A stretch of DNA of 64,000 nt from Sipunculus nudus (taxonomy: Eukaryota; Annelida; Sipuncula; Golfingiida; Sipunculidae). A program made the translations under genes and the position numbers. The stretch spans positions 30,197,456 to 30,261,455 of the forward strand of contig CM049312.1 of assembly GCA_026874595.1 (NCBI GenBank), given 5' to 3'. Below are positions 1-64,000 of this stretch, in pieces; position 1 is the first letter of the stretch, and every line of letters begins with the position of its first letter. The notes below the pieces were generated by a model. The model did no database searches, was not told where the DNA came from, and saw nothing but the letters and a program-made list of their open reading frames with translations.

Positions 1-3000
1 GTGTAAACTCCAAGTGGTCATGAGTTGTCTTTCGAGTAGCGAAGGATGAAACATTTATTGCATGGGCATTCGCCTTGCGTGGTCTTTTTGACAAATGATC
101 AGCCTACGCAGCTATGGTGTTGTTTTTTCAATGATCTAACCGTCTGCCATAACATTAACAGGCTCGGATTTAAAAAAGACAATGCTTTACTTTCGGAAAC
201 ATGACATTAGTGTGAAGCATTCACATCAATCTTTGTGTTGTTTGGGCATATATATATTGATGACGTCAGCATTGAATCGAATATGGGCAAGCTGGTGCCA
301 TTATTGCTGACAGCTGATATGTGGTCTTTGGCTTGTAATCACGTGATCATGACATCCGATTCCAGTACAAATATTGAAAAAAAAGTCAGAAAGCTTGCCA
401 ACAGTCTATTGAACGTACAAGAGCCGATTAGCTATAAACAAGAGGATCGAATATTTGTTAGGAACACTGTATGGTTTGCTGAATATATCAAGCATAGGTA
501 ACATGGGTCTATCGGTGTATTACATTTTGTATCGCTTTAAGCTTTAAATTTCATTACTTGAAATAAATAAATAAATGAAATGATTTGTACCATATATGTT
601 ATTGTTTACGCATCAGTCTCTTAACAGAGTTAATTGCATTGGTTGTCAAGATAACTGTATCACTGATCAAATGAACGGTGAAAGAAGTTGAAAAAAAAAA
701 ATGATTAAAAAGGAATAGAAGTTCGATTTGTAGATTGATATAATAATCTTACGACGGGGCATAGGACGGACTTCAATACGATTTCCCAACAGTAACTCGA
801 TGTATCCGTTCCATAAATAGCAATAATTTATGTACACCTTTCTTGTAACGGACATTATTTAAACCTTGTCCCCGTATTGTGGCCACTCTCTTGAGTTTCT
901 AATAGAACCACTCCTGTAACAGAAAGAACTGTTAGTTCATACTTAATAATAACAGTCTCTCTGAAGCGAATAACTTCTAAACATCGAGGTATCCAAGGAA
1001 CCAGAAATCGTGATGACCTGTTTAGAAGCATCTTAAATCCAAAGTGGTCAATAGCAACGCGACAGCAGTGCGGAGGGAAAATGCCCCCAACAGTCCAGCA
1101 ACGGTTATTGATCGGGACAAGTATACTTAAATCATAATCCACTTGTGCATTTAAAGGGTTTGGTGTAGTGGATGTTTGAGCTGTGGCAGGCACTCTCATG
1201 GATTACGCGTCTTCATTTGTGAAAAGCCGTGTCAGCACCGATCTCCTGGGTAAACTTGGTGTATTAGAACACTGCTGTGCCCGAAGCTCTCATGAACGAT
1301 CCTGCCTTGCTTTCTCCAGGGTTGTGGACATAGCCCTTTCACGGGTGCATTAATGGTAGCACGGATGATCATTTCGTGTAGCAGTATTTCTGTCTGGCTT
1401 AGACTAAAAATATGTTGGTATGTAGTAGAGCGTATAACATTAATCTCGGACATATAAATACAATAAAGCTACAGGATTGTTAATTATTTGGTAAAAACAT
1501 TTATCATTGCTCAGTTAAATAAAAAAGCGGGACGAAGATTGCCGCTTAAAACAGTTTTTAAAATTATTTATAACTCTTTTAATTTGAAAATTTATTGACA
1601 TTTATTCTGCGTCTTTTAGTCATCTAAAATATCTTGTTCCATAAAAGAATGAAACAAACAAGAAGCCGTCTTGGTCTGGGCGTGAACTTGCATTAAAAAA
1701 CATGCTTCTCCTCTTATTCATTTTCAAATGACAGGTTTGGTCTGTACTATTATTTCATGTTGCTTCCTACTCATAGAAGTTCTTGGTATATTGTGGTTTG
1801 CGGGGTTAACATTTCGTGAGTTCCACTTTTCAATGTTTCACTTGGATTGCATTTTCGCGTTCTCATCATAATAAAAACCTACTAAAATTAACCATTATTA
1901 TACGAAGTAATTATAAAAAAATAAGATAATATTATTGCTTATTAATTGCAGATAATTTGAAAGTTCTAATATAATTTATAATAGCAGTCTTTGAACACAC
2001 AAGATCTTTTATTATTTAATATCAATCTTTTAACATTCGACTTGCATTCCATGATCGAACCTTTGATAATGGGATGTTTAAATATTCATTTCGCGGTAAT
2101 TTTCCTTTTCACGAAAATCTCGAATTCGAAACACTCGCGAATTAAAACGACAACCACTGTATTGCCTTCATAAAATGATCTTCGTTAGGAACACATTACT
2201 TTAATTGCTGATAAAACAATATATTAACACACACACACACACAGACATATATATATATATATATATATTAACATCATTGTTGGATTTCACCACTTTTTGT
2301 GAAACAAGAGAGAAAAATGATTCGTTCTTCGCACAGACGTATGGCGCGTTTGACCTTCCCGGTATTGTACTGTAGCGTTGATCACCACACCAACCATCGT
2401 CAAGCGATACATACTGTAGCAAGCATAAAATATAACAGCCGGCGGAACGTGTGATATATCTGAGCTGGAATCATTATTATATATAAATGTACACGCACGA
2501 TTACATGTACAAACATTAATGTCGCTTCTTGTCGTGTCTCTAACACAAGTTTGTTTGTTTGCAGGTGTATAGAAACATGGGTTGACACAATATGGGATAT
2601 AATAGCGTGAAGCGCATACAGCTTTCACTGCTCTTGTCTGGTGTACTATCAGTGGGCAGTGGAGCTTTTGAAATTTACATTATTTTCAAGCGTGCACAAA
2701 TATAAGCACAAACGATAGAACATAAAACATTTAGCAAATATTCTCCCAGGGTTACAAGTGTTTAGGTGCAACCTTGTATTTATATGTGATTGGCCTCGCA
2801 GCGGTCTTGTTTAAATATACACAGTCCATGGAGCGATTTGCTAGGCCAACTAAAGAAACTGTTCAGATATAAACAAATAAACGTCGCTTAGGCATTGATC
2901 TAAATACTTGCTTATGGGAACGTAACCACTTCGACGCTTTCGCTGTTGCCACCTGTATTGAATCAATATATTTGGAAACCAGGTAAAAGACAATTGGAAA

Positions 3001-4094
3001 GAACCATTGTTAGGTGTCGCACGAATAGCGGTCAGCGGCGACTGACTAATTGTTAATTAGCCATACGTCTAATCGTCGGATTCCTGCACAGTAGCTGTTA
3101 CGGCATTCCGATATACCACGTGCCATGACAGCATAGAAATAGATCATTAACTTGGTCTGCCTGAAACTGACGATATGAAATCTATATTAACTTGCCAGCT
3201 TTGATTTAGTTGAAATAGATCATAAACCGCTTGGTCGGTCGCCTGAAACCGACGATATGAAATCTACCAAAAGTTAAAGTCACCAAACGGTTCTAACCTG
3301 GAGAAAGAACTGTTATTTGGATAACTGTGAATAGAAAAGAGCTTTATCGAGGAAAGATAGCATTGCAAGGGCCGGCGTTTGTCAATGTGAAGTATCTAAG
3401 TCCAGTATTAAGTAATGTAAATAAAACCCTGACACTTGAATAAGGCATCGAGATCGGAAGCAAAGTTCTGGAAATAGAGACAAATATCCAAATGCAGTGC
3501 CCAGCTGTGATTTCATAAAGGCGCACCGTATTTAAGCAAAGGGAGCTTGGTCTGTACAATAAATAGCAGTTACATAGACAACATTGTGGACTGTATGGCT
3601 AATAGAACAGTATTATTTACGTGTCTGCCACTTCTAAGCCGCAATGGTAGGGAAGGCCTATATTCACTTAGTTCTGACAAATGGTATCTGCCCAGTGCAG
3701 CAGTGAGAGTCTGTACTTTTTATGGATTTTACCCTCATTTGCGACCGGCATGAATAATTCCCTGTGACGACAGTTGATAGGATTTAACAATATTTAGGTA
3801 CGTATGTCTACATAAAATTTACAAATAACTATCATAAACAAGTAACGTAAAGTATTACTAATTTTTATCTGCAATCACAAACTCACACCAAAACGTTGTA
3901 TCATATGTTTTATGTACAGACATCTGTAAAACCTTGTTAAATATATTTATAACTGAATTGAATCATGTTATTGACACAAAAGCATGGAGGAAAACTGAAA
4001 TATATACTGTACTCAGGAAAAGGAAAGACTTTGGTTCTCTTTTTCTTTGGTCAAATGTATATCTTGAGTATATATGTAATCATGCATGTATGGG
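1..4094. other. no gene recognised; non-coding
   Basis: AT-rich sequence with scattered frames of 60-115 codons that lack recognisable domains, good splice context or codon bias. 3140-3270 holds a short direct duplication (gaaactgacgatatgaaatc / gaaaccgacgatatgaaatc). The frames at 855-1453 (minus) and 235-501 (plus) are the least AT-rich but nothing supports them. Confidence 0.6.
2226..2268 (+). repeat. (CA)n-(TA)n compound microsatellite
   Basis: About 8 CA then about 11 AT units. Confidence 0.95.
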
Positions 4095-4395
4095 TAGTAT
4101 TATATTAGTAATCTGGAAATATCGGGCATCGGTAGTATTATCTTGGTAATATGGAAAATTCGGGCATTGGAAGTATTAACTTAGTAATATGGAAATATCG
4201 GGCATCGGTAGTATTATCTTGGTAATATGGAAATATCGGGCATTGGAAGTATTAACTTAGTAATATGGAAATATCGGGCTTTGATAGTATTATCTTAGTA
4301 ATCTGAAAATATCGGGCGTAGGTAGTATAATCTTAAGTAATCTGGAAATATCGGGCATTTGTAGTATTATCTTAGTAATCTAGAAATATCTTCAG
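4095..4395 (+). repeat. ~39-bp tandem repeat, seven units
   Basis: Phrase ctggaaatatcgggcat followed by ggtagtattatcttagta recurs every 38-40 bp. A frame ending at 4149 runs into it by chance. Confidence 0.88.
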
Positions 4396-4754
4396 TCTGT
4401 ATAAATGTATGTATAAGTGAATTTCCACGTATTCCGTGGTTTATTAAAGTCATGTTCCCTTAAGAAGGCAAGTCAGATGTAAAAGCATAGTGTTTGCGGT
4501 AAGTCGGGCATCATCGCTTTCCGTAATCTGGATATTTTAGAAAATAAATTGTTCTAGTAAACAAGAGATTATTAATGAAATAACAGTGATTAGGGTAGTG
4601 ATAAAACAGTGATGCAATTATTTTATATATTGCTTTAGACAGCCAAATATTTCGACATAAATCTGACTATTCAGATATAGTGTCATTTGAACATAATTAT
4701 GAATTTCAGAATCTACAATGAAATTGATTTATCAATATTTAGTGTGAGTAGATT

Positions 4755-4950
4755 GGTATATGGTAGTGGAGAGTCGAAGGGTAAAATCACACTCTCTCTT
4801 TCCTTTCGCCACTTGGGTTCGATCACCGGCTTGGCTAGGGCGGCGGAGTGTACTGGCCCGTCTTATGCCGGTGGTTTTCTTCGGGTTTGCTCCACCTCTA
4901 GACACCACCGACCTCCACAGACGGAGCCTTGGAGAGTGTCTAATATCAGT
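4755..4950 (+). mobile_element. SINE-like unit with possible internal Pol III promoter
   Basis: tggtatatggtagtgg at 4754 resembles an A box and gggttcgatcacc at 4816-4828 a B box. The segment is much richer in GC than its flanks and about 200 bp long. A-to-B spacing is longer than in a tRNA, so a derived SINE is more likely than a tRNA gene. Confidence 0.45.
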
Positions 4951-7384
4951 TATATATGACTTCAAAGATTGATCAGATATCCAATCGTACAAAACTAAAA
5001 CGTTCAAAACACTTTGAAAATGAACTGCTTCAACACGACTTTCTGAGAGAGATTTTGGATGTAGTTGACAAAAGTTGGTTATCTTGATACGTTGTGTCAA
5101 GAGGCCAGCAACTAATGAATGAGGAGTTCAATCCGTACAAAACTGCACCTCTCTCTATTAATGTTTAAATTTTCAATTTTTCAAACAAATAATTGCCAAA
5201 ACTCTTTGTGAGGACTTTCCGATAGATTTAATAGACAAGATTTGATGAGGACTTTCGGAGAATATTATAAGGTACAGTGTGTACAGGGATAAAATGGTTA
5301 GAACCCCCGAAGTAAATGGCACCAAGTTAGATTTGCCTAAAAACCCGACGAAAATTTAAGATTACATGAAATGAAAACCCACACCTTGTTCAGAAGAACC
5401 ACATAAGCATTGTATAAAATAAATATATCAGTTATGACTTCTATGAATTAAACCGGAAAAGTGAAATACAGAAACTTAACAATTGTATCATTATTACCAT
5501 GTTATAACTGCTTCAGTGATATATCTCGGGTCCGTGTAGATTATTTGAAAAAAATGTAAAAAAAAAGGAAAAAGAAAAATACACATTTTACTGACATTAG
5601 CTATGGTTTGCGCTCCGTTCGGTCGTAACAGTGGGGAAAACCTCGAGGGAAAAGTCCATGCAGTAAAGGCTGTCCTAGGTGTATAATTCATCGGAACGTT
5701 GACACGTTCGACTAATTTATAAAGCTAAGCCATTTGAAAAAGAATACGCTAGTCCTGGATTGAAAACGACATGTGATTACTAGGGGTCTCTCCAGAGGCC
5801 AGCTCTAATATTAGTTCCTTTCCAAGAAGTAATCGAAATATGTTTCAGCCGGGTACAGAGAATCGATCCAAATAAGGGCAATGAAAAGGGGACCCCGAGC
5901 GGAAGTAACCGCATCACGTCCTACGTATACCTGCGCGTTAGGACCGGTACTTCTTTTGAACGTGACGTACCCAAGTGATTAGCTCACAACAAAGAACGGA
6001 CTCCTACCTTGCGCTGTATCAACGGATATAGACTCGATTAAATGTCTGCACCGCGGCCCGTATTCCCCGCAAGGTAAAGAATATCTTACAAGGTAACGGG
6101 TGTGTTTTACCCTCCTGACTGTTGACAAAATCCCGCGTGGTGGGCTTTCCTGTATTTCTTAATTATATTGATATCCAAAAATGTTGATCATTGAATATTA
6201 TTGTGTTGGTGATATTTAAGTAGCTAAGTGAGGTGTAAACTTATTCAAAGGAACATGTTTTCAAGATCCGCTTTAAACTACTGGGTCAGTTATTTAATTA
6301 TTAAATTAAAATGTTGTATTGCATTGTTCCATTTTTCCAGCTACAAAATTGCGTAAAAATCCGTTTTTACCTGTTTGGGTTTACTGTGTCGACAGACTAA
6401 CCAACCAACATCCGTACATATATGTGAAACGGCTATGTTCTAAAGACCCTCCTTTGCTAATTTTGTTGCAAATAGTGAATAAGAAAATACACAGGGTATT
6501 TCGTCATTTATAAATATACGGTCATCGATTATTTCTACGCCTAAATGATTTAAGCCTCCCCCGGGGGGAGGGCGGTACTTGATCTCCAAGAGTTTGCTTG
6601 GCGAATTGCATATACCTAATTAGTTAAGGCAAAAGGAGAAAAGGTTTGGTTCTCAGGTACCGCCACCGTCAATTTTAACATCCGCATAAAAAAATTGTAT
6701 TTTGATTTTCATCTTTCAAGAAGATAAAATAATACAATTTTGATAAGATTTCTTTTTAATGTAGTAATTTTGGCTGTTTAGAAAAAAAATTCTGTTATTA
6801 TCATGCTTTCCTTGATCATATGACATTTTTATCGAAACATACAAAAAAAGTTAAAAAAATCGCTCGCCCGCACTGATTTGGAAAAAAGTGCCTTAACCTT
6901 AACTTTTTGGCCTAATACATTCCATTTGTTCTCTGAAAGCCGTCTCTTAACGTGTGTGTGCTTCTGTCTGGTTTTTCAGACACTGATGCAGTCTGCTTGT
7001 TTTAAATAACGATGGGTATATTTATATCCCATGATCCGGAAAATATGTTCCCATCCACACAGTAAAATGAATGGGGAAAAAACGCTTAAATGTGAACATA
7101 ACTAATCAGCCACACCTTGTTGAACACTGCTAGAACGACGATTTGTTTCGATTTTAATCATACCCTTTTGTAATTTTTCCTAAAGAATGTCTCAGAAACG
7201 ATCGTATTTTCATTGGGTCGTTTTCATCTTCTGTAGCTTAGACGGAACGTGATGATCAAACGACAAAAAAAAAAAAAGCAAACCAAGAAACCCTGTAAAA
7301 AACATATCGGTAATTCATGAATACATATATATTTCCTGCTTGTCACATGTGAATTCAATGTTAATGAATATAATACCCTTTGAT
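4951..7384. other. no gene recognised; non-coding
   Basis: AT-rich with a more GC-rich patch at 5740-6130 that has no long frame, and a short cccccggggggagggcgg palindromic run near 6556. Nothing coding seen. Confidence 0.6.
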
Positions 7385-8817
7385 TTTCACATATCACATG
7401 ACCCTATAACAAGTGAACCATGGGTCATGACGCTCAGCCGAATGGCATGTTGACAAATTGTCCTTGCACAGAAACAAATTAAGATAATGTAGGTGGCATC
7501 ATAGTTCATGCATATTAGCTGAAGTTCATCAACACCAATAAGCACATCAAATTTGATGACAATCCATCCAGCTGCTCCTGAGGAATCTGGCAATTTGTGT
7601 GTAATTTGCATTATTTCTGGGGTACTCAAACATGGCCTGTAACTCAGATAATATAGGTCACAGTGACCTCAATTCTGAGGAGAATTTTTGACGACTCTAA
7701 GGATGTCAAGTAAGAAGATTATGGTCAAATGGTTATGATTTGTGCCCTGCTTTGGTATCAAATTTTCAATTATTCTGGGGATGCTTATAAGCCCCATAGC
7801 TTGGAGAATATGGGTAACAGAGACCTTATTTCAGGTTTCCAAGAAGACTTTTCATGGACCTCCCTGGTTGTCAAAATAGAAGATTCTAGGTCCAATGGTT
7901 ATGATTTGTGCCCTGCTTTGGTATCAAATTTTCAATTATTCTGGGGGGTACTTATAAGCCCCATAGCTTGGGAAATATGGGTAACAGAGACATAATTTCA
8001 GGTATCCAAGAAGACTTTTCATGGACCTCCCTGGATGTTAAAGGATGACCACATCTTTAAAGGTCTCAAAAACAGAGAAAAAAAATCACAAAAAAAAATA
8101 AAAATAAAACAGGTGGCGCCACCAGTCTGCAGAAACTGATGAAACATTCCATGACAAATATCCATGCAAAGAATCATGATGACCAATGCATTAGTTGTTC
8201 AGATATTTGAGTTTTTGTATCAATTTTCCATTATTCTGGGGGGTACTTCAGAGCCCCATAGCTCTGAGGTTTTGGGTAACAGAGACCTAATTCCAGGTTT
8301 CCAAGGAGACTTTTCATGGGCCTCCCCGCATGTCAAGATAGAAGATTCTAGGTCCAGTCGTTACGATTTGTGCCCTGTTAACAGATAACCGCATCTTTTA
8401 AGGTATCAAAAATAGAGAAAAAATAATCTTAAAAAATCGAAAAAATACAGGTGGCGCCACCAGCCTGCAGAAAATTGGTGAACTCCATGATCAATATCTA
8501 TGCAAAGAATCATGGTGATCAATGCATTAGTTGATCAGATAATTAAGCTTTTGTATCAAATTTTCCATTTTTCTGGGGGGTACTTTTGAGCCCCATAGCT
8601 CGAAGAATATGGATAACAGAGACTTAATTCCAAGTGTCAAGGAGATTTTTCATGGACCTCTATGGATGTAAAGTTAGTAGATTCCAGGTCCAGCGGTTAC
8701 GATATGTGCCCTGTTAACGGACAGACGACCGGACGGCCGGAACGGCCGGACAACCGGACGGACAAAGAGTGGTTGCTAAAGCTCAGATGACTTACAGTCA
8801 GCTGAGCTAAAAAGGTA
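7385..8817 (-). mobile_element. non-coding repeat element with diverged internal tandem units
   Basis: The phrase tatcaaattttcaattattc plus tgggg recurs at ~7747, 7920, 8217 and 8554, each followed by agccccatagct and a gacttttcatggacctccct segment. The right end has accggacggccggaacggcc and then agtcagctgagctaaaaa, the same kind of end as at 15604. The left limit is approximate. Reading frames at 7729-7995 and 8164-8388 follow the repeat and are not genes. Confidence 0.6.
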
Positions 8818-10754
8818 TCGGTCAAATTAAAATATCTGTGTCGATATACAGAATAACCCCTATTACTTGTTCATTTAATTCAAACTGGTATGTCTCACCT
8901 TATTAAAAAATCGACCCCCCCCCCCCCACCTGTATGCTCCAGAGGAAACGGAAAGACAAAGCAACCGTTGCTCTGTCTATACGCTGCCGGTTTTACTGGC
9001 TGTTGGAGCTCCATGTAGATGGCAGGGAAGCACGCACTAAAAGGCATCGGGCATTAAATGCAAGGGGCAGCCAATCAAATCAGCGCTTTATCGTTCGAGC
9101 AACATGCATCAATACGCCAATTGGGCGGCTAAAGGCTCGTGAGTGTGTATACAAGAGGCACACAACCATGTAGTGTTTCCTACTTAACGCCAGTGACAAC
9201 GTGTGGTGATTTGCTCAACATTTAGTATTGCCCTCTAGTGATAAAATCCAGCAAACCATGCCAAAACAGGTAGCGCTTAAAAATAAATTCTGCAGATAAA
9301 GTGTTTTTGAAAGCGAGTACCGCCACTGGAAATGTTAATTAACATGTAATGTTATAGCAGGCAAACTGAAATTGTTCCGAAGAACTCCTGCGAGAAAGGG
9401 AAAACATAAGGGATGGTTAAGTTTACAATCATGTTTAAAACGAAAAGTCTGCATATGTGTTTAATATGAAAATTAACACGTATTTGGCGACACCGTCAAA
9501 GTGCTTTTCTAAACCTGTGCGTGCAAGGGAAGACAGGGTATGTTTAAGTTAAATACCTATTTATAAATAAGAGTTCCAGAAATGATAATATAAAATTTCC
9601 AAATAATATATAGCACGGTCTATACAGACAAAATTGACGACCACGTTTCCACGAAGTGCAGTGTCTAGATGTCGCAATTACTATTTAATGATATAACCAT
9701 TACCTGCATGAATACGGATATCATTAATGTATCCGATGCTTTTACCGACAGCCGCACTGTAATATATTTCATTGGAAAATATTGACACAGTGCATTGTAT
9801 TTAATTATTCATATTAAAATTGCTGCACGATGTCGACCGACAATCTCTAGATGATTAATGCTTAAACAATAGAAGACCTGCGCTACATCCCCTTGTTGGA
9901 GTTTCTTTTACAAAATTAATGACTGCTAGATATATTCAGTGAACATCCTGCCTCAGAGATTAAATTACAGAATTAATGACTGCTGGAGAATCATGTCAAA
10001 TTGATATGGATTATGCGATTAGATCCTTGTCATACGATGTTTCGAAAGGGCAACAAAGTAAGCCACCCAAAAAAAAGTAATTCTACGGAATTAAGACCCA
10101 AAACATATGGAGCAGTGTTGAAAATATACCAGCTGGGACAAAATACGTAAATATTTGCCAACTTGTGGGCAGGTTAAACATGTGCGACATTTCTTGATAT
10201 GGAATAAACAATACGTGTTTCTCACGTGTTTCACTGATACTTTGTGAATGAAAATGTTACATTATCATGGTTAATGATGGAAGCTAACACCGCTCTCAGT
10301 AATAAGTTGTATGAGTTCCAGGCAAACGCCAAACCTTCTCTTTGCTGGCAGTAGGGGTGTTCAGTCGTTCGTCTCAAGGTGACCGTGGGTTCTGCTGCTC
10401 TGTTGACTCTTCTGAATTCTCGTCTTGTCTACGGTTCGGGGTATAAAGCTACGAAGCTCTGCTGGATCGCGTCTCTTTGCGGTACTTTTGCGTTTGGTGT
10501 GGATTTTACAGAATTATAGCTAAGGCCCTATCTCCCATCTCATCTGCTAAAAATTGGTCACAATAAACCTTGAAATCACGTTGCGGAGGGAGCTGGCTGG
10601 GTCCAAGTCCGGCCTTGTCAAAAGTACTGCTCGGGCTCCGGATCCCCTTCTTCAGCTTTAGTTACATTATTATTAATACATGTAATGATTTCCTTTAGGC
10701 TTAAGGTTTAACCTGTAAGGGTTTAAGAAAAGGACAAATCATCAATACCTGGGA
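8818..10754. other. no gene recognised; includes a promoter-like patch
   Basis: 8930-9170 is richer in GC with a 79-codon Arg/Lys-rich frame, not recognised. At 10330-10640 a GC-richer stretch has ggtataaagc (10440) and cacaataaacc (10560), a TATA-to-AATAAA arrangement that could be a short LTR-like remnant or an upstream exon of the 330-residue gene. No evidence decides. Confidence 0.45.
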
Positions 10755-10968
10755 CAGGGGCGGATCCAGGATTCAGGAAAAAAAGGGGGGGAGGTCCAAC
10801 CAAGGAGGACTAATTAAAGCCCTAAAAGAAGATTACCAGGTCGGGAAATGGTGGGGGGTCCAGGCCGCAAAATTGTGTCTGAAACCCTTAAAAAAGCTTG
10901 CAGCTGATGAAAAAAAGAAAGGGGGGGGGGGGCTGACCCCCTTGACCCCTCCCCTGGATCCGCTTCTG
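10755..10968. mobile_element. MITE-like element, GGATCC family, copy 1
   Basis: Ends CAGGGGCGGATCCAGGATT and, inverted, CCCCTGGATCCGCTTCTG. Inner gggtccaggccgcaaaattg matches copy 2 at 56188-56403. About 214 bp, with long G-runs. No coding capacity. Confidence 0.65.
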
Positions 10969-11465
10969 CTTGGACCTGGTGCTCATTCAGTAAAAAGTAA
11001 ATTTGATCAGTGTGCGGTGATTCAGTAGAATGATTTTGTGTGTTTGGTCTTATTGTAACTTAAAAGGCAAACATCCACACCAGGCAGAATCGGACATACA
11101 AGAGCACGAATCTGTTTGTTAGGGTTTGTGGGCTTGGAAATCCCATAGCCCCACCGTCGCCTCTAAATACACCAGCGGTGTAGGTATATATGAAGTGTAG
11201 GAGGGAAGTGTAGTCCGATCAATGCAAGGACTGTTTCAAGGAAAATTACATAAACATGGGCGTTATGGGGTAAGGGACGTTTTTAACCATGCGTGCATGT
11301 AAAATGTAAACAGAGTGTTTTTTAAATATAAAAAAATTGATTTTTAAGTTTGACAGTTGGGACATCTAGTTCTGGCCATCCCCACCATTCCAAAATAAAT
11401 GGAAGAGGTACGTTTTGAGTAGAAAAGACCCCTGGTGGATGTTTGGTAAACATCCACATTAACCG

Positions 11466-11640
11466 ACTCCAGTGGTCTCGGGGTAGAGCACTTGGCTTGA
11501 AACCCTAGAGGTTGTGATTTTAAATCTCAACCATGGAGAGGTAAGATTTTGCACGGGCTGTCCCTCACAGGATGAGCGCTCTGCAGGCCTCATGGAATTC
11601 TGCAGGTGTAAATACATTTATTAATTAATTAAGCAAGCAT
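11466..11640 (+). mobile_element. tRNA-derived SINE (family 1, second copy)
   Basis: Starts agtggtctcggggtagagca (A box) with a decayed B box (ttgtgattttaaatctc), then gagcgctctgcaggcctcat, matching the body of the SINE at 21745-22040, and a tail of ttaattaattaa. More diverged in the B box and shorter, so probably older or truncated. It ends ~290 bases before the 330-residue gene. Confidence 0.7.
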
Positions 11641-11926
11641 TAAAATAATAAAAAAGTTTAGAAGTCAATATCTCTTATGTATGGATTTGGCAGACACCAA
11701 AATAGTGTACACATGAATGGCCAAATATTTTTTTTAATCCCGAGCATATATATGGTGGCAGGGCAAAACTGTCATAAGATATTTCTTAGTAAAAGACAAT
11801 TCATTTTGAATTCCGTTTGACTGACATTTTTTGACAATATACAATGAGGTAAAATTGGTAAATGTTTCAATTTTTGTACCTTTCAATAATTAATAAAATT
11901 TTATTGATATTTTTTATAAAGATTCA

Positions 11927-12919
11927 ATGGACGCCAGAATATTGCAGAAGATACAACAAGGAACCGGGACGCCACCGGCAAACCGACGGGAAGATCGTAA
12001 CCTGTTACGCAAAAACATCAGCATCGACCAGCAGCGCCGTCTGTCGATGTCCGACTTCAACACAAAAGAACGAGACGTTTGGCGTCGTTACACACAAATG
12101 ATGCTGTACCGCAGTGACCGTTTGAGTCGCGACATCACGCGGATGGAACAAAATTATAAGAAACTGCTCCATTTGACTAGAGTCAGGTCTGCGAGAGAAG
12201 CACGTGACTTCAGGATAATAGATACATTTGGAGAATTGACAAAGACAGCGGATTATGCTTTTGATCCACTGCTCGGATACGATTCGTCAGACGAGGATTA
12301 CGACGATATAAACACTGAGAAAACATCAAGTATATCATTCATTAATAATAACTCACACTTACAGTATAATCAAAGTGATTACACAAGAGAGGCGACCGGA
12401 TTTACAAACCCATATTCCCTCTCCGCCGGAACTACTCGACCGGACGTGACCTCAAATCGTCACCACGTGACTAAACTACCGGGTGGTCTATTCCGCCCCG
12501 CTTCGACAAAAACACCACCCTCTCACTCAAGGTCTGAATTTCGCTCAGTTACTTTGAAAAGTAAAGACATCAAGTCAATACATGTTAAACCGCAAACTCT
12601 CAACGAAATATTTCATTTTCCAAAAGTAGAATTATACGTTACCCATGAGCAAAATAAACATCCCGATCTATTACGTAAGAATTTAGAAAAGCGTAAGAAC
12701 GATGCTCTGATCAACCGATGGCAACGCCTCCAGCGACATTCGGCTAAAAGCCTTCCTTTGGATAAAATACTCCCTCCAGCGTCCAGGAAGGAGGCGACAC
12801 CTGTCCGCAATGATCTACAACGTGTGAAGAGCGCGCCAGAATGGCGTCTCAGTGAGAGTAATCAGAATAAAACGACTTTGGCACAAAGACCGAAAACTGT
12901 CTGGTTTGCGCAAAGGTGA
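11927..12919 (+). CDS. unrecognised basic, probably disordered protein (330 aa)
   Basis: The longest open frame in the window, 330 residues, starting at the ATG at 11927 and ending TGA at 12917-12919. I do not recognise a family. What is visible: a basic N-terminal third with many Arg and Lys (a possible short helix around residues 50-95, RRYTQMMLYRSDRLSRDITR onward), an acidic patch YDSSDEDYDD at 118-127, a long Ser/Thr/Asn/Pro-rich middle, a second charged segment near residues 245-280 (LLRKNLEKRKNDALINRWQR), and a C-terminal RVKSAPEWR motif. No signal peptide or membrane segment. The sequence just before the ATG is a pyrimidine-rich tract ending in AG (11920-11921), so a 5' UTR intron is likely and the coding part may be a single exon. 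ATTAAA at 13001 could serve as poly(A) signal. GC content is clearly higher than the flanks, supporting real coding. Confidence 0.75.
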   Translation: MDARILQKIQQGTGTPPANRREDRNLLRKNISIDQQRRLSMSDFNTKERDVWRRYTQMMLYRSDRLSRDITRMEQNYKKLLHLTRVRSAREARDFRIIDTFGELTKTADYAFDPLLGYDSSDEDYDDINTEKTSSISFINNNSHLQYNQSDYTREATGFTNPYSLSAGTTRPDVTSNRHHVTKLPGGLFRPASTKTPPSHSRSEFRSVTLKSKDIKSIHVKPQTLNEIFHFPKVELYVTHEQNKHPDLLRKNLEKRKNDALINRWQRLQRHSAKSLPLDKILPPASRKEATPVRNDLQRVKSAPEWRLSESNQNKTTLAQRPKTVWFAQR

Positions 12920-13149
12920 ACCACAAATGGGTTCCTATAGTGTTCTCCCAGTTTATTTTCACTTAATTATGAACAATATCTTCAGACTTGCTCAACTTTT
13001 ATTAAAAGTTCTCATGTTATTCAAAATGTAAATATTTCACGCGACACGCTCCGGTAATTTGAAGCAATTTATAAACAAAAATTTCAGAAAAATTCCCATG
13101 CAGCCTACGATGCATTTCCTTTTTGAGACTAGATGTGTTCAGTGATGTA

Positions 13150-13560
13150 AGACTCGAAACCGGACTCAAGTCCGCTTTCCTAGGGACTCGGACTTGGACT
13201 CGAGGGTCCTGGACTTGAGTTTCCTGGACTCTGACAAGGGGGTCCTGGACTCTGACTAGGGGGTCCTGGACTCGGACTAGGGGGTCCTGGACTCGGACTA
13301 GCGGGATCTTGGACTCTGACTTGGGGGTCCTGGCCTCTGACTAGGGGGCCCTGGACTCGGAGATCCTGGACTCGGAATAGGGGTCATGGACTCGGGGTTC
13401 TTGACTCGGACTAGGGAGATCCAGGATTCGGACTAGGGGTCCTGGACTCTGACTGGGGGTCCTGGACTCGGACAAGGGGGTCCTGGACTCTGACTAGGGG
13501 GTCCTGGACTTTGACTAGAGGGTTCTAGACTCTGACTTGTTCTCGGAGGTCAGGACTCGA
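13150..13560 (+). repeat. ~21-bp minisatellite (ggactcggactagggggtcct)
   Basis: About 18 imperfect units of ggactctgactaggggg-tcct, with related gactcggact motifs again at 13800-13920. Starts ~230 bases past the stop of the 330-residue gene. GC-rich patch in AT-rich DNA. Confidence 0.9.
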
Positions 13561-14614
13561 GAAATCAGGTCGAGATGATCTTGAAACCAGTTGAAATCTC
13601 TGTCACATACAATGAGACTTTCATGCCTGAGCAAAATACAGAACACTACAGAAAGCCCATATTTTCCACGTTTCAGCTGTGCATCGGGTCATAAATGTAA
13701 TTAAAAATATAAGTAAACAGCATAAGCAAACTAACCTTAAATACACATGATAATCTAAAGTTTTCATTTTATATTTCTTTTATTATGCAAATTTGTATTG
13801 AACTCGGGTAACAACTGACACAAGGCTTGAGTTGGGTAGATTTGGACTCGAATCTCAAGTATTCAGAATGGAGTTACTTGGACTCGGACTTGCGTTCGGA
13901 CTCGGATGGTATGGGCTCGACTAAATCACCGGATGTGTTTATTCTTGGGACAAAGTAAAATGTGATGGACCGCTTGTAACCGCTTAAGAGCGGTTCTGAA
14001 TTCATGTGGACTATTCCCACATCTGGCGTCTATTTAGTAAAGATATTTCCTTGAGCCTGTTATCAAAGTAAGCCAAGAAGCGCAAATCCGTTGTTTTTAC
14101 CCACGTGTTTATAACGTGTGTGTGTGACCGGGGGGGGGGGGGGGAAGTCTGACAAAATGGCCACCGGTCGTAATTCAAACACGTCCAACAAAGACATAGG
14201 GTGCAAATCAGACAAACCATACATAAGACCACCATACATAAGACCTTCAACCTTCGCAGTCACCTCCGGTTACGTGCATTTTTCTGTTTGTCAACATGTG
14301 CATATGTATACTAAGAGCTTGTAAATAAACAAACTCATACCGTCGTCACAGAGTCATTTTAAGTTGGGCCCCGATGCGCTACGAAATTAGAAAAATTATT
14401 GGCTTTTTTGCTCTTCGTTCTTGAAGGTACGGGAGTTGCGCGAGTGCGCGTAGGCCGTGATTCAAGTATTGAGTCCAATTGGCCGTTGCTACGAATTTTT
14501 TAATTTCGTGTATCCTTTTTAATGCTACAGGAGGAAGATTTTTCGATATGGTTATGATGAATTACTAAGAACTTCGTTACAGAAACAAAACAGCGCAACA
14601 AATAAAACTTTTAT

Positions 14615-14760
14615 CACGCTCCGGTTGTACACTGCAGTCGTCCCGGATATCCTTTGTTTTAACAGTTTAATAGTAGGGTTTTGAATAGCAGGATTCTCCG
14701 AGTTCCACCACCAGGGCAAGCAGAGAGCAACGATTTGTAATCAAACCAATGAGAGCGTGG
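14615..14760 (+). repeat. dispersed repeat, copy 1
   Basis: acactgcagtcgtcccggat ... aatcaaaccaatgagagcg is matched by acgctgcagtcgtcccagat ... aatcagaccgatgagagct at 44780-44925. Confidence 0.5.
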
Positions 14761-14884
14761 TTATCACATTGTGCATCCTGCTCCAAAATTTATGCAAGCG
14801 GCTCCCACTCTCGTTGGCTCGATTCTTGGCTCTGTGCCAGAGTCGGTATAACCAGACCATAAGAGCGGTAGTCCCATGTTTAAA

Positions 14885-15604
14885 ACTAGAATGAATTTGC
14901 AAAAGCAGATATGTCTCCCCTCTAAATGGGCCTCCAGTTCCACAATTTGAGAAAAAAATATGGACAACTTCAAAAGTTTTGGTTTTCCTTGGTGGTTACA
15001 GCTTGTTGTCTGACCTGGAGTCGACCAGCTCTCCAAGTTAAGTAAAATAACAAGCCCTGGATGCACACCATATATACAATAATATAAAATATTTAGAAAA
15101 TACTGATCTGCTTTTGGTATGCTATTAAATATTAATTTAATATACATGTATTTTATATGCTTTAAAAACTGAGCTTCAGCAGCTACCATTTTGAGTGATA
15201 AAATTCCTGTCGTGCTGTTTAGACAAGGTACATTATGTTCTTGTCCATATCTTCTACAAATTATGCAATATTCACCTAATTTCTGGCATATGCATAGACA
15301 ATATATAGTGGTTTATTTACGCAAAATAAGAACAAAGCAACACTTGTTATAACTGAGTCTTGAATTGTAACAAAATTTCAATTGAAAATGGAGGTTTTTC
15401 CTGAATTCTTCAAAGAAAAAAATAGTAGCAATGACCCAGTTTCAGGTGTGGTAGGAGAACTTAGTAAACTTAACTGTATGCTAAATTTCAAATTCATAGG
15501 TCTGACGGTGTAAAAACATGCCAGTTTAACAGACAGAATGACCGTCTGATGGACAGCTGACGGACAAAGAACAGTTTGACATATAGTCAGCTGAGCTGAA
15601 AATC
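14885..15604 (-). mobile_element. CTAG-ending element (third copy of this terminus type)
   Basis: Minus strand begins TTTTCAGCTCAGCTGACTAT at ~15604 beside a gtccgtcagctgtcc tract, and ends GCAAATTCATTCTAG followed by T at ~14885. The 5' end is close to that of the element ending at ~8817 (agtcagctgagctaaaaa). Non-coding; frames here, including one at 14764-15189, are not protein-like. Confidence 0.5.
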
Positions 15605-15715
15605 AGTACCTAAATATGGTCCATGTTTTATGCAACTATCCAGGATCAGGTTGCACAACATCATAATTTATCTTTTTCACATAGCTTAAATAGGACGTGT
15701 GAATTTCTTTTATTT

Positions 15716-15749
15716 TAGAGAGAGAGAGAGCGAGAGAGAGAGAGAGAGA
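15716..15749 (+). repeat. (AG)n microsatellite
   Basis: About 16 AG units with one interruption (gcgag). Confidence 0.95.
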
Positions 15750-16608
15750 AATCAGACTGTAAAAATTTTTATTGTTAACTGGTAATTTCATATAAACTTT
15801 CAGAAATGTTCCTGATAATATTAAACACTTATATACATATAATATTCAGGACAAATGTGCATTCATAAGAAAATAGTATTCAACATTATTGTTAACATGC
15901 CCAAGTAAAAAAACAATAATGACCCCCATTTCATTGGATTATGGATTAATTACAATAGTAAATTAACATATCCTCACTATGAATGATATACAGTGAAACT
16001 CCCCTAAGCCGGACACTCAAGGGACTGGAGGATTTTGTCCGTATTAGTTGGTTGTCCTGTTTAGAGGAGTTTGGCATATTGCGTCAATTCGTCATTGAAT
16101 GTTTCTGATATAACTGTTTAAATTAAATGTACGCCCAATTTGAAATAGGTTAATAAATTTGATTTAAATCATTTTCAAAATAGCTTAAATATGCACCTGC
16201 AATTTATATAATTATTTATAAAACTAGATGTGTCGGTACGACACAAATGCCCCCGCCTGGGGCAAATTAGAAACATTTGTTAAATTTTGTAAAATTTTTT
16301 AAAGTTCAGGAGGTGTTGTATGGTCAAAAGTAGGTCAAGAAGGGCAAAATGCAAACTCGATCTGTAACGGGTCATTATCAAGGAACACACCAAAAATCAG
16401 GCCAGTATGCAGGCATTGTGAAAAAAAGTCCATACATGTGCATTTTTCATAAAAATTTCTGTCTTTCATGAAATTTTCTATGTTCAGGATCTGTCATATG
16501 GTCAAAAATAGGTTAACTGGGACAAAACGCGAACTCGACCTGTAAGTGGTCATTATGCGCCCACAGACCAAACATTGGGCCAGTATCTGTAAGCATTGCA
16601 TTGCGAAA

Positions 16609-17280
16609 CTAGAATATTAGCAAAAGCTGGTAATCAGTTATAAATTTAAATTGGAGTGGTATGTACCATGTTTATGACAATCCACAAAATGCTTCCTGAG
16701 AAATATCCCCCTAAGTTTTTTTTCTATACTAAGCTCTGTGACCTTGAAAAGTAGGTCAAGACCACCGTTCTTTGAACCTGACCAAGATTTTGTTAATATG
16801 ATGCAAAAGCACTGAAGTAATGAAGTTCCTTAGTTGAATACCTTTGGAGAAATCCTGCACAAAGGCCAAAATTGAAAAATCCGATAAAATTTCATTAAAA
16901 AATCGGAAATTGCAGGTGACGCCACCAAAATTGTGCAGCACGTACAGACCATCAGTCCCAATTATCATAGTAAGTTTTGTGAAAATCCACACAATGGTTC
17001 CTGAGATATAAGCTTCTGAGTGTTTTTCTATAATCAGCTCTAAAATGTAGAAAAATGGGTCAAGGTCACCCATCTTCGAACTTGACCGAGATTTTATCGA
17101 TATACATCTTCACTGATGAAATAAAATTCCAATGGTGAATCCGTTTAGAGATATCCCGCTCACATGGTAAAAGTTAACAGACGCGGAACGGACGGACGGA
17201 CACCAGACAGACAGATGGACGGATAGACGGACAGCTTGGGTGACTACAATAGCCCATCAGCCTATGAGCCGAGGGCTAAA
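16609..17280 (-). mobile_element. second CTAG-ending element nested in the repeat array
   Basis: Interrupts the 180-bp array exactly inside the phrase gcattgcgaaa...gtccgtacatg. On the minus strand it starts TTTTTAGCCCTCGGCTCATAGG, with TAGCCC..GGGCTA inverted, then a (gtccgtccgtc) tract (complement of 17190-17240), and ends ...ATATTCTAG followed by T. Its body has the gaccttga...ggtcaaggtcaccc motifs shared with 22795-23215. Non-coding. Confidence 0.6.
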
Positions 17281-18550
17281 AACGGCTGTACATGTACATT
17301 TGTCATGAAAATTTATATTTTCATGAAATTTTCTATGTTTAGGAGCCGTAAAACAATCAAGAGTAGGTCAACTGGGACGAAACGCGAACACGATCTGTAA
17401 CTGGTCATTATCTGCATACACAACAAAAATCAGGCCAATATCTGCAGGCATTGCGAAAAAAAGTCCGTACATGTGTATTTGTCATGAAAAATTCTATTTT
17501 TCATGAAATTTTCTAAGTTAAGGAGCCGTAAATGGTCAAAAATAGGTCAACCGGGAGGAAACGCGAACTCGATCTGTAACTGGTCAATATCTGCATACAC
17601 ACCAAAAATCAGGCCAATATCTGCAGGCATTGCGAAAAAAGTCCATACATGTGTATTTATCATGAAAATTTCTATTTTTCATGAATTTTTCTAAGTTAAT
17701 GAGCCGTAAAACGGTCAAAAGTAGGTCAACTGGGAGGAAACGCGAACTCGATCTGTAACTGGTCAATATCTGCATACACACCAAAAATCAGGCCAATATC
17801 TGCAAGCATTGCGAAAAAAAAGTCCGTACATGTGTATTTGTCATGAAAATTTCTATTTTTCATGAAATTTTCTAAGTTAAGGAGCCGTAAAACGGTCAAA
17901 AGTAGGTCAACCGGGATGAAATGCGAACTCGATCTGTAACTGGTCATTATCTGCCAACACACCAAAAATCAGGCCAATATCTGCAGGCATTGCAAAAAAA
18001 ATCCGTACATGTGTATTTGTCATGAAAATTTCTATTTTTCATGAAATTTTCTAAGTTTAGGAGCCATAAAACGGTGAAAAGTAGGTCAACCGGGACGAAA
18101 CGCGAACTCGATCTGCAACTGGTCATTATCTGCCCACACACCAAAAATCAGGCCAATATCTGCAGGCATTCCGAAAAAAAGTCCATACATGTGTATTTGT
18201 CATGAACATTTCTATTTTTCATGAAATTTTCTTAGTTAAGGAGCCGTAAAACGGTCAAAAGTAGGTCAACCGGGATGAAACGCGAACTCGATCTGTAACT
18301 GGTCATTATCTGCCCACACACCAAAAATCAGGCCAATATCTGCAGGCATTGGGAAAAAAAGTCCGTACATGTGTATTTGTCATGAAAATTTCTATTTTTC
18401 ATGAAATTTTCTAAGTTTAGGAGCCGTAAAACGGTCAAAAGTAGGTCAACCGGGACAAAACGCGAACTCGATCTGTAACTGGTCATTATCTGCCTACACA
18501 CCAAAAATCAGGCCAATATCTGCAGGCATTGCGAAAAAAGTCCGTACAAC
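17281..18550 (+). repeat. ~180-bp tandem repeat, about seven units
   Basis: The phrase gatctgtaactggtcattat recurs at ~17393, 17571, 17751, 17932, 18112, 18292 and 18472, a spacing of ~180. Each unit also has catgaaattttctaagttaa and ccaaaaatcaggccaatatc. One earlier, diverged unit lies at 16260-16610, before the second nested element. Divergence between neighbouring units is low (a few per cent), suggesting recent spread. Confidence 0.9.
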
Positions 18551-19933
18551 TGTTTGATTTCGGAAGGACGGAATGACGGACATGGGTAAAACTATGCCCC
18601 GGCCACTTTGTGGCGGGGGCATATAAAAAATAAGAAAGACAAACATCAGCTAGGCCTTGCAATCTAATCTTGGCAGTTTCACTTCGACGTACCATGCTTC
18701 ATCTTCTTAGCAAGCGGCAGTTCATGGATGGGTTGTACTAGGCATACTGAAGATTATTGAAAGTATGATTATTTGTTAAAGGATATAGTCTTAGTCACAA
18801 ACCATATTTACAGCTCCCAGGGCCGGTCGCCGATCACAAAACACTGATTTTTCCCTTGTCGAATGAAAAGCTGTTTCAGTTTGAAAGCTTATTTTTTCCT
18901 AATTGACCTGCTAATCTTAATTGAATGATGATTGTGTTATCAACACATTTACAGAAATAAACAACAATTTCGATACTGTATATTTATATATAACATTCCA
19001 ATTGTTCACCAAATTACGCTTGTCTCTGGGCTGTTGCGTTGACCAAAACATGACCTCGAAGCGCCATCTCCTGACAAAATATAAACAAAAATAGAACTCG
19101 CAATGTCTGTCCGCTTTAGAGGGTTGTAATATGTACTGGAAATGCCTGACGGAAAAGTTTGTCCGTTGTCCGAGATATTGAGTTGTCCGCTTTACTGAGT
19201 TTACGTTAAACATAATATAGAGGCAAAATTGAAGGGACTGACATTTAGTGTCCGCATTAGTGAGTTGTCCGCCTTACTGAGTTGTCCGCAAGAAGGAGTT
19301 TCACTGTATGTGTGTAAATATAATTGTTCAAGGAATGAAAAGAACACTAAATATGAACAATTAAACATGGAAGAAAGAGGTAATCTGTAAATTCAGACAT
19401 GCAAATATTTCAATACAAAAGTTCATACAAGTGTATAACAAACACAAGTGTTTGCTCCAATATTCAAATTATTTAAAAACTTATATGAAAAAAAAAAGTT
19501 AAAAAAAAAACTGGATACAAATTGCAAAGTATCATTATCAGAGTAAATTACATCATTTCATAATCATTAAATACATCTTTAAAAATGTTAGGACCATTAA
19601 GTAATATAGTTTATATAATTAAATGTAAGTTTTAGTTTTAAAAGGTATCTGGTCATGAAAATTTACATATACTGGCATAGCTTGATGTAACAATCAGTTA
19701 TATAAGCCCGACTTGCAACATGTAAACAAGAAGTGTAATGAGATACAAATTAGTAAATGATTAAGAAAATATATGGCACCAAGTAGATTCTAAAGCACTT
19801 GTGATCCTTGGGAAATTAGACCCTCATTTCTTCTTTACACAGAAGATGGCCACTACTTATACAGTCACAATGACCAACATACTGTCATAAGAACACTTAA
19901 TATTGGTAGTCACCAACTGCCGAGGTCGAAAAA

Positions 19934-19939
19934 TTTATT
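19934..19939 (-). terminator. EXO5 polyadenylation signal AATAAA
   Basis: TTTATT on the + strand, i.e. AATAAA on the EXO5 strand, 55 bases past the stop codon. It is the first canonical hexamer downstream, so a short 3' UTR is likely. The AT-rich context makes chance hexamers common. Confidence 0.5.
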
Positions 19940-19993
19940 ATCCCATTTAAAAAACAAGATTCTAGTTTTGCACCACTTTGTCCTTGTGATTTA

Positions 19994-20763
19994 CTACAGA
20001 TGTACTTTCACTGGCGACATCTTCTGAACATTTTTGGAAGCATATTCCTCAGCTTTCTTGCTCCTCCATGAACAAACATCAGCAAAGTCACATGACTGGC
20101 ACTTCCACGCTTCTTCAATATCGACACCCTTCATATCTCGCAGACCTTCCCAAAATGATACATGGTCAAAGAACTTACTCTCTAGCCATGTTTCGTTATA
20201 ATCAATCGAATTGATTGCAATGGTCGACTTGTCTTCCTGGTAACAATACTCAATAAGACACTGACTTATACATGGCAGGCTCTGCAACCTCTCGAAAGTA
20301 AAAGTCATCAGTTTTCTAAGTGTTTTACAACTTTCCATTTCTTCGCTATCCATTTCTTTCAAAACATCATCTCCAAGTGGGTGGTCCAATCTCAGTTTCA
20401 AATGTCTCGCAACATTTTCAGCAGTCACTTTACCTTTAATTAAATCATCATATAGTTTTTTGTACAACATTACTTGTAACCTGTGTGTGTCCTGTTGAGT
20501 TTTAGAAGGTATCCTTGAACTTGACCTAGTTTTCAGCTCAAGGATGTCAAATGTGAAGGTTTCTGGGTCACACTGGATTTCATCTATAAGGCCTACCATG
20601 AACACATCCTTGTCAAATGGGGCCCCGAACACCGGGATCTCTCTACGTATGGTAGATCCTGCTAAAAAGCTGTTGACTGCACCAAGGAGGTTGAGAACTT
20701 TCACAGCCCAAATGTCCTCGCTTGATGTCACCTTGACCTTCTTTACATCTTGGATGGCTAACT
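19994..20763 (-). CDS. EXO5: EXO5 coding exon 3 (catalytic core and Fe-S cluster)
   Basis: Acceptor gttcaacag ends at 20764 and the stop codon TAG is at 19994-19996. The 770-nt exon encodes residues 100-355. It holds the nuclease core (GLIDE, ELKTRSS, QQDTHRLQVMLYKK) and the CQSCDFADVC cluster followed by a basic tail. A frame beginning at the internal GTG (20731) is only the in-frame part; the true reading extends to the acceptor through ELAIQDVKKVKV. No frameshift or stop interrupts it. Confidence 0.95.
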
Positions 20764-23427
20764 CTGTTGAACAAAATGGACACGTGTGAGTTTTAGCAAG
20801 AGAAAAATGAAAATCATCAAATATGTTTGTATGTGAAAGTTAAATTTTTCTGAAGAACAGAAAATTGGTAAAATTAGCTAGACCCTTAAACATACAACTG
20901 ACTGAGAAACTCACAGGAATTATTTTTACATCCGTACACAGAATTATTTAACCAACTTAATTATTCTGAAAGCCAGGGCTTTTAAGAACATGATATTACA
21001 TGAGAGGATGTTAACTCTATTTATGTACTGACGAATCAATACACGACAACATACACTCACCCTGCTGCCACCTGGATAATAAAGAGTTAACCACTGTCAC
21101 CTTTGACCAGTGAAGGATTTTTCAACAATCTTCACGGAGCATTCTCATAAATTTCCCATCTGACTTAGGTTGAAACTTATTGAATGCCTGCATATTTCCA
21201 CATATTACCCTTCTACTGATGTTTGAGGTTGAACAGCCTTGTCACTTCAAATGGTTGACATTCAAGCCGTTTACAGGGGACAAGCTGGTCATAAATACAT
21301 TATGCTATTTGTTTCTCTTTCAGTGATACTGATTTCCAGTTGATGTTATTGTGCAGTCAGCAGGGTTGCATGGTTGTAGCCACCCATCTGTTAAAACCAG
21401 TCAAAAGCAAGGTTAAAACCACCTTGGCTAAAACAGGTTTTCCAGTATTTATGTCAAACCAATATTTCATTGCATTTATTTGGATGTTCAAACTAAATCT
21501 CACTGTGGTGTAATATGTATTTTAAGTGTTTAAATACATTTATTCAAATTCTGCATCAATGTTATTTTTTTCTGTGAGATTATTATATATAAAAAATAAC
21601 ATTTTTTTTAAAATTTTTTTTGGTGGAGGTAACCGCCTCCATTTTTTAATGCTGACTTATCTAATTCTTAATCTAAGTATGTACATCTGCAGAGTTTCCA
21701 TTTCGGTTTGGGACAACTTGACAGGGCAGTAGCACTCGCTTCCTATCATTTTTTTATTTTGTATCCTGGTGTCACCCAGGCCCGGTGTCTACCGCACCTG
21801 CGGGTCCTGGGTGTGTAATTATCCCCATTGCTGGGTCATAACACCGAGGAACCCCCCAAAGACGCACTCGCATGTGAGTGATACACAGCTGTGGGGCACA
21901 GTCTTCCCATTAACCCTGCAGAGCGTTCACCCTGGATGGGGCTCACCGTGAAAAACCTCACCGCCTCGGCTGAGATTCGAACCCACTATCTCCCGGCTTT
22001 GAGTCCTGCGCTCTACCCCTGAGCCACAGAAGCACAGAAGAAAAATTACATTTTACTTTGTTATGTATATTCTGACAATCAGTGTCTTTTATTAAGTACT
22101 ACATTAACTGATTACTTGACAGTTTTATCATGCTAAAACCATCAAAAAGTGGTTAAATCTGTTGTCAGCCTGTTTTAGCCATGGTTACTGGCTAAGAGTT
22201 AGCTGGCTAAAAGCCAACCATAGCACACAGTATATTTCATGAAGTTATGGTTAAAATTATGAAAAAAATGTAGTTTTTTGTTAGAAGACACACTGTCTCT
22301 TAGATGTGAATTGCTCTTGATAGGACTAGGCCTGCTAGACTTTTGGTGACAAAAACAGCAATGACGGAACAAATTAATCAGGGTCACCCTATAGCGGAGC
22401 TCTGGGACATAAACTCTCACCTCTCGCTAAGTGAAGATCTGACCCTGCTGTCATTTCGGGTTTCTCAACAACCTCCACTGGCAGCGTCATTGTGTACACC
22501 ATTTTCTGCTCACACCAACTCTGTGTGCACAGGTCTGACACCCACAGATATCCCGGCCGGAGCTGATGTAATGGTGGCCCCACTAACTCCAGAGGCCTAA
22601 CAGAATCTTCCGTGGTGGTGGTGGACTCGGCTGTATTGTCTCCTGAAAACATCATCAACACAGAGTCAGACATCATCTGCCATCTCGGGAGGGAACTGTG
22701 AACTACAATTTAGTATTTTGTTACTGAGTGAACTACAGAACCTGGATTGTAAATTTGGATCTTTCAGGTGGTCAGTGATAGTGTATTTTTTTCTATTATT
22801 AGCTCTGTGACCTTGAGATGTAGGTCAAGGTCACCCATCTTCCAACCTGACTGAGATTTTGTTGTAATGTATCAGGGCAGAAGAAATGAAATTCCTGTGT
22901 TTAATACTTTTGGAGAAATCCCCTCACAAAGGCCAAAATTGAAAAATTAGTTGAAAAATTCTTTAAAAATCTGAAATTGGAGGAAGTGCCTCAAAACTCG
23001 TGAAGCAATTACAGACCATCAGTGCCAATAATCTTACATGTTTTATATGAATCTACCCAGTGGTTCCTGAGAAGCCAGCTTCAAATTTTTTTTTATAATT
23101 CGCTCTTAAACGTTGAAAATATGTAAAGGTCACCCATCTACGAACTTGACCGAGATTTTGTAAATATACATCTGCACAGAAGAAATAAAATTCCTACGGT
23201 GAATCCTTTACAAGTGCTTTTTACTAGAATGTGCACAGGTGATTATGTTACCTCACTCATATATATAAATCTTTATACAGCATGTGGTAGAATATTCTCT
23301 CTTTAATTTTACTGGATGTGAGATGGACTTGGCCTGATTTCTTGAGACCTTACCTCAGAGTCTGAGTCCAAGATCAAGTCAAAGCCTGAGTTCCTATAAA
23401 GTGGACTGCAGATTATCTATGACCTGA

Positions 23428-23475
<48 letters not shown>

Positions 23476-26400
23476 ATAATGCAGGTAACAAGTAATACGG
23501 AGGGCAGCTGACCACCCTGCATATAACAGACCAATCTGAATGCTGCGTCAAACAGGAATCTTCAACCTCAGTAGCGGATCCATGGGGAGGGTCCAGGGGG
23601 TCTGGACCCCACCTTTTTTAAGGGTTTTTTTCAGGAATTTTGCTACCTGGACCCCCCTTTTCCAGACTTGGGGACCTGTTTTTAGAGTTTTCCTTAGTCC
23701 TCCTTGGTTGGACCCCCCTTTTCCTAAATCCTGGATCCGCCCCAGAACCTGACTGGTTGGAGTGAGACAAACATTTCTAAGATCTCATCTGTCCATCTAG
23801 TGACAACAGAATGGTCTTTATTTTTAAAATTACAGGCACTTTTCACAAAGTGTATGTGTGTTGGGGGGTTCAATATAAAAAGCTTTGGCAGACTGATACC
23901 CAAATTGTCATTTTAGCTTTCTTATCATTAATCAAACTGTTCCTTCTTTGAGTAGTTATATACTCAAAATAAGCTGTTATCCACTAAAAAACACCTTAAA
24001 TATTACTTTTCAAACCTAAATTGTTGTTTCTTTACAAAGGGTGATGAATCATATCTTCATAGGAAATATTTTAAATTGTTCATACCTAGAGTTTATTATA
24101 TTAAATGAGGGATCCTCAGAACCTTGGTCCCCAATCCGAGTGTGAGTTTACCTAGGTAGCGGCTGACAGCAACACAATTGTTTGTTGTGTTGCCAAAGGG
24201 TTAATTTGGGTTTAAGCAAAAAATGATCTGTAACTCTTAGACAGGATATTGAAAAAAAAATTTCCTATGGCTGTAACATACCAATGATCACAATATGTTG
24301 AATGTTGAAAGGCCTGTAATAAAAACTAACAATTCTGGAAAACATGAAGCACCTGTTACATCAATAACTGATTTATTTGTCCAGAGAGAATTGAAGCATA
24401 AACAACCTGACAGACATGTCGCATTTGGCAGCAGTCCTGTTTTATTCATCAGGTCTGTGTTATTTTATATACTTATTTTCACTTCCTAGATGTAAAATAA
24501 TAAATAGGACAGTAATGTCTTTCACTGGTCAAATATTCAATACACATAGATGTACCAAACATTAACCAATGGAAATATGTCAAGTCACACAGTTGTGTAT
24601 GGAGTATTATAATCATAGTTAACTGCAGGGTCAATTTGTGGACTCCTCATTGCTCTAGTCACTAACAAATGTTTGAGGAGTCCATTTCTTAAAGGCTAGG
24701 GTTTGGGGGTAACACTTGAACAGCCCCCACATTACACTTATTTAAGCTGTTTGAATGAAAATGGCTCCAAATTTTAAGTGATAGATGGTGCTTCACTTGG
24801 AGCTATAAATGAACCAAATTCATCCCCACTGGTATCTTGTCTTCATGGCTAAATAGTAACATGTAGGACTCTTGACAGCCTAATCTAGAGTTTGTTTATG
24901 TACAATTCCAAACTGAAGCCACTTCTAATATCCACTGGTAAATAATGTTAGAATTGGTGAAATGAATGTATGGACATCTGCAGGAACACTTAGGGAGGTC
25001 AAAATGAAGAAATGAGAAGAGACAGTTTGGCATGATTGTCAAACACCTCACCCAGATATTTTTAAGCTAAACTACTGATACAATTTAAATGTTCCAATAA
25101 TAGATCCAATTTACTCCTTTGAATGTTAAATGTATCCCATATCCGTCTCATGTTTTTCTTACTCTATAATAATGTATAATTTAACATTTCTTCAAACAAT
25201 TTAACATGCTCGTATTCATCATGATTCCACCCTCTACTTATATATGTCCTGTTTACTTCATTCACATCTGTTGACATCCAGAGATTTGTATGCACATGGA
25301 TCATGGCTGTTCCACCAATATTTGGTGTATTTCAAATGTAAGGGTTTACAAATAAACCAGTGACTCTCACCTTGTCTGAGTGAAGACACGAGTACGCTAT
25401 AGTTACAGACAGGAGTTAATTTTTATAAGCTTTTTGCAATTTTTGCGACTCTCATTACAGATTTGCCACCAGATCGAGACACAGATGCACATGACAGACA
25501 CATGAACAAGAGATAAGATCACCATACAATCACTTGACTTAGAGATAGACACCAATACTTTTTTCAGCCTGAATTATCTGGCCCCAATGCCTAAGATGGT
25601 GCGTGAGGTGTTCGACAATTGCTCCAGAATGTAGGGCCAATTCTGAACATGCTCCACTTTTTGTATGGAGCTTATAAAAACACTCAAGGCCATGTGCATA
25701 AGTATGGTGGTGCCTTAGACCCAGTTGTGGCTCTGTTGTTAACACAGAACCACAGGCCCCTGCCTTCATTTATCTAGCAGATGGGAACGCAAGCAGTTTC
25801 TGTGCTGCACTCAGTTAAATTACATGTATCCTGAGTATGGTGAACAGGGGTGATTATTTTAGCCAGCGGTGTGCAGTGTCACTTGTTACATCCCTGCTGT
25901 GAGTGTCCTTGTAACTGGACCATTGACTACACAGCTTCTTACCAGGGTTACACTCTGGATTGTTTCAGCTGGCCAGTAGCCGCTGACGGTGACACAACAG
26001 GTTTCAGGTGTCTGTTGCGTCGCTGGCCCACCAAAAGGCTAACTGGGGTTATAGCACGATACGATCTGTTACTCTTAGAAAGAAAATTAAATAAAAATAT
26101 TTCCTATGGTTTTAACAAACCAATGTTCACATAATGTTGTATGTTGAAGGCCATTAGAAAAAAATAACCATTCTGGAAAGAATGAAGCACCTGTAACATC
26201 AACATCTGATATTATTTGTCCAGAGAGAATTGACACATTAACAGCGGTGGTAGACATCTTGCATTTGGTGACAGTCCTGTATTAGGCTTTAGGCCTGTGT
26301 ACTATTATGTTCATATTTTAACTTCCTTGGTGCAAAATAGGGCTGAGAACAGAACAGTAATGTTTTCTAGTGGTCAAATATACAATACACATAGATGTAC

Positions 26401-29400
26401 TGAACATTAATCAATGGACGTGTTAAATCTCACAGTTGTGTATGGAGTGTTATAATCACAGTTAACTGCAGGTGCAATCTACAGACTCCACATTGCGTCA
26501 GTCACTGAAAAAAAAAGCAATTGAGGAGTTCATTCCTATGGGCTAGCTGGCCAGCTGCATGTGTCACATTTCTGCTGGGTGGGTCAGGAAGTTAGCAGTG
26601 ATGATGTAATGCCTGCACCGCACACCACTGGCTGGCTGAAAAATTTATTGCTAGAGCTCCTTGACCAGTACAGATTTGAACTTGTCAAGGGTCTGGGAGT
26701 CAACCACAGTGGGGCTGAGGGCATTCCACTCTGGTATTGTACTTGAGAAGAAAGAATTGCTATAACAATTTAGTCTTGCTCTGACGGGCAAGTATTTCTG
26801 TCGATGACCGCAGGTGTTGGAGTGAGATGGAGTTAGGTATGCCTCAGGTTCTAGAGCGACAAGGCCATGAACTATACGATAGAACATATATAGACAACTG
26901 AAATGTTGTCGTGCTTCCAGTGAGCGCCACTGTAATTTTTCAAGCATACATTGTACACTACTGGTGTTGCGGTATCAGTTACATTTAAAGCGTGCACTAC
27001 GCAGTTGTACCATGTCAATCTGGTGTGCTAGGCCTGACTGACGGATGGTAGAGTGACTTCTATTATGAGAAGGATCCCATACACTAGAAGTAAATTCCAC
27101 CTGCGGTCTTACAAGGGACTTGTATATCTGGCACAGGTGTTCTGATGTCACAGTAGCCATGACAACATGACACTCAGGCCTTCGGAAATAAACTGATAGG
27201 GCCTGGACCCTAGCTCTTCAGTTCATCTAAAATCGACGTTTGGGGTGACAGGCTGTCGCTAATGTCACAGTTACGCCTCAGTATGCCTAGTGTGCGGCTA
27301 GCTTTACTTGTAATATCATTTATACGGTGATTCCATTTTAGATCTGCCTGGATAGTGACACCTAAATATTTAATACTGTGTTCTTGAGGTCTTTCAAGGG
27401 TGGTGCCATGAACTGAAGGTAATACAGATGCATTAACGACTGTGAAGTTCGACGGACGTCCTAGGTCCATTTTTCGTGAAAATGCTCCGTGAATGCCTGC
27501 TCTTCCTCCGCTTTTAGCCGGAAACATATTTCCCTGACCAGCCTTCTGTTCACCGCTTTGCAGTGTATTTCGCTGATCATCGCTGCCCTTAAGGCTTCGT
27601 CAAGATCATGTATATCAAACGGTGCCAATACACGCTCTCTAATAGACAAATTTCACTATTAATAATAGTGCGACTATTATTCTTTTTTTTAAATCTGCTT
27701 GATATAAAAAATGTTATAAAATTTTAAATACGCTAAACAACCCATCAAGTTTGGTATCAACGGAAAGTATTTTTCACAGGTAGTCACATGGTATGAATTT
27801 TAGAGTGGCACAAGTGAGCGTTTTAGAGAAGTCAAATACGACTTTTATTCAATTTTATTTTAATTTAGCGTGAATTTTAAAATGTTATAAAATTTTAATT
27901 ACGCTAAACAACCCATTAAGTATGGTATCAACGGAAAGTACTTTTTACTGGTAGTCACATGGTATGAAATTTAGAGTGGCACAAGTGAGCATTTTAGAGC
28001 AATCAAATACGACTTTTATTTAATTTTATTTTAATTTAGCGTGAATTTTAAAGTGTTATAAAATTTTAAATACGCTGAACAACCCATCAAGTTTGGTATC
28101 AACGGAAAGTTCTTTTAACAGGTAGTCACATGGTATGAATTTTAGAGTGGCACAAGTGAGCGTTTTAGAGCAGACAAGTACGACTTTTATTCAAATTTTT
28201 TAATTTAGCGTGAATTTTAAAGTATTATACATCTTTAAATACGCTAAACAACCCATCAAGTTTGGTATCAACGGAAAGGACTTTTTACTGGTATTCACAT
28301 GGTATGAATTTTAGAGTGGCACAAGTATGCATTTTAGAGCAGTCAGATATGACTATTATTCATTTTTTTTTAAAATTTAGCGTGAATTTTAAAGTGTTAT
28401 TAATCTTTAAATACGCTAAACAACCCATCACGTTTGGTATAAACGGAAAGAACTTTTTACTGGTAGTCACATGGTATGAATTTTAGAGTGGCACAAGTGA
28501 GCGGTTTAGAGCAGTCAAATACGACTATTATTCAATTTTATTTTAATTTAGCGTGAATTTTAAAGTGTTATAAAATTTTAATTGTGCTAAACAACCCATC
28601 ATGTTTGGTATCAACGGAAAGTACCTTTTACTGGTATTCACACGGTATGAATTTTAGAGTGGCACAAGTGAGCGTTTTAGAGCAGTCAAGTACGACTGTT
28701 ATTAATTTTTTTTAATTTAGAGTGAATTTTAAAGTATTATACATCTATAAATACGCTAAACAACCCATCAAGTTTGGTATCAAAGGAAAGGACTTTTTAC
28801 TGGTATTCACATGGTATGAATTTTAGAGTGGCACAAGTGAGTGCTTTAGAGCAGTCAAATCCGACTATTATTCAATTTTATTTTAATTTAGTGTGAATTT
28901 TAAAGTGATATAAAATTTTAATTACGCTAAACAACCCATCAAGTTTGATATCAACGGAAAGAACTTTTCACTGGTAGTCTTATGGTATGAATTTTAGAGT
29001 GGCACAAGTGAACGTTTTAGAGCAGTCAAGTACGACTTTTATTCAAATTTTTTAATTTAGCGTGAATTTTAAAGTATTATACATTTTTAAATACGCTAAA
29101 CAACCCATCAAGTTTGGTATCAACGGAAAGGACTTTTTACTGGTATTCACATGGTATGAATTTTAGAGTGGCACAAGTGAGTGTTTTAGAGCAGTCAGAT
29201 ACGACTATTATTAATTTTTTTTAAAAATTTAGCGTGAATTTTAAAGTGTTATTAATCTTTAAATACGCTAAACAACCCATTACGTTTGGTATAAACGAAG
29301 AGAACTTTTTACTGGTAGCCACATGGTATGAATTTTAGAGTGGCACAAGTGACCGTTTTAGAGCAGTCAGGTACGACTATTATTCAATTTTATTTTAATT

Positions 29401-32400
29401 TAGCGTGAATTTTAAAGTGTTATAAAATTTTAATTACCCTAAACAACCCATCAAGTTTGGTATCAACGGAAAGGGCTTTTTAGTGGTATTCCCATGGTAT
29501 GAATTTTAGAGTGGCACAAGTGAGCGTTTTAGAGAAGTCAAATACGACTTTTATTCATTTTTTTTAATTTAGCGTGAATTTTAAAGTGTTATTAATCTTT
29601 AAATACGCTAAACAACCCATCAAGTTTGGTATCAACGGAAAGGACTTTTTACTGGTATTCACATGGTATAAATTTTAGAGTGGCACAAGTGTGCGTTTAA
29701 GAGCAGTCAGATACGACTATTATTCATTTTTTTTTAATTTAGCGTGAATTTTAAAGTGTTATTAATCTTTTAATACGCTAAACAACCCATCACGTTTGGT
29801 ATAAACGGAAAGAACTTTTTACTGGTAGTCACATGGTATGAATTTTAGAGTGGCACAAGTGACCGTTTTAGAGCAGTCAAATACGACTATTATTCAATTT
29901 TATTTTAATTTAGCGTGAATTTTAAAGTGTTATAAAATTTTAATTACGCTAAACAACCCATCAAGTTTGGTATCAACGGAAAGAACTTTTCACTGGTAGT
30001 CTTATGGTATGAATTTTAGATTGGCACAAGTGAGCGTTTTAGAGCAGTCAAGTACGACTTTTATTCAAAATTTTTTATTTAGCGTGAATTTTAAAGTATT
30101 ATACATCTTTAAATACGCTAAACAACCCATCAAGTTTGGTGTCAACGGAAAGGACTTTTTACTGGTATTCACATGGTATGAATTTTAGAGTGGCACAAGT
30201 GTGCGTTTTAGAGCAGTCAGATACGACTATTATTCATTATTTTTAAATTTAGCGTGAATTTTAAAGTGTTATTAATCTTTAAATACGCTAAACAACCCAT
30301 CACGTTTGGTAAAAACGGAAAGAACTTTTTACTGGTAGTCACATGGTATGAATTTTAGAGTGGCACAAGTGAGCGTTTTAGAGCAGTCAGATACGACTAT
30401 TATTCATTTTTTTTTAATTTAGCGTGAATTTTAAAGTGTTATTAATCTTTAAATACGCTAAACAACCCATCAAGTTTGGTATAAATGGAAAGAACTTTTT
30501 ACTGGTAGTCACATGGTATGAATTTTAGAGTGGCACAAGTGAGCGTTTAAGAGCAGTCAGACACGACTATTATTCAATTTTATTTTAATTTAGCGTGAAT
30601 TTTAAAGTATTATACATCTTCAAATACGCTAAACAACCCATCAAGTTTGGTATCAACGGAAAGAACTTTTCACTGGTAGTCTTATGGTATGAATTTTAGA
30701 GTGGCACAAGTGAGCGTTTTAGAGCAGTCAAGTACGACTTTTATTCAATTTTTTTAATTTAGCGTGAATTTTAAAGTATTATGCATCTTTAAATACGCTA
30801 AACAAGCCATCAAGTTTGGTATCAACGGAAAGGACTTTTTACTGGTATTCACATGGTATGAATTTTAGAGTGGCACAAGTGTGCGTTTTAGAGCAGTCAC
30901 ATACGACTATTATTCATTTTTTTTTAATTTAGCGTGAATTTTAAAGTGTTATTAATCTTTAAATACGCTAAACAACCCATCAAGTTTGGTATAAATGGAA
31001 AGAACTTTTTACTGGTAGTCACATGGTATGAATTTTAGAGTGGCACAAGTGAGCGTTTTAGAGCAGTCAGACACGACTGTTATTCAATTTTATTTTAATT
31101 TAGCGTGAATTTTAAAGTGTTATACATCTTTAAATACGCTTAACAACTCATCAAGTTTGGTATCAACGGAAAGTACTTTTTACTGGTATTCACATGGTAT
31201 GAATTTTAGAGTGGCACAAGTGAGCGTTTTAGAGCAGTCAGATACGACTATTATTCATTTTTTTTTAATTTAGAGTGAATTTTAAAGTGTTATATATCTT
31301 TAAATACGCTAAACAACCCATCAAGTTTGGTATCAATGGAAAGAACTTTTTACTGGTAGTCACATGGTATGAATTTTAGAGTGGCACAAGTGAGCGTTTT
31401 AGAGCAGGCGGATACGACTTATATTCAATTTTTTTTTTTCAATCCGCGTTGATTTTAAAGTGTTATATATATTTAAATACGCTTAACAACTCATCAAGTT
31501 TGGTATCAACGGAAAGTACTTTTCACTGGTAGACACTTGGTATAAAAATTAGAGTGGCACATGTGAGCGTTTTAGAGCAGTCAGATACGACTATTATTCA
31601 TTTTTTTTAATTTCTCTTGGATTTTAAAGTGTTATAAATTTTAAAATACGCTAAAAAACCCATTAAGTTTGGTATCAACGGAAAGTATTTTTCACTGTAG
31701 TCTTATGGTATAAAAATTAGAGTGGTACAAGTGAGCGTTTAAGAGCAGGCGGATACAACTAATATTCAATTTTTTTTCAATTTCGCGTTGATTTTAAAGT
31801 GTTATATATATTTAAATACGCTTAACAACTCATCAAGTTTGGTATCAACGGGAAATAAAAAAAATGAATAACAGTCGTATCAGGCTGCTCTAAAACGGTC
31901 ACTTGTGCCACTCTGATTTTTATACCATGGGACTACCAGTGAAAAGTACTTTCCGTTGATACCAAACTTGATGGGTTGTTTAGCGTATTTAAAGATATAT
32001 AACACTTTTAAATCCAAGAGAAATTTAAAAAAATGAATAATAGTCGTATCAGGCTGCTCTGAAACGCTCACTTGTGCCACTCTGATTTTTATACCATGAG
32101 ACTACCAGTGCAAAGTACTTTCCGTTGATACCAAACTTGATGGGTTGTTTAGCGTATTTTACAATATATAACACTTTAATATCCAAGAGAAATTAAAAAA
32201 AATGAAAAATAGTCGTATCAGGCTGCTCTAAAAGGGTCACGTGTGCCACTCTGATTTTTATACCATGGGACTACCAGTGCAAAGTACTTTCCGTTGATAC
32301 CAAACTTGATGGGTTGTTAAGCGTTTTTAAATATATATAACACTTTAAAATCCACGGAAAATTAAAAAAAATGAATATTAGTCGTATCAGGCTGCTCTAA

Positions 32401-35329
32401 AACGCTCACTTGTGCCACTCTGATTTTTATACCATGAGACTACCAGTGCAAAGTACTTTCCGTTGATACCAAACTTGATGGGTTGTTTAGCGTATTTTAC
32501 AATATATAACACTTTAATATCCAAGAGAAATTAAAACAAATGAATAATAGTCGTATCTGACTGCTCTAAAACGCTCACTTGTGCCACTCTAATTTATATA
32601 CCATGTGACTACCAGTGCATAGTACTTTCCGTTGATACCAAACTTGATGGGTTGTTAAGCGTATTCTAAGATGTATAACACTTTAAAATTCACGCTTAAT
32701 TTTAAAAAATGAATAATAGTCGTATTTGACTGCTCTAAAACGGTCACTTGTGCCACTCTACAATTTATACCAAGTGAATACCAGTAAAAAGTACTTTCCG
32801 TTGATACCAAACTAGATGGGTTCTTTAGCGTATTTAAAGATATAAAACACTTTAAAATTCACGCTAAATTAAAAAAAAATTGAATAATAGTCGCATTTGA
32901 CTGCTCTAAAACGGTCACTTGTGCCACTGTAAAATTAATACCATGTGAATACCAGTGTAAAGTACTTTCCCTTGATACCAAACTGGATGGGTTCTTTTGC
33001 GTATTTTAAGATATAAAACACTTTAAAATTCACGCTAAATAAAACAAATTGAATAATAGTCGCATTTGACTGCTCTAAAACGGTCACTTGTGCCACTCTA
33101 AAATTTATCCCATGTGAATACCAGTAAAAAGTACTTACCGTTGATAACAAACTTGATGGGTTCTTTGGCGTATTTTAAGATATATAACACTTTAAAATTC
33201 ATGCGAAATTAAAAATAAATGAGTAATTGTCGCATTTGACTGCTCTAAAACGGTCACTTGTGCCACTCTGATTTTTATACCAAGTGAATACCAGTAAAAA
33301 GTACTTTCCGTTGATACCAAACTTGATGGGTTCTTTGGCGCATTTTAAGATATATAACACTTTAAATTTCATGCGAAATTGAAAATAAATGAATAATAGT
33401 CGCATTTGACTGCTCTAAAACGGTCACTTGTGCCACTCTACAATTCATCCCATGTGAATACCAGTAAAAAGTACTTTCCGTTGATACCAAACTTGATGGG
33501 TTCTTTAGCGTATTTTAAGATATATAACACTTGAAAATTCATGCGAAATGAAAAATAAATGAATAATAGTCGCATTTGACTGTTCTAAAACGGTCACTTG
33601 TGCCACTCTACAGTTTATACTAAGTGAATACCAGTAAAAAGTACTTTCCGTTGATACCAAACTTGATGGGTTCTTTGGCGTATTTAAAGATATAAAACAC
33701 TTTAAAATTCACGCTAAATTAAAAAAAAAATGAATAATAGTCGCATTTGACTGCTCTGAAACGGTCACTTGTGCCACTGTAAAATTCATACCATGTGAAT
33801 ACCAGTGCAAAGTACTTTCCGTTGATACCAAACTGGATGAGTTCTTTGGCGTATTTTAAGATATAAAACACTTTAAAATTCACGCGAAATTAAAAAAATG
33901 AATAATAGTCGTATCAGGCTGCTCTAAAACGGTCACTTGTGCCACTCTAAAATTTATCCTATGTGAATACCAGTAAAAAGTACTTTCCGTTGATACCAAA
34001 CTGGATGGGTTCTTTGGCGTATTTTAAGATATATAACACTTTAAAATTCATGCGAAATTAAAAATAAATGAATAATAGTAGCATTTGACTGCTCTAAAAC
34101 GGTCACTTGTGCCACTGTAAAATTCATACCATATAACTTCCAGTGAAAAGTACTTTCCGTTGATACCAAACTTGATGGGTTCTTAAGCTTATTTAAAGAT
34201 GTATAATACTTTAAAATTCATGCGAAATTAAAAATAAATGAATAATAGTTGTATCTGACTGCTCTAAAACGGTCACTTGTGCCACTCTAAAATTCATACC
34301 ATGTGACTACCTTTGAAAAGTACTTTCCGTTGATACCAAACTTGATGGGTTCTTTAGCGTATCTAACATTTTATGACACTTTAAAATTACGCTAAATTAA
34401 AAATTTTAATAATAGTCGTATTTGACTGCTCTAAAACGGTCACTTGTGCCACTCTAATTTTTATACCATATAACTACCAGTGAAAAGTACTTTCCGTTGA
34501 TACCAAACTTGATGGGTTGATCAGCGTATTTAAAATTTTATGACACTTTAAAATTCACTCGAAATAAAAAAAAAAATGAATAACAGTTGTACCTGACTGC
34601 TCTAAAACGCTCACTATGCCTCTCTAAAATTTATTTTAAAAAATGTGACTACCTGTGAAAAGAACTTTCTGTTGATACCAAACTTGAAGGGTTGTTTAGC
34701 GTATTTAAAATTTTATAACATGTTTTATATCAAGCAGATTTTTAAAAAAAAAGAATAATAGTCGCATTATTAGTATTATTAATAGTCATATTTGTCTGTT
34801 GGAAAGCGTGTATTGGCGCCGTTTGATATACATGATCTTGACGAAGCCTTGAGGGCAGCGATGATCAGCGAAATACACTGCAAAGCGGTGAACAGAAGGC
34901 TGGTCAGGGAAATATGTTTCCGGCTAAAAGCGGAGGAATAGCAGGCATTCACGGAGCATTTTCACGAAAAATGGACGTCGGACGTCCGTCGAACTTCACA
35001 GTCGTGATGCATTATTGGTGTAGTACGGGCAGGGATGGTTAGAGTCTGACATGTGGAGGGATTAAACTCCATCAGCCATTCTCTTTCCCATGATCCTACA
35101 CTGTCTATGTCCTGCTGGAGTTTGAGGCCGTCCTCCTTATATTATAATATAATTTATTTCTTTTTGAATGATGCAGTCATATGCAAATAATCTAATTTTA
35201 CTGAATTTATATAGAACTTGAAGACTATAGAAAACACAACCATAATATCTTACCAACATCCAGGCTAGCTAACTCTTCGTCATCAACATCGTCCCAGAGA
35301 TCATCGCTGTCACAAACTGTCCCCGCCAT
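19994..35329 (-). CDS. EXO5: exonuclease V (EXO5), whole gene, three coding exons
   Basis: Single-strand DNA exonuclease of the PD-(D/E)XK/RecB-like class; in animals EXO5 acts in nuclear genome repair (established for the family). Joining 35329-35254, 22642-22421 and 20763-19994 gives one 355-residue frame, close to the 373 of the human protein. Both introns are GT-AG and phase 1. Visible motifs: WCE near residue 69, GSDLHLARE at 92-100, GLIDE with D160, ELK at 175-177, QxxxH with H193 and Q196 followed by LY, and a C-terminal cysteine cluster C321, C324, C330. The 3-and-6 spacing of that cluster matches the Fe-S ligands of EXO5, with C69 as the likely fourth. The frame is intact with no stops. 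Intron 1 is about 12.6 kb and full of nested transposons; intron 2 is 1.66 kb and holds a SINE. Identity is firm; exon 1 rests on phase fit and an acidic start typical of the family. Confidence 0.93.
21745..22040 (-). mobile_element. tRNA-derived SINE (family 1, copy in EXO5 intron 2)
   Basis: Reverse complement starts with a tRNA-like head: A box tggctcaggggtagagcgc and B box gggttcgaatc about 35 bases on. A non-tRNA body with aacgctctgcagggttaatg follows, then a tail ending in an A-rich run. Same body as the copy at 11466-11640. Transcribed in the same direction as EXO5. Confidence 0.8.
22421..22642 (-). CDS. EXO5: EXO5 coding exon 2
   Basis: Acceptor ttttcag at 22643 upward; donor gtgaga just below 22421. 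The exon is 222 nt, entering and leaving in phase 1, and encodes residues 26-100. It carries the Thr-rich linker, the LWVSDLCTQSWCEQK stretch with the presumed N-terminal Fe-S cysteine (C69) and the SGSDLHLARE-like motif, which is split across the next junction (the Glu codon is G from here plus AG from exon 3). An opposite-strand reading frame at 22343-22600 is only its shadow. Confidence 0.92.
22795..23215 (+). repeat. dispersed repeat shared with 16730-17160
   Basis: Both contain agctctgtgaccttga, ggtcaaggtcacccatctt, tttggagaaatcc, acaaaggccaaaattgaaaa and accatcagt in the same order. Lies in EXO5 intron 1 close to exon 2. Ends near ttttactagaatgtgcac (23220), which again contains CTAG. 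Confidence 0.65.
23437..23473 (+). repeat. (TA)n microsatellite
   Basis: About 18 TA units in EXO5 intron 1. Confidence 0.95.
23569..23745. mobile_element. MITE-like element, GGATCC family, copy 3 (EXO5 intron 1)
   Basis: Ends CAGTAGCGGATCC and ATCCTGGATCCGCCCCAG are inverted repeats. Internal ggacccccctttt tracts match the other copies. About 177 bp. A 70-codon frame across it is an artefact. Confidence 0.6.
24145..24672 (+). repeat. direct duplication, copy A (EXO5 intron 1)
   Basis: Shares a long colinear series of phrases with 25972-26540: tttcctatgg, gaagcacctgt, atttgtccagagagaattga, acacatagatgtac and cacagttgtgtatggagt, diverged by substitutions and small indels. Roughly four in five bases agree by eye. 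Confidence 0.8.
25972..26540 (+). repeat. direct duplication, copy B (EXO5 intron 1)
   Basis: Second copy of 24145-24672, about 1.3 kb downstream of it on +. Just left of it, 25510-25970 has no recognised content. No coding frame is conserved between copies. Confidence 0.8.
26640..27435 (-). pseudogene. LINE reverse-transcriptase ORF, 3' half (degenerate)
   Basis: On the minus strand, pieces in different frames read like the C-terminal part of a CR1/jockey-type non-LTR retrotransposon ORF2: SIKYLGVTIQADLKWNHRIN and SKASRTLGILRRN near 27230-27350, SLVRPQVEFTSSVWDP near 27100, and FFSSTIPEWNALSPTVV near 26700, ending in a stop at 26651 followed at once by AATAAA. Frameshifts separate the pieces. 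It ends at the foldback element, and its upstream continuation is at 35015-35145. Inactive relic. Confidence 0.8.
27436..27660 (+). repeat. left terminal inverted repeat of the foldback element
   Basis: About 220 bp, matching 34785-35006 in inverse orientation with only a handful of differences. On the minus strand it holds an open frame of about 60 codons (27461-27649, LAPFDIHDLDEALRAAM onward) with composition unlike the AT-rich arms. Confidence 0.88.
27661..31856 (+). repeat. left arm: ~24 tandem units of ~171 bp
   Basis: Each unit carries acaacccatcaagtttggta, a tcaacggaaag segment, tagagtggcacaagtgagcg and a T-rich tract with tttagcgtgaattttaaag. Units recur every 168-174 bp. Subtypes are recognisable: 'ggactttttactggtattca', 'gaactttttactggtagtca' and 'gaacttttcactggtagtct'. 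Short reading frames in this stretch are repeat artefacts. Confidence 0.93.
31857..34784 (-). repeat. right arm: ~17 tandem units of ~171 bp, inverted
   Basis: Same unit as the left arm in reverse complement (ccgttgataccaaacttgat, cacttgtgccactct). Units here are more diverged from the left arm than left units are from each other (e.g. ggttcttt for ggttgttt), so the two arms have been homogenised separately. The orientation flips within one unit at about 31857. Confidence 0.92.
34785..35006 (-). repeat. right terminal inverted repeat of the foldback element
   Basis: Inverse copy of 27436-27660. The same reading frame is present on the + strand here, but GAG in the left copy is TAG here, and it runs on through DVRRTSQS because the bases after EKWT differ (acgtcg against acctag). 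Confidence 0.88.
35015..35145 (-). pseudogene. LINE reverse-transcriptase ORF, fragment upstream of the foldback insertion
   Basis: On the minus strand this reads LQQDIDSVGSWEREWLMEFN then STCQTLTIPARTTPI, the segment that lies just before the KYLGV motif in CR1/jockey-type LINEs. It is the part expected immediately 5' of 27435, showing that the two pieces were one element before the insertion. The frames differ by one base at the join, so the LINE was already damaged or was damaged later. Confidence 0.75.
35254..35329 (-). CDS. EXO5: EXO5 coding exon 1
   Basis: Starts at the ATG whose complement is at 35327-35329 and encodes 25 residues plus one base. The product begins MAGTVCDSDDLWDD and is rich in Asp and Glu, like the variable acidic N-terminus of EXO5 proteins. 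The donor reads GTTG followed by gtaaga. The single leftover G completes a Gly codon with the GA that opens exon 2, so the phase fits. This exon is too short to stand out alone. The support is position, strand, donor quality and phase. A degenerate LINE lies only ~160 bases upstream, so the promoter must be compact or lie within repeat-derived DNA. Confidence 0.75.
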
Positions 35330-35489
35330 GCATTAAATATCATCAACCACAACACAGGAGACTATATCAGTAAACGTTTGCCTGGATACCGCGAAACAAA
35401 ATTGCTAATCAGGTGTACTATTTCGTTGTTTCCAAGCCATTCTGAATCCACCAACCGTCACAAGGTGGCGCTCACTGTGAACACTGTGA

Positions 35490-37420
35490 ATGCACCTGGA
35501 ATTTTTAGTCCTGATAAAGTTATGGAGTTTTATAGAAACTAGAAAGAAACGTGTCAAGGAAAATGCTTTTAAACTCCACAGTGTAACTGAGGATTGTGTT
35601 GATAACTGGATACGAAAATTAACATCTATTATTAATTATTTTAAGCCAGTTGACACACTTGATAAACTTGTCTATTCGTACAGCGCTATTAGTGACCGAA
35701 GGCATTACAATCTACCGTAATACCATTACATAAAATAACAGATGGTTGGATAAAAGCAACTATAGACCAGTGTCAATTATATGTGTTATTTCAACAGTGC
35801 TGGAAAGGACTATCTGAGAACAACTTGAAAAGTATTTGAAAATTAATAATTAATCTAATATACCCATTTCAATCAGGATTACGTACTTCACATTCAACAG
35901 GTACATGTCTTACATATCTAACTGAATATATAAAATTAGAAATAAAAAAGAAGTAATATTACAAAGGTAATTTAACTGGCATATTGCTACCTTTTCTGCA
36001 AAAGGCTGTGATACTGTAGGTCACAAAATAATGTGTAAAAAGATGGTGGCCTTTGGACTAGATGATAAGTCTGTAAGTTGGTTTTCTTTTCATCTAATAA
36101 ATAAAATACAAATTGTAAATTCAGTGATTGTTCATCAGAGGAGAAAATGTGACTTGCGGAGTACCACAGGGATAAATTTTAGGGCCAGTAATGTAAATGA
36201 TATGGAAATGTCTTTGAAATGAAAACTTTTACTATATGCTGATGACTCAACATTATTAATCTGGGGTAAAGACAAGTCTGAAATAGAATTAAGGTTAAGT
36301 AAAGAATTAGAGAAAATACATAAGTGGTTAATTGATAATAAACCAGTTTTATGTACCAGTATAAGGAAGGTGCAGGATGTAATACTTAATATTACTTGTA
36401 ATGACCAGAATATAGCTTGTACTATTTCAGTTAAATATCTAGGTCAAACCCTAGACAAAACTCTTTTGTTAGAAAATAATACTGCTAAAGATATTATATC
36501 ATAGTGTAATAGGCCTATCAGGGTAAAGTTTATGTACCAGATATGCCAAAGTTCTTGATAAACAAACCAGAAAAACCCTATGTAATTCCCTAATACAGTG
36601 TCATTTTGATTATGTATGCAGCAGCTGGTACTCTTCATTAACAAATAGCCTAAAAAGAAACTACAGATATGCCAGAACAAAATGATCAGATTTATATTGA
36701 ATAAGGATAGAAGGTCACATTTAGGTTTTGATGAATTTTGTGAACTGGGATGTTTGAAAGTGGAAAATCGGGTTGGTTGAAATTAAATCACATGTACAGC
36801 ATCGTTCATGGACATGCACCTATGTAATTCCGAGATTAGTTTGATCATTGAAAATTATTACATACAAATTTAACATCACAACATGCTTTTATATAACCTA
36901 GAGTTGGTGTAGCAGGTAGTCAGAATTTTTTTCACAGAATTAAATTATGGAAAACCCTGCCTGTTGACATTCAGTCAAAAATACCAGTGCCAGTTTTAAG
37001 AAAGCAGCAAAACGACACCTAATGGGAAATATTCAGCCAAATGAAAACAGTGAATATGTGTTCTTTCAACATAATGAAAATAACTGTAATATGACCAAAG
37101 TAAATTAGAAAATAGATACAAATCCTCTGATAGTTTAACGGAATTTAAAAGATACCTGGACAAATAGAATGGTTCAACATGTATATGCAAGGTATGTAAA
37201 TATACCATGACTAACTGTTCATCATAATATACTCGCTCTATGTTTTTGTACTTGCATATATATTCACGATTATTGTCATCAGTACCATTTATGCTGCATT
37301 ATTATCACTTTGACATATTTATTTATAACTGATTCTATTTTATTTTTAGTCGACATATGTATGGCCGCTTAGTGAAAATGGTTTGTAAAGCTCCGACTTT
37401 AAATAAATCTAGCTGAGTTG
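35490..37420 (+). pseudogene. degenerate LINE with YADD reverse-transcriptase motif
   Basis: Reads on + in broken frames. NYRPVSIICVISTVLERT lies near 35757-35810, the catalytic YADD is at 36235-36246 in LLYADDSTLLIWGKDKSEIE, and a DKWL/IHKWLIDNK segment follows. Multiple stops and frameshifts. Ends near AATAAA at 37402-37407 and a short ctgagttgagttg tail. Non-LTR family; sub-clade not decided. It lies head-to-head with EXO5 exon 1, ~160 bases away. Confidence 0.75.
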
Positions 37421-38917
37421 AGTTGTGACGGCGTAGAACATGTTTATCATAAACACTGTACCATACCTATGAAGGTACCTTGGATCGTACACAGGTGCTC
37501 GAAATGTCGAGAAATTAAGTAAGAAAACCACAAACAAGACCGGGTTTTAGTATGTACATAAAAAAATCTAGAAAATAACAATGATAATAATAATAATAAT
37601 AAAAAAAATAATAATCTAATAATATGATGATTATAATAATAAAAATAATAATATTTTTTTTATTTAATAAAGTTGATGCTCGAGCCGGTCACAGCACAAA
37701 GCCGCAGCTATGTTCACACCGGCTCCCTCGACCAGACGTTTGACAGTTTTTATAAAAAATAAACGTCTGGGTTTAAAGGCGAGTTCACAGTAAATACAAA
37801 TGATTAATTATTCATCCTTGTATTTATTCCAAAAATGATCGGTGTAATAACTGTATATCAATCATGTGTTTTTTAAAATAAACAATACAACATACTGTTA
37901 TCTTATTAGGATACATCATTCCAGCACCCGCATGAGAATACGTGCCTTTTTGTGCCAAATTGGTACCCATTGTCAACTGTTTCTGAAGGTTTATTACTGG
38001 TTATAAAACTGCAGTTCATGTGTGAGAGCAACTATTTAACCGAATGTTGTGCGGTAACAGGTATAATTTAAGCGAAAACTGGTTACAACCAGGACAGTAT
38101 ATACATAAGTCTAATTATCTACCACTTGTCAAAAAGGATTATAAAAAATGCTGGGAAAATCACGTGGTTATACACCAAACTGCAAAGATACGCCCCGCCA
38201 GTTATGTGCAATGACTTAAAGCTAAATTCTATCATCGGGGGAGGGGGGGAACAAGAATATAATTGTCCTATTGGACAAGGCTCATGACTTTGGAGCTAAA
38301 AACGTCTGCATGGTTCTAACCAGAGACTAAATGATGGAATATTAACACACCTTCTGCGGTTTGCTATATATGTATAATTGTAATTTATATATTCGGTGTG
38401 ACCTTTCGTTTATTGTCTTGTGAGTAATTAAGCTGAACTTTAATCGTTACATAACTTATTCTTATATTCTTATAATATATTTACCGTAAATCATTCGACC
38501 ATTACGCCATCTCAAAATATGCAATAGAAAATAAAAGAGAGAATAAAAACAATCAAAGACCAAATATGATATTTTTAACATATGGATTGTCATAGATGAA
38601 AGATATGCCTTAAAATATTAGAACACCTAGAACACAGATATACTGAATGGTTATTTCCATCAGTTAACGAGGCGGTTTTAAACGCCTGCAGGTAACTTCA
38701 TTGATAGAAACATGCCTGTTCCTTGGTATACTTTGTAATATTTCAGAACCGTTCCACTCCGTTTCAAACACCACCAAACTTAGTAGTGCTGGGTAATGAA
38801 GTGGTATATGATGGTAGGATGACTAGGGGTCAGTCGCAGCAATAGTTGCCTAAACACAAGAGCTTGATTGCAACGCACTTCACTGTATGAATCGTTTCAA
38901 ACAATCACTTTGATATA
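37421..38917. other. no gene recognised
   Basis: AT-rich, with an (ATA)n tract and a tgaccagac-like inverted motif near 37670-37770 (cgagccggt...ccggctccctcgaccagacg...aaacgtctgg), suggesting a short TE end. No coding frame. Confidence 0.5.
37578..37660 (+). repeat. (ATA)n-rich simple repeat
   Basis: ataataataata runs interrupted by A-tracts. Confidence 0.85.
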
Positions 38918-39055
38918 CATAAAAACCTCGAAATTACAACCACTCAGGGGACCTCGATAAAGCAGTCTCCTATATGAAGAGCATAAAAAGATTCAAACGG
39001 TCATTATTATGAGGTGGTGGCTACACCGAGATGGTCGTTACGCGAGGTTTTACTG
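38918..39055. mobile_element. possible short pogo-like MITE
   Basis: Right end reads tacgcgaggttttactg followed by ta. The left end ataaaaacctcgaaattaca at 38918 is a decayed inverse match. About 138 bp; TIR identity is imperfect. Confidence 0.35.
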
Positions 39056-39139
39056 TATACACTTTGTGCACTGTTATTTTTATTACACTTTGTGCACTGT
39101 TATTTTTATTACACTTTGTGCACTGTTATTTTTATTACA
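39056..39139 (+). repeat. 26-bp tandem repeat, three units
   Basis: tttgtgcactgttattttta repeated three times, almost identical, just right of the possible MITE at 38918-39055. A G-run of ~17 follows at 39191. Confidence 0.85.
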
Positions 39140-40639
39140 TCTCTAATCTTAATGAAGAATTCATTTTTATGTAAAGAAAAGGCGAGCGCTGGGGGGGGGG
39201 GGGGGGGCACTAATACTTGCATCTATTTGTTTGTCGTGCTGCCCCCCAACGCAGAACGTTTGAAGAATTCCATGTTTTCTCACATGTATACATTACATTT
39301 TTACAGTCATACATAGTCATGAAAATAAGAAATAGACGTCGCGTCAGAACAGGCTGAATGCAGGATCTAAAACAGATAATATAAAGTAAAATAAATCTCT
39401 TGACATAAATCAGGGTAAAAGCTGACCCTTGATACAACCTTCGAGTTGCCGAACCACGACACACATTTCTATTGCATATAGATTTATTATTTATTTCCGC
39501 GGTAACGTAAACATTACCAAATTTTAATCGGGATCGCGCTGTCTATGACTGCTTTCAAGTTAAACCGTGTTGAATGATGAAATTATTCATAATATTTGAT
39601 AAGAAAAAGTCATATAATTTGCATAGCAAAATTTATCAAATATTCAGGTACATATTGTGATAGCGCACTCTCAAGCAGATCCCAATCCTATTGGCTTATA
39701 ATATAGGGCAATCATTGCCGGAGGAAGGTCAAAGCAAACGATAATCGATTATGGTGCCATCTGGTTGCAGCAGTCAGAACGAAACTTTCTAAACTTCCTC
39801 CCCGGCAAAATGGAACCAAGGCCAGTCCTGTAGGTCTCGTGTGGCCCGTTGGTCGCTGGTTTCATGTTCTGCGTCACAACCCCATTCCTCGGTCCACATC
39901 TTCTTGTCTGAATATAAATTTTTCTTTAAATGATGATAATTCATGTGTTTAACTTGTCTTGTTCTATAACATTATCTGATTGTAGGTAAACCCTACTCAC
40001 AATCAAAATCTCTTCCGGTCTACAAAAGAGAAGCTTTTTTTAATAATAATAGATGCTCATAATATAACGGTCATATGGGCTACACCATATAATTCCAGTT
40101 TCTCTATGAAATCTGGCCAAACCTACGAACAGAGCGGGCAACTTTTAAATGAACATATACCCGTCGAGATTAAATATTTAATATCCTTTAACTAGGCTAA
40201 CGTCCTGCGCCTTAAAGACTCCTTATTAACAACATATAGTTCCAGTGTACTGTATACTGGATAAGAAAATGTAAAATTGACAATTCTGTCCAAAGTGGTA
40301 CATTTATAATACCAAGAACCTATGGAGATAGAGCTTTGAGTCACAGTACACCTGTTAAATGGAAGAGATTACCTTCACATTTGATATCTCAAACAAATTT
40401 AAAAATTCAATGAAGATGCTAAAGAGTTTATGAACTGTAATGTGTTGATAAATGCATTTAGCATTATTTTAGGATTTTTTTTGTCGATATGTAGTTTAAT
40501 GGATTTTTAGCAAGGTTTTACTGACACCACTATTAAAATGGCTTTCGCAGTTTTACTTGATTTTATTGTAAATGGCTAAGATGAATTGTTTGTTTTGCTA
40601 TAACGCTATATAAATTTTTATATTCATTTGTTATTATTA

Positions 40640-40729
40640 TTACTGTTATAAGTAGCAGCAGTAGTATTATATTATTATTAGCATTATTATAATTATTATT
40701 TAAAGTATTATTATTATAAGATTAAGAAT

Positions 40730-40763
<34 letters not shown>

Positions 40764-40780
40764 GTTATTATTATTATAAA
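40640..40780 (+). repeat. (TTA)n/(TAA)n simple repeat
   Basis: ttattatta tracts giving way to a pure (taa)~10 run at 40731-40761; downstream of the EGF gene end. Confidence 0.9.
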
Positions 40781-40796
40781 TATGAAAAGTGGTTCA

Positions 40797-40936
40797 GTGG
40801 AACCTGCCTAAACACCACTTGTCTAATAAGGCCATAAGTCTATGAAGTGGACCGAAAGCATTCACATTGGTTATATTTAACTTATCTAATAAAACCACCT
40901 GTGAATCAAAACCACTTTGGAGGCAGTCTCACTTGG
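40797..40936. mobile_element. possible short MITE beside the EGF gene 3' end
   Basis: cagtggaacctgcctaaaca at the left and, inverted, aagtgagactgcctccaaag at the right; inner caccacttgtctaataag and its near-inverse also pair. If real, the EGF gene would polyadenylate at the border of this element. Confidence 0.3.
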
Positions 40937-40939
40937 GGT

Positions 40940-40945
40940 TTTATT
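40940..40945 (-). terminator. possible poly(A) signal for the EGF gene
   Basis: AATAAA on the minus strand (ggggttttattac on +), 15 bases past the TAA of the last exon. Further AT-rich hexamers follow, so usage is uncertain. Confidence 0.4.
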
Positions 40946-40960
40946 ACACAGGTTTCAATG

Positions 40961-41135
40961 TTAATGACAAGGCTTACATTCAGCCAGTTTTCCGCAGACC
41001 TCGTGGTACCAAGTTTTCCCTCTAAAACGATGACGTAACTCATCCTCCAACAGCTTGATCACTGGTTGACACTCGGGTATGTCCTGGGCCTTCCGTAATA
41101 TACAGCGGTCCCTTTCCCTCTTCTTCGTAAATAAC
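40961..41135 (-). CDS. probable last exon of the EGF gene: Cys-rich C-terminus
   Basis: Acceptor aaactgtag then 57 codons and TAA at 40961-40963. Encodes a Lys/Arg/Glu-rich, cysteine-bearing segment ([20 protein letters not shown] onward, ending AECKPCH) in the same style as exons 8 and 9: cysteines flanking amphipathic helices. It requires phase 2 from the preceding exon. It could be the end of a separate gene, but strand, spacing and composition favour this one. AATAAA on the minus strand at 40940-40945 gives a very short 3' UTR. Confidence 0.6.
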
Positions 41136-44100
41136 CTACAGTTTAAAAAAACGAGCAAGTGGTTATGACGCTCAGATAACAGGCTAAGGAGACTCCGTGA
41201 CTTTGTCAGAACATATGATGAAAAGAAATACCGTATTAAGGTAATTTCAGGTTTCCAGGAAGATTACACCCTGCTGTGAACCTGAATGATTAAATTTTGG
41301 CTTATGGATAACCGGATGGTATTCAGATGGCTAAGGTGACTTTCATTGAGCTGAACCAGACGCATACCCATGGAAACGAGACACAAGTGTTCTTGAACGT
41401 ATCGGTTACTATAATATGAATATAAAAATATCTTTGTGATCTGTGTTTACTTCTTGTCTAAGGCATTTAATTAAGAATTAACATAAGCCAAAAGCGTTAT
41501 CTTAGTGCATGATACTGAGTTAATTATTTTATTATCCCATGTTTTTCCAATAATATCCAGATAATTTTTGTTATCTTACGTTATTCCATCATTAAATTGT
41601 TACTTTTTTGTTATCCCGCTTTATCCCATCATTATCGAGTTATATTTTTTCTGCGTTATATCACAACATTATCGAGTTACTCTATTTTGTTATCCTACAT
41701 TTTCCCAACCTTATCGAGTTCATTTTTTTGTTATCCTACGTTATCCCGATATTTTGTGTGGCAACTCTTTTTCATGTGAACGTGTGCATGTAAACATGAA
41801 TCAGAACATATTTATTTGAAAGATATCGCTTACTTAATAGCAGCTTCATTGGTGCTATGATTTTAAGTTTCTGTAGCTAAATTAACGAACTATAGGTTTG
41901 TAAATTTTCAGTGAGTAAAATACGGGTTATCCTGGCTTTAGTTATCGTAAATTAACCACATATCATATCAATGATCAATATTTACCGCACATAAACTAAC
42001 ATTGGTCTTTAGTCCTTGGCGACTGGCTTATTCTTTACTTCATTCCGTCTTTCATCAAAACCTTTTTCGTCCGTTCTTTCCGCTGCAGTGATATAACTCC
42101 GGTGAAAATAAGAGTTTGGAAGACAGAAATAAGTGTTTCATGTCACGTACGTTACGAGTAACCTTGTTACCTAATGAGTTGAACCCCCGACTTGTTTGAT
42201 GGTTTGGGGCCTGTTTAAAAATGGACGAGGAAGGGGTAAAGTCGAGACCGGCAATTCAAGTACCATTTTTGGCAATCTGACATTTGTCCTCAACCAGCTT
42301 TATTAGCGTCAGAGTGGCTTCACATCTGGCATTGAAGACCGTACTTTAACGCTCTACGGGGATGCAAATAATTTCGTAATTTTGACATTGCCTCATTAAC
42401 TACAGGTGCAATGTCATTTGACATAAACCAGACCATTTGTTAGATTTTTTGTATACTTTCCAATAACACCAACCATGCGGGCCAAAAAGGTCGCTTTAAC
42501 TCGGCATATTTGTAAATCATTCTGCATGTTTGTTGTATTTCTTACCGCACGAATATAAGCATGTTTAGCACGGGTTACTGGATGACAGCAAATGTGTACG
42601 CGACACAATAATTCGTTACCAAAGAGACGGATTTTCAGTTTGGTTATCGAGTTCAACAGGATGGATGGACACTGCAGTCCATTCCCACGTATGGCTTGTA
42701 TCACGACCCAAGTTAGGCTTATTAGCCAAATATCAATCCCTACTGAGTCGTATGTTCACGGCTAGCCCATTCCAAGACCAACATCGGGAATGAGACCATG
42801 TGATCCTGGCCCGAGACCGAGACAATGTGGTCCTGGCCTGAGACCAGAACAGAGACTATGTGATCCTGGCCTGAGACCAGAACCGAGACCATGTGATCCT
42901 GGCCTGAGACCAGAACCTTAAAAAAATGTGATCCTGTCCTGAAACCAGAACTGAGACAATGTGGTCCTGGCCTGAGACCAGAACCGAGACCATGTGATCC
43001 TTGCCTGAAACCAGAACTTAAAAAATGTGGTCCTGGCCTGGGACCAGAACCGAGACCATGTTATCCTGGCCTGAGACCAGAACCGAGACCATGTGATCCT
43101 GGCCTGAGACCAGAACCTAAAAAAATGTGATCCTGTCCTGAAACCAGAACTGAGACAATGTAGTCCTGGCCTGAGACCAGAACCGAGACCATGTGATCCT
43201 GGCCTGAAACCAGAACTTAGACAATGTGGTCCTGGCCTGGGACAAGAACCGAGACCATGTTATCCTGGCCTGAGACCAGAACCGAGACCGTGTGATCCTG
43301 GCCTGAGACCAGAACCGATACCATGTGATCCTGGCCTGAGACCAGAACCGAGACCATGTGATCCTGGCCTGAGACCACGCAGAACCGATACCATGTGATC
43401 CTGGCCTGAGACTGGAACCGAGACCATGTGATCCCTGCCTAAGACCAGAACCGAGACCATGTGATCCTGGCCTGAGACCAGGACCGAAACCATGTGATCC
43501 AGGCCTGATATCAGAACCGAGACCATGTGATCCTGGCCTGAGAGCAGAACCGAGACCATGTTATCTTGGCCTGAGACCAGAACCGAGACCATGTGATCCT
43601 AGCCTGAGACCAGAACCGAGACCATGTGATCCTAGCCTGAGACCAGAACCGAGACCATGTGATCCTAGCCTGAGACCAGAACCGAGACCATGCGATCCTG
43701 GCATGAGACCAGAACCGAGACCATGTGATCCTGGCCTTAGGTCAAAACCGAGACCATGTGATCCTGGCCTTAGACCAGAACCGAGACCATGTGATCCTAG
43801 CCTGAGACCAGAACCTGAGACCAGAAACGAGACCAAGTGATCCTGGCCTGAGTTCAGAACCAAAACCATGTGATCCTGGCCTGAGGTCAGAACCGAGACC
43901 ATGTAATCATGGCCTGAGCGCAGAATCGAGACATGTGATCCCAGACCAAGAATACCTAGACCTCTAGACTATATATAATATGCTAATTGAACAGTCTTCA
44001 TCTTCTGATTGATTATAAGCAAATGTCCGACAAATACACTTGCATATATTAGAATTACTCTCAAGACCTACATCACTGGAACGGAGAAAAAATCAAAAAA

Positions 44101-45335
44101 GAAATCTCATGTACACACGCAGGCATTGTATTTAAAAGAATGAAAACCAAGCCATCAGAGGAAAATATGCTCAGCTGCGACAAGATGTCGGTTTTAAAAG
44201 ATAAGAGGAGTAAGATACTTACAAGCATATAACGGAAAGGCTGGCTGACAGAGGTAGGTCTGTGCAGTGTCTTCCAAATTCCCAATACCGGCATCCTGGA
44301 AGAAATCACACGCCACAACACTTTAATTTACCAAAGGGAACTAACTTTTAAATACTGAATATCCTTCTTTGATACTCATCTGTAAATATTTACGGAGAAA
44401 AAATATTTTGTGACGATCAACAAACAAATATTTCAATTCGTTTATTTGGCAATGTTTTTCACAGATTTTCATTGTACCTCAGTATCAAGGATTAAGAAAG
44501 CTCATACATTGTATCAAAGTTGAACCCCAGTTTCTAGAAACATCGTGTATACAGATTATTTGCCAACGTACCGCTGCACGAGAGCGTCACGTGACCTCGA
44601 TATTCGCGTGCCATGTTGAAAAGATAGACACTTGGAGAGCAGCTTCTGAGGTCGAGCTTTCCATCATCATATTCACTGAGACAACCCATGATTTTCCGTC
44701 TGTAAGGAGATACGTCTTTTATTATACTCTCACGTTCGGGGTATTTTCTTATGTAATACCATTGTCTGAGAATTACACTCCTTATACGCTGCAGTCGTCC
44801 CAGATCTCATTTGCTTAATTAAGCACCCACTGCTTCGTTATAAGAAGTTTTTGGGGTTTTACACAAGGGCTTGAGGGTTGGTAAAGGACCAAGATTTTAA
44901 ATCAGACCGATGAGAGCTTAGTGTCTGTGGTTTGAAACTTAAACTTGTCATATTGTTATGATTACAATTTTTTGCCCTGTGCCTGCCCTGGACGTGAAAC
45001 CCGCTGAATCTCCCTACACAAAGCAGCGGGAAAGCTATAAAGATGTAGAACTACTTGTGTGGAGTGTACAGGAGTTGTAAATACATATCACAATATACTC
45101 TGTGAATATCAAAGTGGAATGGTCACGTCTCAGAAACAAACTAAATAGTCTGTAACGGCAGGAGATATATGCCTAACCAAAACTTTATTTGGGACAACAA
45201 CAGAAAATATGTTTTGCTAGTACCTCATTGTTTCATTACAACGGGAGGATCCACCATCCTGGAAGTAGTCCTTTAAGAGTTCTACACACTCTCTAGTTTC
45301 AGGCGCACAATCGTTGAGTTCCTCGTCTGAAAGTT

Positions 45336-45403
<68 letters not shown>

Positions 45404-48400
45404 TATTAATATATATCATCAAGCATCGGAATATATCATTCGTCTATTAAATCACCTAACATATAATGAGACAACTTAGTTATGTTATCTCATAACAACT
45501 TTAGAAAATATTATATATTTTTCGCTTATCCGAAAAAACTGAAAAGGTGGAATTTAAAACATTTTAGGAAAGTATTCGTCTACATAATGTGGACGAGATA
45601 AGGCACTGAAAACTCGATGGTCTATAAAATCGGCATTCACGGTTTAACATTTTTCAGTCAGCTATGTGTTAGCAACCTGCCTATTGCTGGCTTGACCTCC
45701 TACCAAGTTCAACGACGCTACGGTAAGGGTAGGATCCTTATACAACGAGAAATGAAGTCGAGGCCGTTGAAAAAGGTGGTGATGAACGACTACATTTCAG
45801 GATTGTTTTTAAGGGTGAATTTCAATTTATGCGGGCCTCGACATCCCCCCCCCCTCCCCGCGCGGGTCCCGCATGCAAATATCCAGCTGTGTGGATATTT
45901 GCAGAACCTCGCATGCGGATGTTTTATGTGGTATAGCAATTGCGAAATCTTTCACCTTTTACGGGCCGGCGAATATATACTCTAGGCAATTTGTGGCAGA
46001 AGGTAACCACCAAATATACCTAGCTTTTTATCCGCATGTGGAACCCGCGCGTACAGAATGTACGTTGCGTATGCGGGTTCCGCACGGGTTCCATGCCGGT
46101 CCAGCACGGACAAAAAAAAAAACCATGTATGGGAAGACACACTTATACGTTCCATGAGAGAGATGTGCCCAGTGGAATGGCAGAACCAAAGACAAGCTGT
46201 GATTGTAATGAATATGTGTCGATGCAACTTACCAGTCGCCCTGGACAAACATTTAAGTTGTATAGTATCATAGTCATCAGCATGATGGAGAAGGCTCCAT
46301 AACGTCTGGCCGGCATCGTCCGGTGTACAGTCGCAACTTCCGGTTTTCTTTAAGTCAGCGTAACGTTTTCTTGCACACTGTCTCATTTCTTCATACTCAG
46401 CTCTTAGATCGACCCTGTTGAAGATTATAAGATTTAAAAACTGATTAATGGTTTATTATCTGTTTCTTGAGTATACAGATGGCGATCCAAATATATGCGT
46501 ATACAGTTCGTGCGCGATACGTATGCTTATGCAGCTAGCAAGCGGACGAATTATATTCTCTTTGACTGATTAATTCATACGTATGCGTATATGCAGCAAG
46601 TTACGACCACTAATTTCAGTGAGTTAAACCACATGCGCATGGTTAACGGACAAGGAAATCCAAACTTTGACGTCAGTGCTGGGGTATTCCTCTGGCAGAT
46701 GACTTCTCTGCTCCTGTAGCGTTTTACTATATCTGCTTGTCTGCTGGATACGTGTAAATGGAATCACAATTGTCCGTTTTCTAGCTGCTTACGCATACTT
46801 CTCGTATAAGCAAACAGCATATGCTCGGAGGGGAATATTCTCTTAATATAAGATTGGTTCTCGCTTCTTCGCGAGGAAGAGAACTTCTTCCAACACGCCA
46901 CCCGGCCAGCTAATTCATCGCTATTAACAAGCCAGCACCTGATGAGGCCCAAATTAATTGTTAATAGTAAGAGAAATCAACACTCTTTATACGCAATGTT
47001 AACAAGAATAAATTCACAGGAAACTGGAAAGGTTTAAAATACGTGCTTTAGTCACATTATCAATAATTTTCTTTCCAATGCAAGACCACTGATATAAAAA
47101 AGCAACAATCCTGTTTTTTTTTAGAGAGAGCATAAGCTAGTGGCTTTATTGATTCAATTGCCTTGAATTTTATTAATAAAAAAGTCCGAGCGGCCTTTAA
47201 TTATTAGGAGTCATCATCTTGATCTCTTTGCAAGGGAGCAGGCGACTAGTTATAAGATATGTGGTTTATCTTTCTAAAAAATAAATAAAAACGATGATAA
47301 ATATAGAATCTGAAATTCACTTACGTGCAGTTGGTATATCCTGAATAAGAATAGTAGCTTGACGGACATTTTTCAACTCGGCAGATTTCTATGATAGAAT
47401 TGAAAATCACGTTAATTTTCAACTTTCTTTTGATGTTATGTCGAGATGAATTTTGGAAAATATTTCATTGTAATTAGTACAATACTTGTTTACTTTAATA
47501 TCAAATAATGCTTCCGTTTACTTACCCGGTGTGTAAACCTATCACCCATCAAAGTTTCGTTTTTTTTTCATTCTCTTACATTTTGAAGTGTATCACATGG
47601 CCTGATATTCATGAATATCCTTTAGAATAGGGTTTTTTGCAATGCAAAAACATACATAAGTCTCCTGCTCCCCTATGGGCCGCCCTTCCCAAAATTTGAG
47701 GAAAAGTACAGATATCTTCAAAGGTCACAGCATCCACAAATAATTTCTTTTCCGGCTGATTTGACCTTGAAAATGTACATCAATGTCTCCTGTTTTTAAC
47801 ACTTCCTGGAATTTGGTAGGAACATTTCACGAGTCCAATTTTATGAAAATTTACTGAATGGTTCAAAGGTTACAGCACTCCAAAGTAATATTTTATTCCA
47901 GCTATTTTGACCTCGAAGATCCAGGTAAATATCTCCAGTTTTCGAACTCGTTAAAGAGCTTTGTCAAAACAATTAGTGTTTCAAATTTGAGGAAAAAGTA
48001 TGCGATACTAAAAATATTACGGGGTTCACACCAAAAATTTTTCGGCCTTTTTGACCTTTATGATGAAGGTCAAGGTCACCGGTTTTCGAATGAGACACAA
48101 ATTAAATTTCATAAAAAGTTAATTCTTTCAAAAGTTGTCGCGTCGACGACGACAAATCAAACACTATACGTCTTCCCCTATGGGAGTGGAGACAAAATTT
48201 ACTACAAATTTTTATTTATATTATGTTTAATTTTTTCAAACCTTGGACATTTCATTTGATAGATATATCATAAATGATAAATGGATACAGTGAACGTTGA
48301 CCGCCTATACACACGGTGTTGGCAGGTCGGGGGCCTAAACCCCTGTCTACACACGCATTCCGTTTGTCCACTGCCATAACTGTAGCAAACGCCATTGTAG

Positions 48401-51400
48401 CAATTCTTGGTCTTACAGCCCGTCTCTGAAAGAGAGAGAGAGAGAACCACACAGTCCGGATTTATAATATCTAGAGAATGTTTTAGACTACAGGAGCATG
48501 TCAATTTGAAATTAAATGAAATCACACAAGAACACATGCTTGCATAGATAACCTTGTTTGTGAGTTAAATATTAAGAACTGGAGACAAATGTGGTTGCTT
48601 ACCCGGCAAAGACGTAGTGACGTATTAAAAGAGCCTATAACATTTAATGACGGTATTTGGGAAAACCACATAGTACCAAAAAAATTAGACCCAAGTGCAT
48701 GCACTACATTTATTAAAAATATAACTGTATAGTATCTAGAACGTCTCTCACGCCCTACCAAAAATTTGTTCTTAGGACTCTGGGTTCAAACTGTAAGAAA
48801 CGGGTTAATTTCATTGTCTATTATTATCCCCTTGCAGCAAAATTACAGGGGGGGGGGGGGGGATATAGTAAGGCCACCGTTCGTCCGTCCATCCTTCCCT
48901 CACTCCGTCCGTCCGCTATTGGTTTGTGGACGCATTTTATGCCAAACCATTGACCAAAACCTTTCATCTTTGACATATGGCTCACCAATCCAGTGATTGA
49001 AAATCGCATCGGTTTTAGTTCGCGAAGGCAAACGTCAAGGCCGCAGGACCCATTTCTTAAAAATTTAATACTTTGAAGCCAAAGATTTCATCTTCCACAT
49101 ACTGCTCTGCCACCCAGAGTCGGAAGACTTCTCATATTGCTTTATTGGAAAAAAATGCGGCTAAAAATGAGGTATTTAGTAATTAGTGCCATGAATGCTG
49201 CTTTAGCATAATAATCCAGAAATACAACATGTGCAGAAAGGGCTTTTAAAGATATTTCGGAAAGAATACAGTTATCATTAAATAATATCATGTAGTATTC
49301 AGAAGCAAGTGTTATGTACAAATATATTATGGGTCTATTTACTGTCCATTTGTAAGAGAAATATTGAATTGTGGTTCAAATTTAAACGTTTCGTAATATA
49401 TATTGTGATTTAAATATCGCTGTTCTATTCAGGGGCAGCAAATTGCAGTTTAATATTGTAATAACTTTACGCAATTTAAAATGCACACATCATTATTTGT
49501 CACAAAAAAGATTTGTTTATGTTTAGAAAGTGTTTATTATCTTATAATTTAGAAAATATTTATTGGCAGATAGTGTTATTGTAAAAATCCTTACCGTTTT
49601 GACAAAACTCGCCATGATACATGGAAGAACAGCTGCAGTAATAATCCAGGGTTGGTTTAGGGCCGTAGTCTGACTGGTATAGTTTGCATGTACCACCGTT
49701 TTGACACGGACTGGAACCACAGGGATCGGCTGAAAAGTATGGAGTGCCTTGAAACAATGTTATACTCTTTACGGTAATACTGCTTCTCAGCGCCATCTAG
49801 TATCAAAACTCTAAACTTTAAATATACCTCCCTTGCTAAAACTTTAGTTTTTGTCATAATAAAATTCACATGAACGAAAACATATTAATTTTTTTGCAAT
49901 CCATTTACTGTACAACTATATTTAAAAGTAGTTTTCAAATAAATACACCAAGTAGTCACACATTTTGAGTTTCACCGAATGGAAATAAGATAGCACCGGG
50001 ACGCGGAAGCGACATTACCGTAATGAATGATGAAGACATTTTAGGCAGCCGTTTCAACCTCCTGCCTTTCATCATATGAGAGCTTAAAAATTTAATATCC
50101 TCACTTAGTCTTAGACATATCCTTGATTTATGTTTTATAACCATTCTATATCTGATTTATTAGCCATTAATGCTCAGATCAAGACTGTTCCGCTGGCAGT
50201 TTCTATTAACTTAAACATGTCATAATTAATATGAAAATAATAACCTAGAAAAAATAAGAGTTTCTATATGGTCTGTGTTCTTATTAACTACCTGATAAAT
50301 ACAAAATATTAAAAAAAATCCTACCAAATTCGCAATTTTTTCCCTTGTTGTTTTCTGGACAATCGCATTTATACACGCTTTTATCGTTCAGAAAAGTGTC
50401 CCGGCATGTTCCTCCATTCTGACAAGGATTGTCATCACAGCGGGATTCTGCATATAAAAAAAAAACAATCACAAACACAAAGTTCACAGATCAGAATCAA
50501 AGCTGAAAATAATAGTGGCTTAATATAAAATGTTAAATAGCAGGTAACTATAAGAATAAAAATAATTATTATTAAAACACAACAGGAATATATGATAGAT
50601 ATAAACTTAAGTTTTTTATGTATTATTGAATTAAATTGTTGCACACACACTTATCTGAGGGGTGGTCTAGGCAATAAACATGCGTTTAAAACGTTTAAAA
50701 ATGTTTAAACATGTTACCACTAAAATGGGTGGTAAGGGGTGTATTCCCCCTCTCTGGATTCGCTTTTTCTGGATTCGTAGTTCAGAGGACAATTACTTTT
50801 CAACTTCTCCAACAATGGCGATAGGAGACTGGTCCATGCAATACACGTACTATTATACTAATGGTGTGCGCATTTGTAACGTCATCCACGGTTTTCAAAA
50901 GTCTATACTCGTTTGCACATGAGCACTTCTTTCGGCACTATATTGGTTGAAAAAAACGGGAATATGATGGTATCTGACTAATTTTCAGGTTACCTGTCTT
51001 ATTGGGCATGCATGCTGACTCACCACCACTTTATTGACGACCTGATACTGTCAAGGTTGGTCGTCGATAGGGGCTTGGGTTGGGGGTTAATACACTTACT
51101 AAACTGGCAGTTTTTTCCACCAAATCCATGTGGACAGAAGCAGTAATAAGTTGTTGCCCAATTAGGAACATGACATGTCCCTCCGTTCTGACAGGGATTT
51201 CTGTCTCCAAAGCACTGGTTTTCTGAAAATAAGGTAAGAAAATTCAAATAACTCTATCATAAGCCAAAGAATGTTCTTATCTTATCTGATATCGTTGATC
51301 AGCCAAATGCATTAATATTTGGAAAAACTACAGAACATCCGGTGCATTTTAGGGTAAAATCTGTTTTGTTCCTCACGAACTTCAGAGACCCATAGAAAAA

Positions 51401-52676
51401 AATTTAATTTTTGATTTGTTCTAATGAAACAGTTACTCAGAATAACATATATTAGACTGTATGTACCTGTATCTACCAGTATGTACGTGTATCCATCAGC
51501 ATCGACTGTGTTATTTCTATACTGTATATATAAGATCAGTATTAATTACCTCATGTTCTGCCTTATGATCTCGAGAGGCAAAACCAACGAAGGTACAGAC
51601 TATTTATTTCGGTAAATATGTTCTCATTAAATAAACCATTCCAGGTATGACTAATACGACGGAGGTAAATTCTCATAAAGCATGCAGTTATTAATGCAAC
51701 ACCCCTTTATGCCCAGATTAACGAGGGTGTGGTATTCTATATTCGTGACAGATATTTTGCATTGGAAAACAAAACAAACACAAGATACATGATTCAAGAA
51801 ACTAAATAATATACATTTTACTTCCCAACTTTTTTATATAAATAAGTCAAAGTGTGAATAATTTCCATTTTACAGCCACAACGGTTTCGTGTAACAGGCT
51901 AATCGGAGCGGTTACCTTATACCTATAATCAAAGATTTTCATGTTCTTCGCAGAGCGTATTTGGTCCAAGTACAAGGTATGAACATTTGACATAAGAAAT
52001 GGTATATTGCATTTACCTCTTTCACACATTTCACCAAGGTGGGTGCGTGGACATACACACCGAAACCCTGGGGCTTGAACGGCAGGTACGCAGGATCCGC
52101 TATTCTGACACGGGTTCCTCCCTACACAAGGGCTGACTGAAAAATAAAACCAACAACACTACAACGCTATATCCCTGCAGCAATCTGGTAAATGATACTG
52201 ATTTGTCACTTATACAAGTATGCTATCTGATATTTATGTTTATAAAATTAATTTGGTTTAACAATCAATTTATCAAGTAATTAATTATACATTTGCTGCC
52301 TTGTCTGCCTATACAAATTTCTGTCAGAGTATAATATTTTCTTTCGTGTTGAGTTGCTCTGTAACCTTCCCTTTGCCAATATGATGTCTGTGTATAAGTT
52401 GTGTGAAACCATTTCAATTTTTTTCTGTATTTTCCCATACAGGTCCGCTCCCGATCCTGATGTAATATCAAGCACTTGACGGATATGAATATGTCAAAAA
52501 CGATATCACAGTGTTGTTCTCTTTTCATTTTTTTTGGGTCGGGGGTGGGGTGTGGTGGGGGATGGGTGTAATTTTTGATATTTCACTCGGTTTAGTGTGT
52601 TCCTTTGCATTAAATGTGTGTTCTTTTATAATTAACATACGCCGAATAGTTTATATATATAAATTATATAATATAT

Positions 52677-52709
<33 letters not shown>

Positions 52710-53099
52710 AAATAAATACTACAGGTTTGACGTCTACTAAAATGAAGCTAAGGTTATTTTTGTGCAAGATCATATATATATATATATATATAAAGTACAT
52801 GCATGAAATTAATTAACGCAGGTATTGTACTCTGGTGTATATGATGAAGATTTGAAATCTTAAGTGTCCATGGTCAAGCGGTCCCCACCGTGTTGACACC
52901 TGTCGCCGTAATTCCTCCAGTTACAAAAGCAGTTGTATTTGCGTGACCAGCTAAACTTGCGGCACGTGCCTCCATGTAAACACGGATTACTGTGGCAGGC
53001 ATCCGCGAAGGCTGCACCAGTCACAGTAAACAGATATAATACAGCCACCAAGAGTAGTCTGCGCAGGGTGTCCGACATGTTGCGAAATTGTGACGTCAC
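40961..53099 (-). CDS. secreted protein with six EGF-like domains and a Cys-rich C-terminal region (whole gene model)
   Basis: Read from splice sites on the minus strand: E1 53099-52889, E2 52136-52017, E3 51222-51100, E4 50447-50325, E5 49729-49595, E6 48425-48315, E7 47388-47325, E8 46414-46233, E9 45326-45224, a probable E10 44295-44223 and a probable last exon 41135-40961. E1 gives a signal peptide plus EGF1; E2-E6 each encode one EGF domain with six cysteines and are all phase 1-1, the classical exchangeable EGF exon. E7-E9 then encode a Cys-rich, probably helical part. Junctions E1 through E9 keep one frame. E9 to E10 to the last exon does not join cleanly in the frame that looks most protein-like, so an exon is missing or the assembly has an indel. 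No transmembrane segment is seen, so a secreted matrix, adhesive or immune-type protein is possible. The family is not recognised beyond EGF-like. Confidence 0.7.
41530..41765 (+). repeat. ~36-bp tandem repeat, about six diverged units
   Basis: gttatcctacgttatcccat and catcattatcgagtta recur with period ~36. Three overlapping short frames here are repeat artefacts. Lies in the last intron of the EGF gene model. Confidence 0.8.
42250..42770. repeat. dispersed repeat, short copy (EGF gene intron)
   Basis: Matches 54720-55090 plus 56030-56150: gtatactttccaataacacc, tttaactcggcatat, ttcttaccgcacgaatataa, gcagtccattcccacgtatg and tatcacgacccaagttagg are present in order in both. Only ~65 bases separate the two homologous blocks here. 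Confidence 0.65.
42780..43960 (+). repeat. 33-bp minisatellite, ~35 units
   Basis: Unit gatcctggcctgagaccaga-accgagaccatgt, 33 bp, repeated with substitutions and a few indels. Because 33 is a multiple of three, long open frames appear (43260-43902, minus); these are repeat products, not genes. It lies in the EGF gene between exon 10 and the last exon, if the model holds. Confidence 0.95.
44223..44295 (-). CDS. probable EGF gene exon 10 (phase unresolved)
   Basis: Good acceptor (gatttcttccag) and donor (gtaagt), 73 nt, right strand and spacing. The most protein-like reading is [20 protein letters not shown], echoing the DAGQTLW part of exon 8. Exon 9 ends in phase 2, which would instead put it in a frame starting RMPVLGIW. 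The two frames conflict, so either a small exon of length 1 mod 3 is missing between 44296 and 45223 or there is an indel in the sequence. Confidence 0.5.
44780..44925 (+). repeat. dispersed repeat, copy 2 (EGF gene intron 9)
   Basis: Partner of 14615-14760, about 145 bp, in the intron between exons 9 and 10 of the EGF gene. No coding content. Confidence 0.5.
45224..45326 (-). CDS. EGF gene exon 9: Cys-rich module
   Basis: Acceptor caactttcag, donor gtacta, 103 nt, phase 1 in and 2 out. Encodes [20 protein letters not shown] and then a stretch ending RCNETM: three cysteines in a predicted helical hairpin. An AT microsatellite (45338-45399) lies just upstream of the acceptor in intron 8. Confidence 0.72.
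45338..45399 (+). repeat. (TA)n microsatellite, ~31 units
   Basis: Long uninterrupted TA run 12 bases beyond the acceptor edge of EGF gene exon 9; likely length-variable and hairpin-forming. Confidence 0.95.
46233..46414 (-). CDS. EGF gene exon 8: Cys-rich helical module
   Basis: Acceptor cttcaacag, donor gtaagt, 182 nt, phase 2 in and 1 out. Encodes about 60 residues beginning [18 protein letters not shown], with a [13 protein letters not shown] segment and a later LKC. Probably helical with disulphides. The CxPxDAG pattern recurs in the probable exon 10, hinting at an internal repeat. Family unknown. Confidence 0.75.
47325..47388 (-). CDS. EGF gene exon 7: short Cys-containing linker
   Basis: 64-nt exon with acceptor tatcatag and strong donor gtaagt; enters in phase 1, leaves in phase 2. 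Encodes [21 protein letters not shown]. No family recognised; three cysteines suggest a disulphide-bonded linker after the EGF array. Support is splice-site quality and frame fit on both sides. Confidence 0.65.
47650..48200. repeat. dispersed repeat with gaccttga/ggtcaaggtcacc motifs (EGF gene intron 6)
   Basis: Starts taagtctcctgctcccctat and ends cttcccctatgggagtggag, so the ends are partly inverted. Phrases like tttgaccttgaaaatgtac and gatgaaggtcaaggtcaccg match the repeats at 16.7 and 22.8 kb. A frame at 47858-48259 follows the repeat and is not a gene. Confidence 0.5.
48315..48425 (-). CDS. EGF gene exon 6: EGF domain 6
   Basis: Acceptor lies in a CT repeat ending tttcag. Reads [14 protein letters not shown] then [16 protein letters not shown]: six cysteines. 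The donor CACC followed by gtgtgt at 48314 gives 111 nt and phase 1-1 and joins exon 7 in frame. If it is skipped the frame ends 15 codons on (stop at 48268), so a short alternative C-terminus is possible. A GA/CT microsatellite (48427-48446) forms the polypyrimidine tract. Confidence 0.8.
49595..49729 (-). CDS. EGF gene exon 5: EGF domain 5
   Basis: Acceptor acttttcag, donor gtaagg, 135 nt, phase 1-1. Reads [15 protein letters not shown] then a longer loop and [17 protein letters not shown]. Six cysteines; the C3-C4 loop is 4-5 residues longer than in exons 3 and 4. Confidence 0.87.
50325..50447 (-). CDS. EGF gene exon 4: EGF domain 4
   Basis: Acceptor after a long T-run ending tatatgcag, donor gtagga, 123 nt, phase 1-1. 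Reads [15 protein letters not shown] then [17 protein letters not shown] with six cysteines. Same length as exon 3, suggesting a duplication pair. Confidence 0.87.
51100..51222 (-). CDS. EGF gene exon 3: EGF domain 3
   Basis: Acceptor cttattttcag, donor gtaagtg, 123 nt, phase 1-1. Reads [17 protein letters not shown] and then [16 protein letters not shown]: six cysteines and the GFGGKNC ending typical of EGF domains. Confidence 0.88.
52017..52136 (-). CDS. EGF gene exon 2: EGF domain 2
   Basis: Found from splice sites, not from an ATG-started frame. Acceptor tttttcag, 120-nt exon, donor gtaaat; phase 1 at both ends. Translation gives [15 protein letters not shown], then [17 protein letters not shown], a six-cysteine EGF domain. 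The second AG in the acceptor would give an immediate stop, so the first is used. Confidence 0.85.
52672..52792 (+). repeat. (TA)/(CA) microsatellites
   Basis: Two TA tracts (52689-52709, 52771-52792) and a short CA run, in the 3'-ward flank of EGF exon 1 (intron 1 of 52888-52137 lies beyond them; they sit inside that intron). Confidence 0.9.
52889..53099 (-). CDS. EGF gene exon 1: signal peptide and EGF domain 1
   Basis: Two candidate starts: ATG at 53099 and an in-frame ATG at 53078. The second gives a standard signal peptide ([19 protein letters not shown], then an Ala-rich cleavage region near AFA-DA), so I prefer it. The mature part has six cysteines in EGF order (DAC, NPC, GTC, NC, FC, RC). 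Donor is CACG followed by gtgggg at 52888, weaker than the others but in phase 1 like the rest. Without splicing the frame stops 10 codons further on. Confidence 0.75.
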
Positions 53100-54099
53100 T
53101 TCCTGTACTCAATGTCCTGATAAGAAGAAAGAAGTTGAAATACTGTTGGATCTTCATAAATCTTGTAATGTATTCAACCTATGGCTAACAGAATGGCTTT
53201 GCTATAGGTGTGCGATAGTCTCGAGTTATGCATGTGTATTGATTCCTTTTCTCTAAATATTTAATTATCAAGTAGAAAGCAGTAATAAGGAATAACGTGT
53301 CGTCAGGCCAGCCCTGGACAACAAGCTTCACAAAAGGTATTAATCACTGACGCCTGTAGACAGTGTTGACTTAATGTTGATTAAATAATACAAAATATCT
53401 TTAAATTAAATACATACGGCTGCTCAAGTTAATAGGTATATTATCGTTATATTATTTATATGCACATATTGATTTACTAAAGGAAAGATAACATAGAACT
53501 TCTAAAACATTCTAGTATTATTTGTTTATGAAACAATGCCCGTATAAATGAACAACTTACCAGTCTGTCCCTCAACGTCCTGTCTCAGCTGGTTGGAGTT
53601 GTTTGTCTATTACAGCCTGTCATATGCCCGCATGAAAAATATAGCGCCATCCCGACTACAAATAAATTGCAGTATATTATATGTATTTACTTGACAGATG
53701 TAAAGTGAGGACGGATGGCTGAAAGTGTTGAATGTCCCAAACGTGAGTAATAGCTTTGTCCTCAGTAAAATAGGATGCGGTATTAGCGGGCAAAATTATA
53801 GATGATGAGGGCCATTATTCATAGCACCCAGATTCGTATTCACAAAGATGAAGCTGATATTAGCTATAAAAAATTAGTCGTGCGACAGCTCTTGTAGGCC
53901 TACGTAAAATTTGTATATTAAAGGATACTTTAAAAAATATAACATTCTGAAATTCGGGAATTATCAGCACTACCAGCAAGCACGTGCTTTATCTTCTATT
54001 TATAACGACATTGTCCCGTCAGCGATGTTAAGGTGCAAACAGATTTATATAAAATTTATTTTACATGGACTGTAAAAAAAGTAACTATAACTTATCGGG
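53100..54099. other. 5' flank of the EGF gene
   Basis: Upstream region of exon 1. No TATA box at a convincing distance. A palindromic tgacgtca (CRE-type) lies at 53090-53097, overlapping the first ATG context, so the upstream ATG may be 5' UTR. Otherwise AT-rich non-coding. Confidence 0.4.
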
Positions 54100-54275
54100 C
54101 ACTCTCCATGGCTCAGGTTGTGGGGTTCTGTAGTATAAAAGGGGAAGCTTACCAGAGGGCCCGGAGATAAACACCAGCCTTTAACGGATAATTACAATCC
54201 AATATCATAGCCACCCCAGGGATCGAAACCGGGTCGCCAGCGAAGAAAGTTCAGCGTTTTACACCATCAAATTAT
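54100..54275 (-). mobile_element. SINE-like unit
   Basis: Reverse complement has tggtgtaaaacgctgaa (A-box-like) and acccggtttcgatccctggg (B box) 25-30 bases later, then a body of moderate GC. Head looks tRNA-derived. Not the same body as family 1. A tRNA fold was not convincing. Confidence 0.5.
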
Positions 54276-54719
54276 ATATTTTCGATCAAATACTTTATTT
54301 GAATTATATTGTAATTGAAGGCTGGATTACGGCATAAAACCTACATTGCACATATTGGCACCACCGGGGGGTTAACACTGTCATTAACTGCGTAATTTCT
54401 CTGTCTTGAAAATGATGGTCCAGCTGTGATGTTCTTTTTACTTCGATGCCCCCTATTGACGAAAAGGCAAATTAAACCTCCTGGTGGCCACACGGTTTCA
54501 GGAAAAGTGTTTGGTTTACACTTTTGGAAATATGACTACAATACTTTGATACAACATTTTTCGTGAATTGTTTTTTAACATCCGGGTTATAGTCGGTATG
54601 TATTGGCAGCCCCATGAGCGATTTAAATTTTAATTAAGGGTTTGGAAAGGTCACGAAAATATGATGGGAATGTAAGAATCTCTTAATAGAGAAAATTTCA
54701 TGGCCATTTTGCCAAAATC

Positions 54720-56150
54720 GTCCAAAGTAGAATCCGGACGAACGCTCGAAGGTCGCCTCATTTTGGCCCTCTAACACCAGAGTCTACGACTAGCGTACTG
54801 AGCGTGAGAGTGCCCTTCAGTCCTTCAAGGACAACCGTACTGTAAGGTGTTATGAGGATTCGATACGAAATATCTGACAACGGCTCTTGTCCTGTATAAG
54901 TCCGCAGTCACTTGACATAAGCCAGTTAGTGTTTTTTAGTATACTTTCTAAAAACACCACCCATGTGTGAGGAAAAATTCCGTTTTAACTCAACATAGCG
55001 GTAAGTCTCCTGTATTCTTGTTTAATTTCTGACCACATAAATGAAAGCATGGCTCGCACAAGTTACAGCTCGGTAGCCAACTAGTACTGGATACATTAAT
55101 TTTTTTGGGAGGTAGGGTGCAGCGGCCATTTTGTGTTTTGGGCACAGTTTTGGGCTCGCTTTTGAGGGGGACATCTCCGATGAATTTTCAGGATTGAGCT
55201 CGCTGGGGCTGAATTCGCTGAAGGACGAAGCACTGGGGCCTCGTTTATTGTTGCCTGTGGATCGGCAGTAGGGGAGCGTAGCCTTTCTTGACTTGCGATT
55301 GGTGGCCATCTTTGATTTTGGGCTCAAGATGGGTTGGGTCACGGTTTTGACATCGAATATGGGGTTCCTCGGCCACCAGAGCCCCAGAGTCCGTGTACTG
55401 AACAGTGTTGCGCCCAAGACCGGTGAAGGGGTGAATTTCAAAATAGCGGAAGCCGGCCGTTTCGGATTTCGAGTTCTCTCGGATTCCCCGCACTTTTGCG
55501 AGGGACATCCTCGCTAATTTTGTCGGTAACTTTCAGTGGGACGTTTTCCTGAGGTGTCGGCCTTCGCTCTCCGCGGTTGCGGAGATGCTCCAGATTATCC
55601 AACTATGCAAGTGTTATTTTTTGTATTAGGATAATATCCAGTTCGAATTTATATGCCATATAGATCGATAGTAAACATAAATACCTTGCCATGCAATTAA
55701 ATTGCGTTGTCCATCATTACTTAATTGGGTAGGTTATTCTATTTTTCTGTCCTTTGCAAATGCTTTTTTATCATTGTTTTAATTATATGTGTGCATGTTT
55801 CGAATTTACTATAATATGTGTATCTATATGCATTTTTTTCGGACAAGAAAACATGTTTTGTTATCCTTAATGGCTATATGCAATCATTTTAAAATCATGT
55901 TTAAATTATATGTCTCCTTACCACAGAGACGGGTTTTCATGTTTATGTTTGAGTTCACGTGTATTTATTTTTTCTAAATCACCTTTCGAAGCCTGTTGTT
56001 CAGATGATCGGCTGTATACTACGATATCAGTGCAGCAGGATAGGTGAGCGCTGCAGTAAATTCTTCCGTATGGCTTGAAACACGACTCAAGTTGGTCCTA
56101 CCTGTTCAGTAAAAATGCCGACAGAGTCGTGTAAACTTAACGGCCGTTGA
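54720..56150. repeat. dispersed repeat, long copy with ~0.94-kb internal segment
   Basis: Homologous to 42250-42770 at both ends (54720-55090, 56030-56150). Between them is a segment of about 940 bases, of which 55095-55600 is much richer in GC than anything nearby. On the minus strand that part has overlapping open frames of 139 and 87 codons, one being Lys/Ser-rich (RKSRKATLPYCRSTGNNKRG onward). This may be the start of a transposon ORF; nothing is recognised. Confidence 0.55.
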
Positions 56151-56187
56151 TACGCCATAGTGGTATTATTCCCTGTGGTTCATTAGC

Positions 56188-56403
56188 TATGCGGATCCAG
56201 GATTTAGGAAAAGGGGGGGGGGGGGGGTGGTCCAACCCAGGAGGTCTAATGAAAATCCTTAAAAAAAGGTCATCAGGTCCGAAAAAGGGGGGGGGGTTCC
56301 AGGCCGCAAAATTTCGTCTAAATCCCTTTAAAAAAGGTTGCTTCGGGTGAAAAAGGGGGGTCCGAACCCCCTTGACCCCCCCCCCCCCCCGATCCACTTC
56401 TGT
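56188..56403. mobile_element. MITE-like element, GGATCC family, copy 2
   Basis: Ends tgcggatccaggatttagg and gatccacttctg. Inner ttccaggccgcaaaatttcg is shared with copy 1. G- and C-runs of 10 or more flank both ends and make short reads across it error-prone. Confidence 0.6.
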
Positions 56404-57109
56404 TGTGCCAGAAACTCTGAACGAATTTCTGTATTATAGCTGCAGAACCTGTGACGTTAAATATTCTAATACTGTTTTAATTATTAGCCATCATTTATTA
56501 AGTTCAAACATTTCGGGTAATCTGTTTAACTACTTCTGGAAAAATGTAAAGAATGAAACCAGATGTCAAAGTCCAGGACCTTTCTGTCCGAGTCTCTGTC
56601 CCATTCTCGACTCGACTTAACTAGAGTATACGTATTATTACGTTCTGTTCAAGTCCAACAGTCTTTGTTAACGACATGTTGTCAGCAGTAGCAGGGCGCT
56701 TAGATCTAAAAAGAGACGTTTGTAGGTTTTTACCTAAAAATATTTATTATCAGCGTTAAGTTTAATAAAATAGTCAAGTAAAAACCTCAACGCCTTCCCC
56801 CCCCCCCCCCCCCCACACACACACTTTTCTTACAACACTGATGATAAAATATCTCTGAATCAACTATAGTATGAAAGAAAATTTTTATTCAAAGGATGGG
56901 TCCATATCTATTGGTGGCACTGTCTTAAATAAAGATTAGAGGAATCGATAGGATAATAATGATGATATGTTATTATTAAGCCTTCTGCTTTTATATCTTT
57001 TATATACACGGGGTTAGGAATAATGCCGAAGTCATAACCTGTCATTCAGAAATAAGAAAGAATCTCTAATGAGTTATATTATAACTGACCTAAAAACCAT
57101 CTGATGTAA

Positions 57110-58350
57110 AGCGTTTACTCTTTGTCCGTCGTTCGCCCGCCCTACAAGCCGTCTCTCCGTCTTTCTGTTCTTCCGTTACCAGGGCACAAATCGTTACTCG
57201 TCGGCCAGAAGCCTTTTTACTTAAAATCCAGGGAGGTCCATATAAAGCTCCCTGGACACCTGAAATTAGGTCACTGCGGACTATATTCTTTTAGTTATTG
57301 GGCTTGTTATAGCAACCCGGAATAACTAAATATTTGATACAGAAGCTCCAGTATCCGAATAACAAATGCATTGATTGCCATGATTCTTTCCATGCATATT
57401 GATCATGGAGTTAAGACTGTTTTCGTCAACTGTATTTATTATTAATTTTTATGCATTTCCTCCATTTTGGAGACATTCAAATGAAGCACTTAAGAGGTTA
57501 ACGCTACCCAAACCGTAACCGTTAGGCCTAGAAACCCCTGACTGTACATCTAAGGACGTCCTGAGCACAACTCCTTGGAAACCTGGAATTAGGTCAAGGT
57601 GATCTTTATTCTGCCAAGTACTAGCCAAAAAACATGATTTAGGCCACCCAGTAAGACCGGGATCAAAATTAATTATTGGACCTAGAAGATCTCTGCCAAT
57701 TACAGTCTCTGAGTAGAGCCTGTTTTTGCCCCCCCCCCCCCGAATAATAAAAAAATATTAAAAAGCTCCATTATCAGAATAGCAAATGCATTAATTGACA
57801 TGATTGTATCCATAAAAATTTATCATGGCGTGTTTCATCTTTCCTGATGACTGGTGGAACCAGCTTTATTTCTTCTAATTTTTCGCATTACTTTATATAT
57901 TTTTGATATATTCAAATGAAGAATCCGGCAATTACTGTGACCTCTATTCTGCAAGATTTGTGAAAGAATAAAATTTGTACACCCTATAAGACACATTTGC
58001 ATGATCGGTTACAGGTAGACCTAGAAACGTCTAATTTGACGGGAGTTTCCTGTAAAAATTCCGTTTGAACCTGAATTAATGTCCTTGTGTCCTATATTCT
58101 GTGAGCTGTGTGAAAGAACATGGTTTAAGCACTCTATTAGTTATACTGGCACAAATTGTAGCAATTCGACCTAGAAACTACTAAACTGGCATATAAGAAG
58201 TTCCTGGTAAAAGCTTCTTTGAAACCCTAAATAAGGTCACTGTAACCTGTTTTCTAAGGACTATGGACAAAAAGCCTGATTTTTTTTTAGCAATCTGGAA
58301 GTCATTTCACCTATTGTTCAAGGTTCCTTATAAAATATTTTCAACAGATC
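57110..58350 (+). mobile_element. inverse copy of the 7.4-8.8 kb element family
   Basis: Begins tactctttgtccgtcgttcg, complement of the gacggacaaagagt end at ~8760, and continues with ccagggaggtccatataaag, the complement of the ctttt/catggacctccctgg phrase. Similar units recur near 57560 and 58190. More diverged than the 7.4-kb copy. Confidence 0.5.
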
Positions 58351-58502
58351 TTAACACATTTAGTAATGTATGTGTCATTTGTATGTCAAATTCAGGTGAG
58401 CGTCATGGCCAATGGGCCAATATTTTTTTAATAAAAATGACACATATGTCATTTTTACGTCATATTCCATTTATGTGTTCTTTCATTTACAATGATTTAA
58501 AG

Positions 58503-59444
58503 ATAGTGTTACAGGTGTTTCTTTTATTGTGTGCAGCAGTCTTGCATGTTTCAGCTGTATGTTAGCAACCTGGGGTTAACCATACCTTATGATGCTGTAC
58601 AGTAGACATTTTCTAAAACACTAGCGACATATATCGGCGACACTAACTCTTTGGGTGCATTGCATCAACGATGCAGAGGATAATTGCTGTTGTTACAGGT
58701 ATCTTTTTTATGCAGCAGTCTTACATGTGTCTGTGTAGCGCTAGCATTGTCCGTTGCCATGGGAGACGCGCGAGCTGGCCCGGCCCACGTGTAGGCTCTG
58801 ACGTGTAGAAACACAGCGCTCATGCTAACCTGGAACTTTCTGGGCTGTTCCTTGGGCATGTGTATAATGTATTGTTGGGTTCTATGGATTTTTTTTGTGA
58901 GTAGAAGTTTCTAGAATTTTCGGATGAAAAGTTATAAATAGGGGCTGTGTTTTAGAGCCTGGGGGAGGAGAGAGAAAAATATTCCAGCGGACACGTAAGA
59001 ATGTGAGTTAGTTTTGGACCTATCCGATAATTGCAGTAGTGTTAGGGATTCTACGAGCTCTATGCAGATTTAGTGCGGCCTGTCTCCAGTTTGCTTTCGG
59101 GGTTATTACAAGAACTTCACTTTTGGATTACGACAGATTGACTTTGTGATTGAATTTGACTATAATTCTCTGAGAAGATTTATATGAACTGTTCATCTGG
59201 ATTATACGTTATAAAGGACTTGTTGTCGCTGTGACAGTGGTGGTATCCAGGTACTGTACACCTTTTATTATACTGTGTAATTGTATTGATTTGCTTTTGT
59301 ACTCTTGTTATACTCTGTAATTGTATTGATTTAGTGTATTGTTATGTTAGGGTTGTTTTAAGAATAAATTATTATTATTTGTTAACAAAAAACCACTGAC
59401 TTCTTTTTTCAGTCCCCTAGACACTTCACGCTGCCTAGTGTGAC
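58503..59444 (+). mobile_element. candidate solo LTR
   Basis: Begins tgttacaggt and ends gcctagtgtgaca (TG...CA). Inside are a clear TATA box ttataaatagg at 58931-58941 and AATAAA at 59363-59368 about 420 bases later, the U3-R-U5 order of a retrotransposon LTR. The start is unsure: the same tgttacaggt phrase occurs again at 58692, with a shared gtgcagcagtctt. No matching 5-bp duplication or primer-binding site was seen, so it could also be a host promoter. Confidence 0.4.
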
Positions 59445-61098
59445 AGAAACTGATTTTTTTTTATCTCCATAACAAAATTTATGCTCGTCACGACTACGTG
59501 ATCTGTTGTTAATAGGTTCCGAAACAATAGTAAAACATATTCCCGGCACATTGCTCCTGAATTTCTCTTTGAGCTAATTTCTATATACTGTGGAATTTTA
59601 TATACTATGTATCCCATTGAAATGTTTAACGAACAAAATTTTTAACCAATTAAGAATTTACATTAATGATACGGTTTTTTTTTTGTTTTTGCAAATTATA
59701 TGTTTCTCAAGAATATTGAAGAGCTAGGGTGATTTTATCCATTATTGTGTCAGGGGTATATTATGGCTGTTTCGGATATGTTTATGATATATTAGATGGA
59801 AAATATTTTGAGTACATAGTCGACATTAGTCAGTGCTTATTCCATCTATGTTTAATTTTGCGCCTCCCAACCCCTCCCGTGGACAAAAATATTTTGTATG
59901 TGTGTTTGGGGGGGGGGGGGGGTAGGGGTGAAAAAATAGGGTAAGTGATGCAGCTTAACCGATCATTGCGACTTTGGGCCGGCAATCACATTAAACAAAC
60001 AGTTGTTCAGGTGACATTGGACAGAAAGCATGGGCGTCTTATAACAAAGCGCATGTGCATTCCATTCTCTGATTTCTGAGAGCTCCCTATAGAATTATCG
60101 GATTGTAAACATATTAAATTACGATCCGCATTCTGAGCATGGTTAGGCTACAGTCTTAACCGATAGGTAAGGGAATGTACAGAATACATGGAATCAATTA
60201 AGGGAATGTGAATTATCATCTGGCCTCGCGTAATTTTGTGTGCTCCACATATTTGAATGTAGAATTATAGCTGAAGAAAGGAATATGTGACTTTTCTAAG
60301 GGAGTCTTCAGAGGCCAAGGGGGGTGGGGGATGGGGGGGGGGGGGGGGATGGGGGTCCGCAGGGGGTCATGGTCCCTGGTCCCTCCCGCCCGGAATTTCA
60401 TTTTGTCTAATAATGATTGAGTATTCTAAAACCCAATCATGAAATTCCCGTCACTGGTATCCGCAGATCAGGGGCTTAATTCAATAAAATATTTCTTAAG
60501 AAACCGAGTTTTGTTTACATTACGTTTAACCATTCGTATTACTTGGGAATTAGAGATTCATTGGTCTCGCACTGATGTCAATGCACACAGACATTGAGCC
60601 CGATCCCCAGGATGTAATATCGGAGTTTGCCAGCAGACAACCAAGAAAACTTGAGCCCCATAACTTATCAGAGCTAGGGCTGAGGTGTCTATATATAAAT
60701 ATATACGCATCAGTTGCCTTTGCCCATTTTTTCGGCACATCCCTTCCTCAATCCTGGCTACGCCCCTTATCTTGAACTGATATCGTGTCTGCTGTGTGTC
60801 TGTATTATTCCGACTACACGCTGTTACTGCATTGGAAATCATTCAAACAGATACCCATTGTATTATAATCTTGTGCATTAATCTATAACCCGGATACGAT
60901 AATATCATGACCTGGATCACACGATGAGAGGCAGTCAAATCCAAAAGCTTCTGGAATGGTTATTCGTGCAGATTTAATCAAGGACAATCATATATACTGG
61001 TTACTTATAAATTTGCGCACTGCAAGACCACTTGTTGAACAATGGCAACAAAACAACGAGCTGCGACATAGAAAATCAGTTTCCATTATGGGAGATTT
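59445..61098. other. no gene recognised; flank of the 61.1-kb gene
   Basis: Two long G/C-run patches (59909-59921, 60320-60400) and a MITE-end fragment. The 5' flank of the signal-peptide exon lacks a clear TATA box. Confidence 0.5.
60725..60775. repeat. fragment of a GGGGCGTAGCCAGGATT-type MITE end
   Basis: ttcctcaatcctggctacgc plus ccctt resembles one end of the common metazoan MITE termini of this kind. No partner end was recognised nearby. Confidence 0.35.
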
Positions 61099-61195
61099 AT
61101 GATGGATCCTCTTAAGTTCTTATTGTTGGTTACTTGTGCGCTGCAGGCACTGCAAACTTTGGTCGCAACAGAAAGTTCAAACGCAATCTATCTTG
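61099..61195 (+). CDS. signal-peptide exon of a secreted protein (5' end only)
   Basis: ATG at 61099 (second in-frame ATG at 61102) opens MMDPLKFLLLVTCALQALQT followed by LVATESSNAIYL, a classic signal peptide with cleavage likely after the VA or ATES region. The reading meets a strong donor, CTTG followed by gtaaga at 61196, in phase 1, the usual phase for a signal exon joined to extracellular-domain exons. Read through, the frame continues as low-quality hydrophobic AT-rich sequence, which supports intron rather than exon. No convincing second exon was found before 64000, so the rest lies to the right. Function unknown. Confidence 0.6.
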
Positions 61196-61566
61196 GTAAG
61201 ACTGTATTTCTCTTGTATAACTGGATGAAGATGATTTTTTTAATAATCGTCGAAAGATCTTTTTGGGAGATCTTCTGTTTGATAGAGACTTCAATTCGCA
61301 TTTTAATAGCCAATCCAATGCTATTTATTCATTTTTTTTCTCTGTTTTTATTTCTTATTTCTGTTTTGTATAGTATTTTTAAATGTTTTATTCATGAGAA
61401 ATGAATCTTAGTAGTCCATTAAGCTGAACAAATGAGGGATACAAAATTATTTGTAAATCTCTTTTTGCATAAACATAATAATTTGAATGTATCACTGTGT
61501 TAAAATGATAAAGGAAAAACGCTTAAAATTGCTGTATCTATACCTTGGGACGGGATCACTTGGGCC

Positions 61567-61592
61567 GGGGGGGGGGGGGGGGGGGGGGGGGG
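61567..61592 (+). repeat. G-run of 26
   Basis: Longest homopurine G run of many in the window (others near 8917, 10921, 14131, 39191, 48848, 56212, 56798, 59909, 60329). Length is likely unreliable in the assembly. Confidence 0.9.
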
Positions 61593-62259
61593 TTACTTGA
61601 AATCGATTTTGGATAATCCAAAGCGATTTCATATTACCTCTTCAAAATAGTTGTCTCTTTATGTTTATTTACATAATATTCATATAATATCTTTCTTCCT
61701 GATGCCGCAAATTAGTTTGAGTATTTGTATATCTTAATTAACGTTTTGCGAAAAAACTAGTTTTCATAGGTTGAATCCGTCTATTAAATCTCATATCTTT
61801 CACGTGGTTAATTGAAATAATATATCAGATTTTTACTACTCATCATTGAGTATGAGTAACAATTAGGGGAAATAGTTTAAAATTTAAAAAAATCAAGAGA
61901 GTGGCAAAAAAGGATAGCGTTATTGAATATTGAATGTCATAAACAGAAAGAGGGTTGGGTTCCATAAGCATATATATTTTAATGTTGTTTTTACTATTGC
62001 ACATGACACTTTACATGAAGTAAGTAAATTCATCCATGCATCAATTAACCTAATACCCGGAAACATTTCAGTTCTAATACAAATAGGATAAATATTTGTG
62101 AACCATGCATGTATGATGCTTAATAAATCATGTGATGTTTGCTCATTTCGTGTTACAACAATAAAATCCCTTCTGTGGGTTCTTTATTTCTTATATTTAC
62201 ATTATACACCAGTGACCACCACAATGGCGTTCATTGTTTTACTTATATTGTTGATTAAA

Positions 62260-62263
<4 letters not shown>

Positions 62264-62322
<59 letters not shown>

Positions 62323-62334
62323 CATATATATATA
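62264..62334 (+). repeat. (TA)n microsatellite, ~35 units
   Basis: TA run with two TG/CA interruptions near its right end; within the presumed first intron of the gene starting at 61099. Confidence 0.95.
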
Positions 62335-63064
62335 CAAACATCCAAAATTCGTGTAAATATTAAATCATTACAAATAACTAAAGCTTTCTAAAGCCTTATT
62401 TTAATCCAAATACTAGTGCCTGAAAGAGAAAGTGTAGCCAGTATATACATCTACAAGCACAAGTCGCTATATAATTTAGTTAAAAGCAAGTACAAATGGT
62501 TATTTTATATAGTAAACTTAAATAAATTTCAAACGATATATATAAAAAAAGAAAGTCCATAACCCCACAATCAACCCCTGATTTTTCCCATCTGATAATA
62601 ATTGAATAAATATAAATTTAAGCAAGACCAATAACTGAACACAAACAAATAATATACAAATATATTTATTCGAGGTGTATACACCTACTTACATATACAC
62701 ACGTTCATGTTAACTCACTCACCTTTTACAGAGATCTAATTTAAACATAATTCACTGTATTGATCTCAGTATGACAAATTATGAAATACCCTTAACAGAT
62801 AAAGACCAGATGAGGCATCTCTGTGCAAATAAATTGTCCCCTCCAAACTCATATAAACAAGTTAACTATGAATCAATACGAATACCTAAATAATTAACTA
62901 ATCTACCCATAGCGTTCATTTAACTCGCCCTGTTATCATATTATGAAATCATGGTTTATATCAACAGTCATCTAATATTTCCGTCTTCTTTATGGTATAT
63001 ATTAATAAAAAAAAAAAAAAACAAAGCAGACGATACAAGGATTCACAATATTAAAAAGGAAATA

Positions 63065-64000
63065 CAGTGAAACCTTATTGTGTGGAACTCGGTTAAGTCG
63101 AATTCCCTCATGTGTCGAAGTCTAATGTGGAGTCCCTGCAAAAATCAGTTAAAACCTTACTAACTTAACTTCTTTTGTGTCGAACTCGGATGTAACGAAA
63201 AACTTATGTGTCGAAGTGTTTTGTTGGTCCCCAGCTAGTATTTCTATCGCTTAACTCGAACTCATGTCGCTTGAATGTTTATATAACAGTTGAGCACGCT
63301 CCATTAATCATACCCACGGTCGTGAAGACCAGTTACATAATCAATACCGGCAAGAATCTGGCTCATCAAGCGCGATGGTGTACACACTTGGTCCGTTGTG
63401 TACCTGTTTGGCCAATTATTTACTCATGATCAGGCCTTTCCAGTTTCGCCAACAAAGCCATAATTCGAAATGAGAAGTTATAAAAAAAACAAACATAATG
63501 GAATCCTTATCTTTGATGTGTCTAGGATACACACAGATCTCTTATATTAAGGGAGAAAGCTGAGATCTTTCAGACTGACAGTTATTTGTACCTTAGGGTA
63601 CGTTATACTGCTTTACTGCTTCACTTATTGTTCGTGTTCTGTTTGCTATTGTGTCGCGTCCTTCTCCTCATGTCTGATGTGAAATCCATTAAGCAAAAGT
63701 ACGAACCGCTGGTCCAGGTAGAACTGGTTTGCAAGACCAAGACAAGGATTGCATTTGATGTACTCTTATTTCTGAATGCACGCACATGATCGTAAAGTCT
63801 TGCAGTCTGCTGCCCCGTGCCTCGCAGAATACGGTCCCAGGTTGAACCATCAAGGCGCGCGCGCTTTCAAAGCAATTTCAATACAACAGTCACCCAGTCA
63901 CGTTCTCTAGACATTTCGAATTAGGTCATACCACATTATTTCGGGAATGAACATGTTTTATTCATGCCAAATAGGCATAAAATGATTTTTTTTCTAACAT
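63065..64000 (+). mobile_element. pogo-like element, left end and relic of transposase N-terminus
   Basis: TA then CAGTGAAACCTTATTGTGTG at 63065. The following 200 bases repeat tcgaactcgg/gtgtcgaa motifs (63086-63275) as in pogo/Tigger terminal regions. A frame at 63586-63789 contains MSDVKSIKQKYEPLVQVE then KTKTRIAFDVLL, reminiscent of the HTH start of CENP-B/pogo transposases (inference; weak). The right end is outside the window. Confidence 0.4.

Follow-up and report, generated by a model that had tools for sequence, protein, structure and literature searches.

The locus analysed here carries two arrays of one ~170-bp tandem repeat, which run in opposite orientation and stop at sharp outer ends, and it raises the question of whether such a structure is a satellite, a fault of assembly or a mobile element. 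The window, i.e. the whole stretch of 64,000 nucleotides of Sipunculus nudus DNA that was analysed (C7:30197456-30261455), belongs to a genome of 1.43 Gb in 153 contigs; loci are named by contig and position, C1:72.85 meaning 72.85 Mb on C1. Very probably, the window contains one copy of a non-autonomous Foldback-type DNA transposon with satellite arms. The hallmarks of the family are unique terminal inverted repeats (TIRs) of ~224 bp beginning ACGACTGTG, a 9-bp target site duplication, and opposed ~170-bp arrays which meet directly.

The element in the window and its host site

The element spans positions 27436-35005 of the window (7,570 bp), and a 9-bp duplication with the same letters, GATGCATTA, lies outside each TIR, at 27427..27435 on the left and 35006..35014 on the right. 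It had first been read as the 8-bp duplication atgcatta; the ninth base matches too, both at this locus and for 13 of the 17 pairs of ends considered below, and the actual length is 9 bp. Inwards from the left duplication follow a type A TIR (27436..27660, forward strand, first letters ACGACTGTGAAGTTCGACGGACGTCC), which has 40 scored genome copies at 96-100%, a left arm of 25 units of the tandem repeat (27671..31851, forward), and the centre, at 31852..31860, where sequence and junction alignment place the arms in contact without a spacer. The right arm (31860..34768, reverse strand) consists of 17 inverted units beside a type B end, whose TIR was delimited by TIR alignments at 34782..35005 (reverse). 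Tandem Repeats Finder, on which the arm boundaries rest together with the unit counts, reported abutting opposed arrays at 27671-31851 (period 171, 24.6 copies) and 31848-34768 (period 169, 17.2 copies). This agrees with the original prediction, made from the window's letters, of two opposed arrays of a ~171-bp unit between inverted ends of ~220 bp; the two TIRs align as an inverted repeat, with 3.7% difference over 215 bp.

Other parts of that prediction fared less well. The palindrome, expected to have arms of ~3-4 kb, does have opposed arms, but these are unequal (25 vs 17 units, about 4.2 vs 2.9 kb) and far from perfectly complementary, the longest ungapped complementary stretch found being 690 nt at 87%. 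The ends had been called coding-like; their 64-aa frame is without a Pfam match, and of its 83 genome matches 30 are interrupted by stops, five of the six divergent relatives fetched among them. Rfam gave no match in the window.

The pre-insertion target was presumably a decayed LINE-like reverse transcriptase frame, a label given on the basis of motifs, with its C-terminal part at 26978..27426 (reverse strand) and its other half at about 35016-35141. When the flanks are joined, each side resembles reverse transcriptase, although the frame changes from one to the other; a Pfam scan of a single ORF of this flank (27210-27527) returned no reverse transcriptase match. The wider setting had been given as an intron of a DNA-repair gene. 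The gene stands, since the C-terminal exon of EXO5 (exonuclease V) at 19997..20839 (reverse strand) matches Pfam PF09810 (E 1.2e-37) and PDB 7lw7 (E 5e-42), while the intron was placed by eye: a likely exon 2 lies near 22.4-22.7 kb and, from its reading frame, a probable first exon (MAGTVCDSDDLWDD...) at 35253..35328 on the reverse strand, near 35.25-35.33 kb, so that the element is probably within the first intron of EXO5. Long palindromes in introns, as in this probable EXO5 case, bear on genome stability. The window contains further tandem arrays, namely a 179-bp unit repeated 7 times at 17288-18548 (93%), a 33-bp minisatellite of 30 copies at 42816-43941 and a 38-bp unit of 8 copies at 4093-4390.

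Paired ends across the genome and a proposed mobilising transposase

The terminal 26-mer of the TIR, with up to 3 mismatches allowed, has 72 matches in the genome, 60 of them exact, against none for a reversed-pattern control, and the end is therefore not a chance sequence. Fifty-four of these ends form 27 inverted pairs. A further pair was recognised at C6:58332450, where the right end is split by a nested transposon and the 24-mer predicted for end plus duplication occurs once genome-wide, 9.45 kb downstream, as expected. The resulting 28 pairs are 4.6-42.4 kb apart (median 16 kb, sum 476 kb), and 17 ends remain unpaired, 7 of which are variants with 2-3 mismatches.

Both outer flanks were read for 17 of the 28 pairs. 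The 9-bp duplication is exact in 13, matches at 8/9 in one and at 7/9 in another, and is missing in two (C1:59.86 and C2:41.75); among mispaired flanks, used as controls, none of 272 gave an exact 9-bp match and the best reached 7/9. The tenth flank base agrees in just one of the 17 pairs, and the 13 exact duplications have no evident target consensus. C4:70.86, at 40.1 kb the largest of the pairs whose duplication is exact, is known by its ends only, and the largest such element read through, C5:65.77, measures 27.1 kb, including a 2.7-kb insert. The earlier proposal of a foldback element inserted as a unit is borne out by these 28 pairs and their duplications, as is the expectation of further copies with TIRs and flanking duplications across the genome, and two outcomes that had been named as refuting it, a lack of TIRs elsewhere and a lack of duplications genome-wide, were not encountered.

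Eleven elements were read, i.e. the one in the window and 10 picked for having both ends among the scored TIR matches, with lengths of 6.7 to 27 kb as assembled. At C6:58.33 this covers the foldback part and, in part, the nested insert; the stitched copy of C4:28.45 represents 85% of the element and ends before its last 3.6 kb, the final 1.5 kb of which was read separately. The other 17 pairs are known by ends of up to 1.5 kb or, for C15:42.47, by 1.7 kb at its start and 2 kb at its end. Two traits which define foldback elements were thus observed: a target duplication of fixed length at many loci, and long inverted terminal repeats containing tandem repeats, the latter in 11 of 11 elements read.

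Two observations concern the ends themselves. The unpaired ends C1:65946779 and C1:66801743, 855 kb apart, have outer 1.5-kb flanks which are 99.8% identical and inverted, with Merlin-type 22-mers ~21 kb outward on both sides; this could be a large inverted duplication ending at the foldback, or an assembly or haplotype fault. The outermost ~130 bp of the TIR recur at four places (on C4, C12, C14 and C11), where the sequence beyond the terminus is similar and that inside is unrelated; another repeat family may be the source of the TIR or may have captured it.

Movement of such elements would call for a trans-acting cut-and-paste transposase, for which the ends would be the recognition sites and the complete palindrome the unit that is cut out and reinserted. 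A MULE-type (Mutator-like) enzyme is, with somewhat better than an even chance, the likely if unproven mobiliser. It is favoured because of the 9-bp duplications, the long repeat-bearing ends and the precedent of Foldback and Tm1, and because P-type duplications are shorter. The observed length falls within the 8-11 bp given for MULE duplications in the available text of PMC6446971, and Merlin ends, by the account in PMC8101967, should begin with GG.

Profile searches of the genome yielded at least 131 matches to PF10551 (MULE; 150 of 252 candidates scored) and at least 150 to PF12762 (IS1595/Merlin; 150 of 209 scored). Among the matches listed, checked by eye against the 28 pairs, transposases lie inside two pairs only, a MULE and a Merlin in C6:58.33 and a Merlin in C15:42.47. 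One check suggested with the prediction was to look for a larger copy that has a transposase between such ends; the transposase genes inside these two pairs have termini of their own. No autonomous partner was found among the listed PF10551 and PF12762 matches, most pair interiors lying outside the sequence read, and the superfamily is consequently judged from duplication size and architecture.

The MULE at C6:58346255 was considered as the partner and rejected. It belongs to an insert of 9.45 kb (C6:58344569-58354014), which is bounded by GGGTCAGAC ends, interrupts the last 15 bases of the foldback's right TIR and combines a MULE-like frame with a Merlin gene. The insert's ends, GGGTCAGACTAAACACC...GGTGTTTAGTCTGACCC, stand between two copies of a 9-bp duplication, GTCGAACTT, and a MULE nested with its own inverted ends and its own duplication is not the partner of the foldback. 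Its frame, of at least 701 aa, gave a weak Pfam MULE match just under the cut-off (E 9.5e-6).

A Merlin (IS1595-type) transposase might instead have moved the family. Merlin duplications are also of 8-9 bp (PMC8101967), a range which includes the 9 bp observed, a Merlin gene is present inside both C6:58.33 and C15:42.47, and the unit shares TACGACTAT with the genome's Merlin end GGTACGACTATAG. This last likeness is weak and post hoc, a 9-mer match equalled by 32 of 1000 shuffles. The gene of the C6 insert (E 1.2e-21) ends in GGTACGACTATAGAAACCGGGC, and C15:42.47 holds a damaged copy of the same Merlin abutting the first foldback unit; both copies share the intact 22-base terminus, exact at 11 places in the genome, and of the 11 full-length matches (at least 93%) to the 1-kb 3' region of the nested gene, 9 are outside foldbacks. 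Both copies were judged to be nested, on the evidence of the right-hand terminus, which was the one read and recurs at 9 other places, and were rejected as partners. Moreover, Merlin termini begin 5'-GG (PMC8101967), whereas the foldback ends begin ACG, as in ACGACTGTG, and a Merlin mobiliser is unlikely.

On the side of the MULE reading, a putative MULE-end motif in the unit offers a lead only. The unit and the MULE end share CTAAACAnCCCATC at 13 of 14 positions, which 0 of 1000 and then 7 of 20,000 shuffles equalled, while 46 of 5,000 random 22-mers from the window did as well and the motif ranks 56th of 170 in conservation within the unit. The foldback's own end and the unit have no shared motif (804 of 1000 shuffles as good).

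The Merlin-type 22-base end, with up to 3 mismatches, has 557 matches in the genome, mostly GGCAGAACTATAGAAACCGGGC among the matches listed, which points to a numerous family of MITEs derived from Merlin. On the small contigs C101-C138, nearly identical IS1595-type frames cluster in large numbers (about 342 aa; 317-329 aa); these contigs may be bacterial, from a symbiont or a contaminant.

Junctions, arms and the ~170-bp unit

All 11 elements read have the same order of TIR, array, inverted array and TIR, with unequal arms (e.g. 6/31, 12/57 and 47/93 units). The arms join within 40 bp in 10 of them. In C1:59.86, the one exception, the arms are separated by 2.46 kb; judged by eye, the ends of this spacer are like those of an insert in an arm of C5:65.77, so the spacer is probably another mobile element.

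The 10 direct junctions fall into 7 classes when flipped orientation is allowed for, one of which is common to C1:72.85, C4:28.45, C4:6.87 and C6:23.33 (the last two flipped). Its members agree at 85-88 of 90 positions in a 90-bp comparison, against at most 61/90 for any other pair, and are 93.5-96.8% identical over 1.2 kb, where other pairs aligning over more than 1.1 kb range from 81 to 92%. Placed in like orientation, their arms count 28/66 units at C1:72.85, 100 and at least 14 at C4:28.45, 25/36 at C4:6.87 and 77/53 at C6:23.33, and each of the four has its own exact 9-bp duplication at a different locus. One junction at four loci, with separate duplications and differing arms, implies that whole elements moved after the junction had formed, while the arms changed. 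Junctions and 9-bp duplications therefore act as lineage tags and provide a natural series for the rates at which arrays and centres change after jumps. The junctions of C8:10.78 and C6:58.33, alike at 61/90, may be related.

The arms would grow and shrink by local tandem duplication, through unequal exchange or replication slippage, for which unequal arms and near-identical blocks of units argue. Unit pairs at least 99% identical number 198 in the left arm of C4:28.45, 116 in the left arm of C1:59.86 (best lag 11) and 83 in the right arm of C5:65.77; such blocks at long lags in several arms are a sign of recent local duplication. The left arm of C1:59864917-59889753 has both a variant unit of 177 bp and a higher-order repeat of ~1.9 kb (11 units), the product of recent local amplification. 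The palindrome centre, in turn, may be repeatedly broken and rejoined, a process familiar from the palindrome literature, which would give varied spacer-free junctions and erase any former core.

A second arm copied from the first at each insertion was also considered and is unsupported, as the two TIRs of an element are no closer to each other than to those of other elements (1.80% divergence within, 1.76% between; permutation p 0.52, 16 pairs). In these 16 pairs with both TIRs read, type B accounts for 5 of 32 TIRs, always opposite type A (A/B 5, A/A 11, B/B 0). Type B ends have their own lineage of units: first-unit difference across 35 ends is 7.2% for B-B, 8.5% for A-A (a mean including divergent unpaired ends) and 13.4% for A-B. 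Typing of unread copies by an in-frame TAG alone gave A/B in 14 of 27 and B/B in 0 (chance 0.10), on which no claim is made; a tendency of A/B elements to be shorter is not clear (p 0.09).

The unit is satellite-like, being ~170 bp long and A+T-rich, with local higher-order blocks and a mean identity of 87.8% over 892 aligned units (spacings outside 140-200 bp dropped, columns with more than half gaps removed). These properties speak for an ordinary satellite trapped between two short inverted MITE ends. Such a reading fits poorly with the 28 TIR pairs, with the identical build of all 11 elements read and with exact duplications around the whole element in 13 of 17. In addition, units adjacent to the TIR are kept by position, with identities of 96.4% at position 0, 92.3% at 1 and 90.9% at 2 over a background of about 85-88%, an effect which fades by about the tenth unit and has no comparable counterpart counted from the centre. 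Such conservation across elements (96.4% vs 86.5%) indicates that array and TIR were inherited together.

The distribution of the unit tells the same way. A 25-mer of the unit has 1,287 exact copies in the assembly (reversed control 0), and from the 487 copies in the 160.9 kb of arm and TIR of the 11 elements, 1,391 are predicted for the 28 pairs (460 kb with known inserts removed; bootstrap over elements 1,261-1,498). As the count is close to this prediction, scant room is left for free satellite arrays, the count being one of exact assembly matches, which diverged or unassembled arrays would escape; main arrays free of transposon boundaries, as in a classical satellite, were not found by this measure. 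Of the 100 matches of the 25-mer listed (C1 up to 72.86 Mb), two paired elements account for 98, the other 2 being next to the two unpaired ends of C1, and a separate search for units (about 150 of 212 matches listed; 12 of 153 candidates scored) located them in 11 of the 28 pairs. A trapped satellite is thus very improbable.

Long inverted repeats are classic traps for assembly and chimaeric reads, and the palindromes described here are known from assembly alone, their lengths being hard to assemble. The inversion could on this ground have arisen in assembly, when a head-to-tail array was folded back into a chimaera, and the inverted 99.8% flanks of C1:65946779 and C1:66801743 may point to such a fault at that place. 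Differing unique flanks joined by matching 9-bp duplications, however, require real ends on both sides, and a single junction recurs at four loci. The arms of the window element also differ in length and sequence and its right end is of the distinct type B, so that the two sides are not one read and its copy; an artefact is hardly credible.

With the foldback reading retained, the scattered, sharp-ended satellite-like arrays are explained, for this one repeat, as arrays which travel as the arms of a transposon. A stronger form of it is tentative and rather doubtful: that the satellite has no existence apart from the transposon whose body it forms, coreless palindromes of up to about 40 kb being moved whole, with the array serving transposition and the centres continually remade. 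One role which the array of units might then have is that of a ladder of binding sites for the transposase, and such elements would evolve by revision of the centre and growth of the arms rather than by point mutation.

Relation to described elements

Drosophila FB (FB-NOF) and sea urchin TU elements have inverted ends that are long, carry repeats and can fold back, and Drosophila FB has 9-bp duplications and short repeats. Likened by description, the family resembles FB in the 9-bp duplication and the fold-back ends and differs in its one ~170-bp unit. Membership of the P superfamily, as a Galileo-like foldback, is the least probable reading of all, P-type duplications being 7-8 bp long against 9 bp in all 13 exact cases. 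Galileo-type foldbacks also have tandem repeats in their TIRs, as is mentioned in PMC4079207.

The closest likeness in architecture comes from two systems, and the suggestion that the composition may be undescribed has to be narrowed with respect to both. Tetris of Drosophila virilis has a unique outer TIR-FD, a variable array of ~220-bp repeats, a middle domain, TIRs of up to 1.7 kb and 8-10-bp duplications; in the available text of that report no transposase was found, the array grows within the element, and the repeats also occur free, 39 of 69 contigs having repeats alone with up to 66 copies (PMC4079207). By description, the Sipunculus family is like Tetris in the unique outer TIR, the variable array, its growth within the element and the lack of a transposase among what was found in either; it is unlike Tetris in its arms of up to about 100 units, in having no core in the 11 elements read and in repeats apparently confined to the element. 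Tm1 of root-knot nematodes, of the Mutator/Foldback family, has composite TIRs with a variable number of tandem repeats of ~14 bp, unequal TIRs within one element, mostly 9-bp duplications without target preference, internal sequence and, in some copies, a putative transposase, according to the accessible part of PMC3169594. Repeat-bearing composite TIRs, 9-bp duplications and unequal arms are common to both, whereas the ~170-bp unit, and the absence of a transposase among the findings for the Sipunculus family, set it apart. What remains new relative to described foldbacks is the size, the lack of a core in the copies read and a repeat which is almost only inside the element, and to this extent the suggestion was partly right.

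Rehavkus, a MULE relative from arthropods and annelids, has a 9-bp duplication, TIRs of 26-400 bp and a minisatellite beside the 3' TIR (PMC6446971, as far as its text was available); it is like the Sipunculus element in the duplication and differs by the presence of a transposase and by a minisatellite at one end.

A search of open-access full text, by titles and abstract openings and with Repbase/Dfam and subscription papers outside its range, found no mollusc foldback with satellite arms among the entries listed. Helentrons are not known to have TIRs and duplications of the foldback kind. A looser likeness, that of mobile elements bearing satellite-like units in molluscs, is offered by the pearl elements of bivalves, with up to six such units in the available text of PMC5139131, and by the satellite-carrying Helentron elements of bivalves (PMC7492417).
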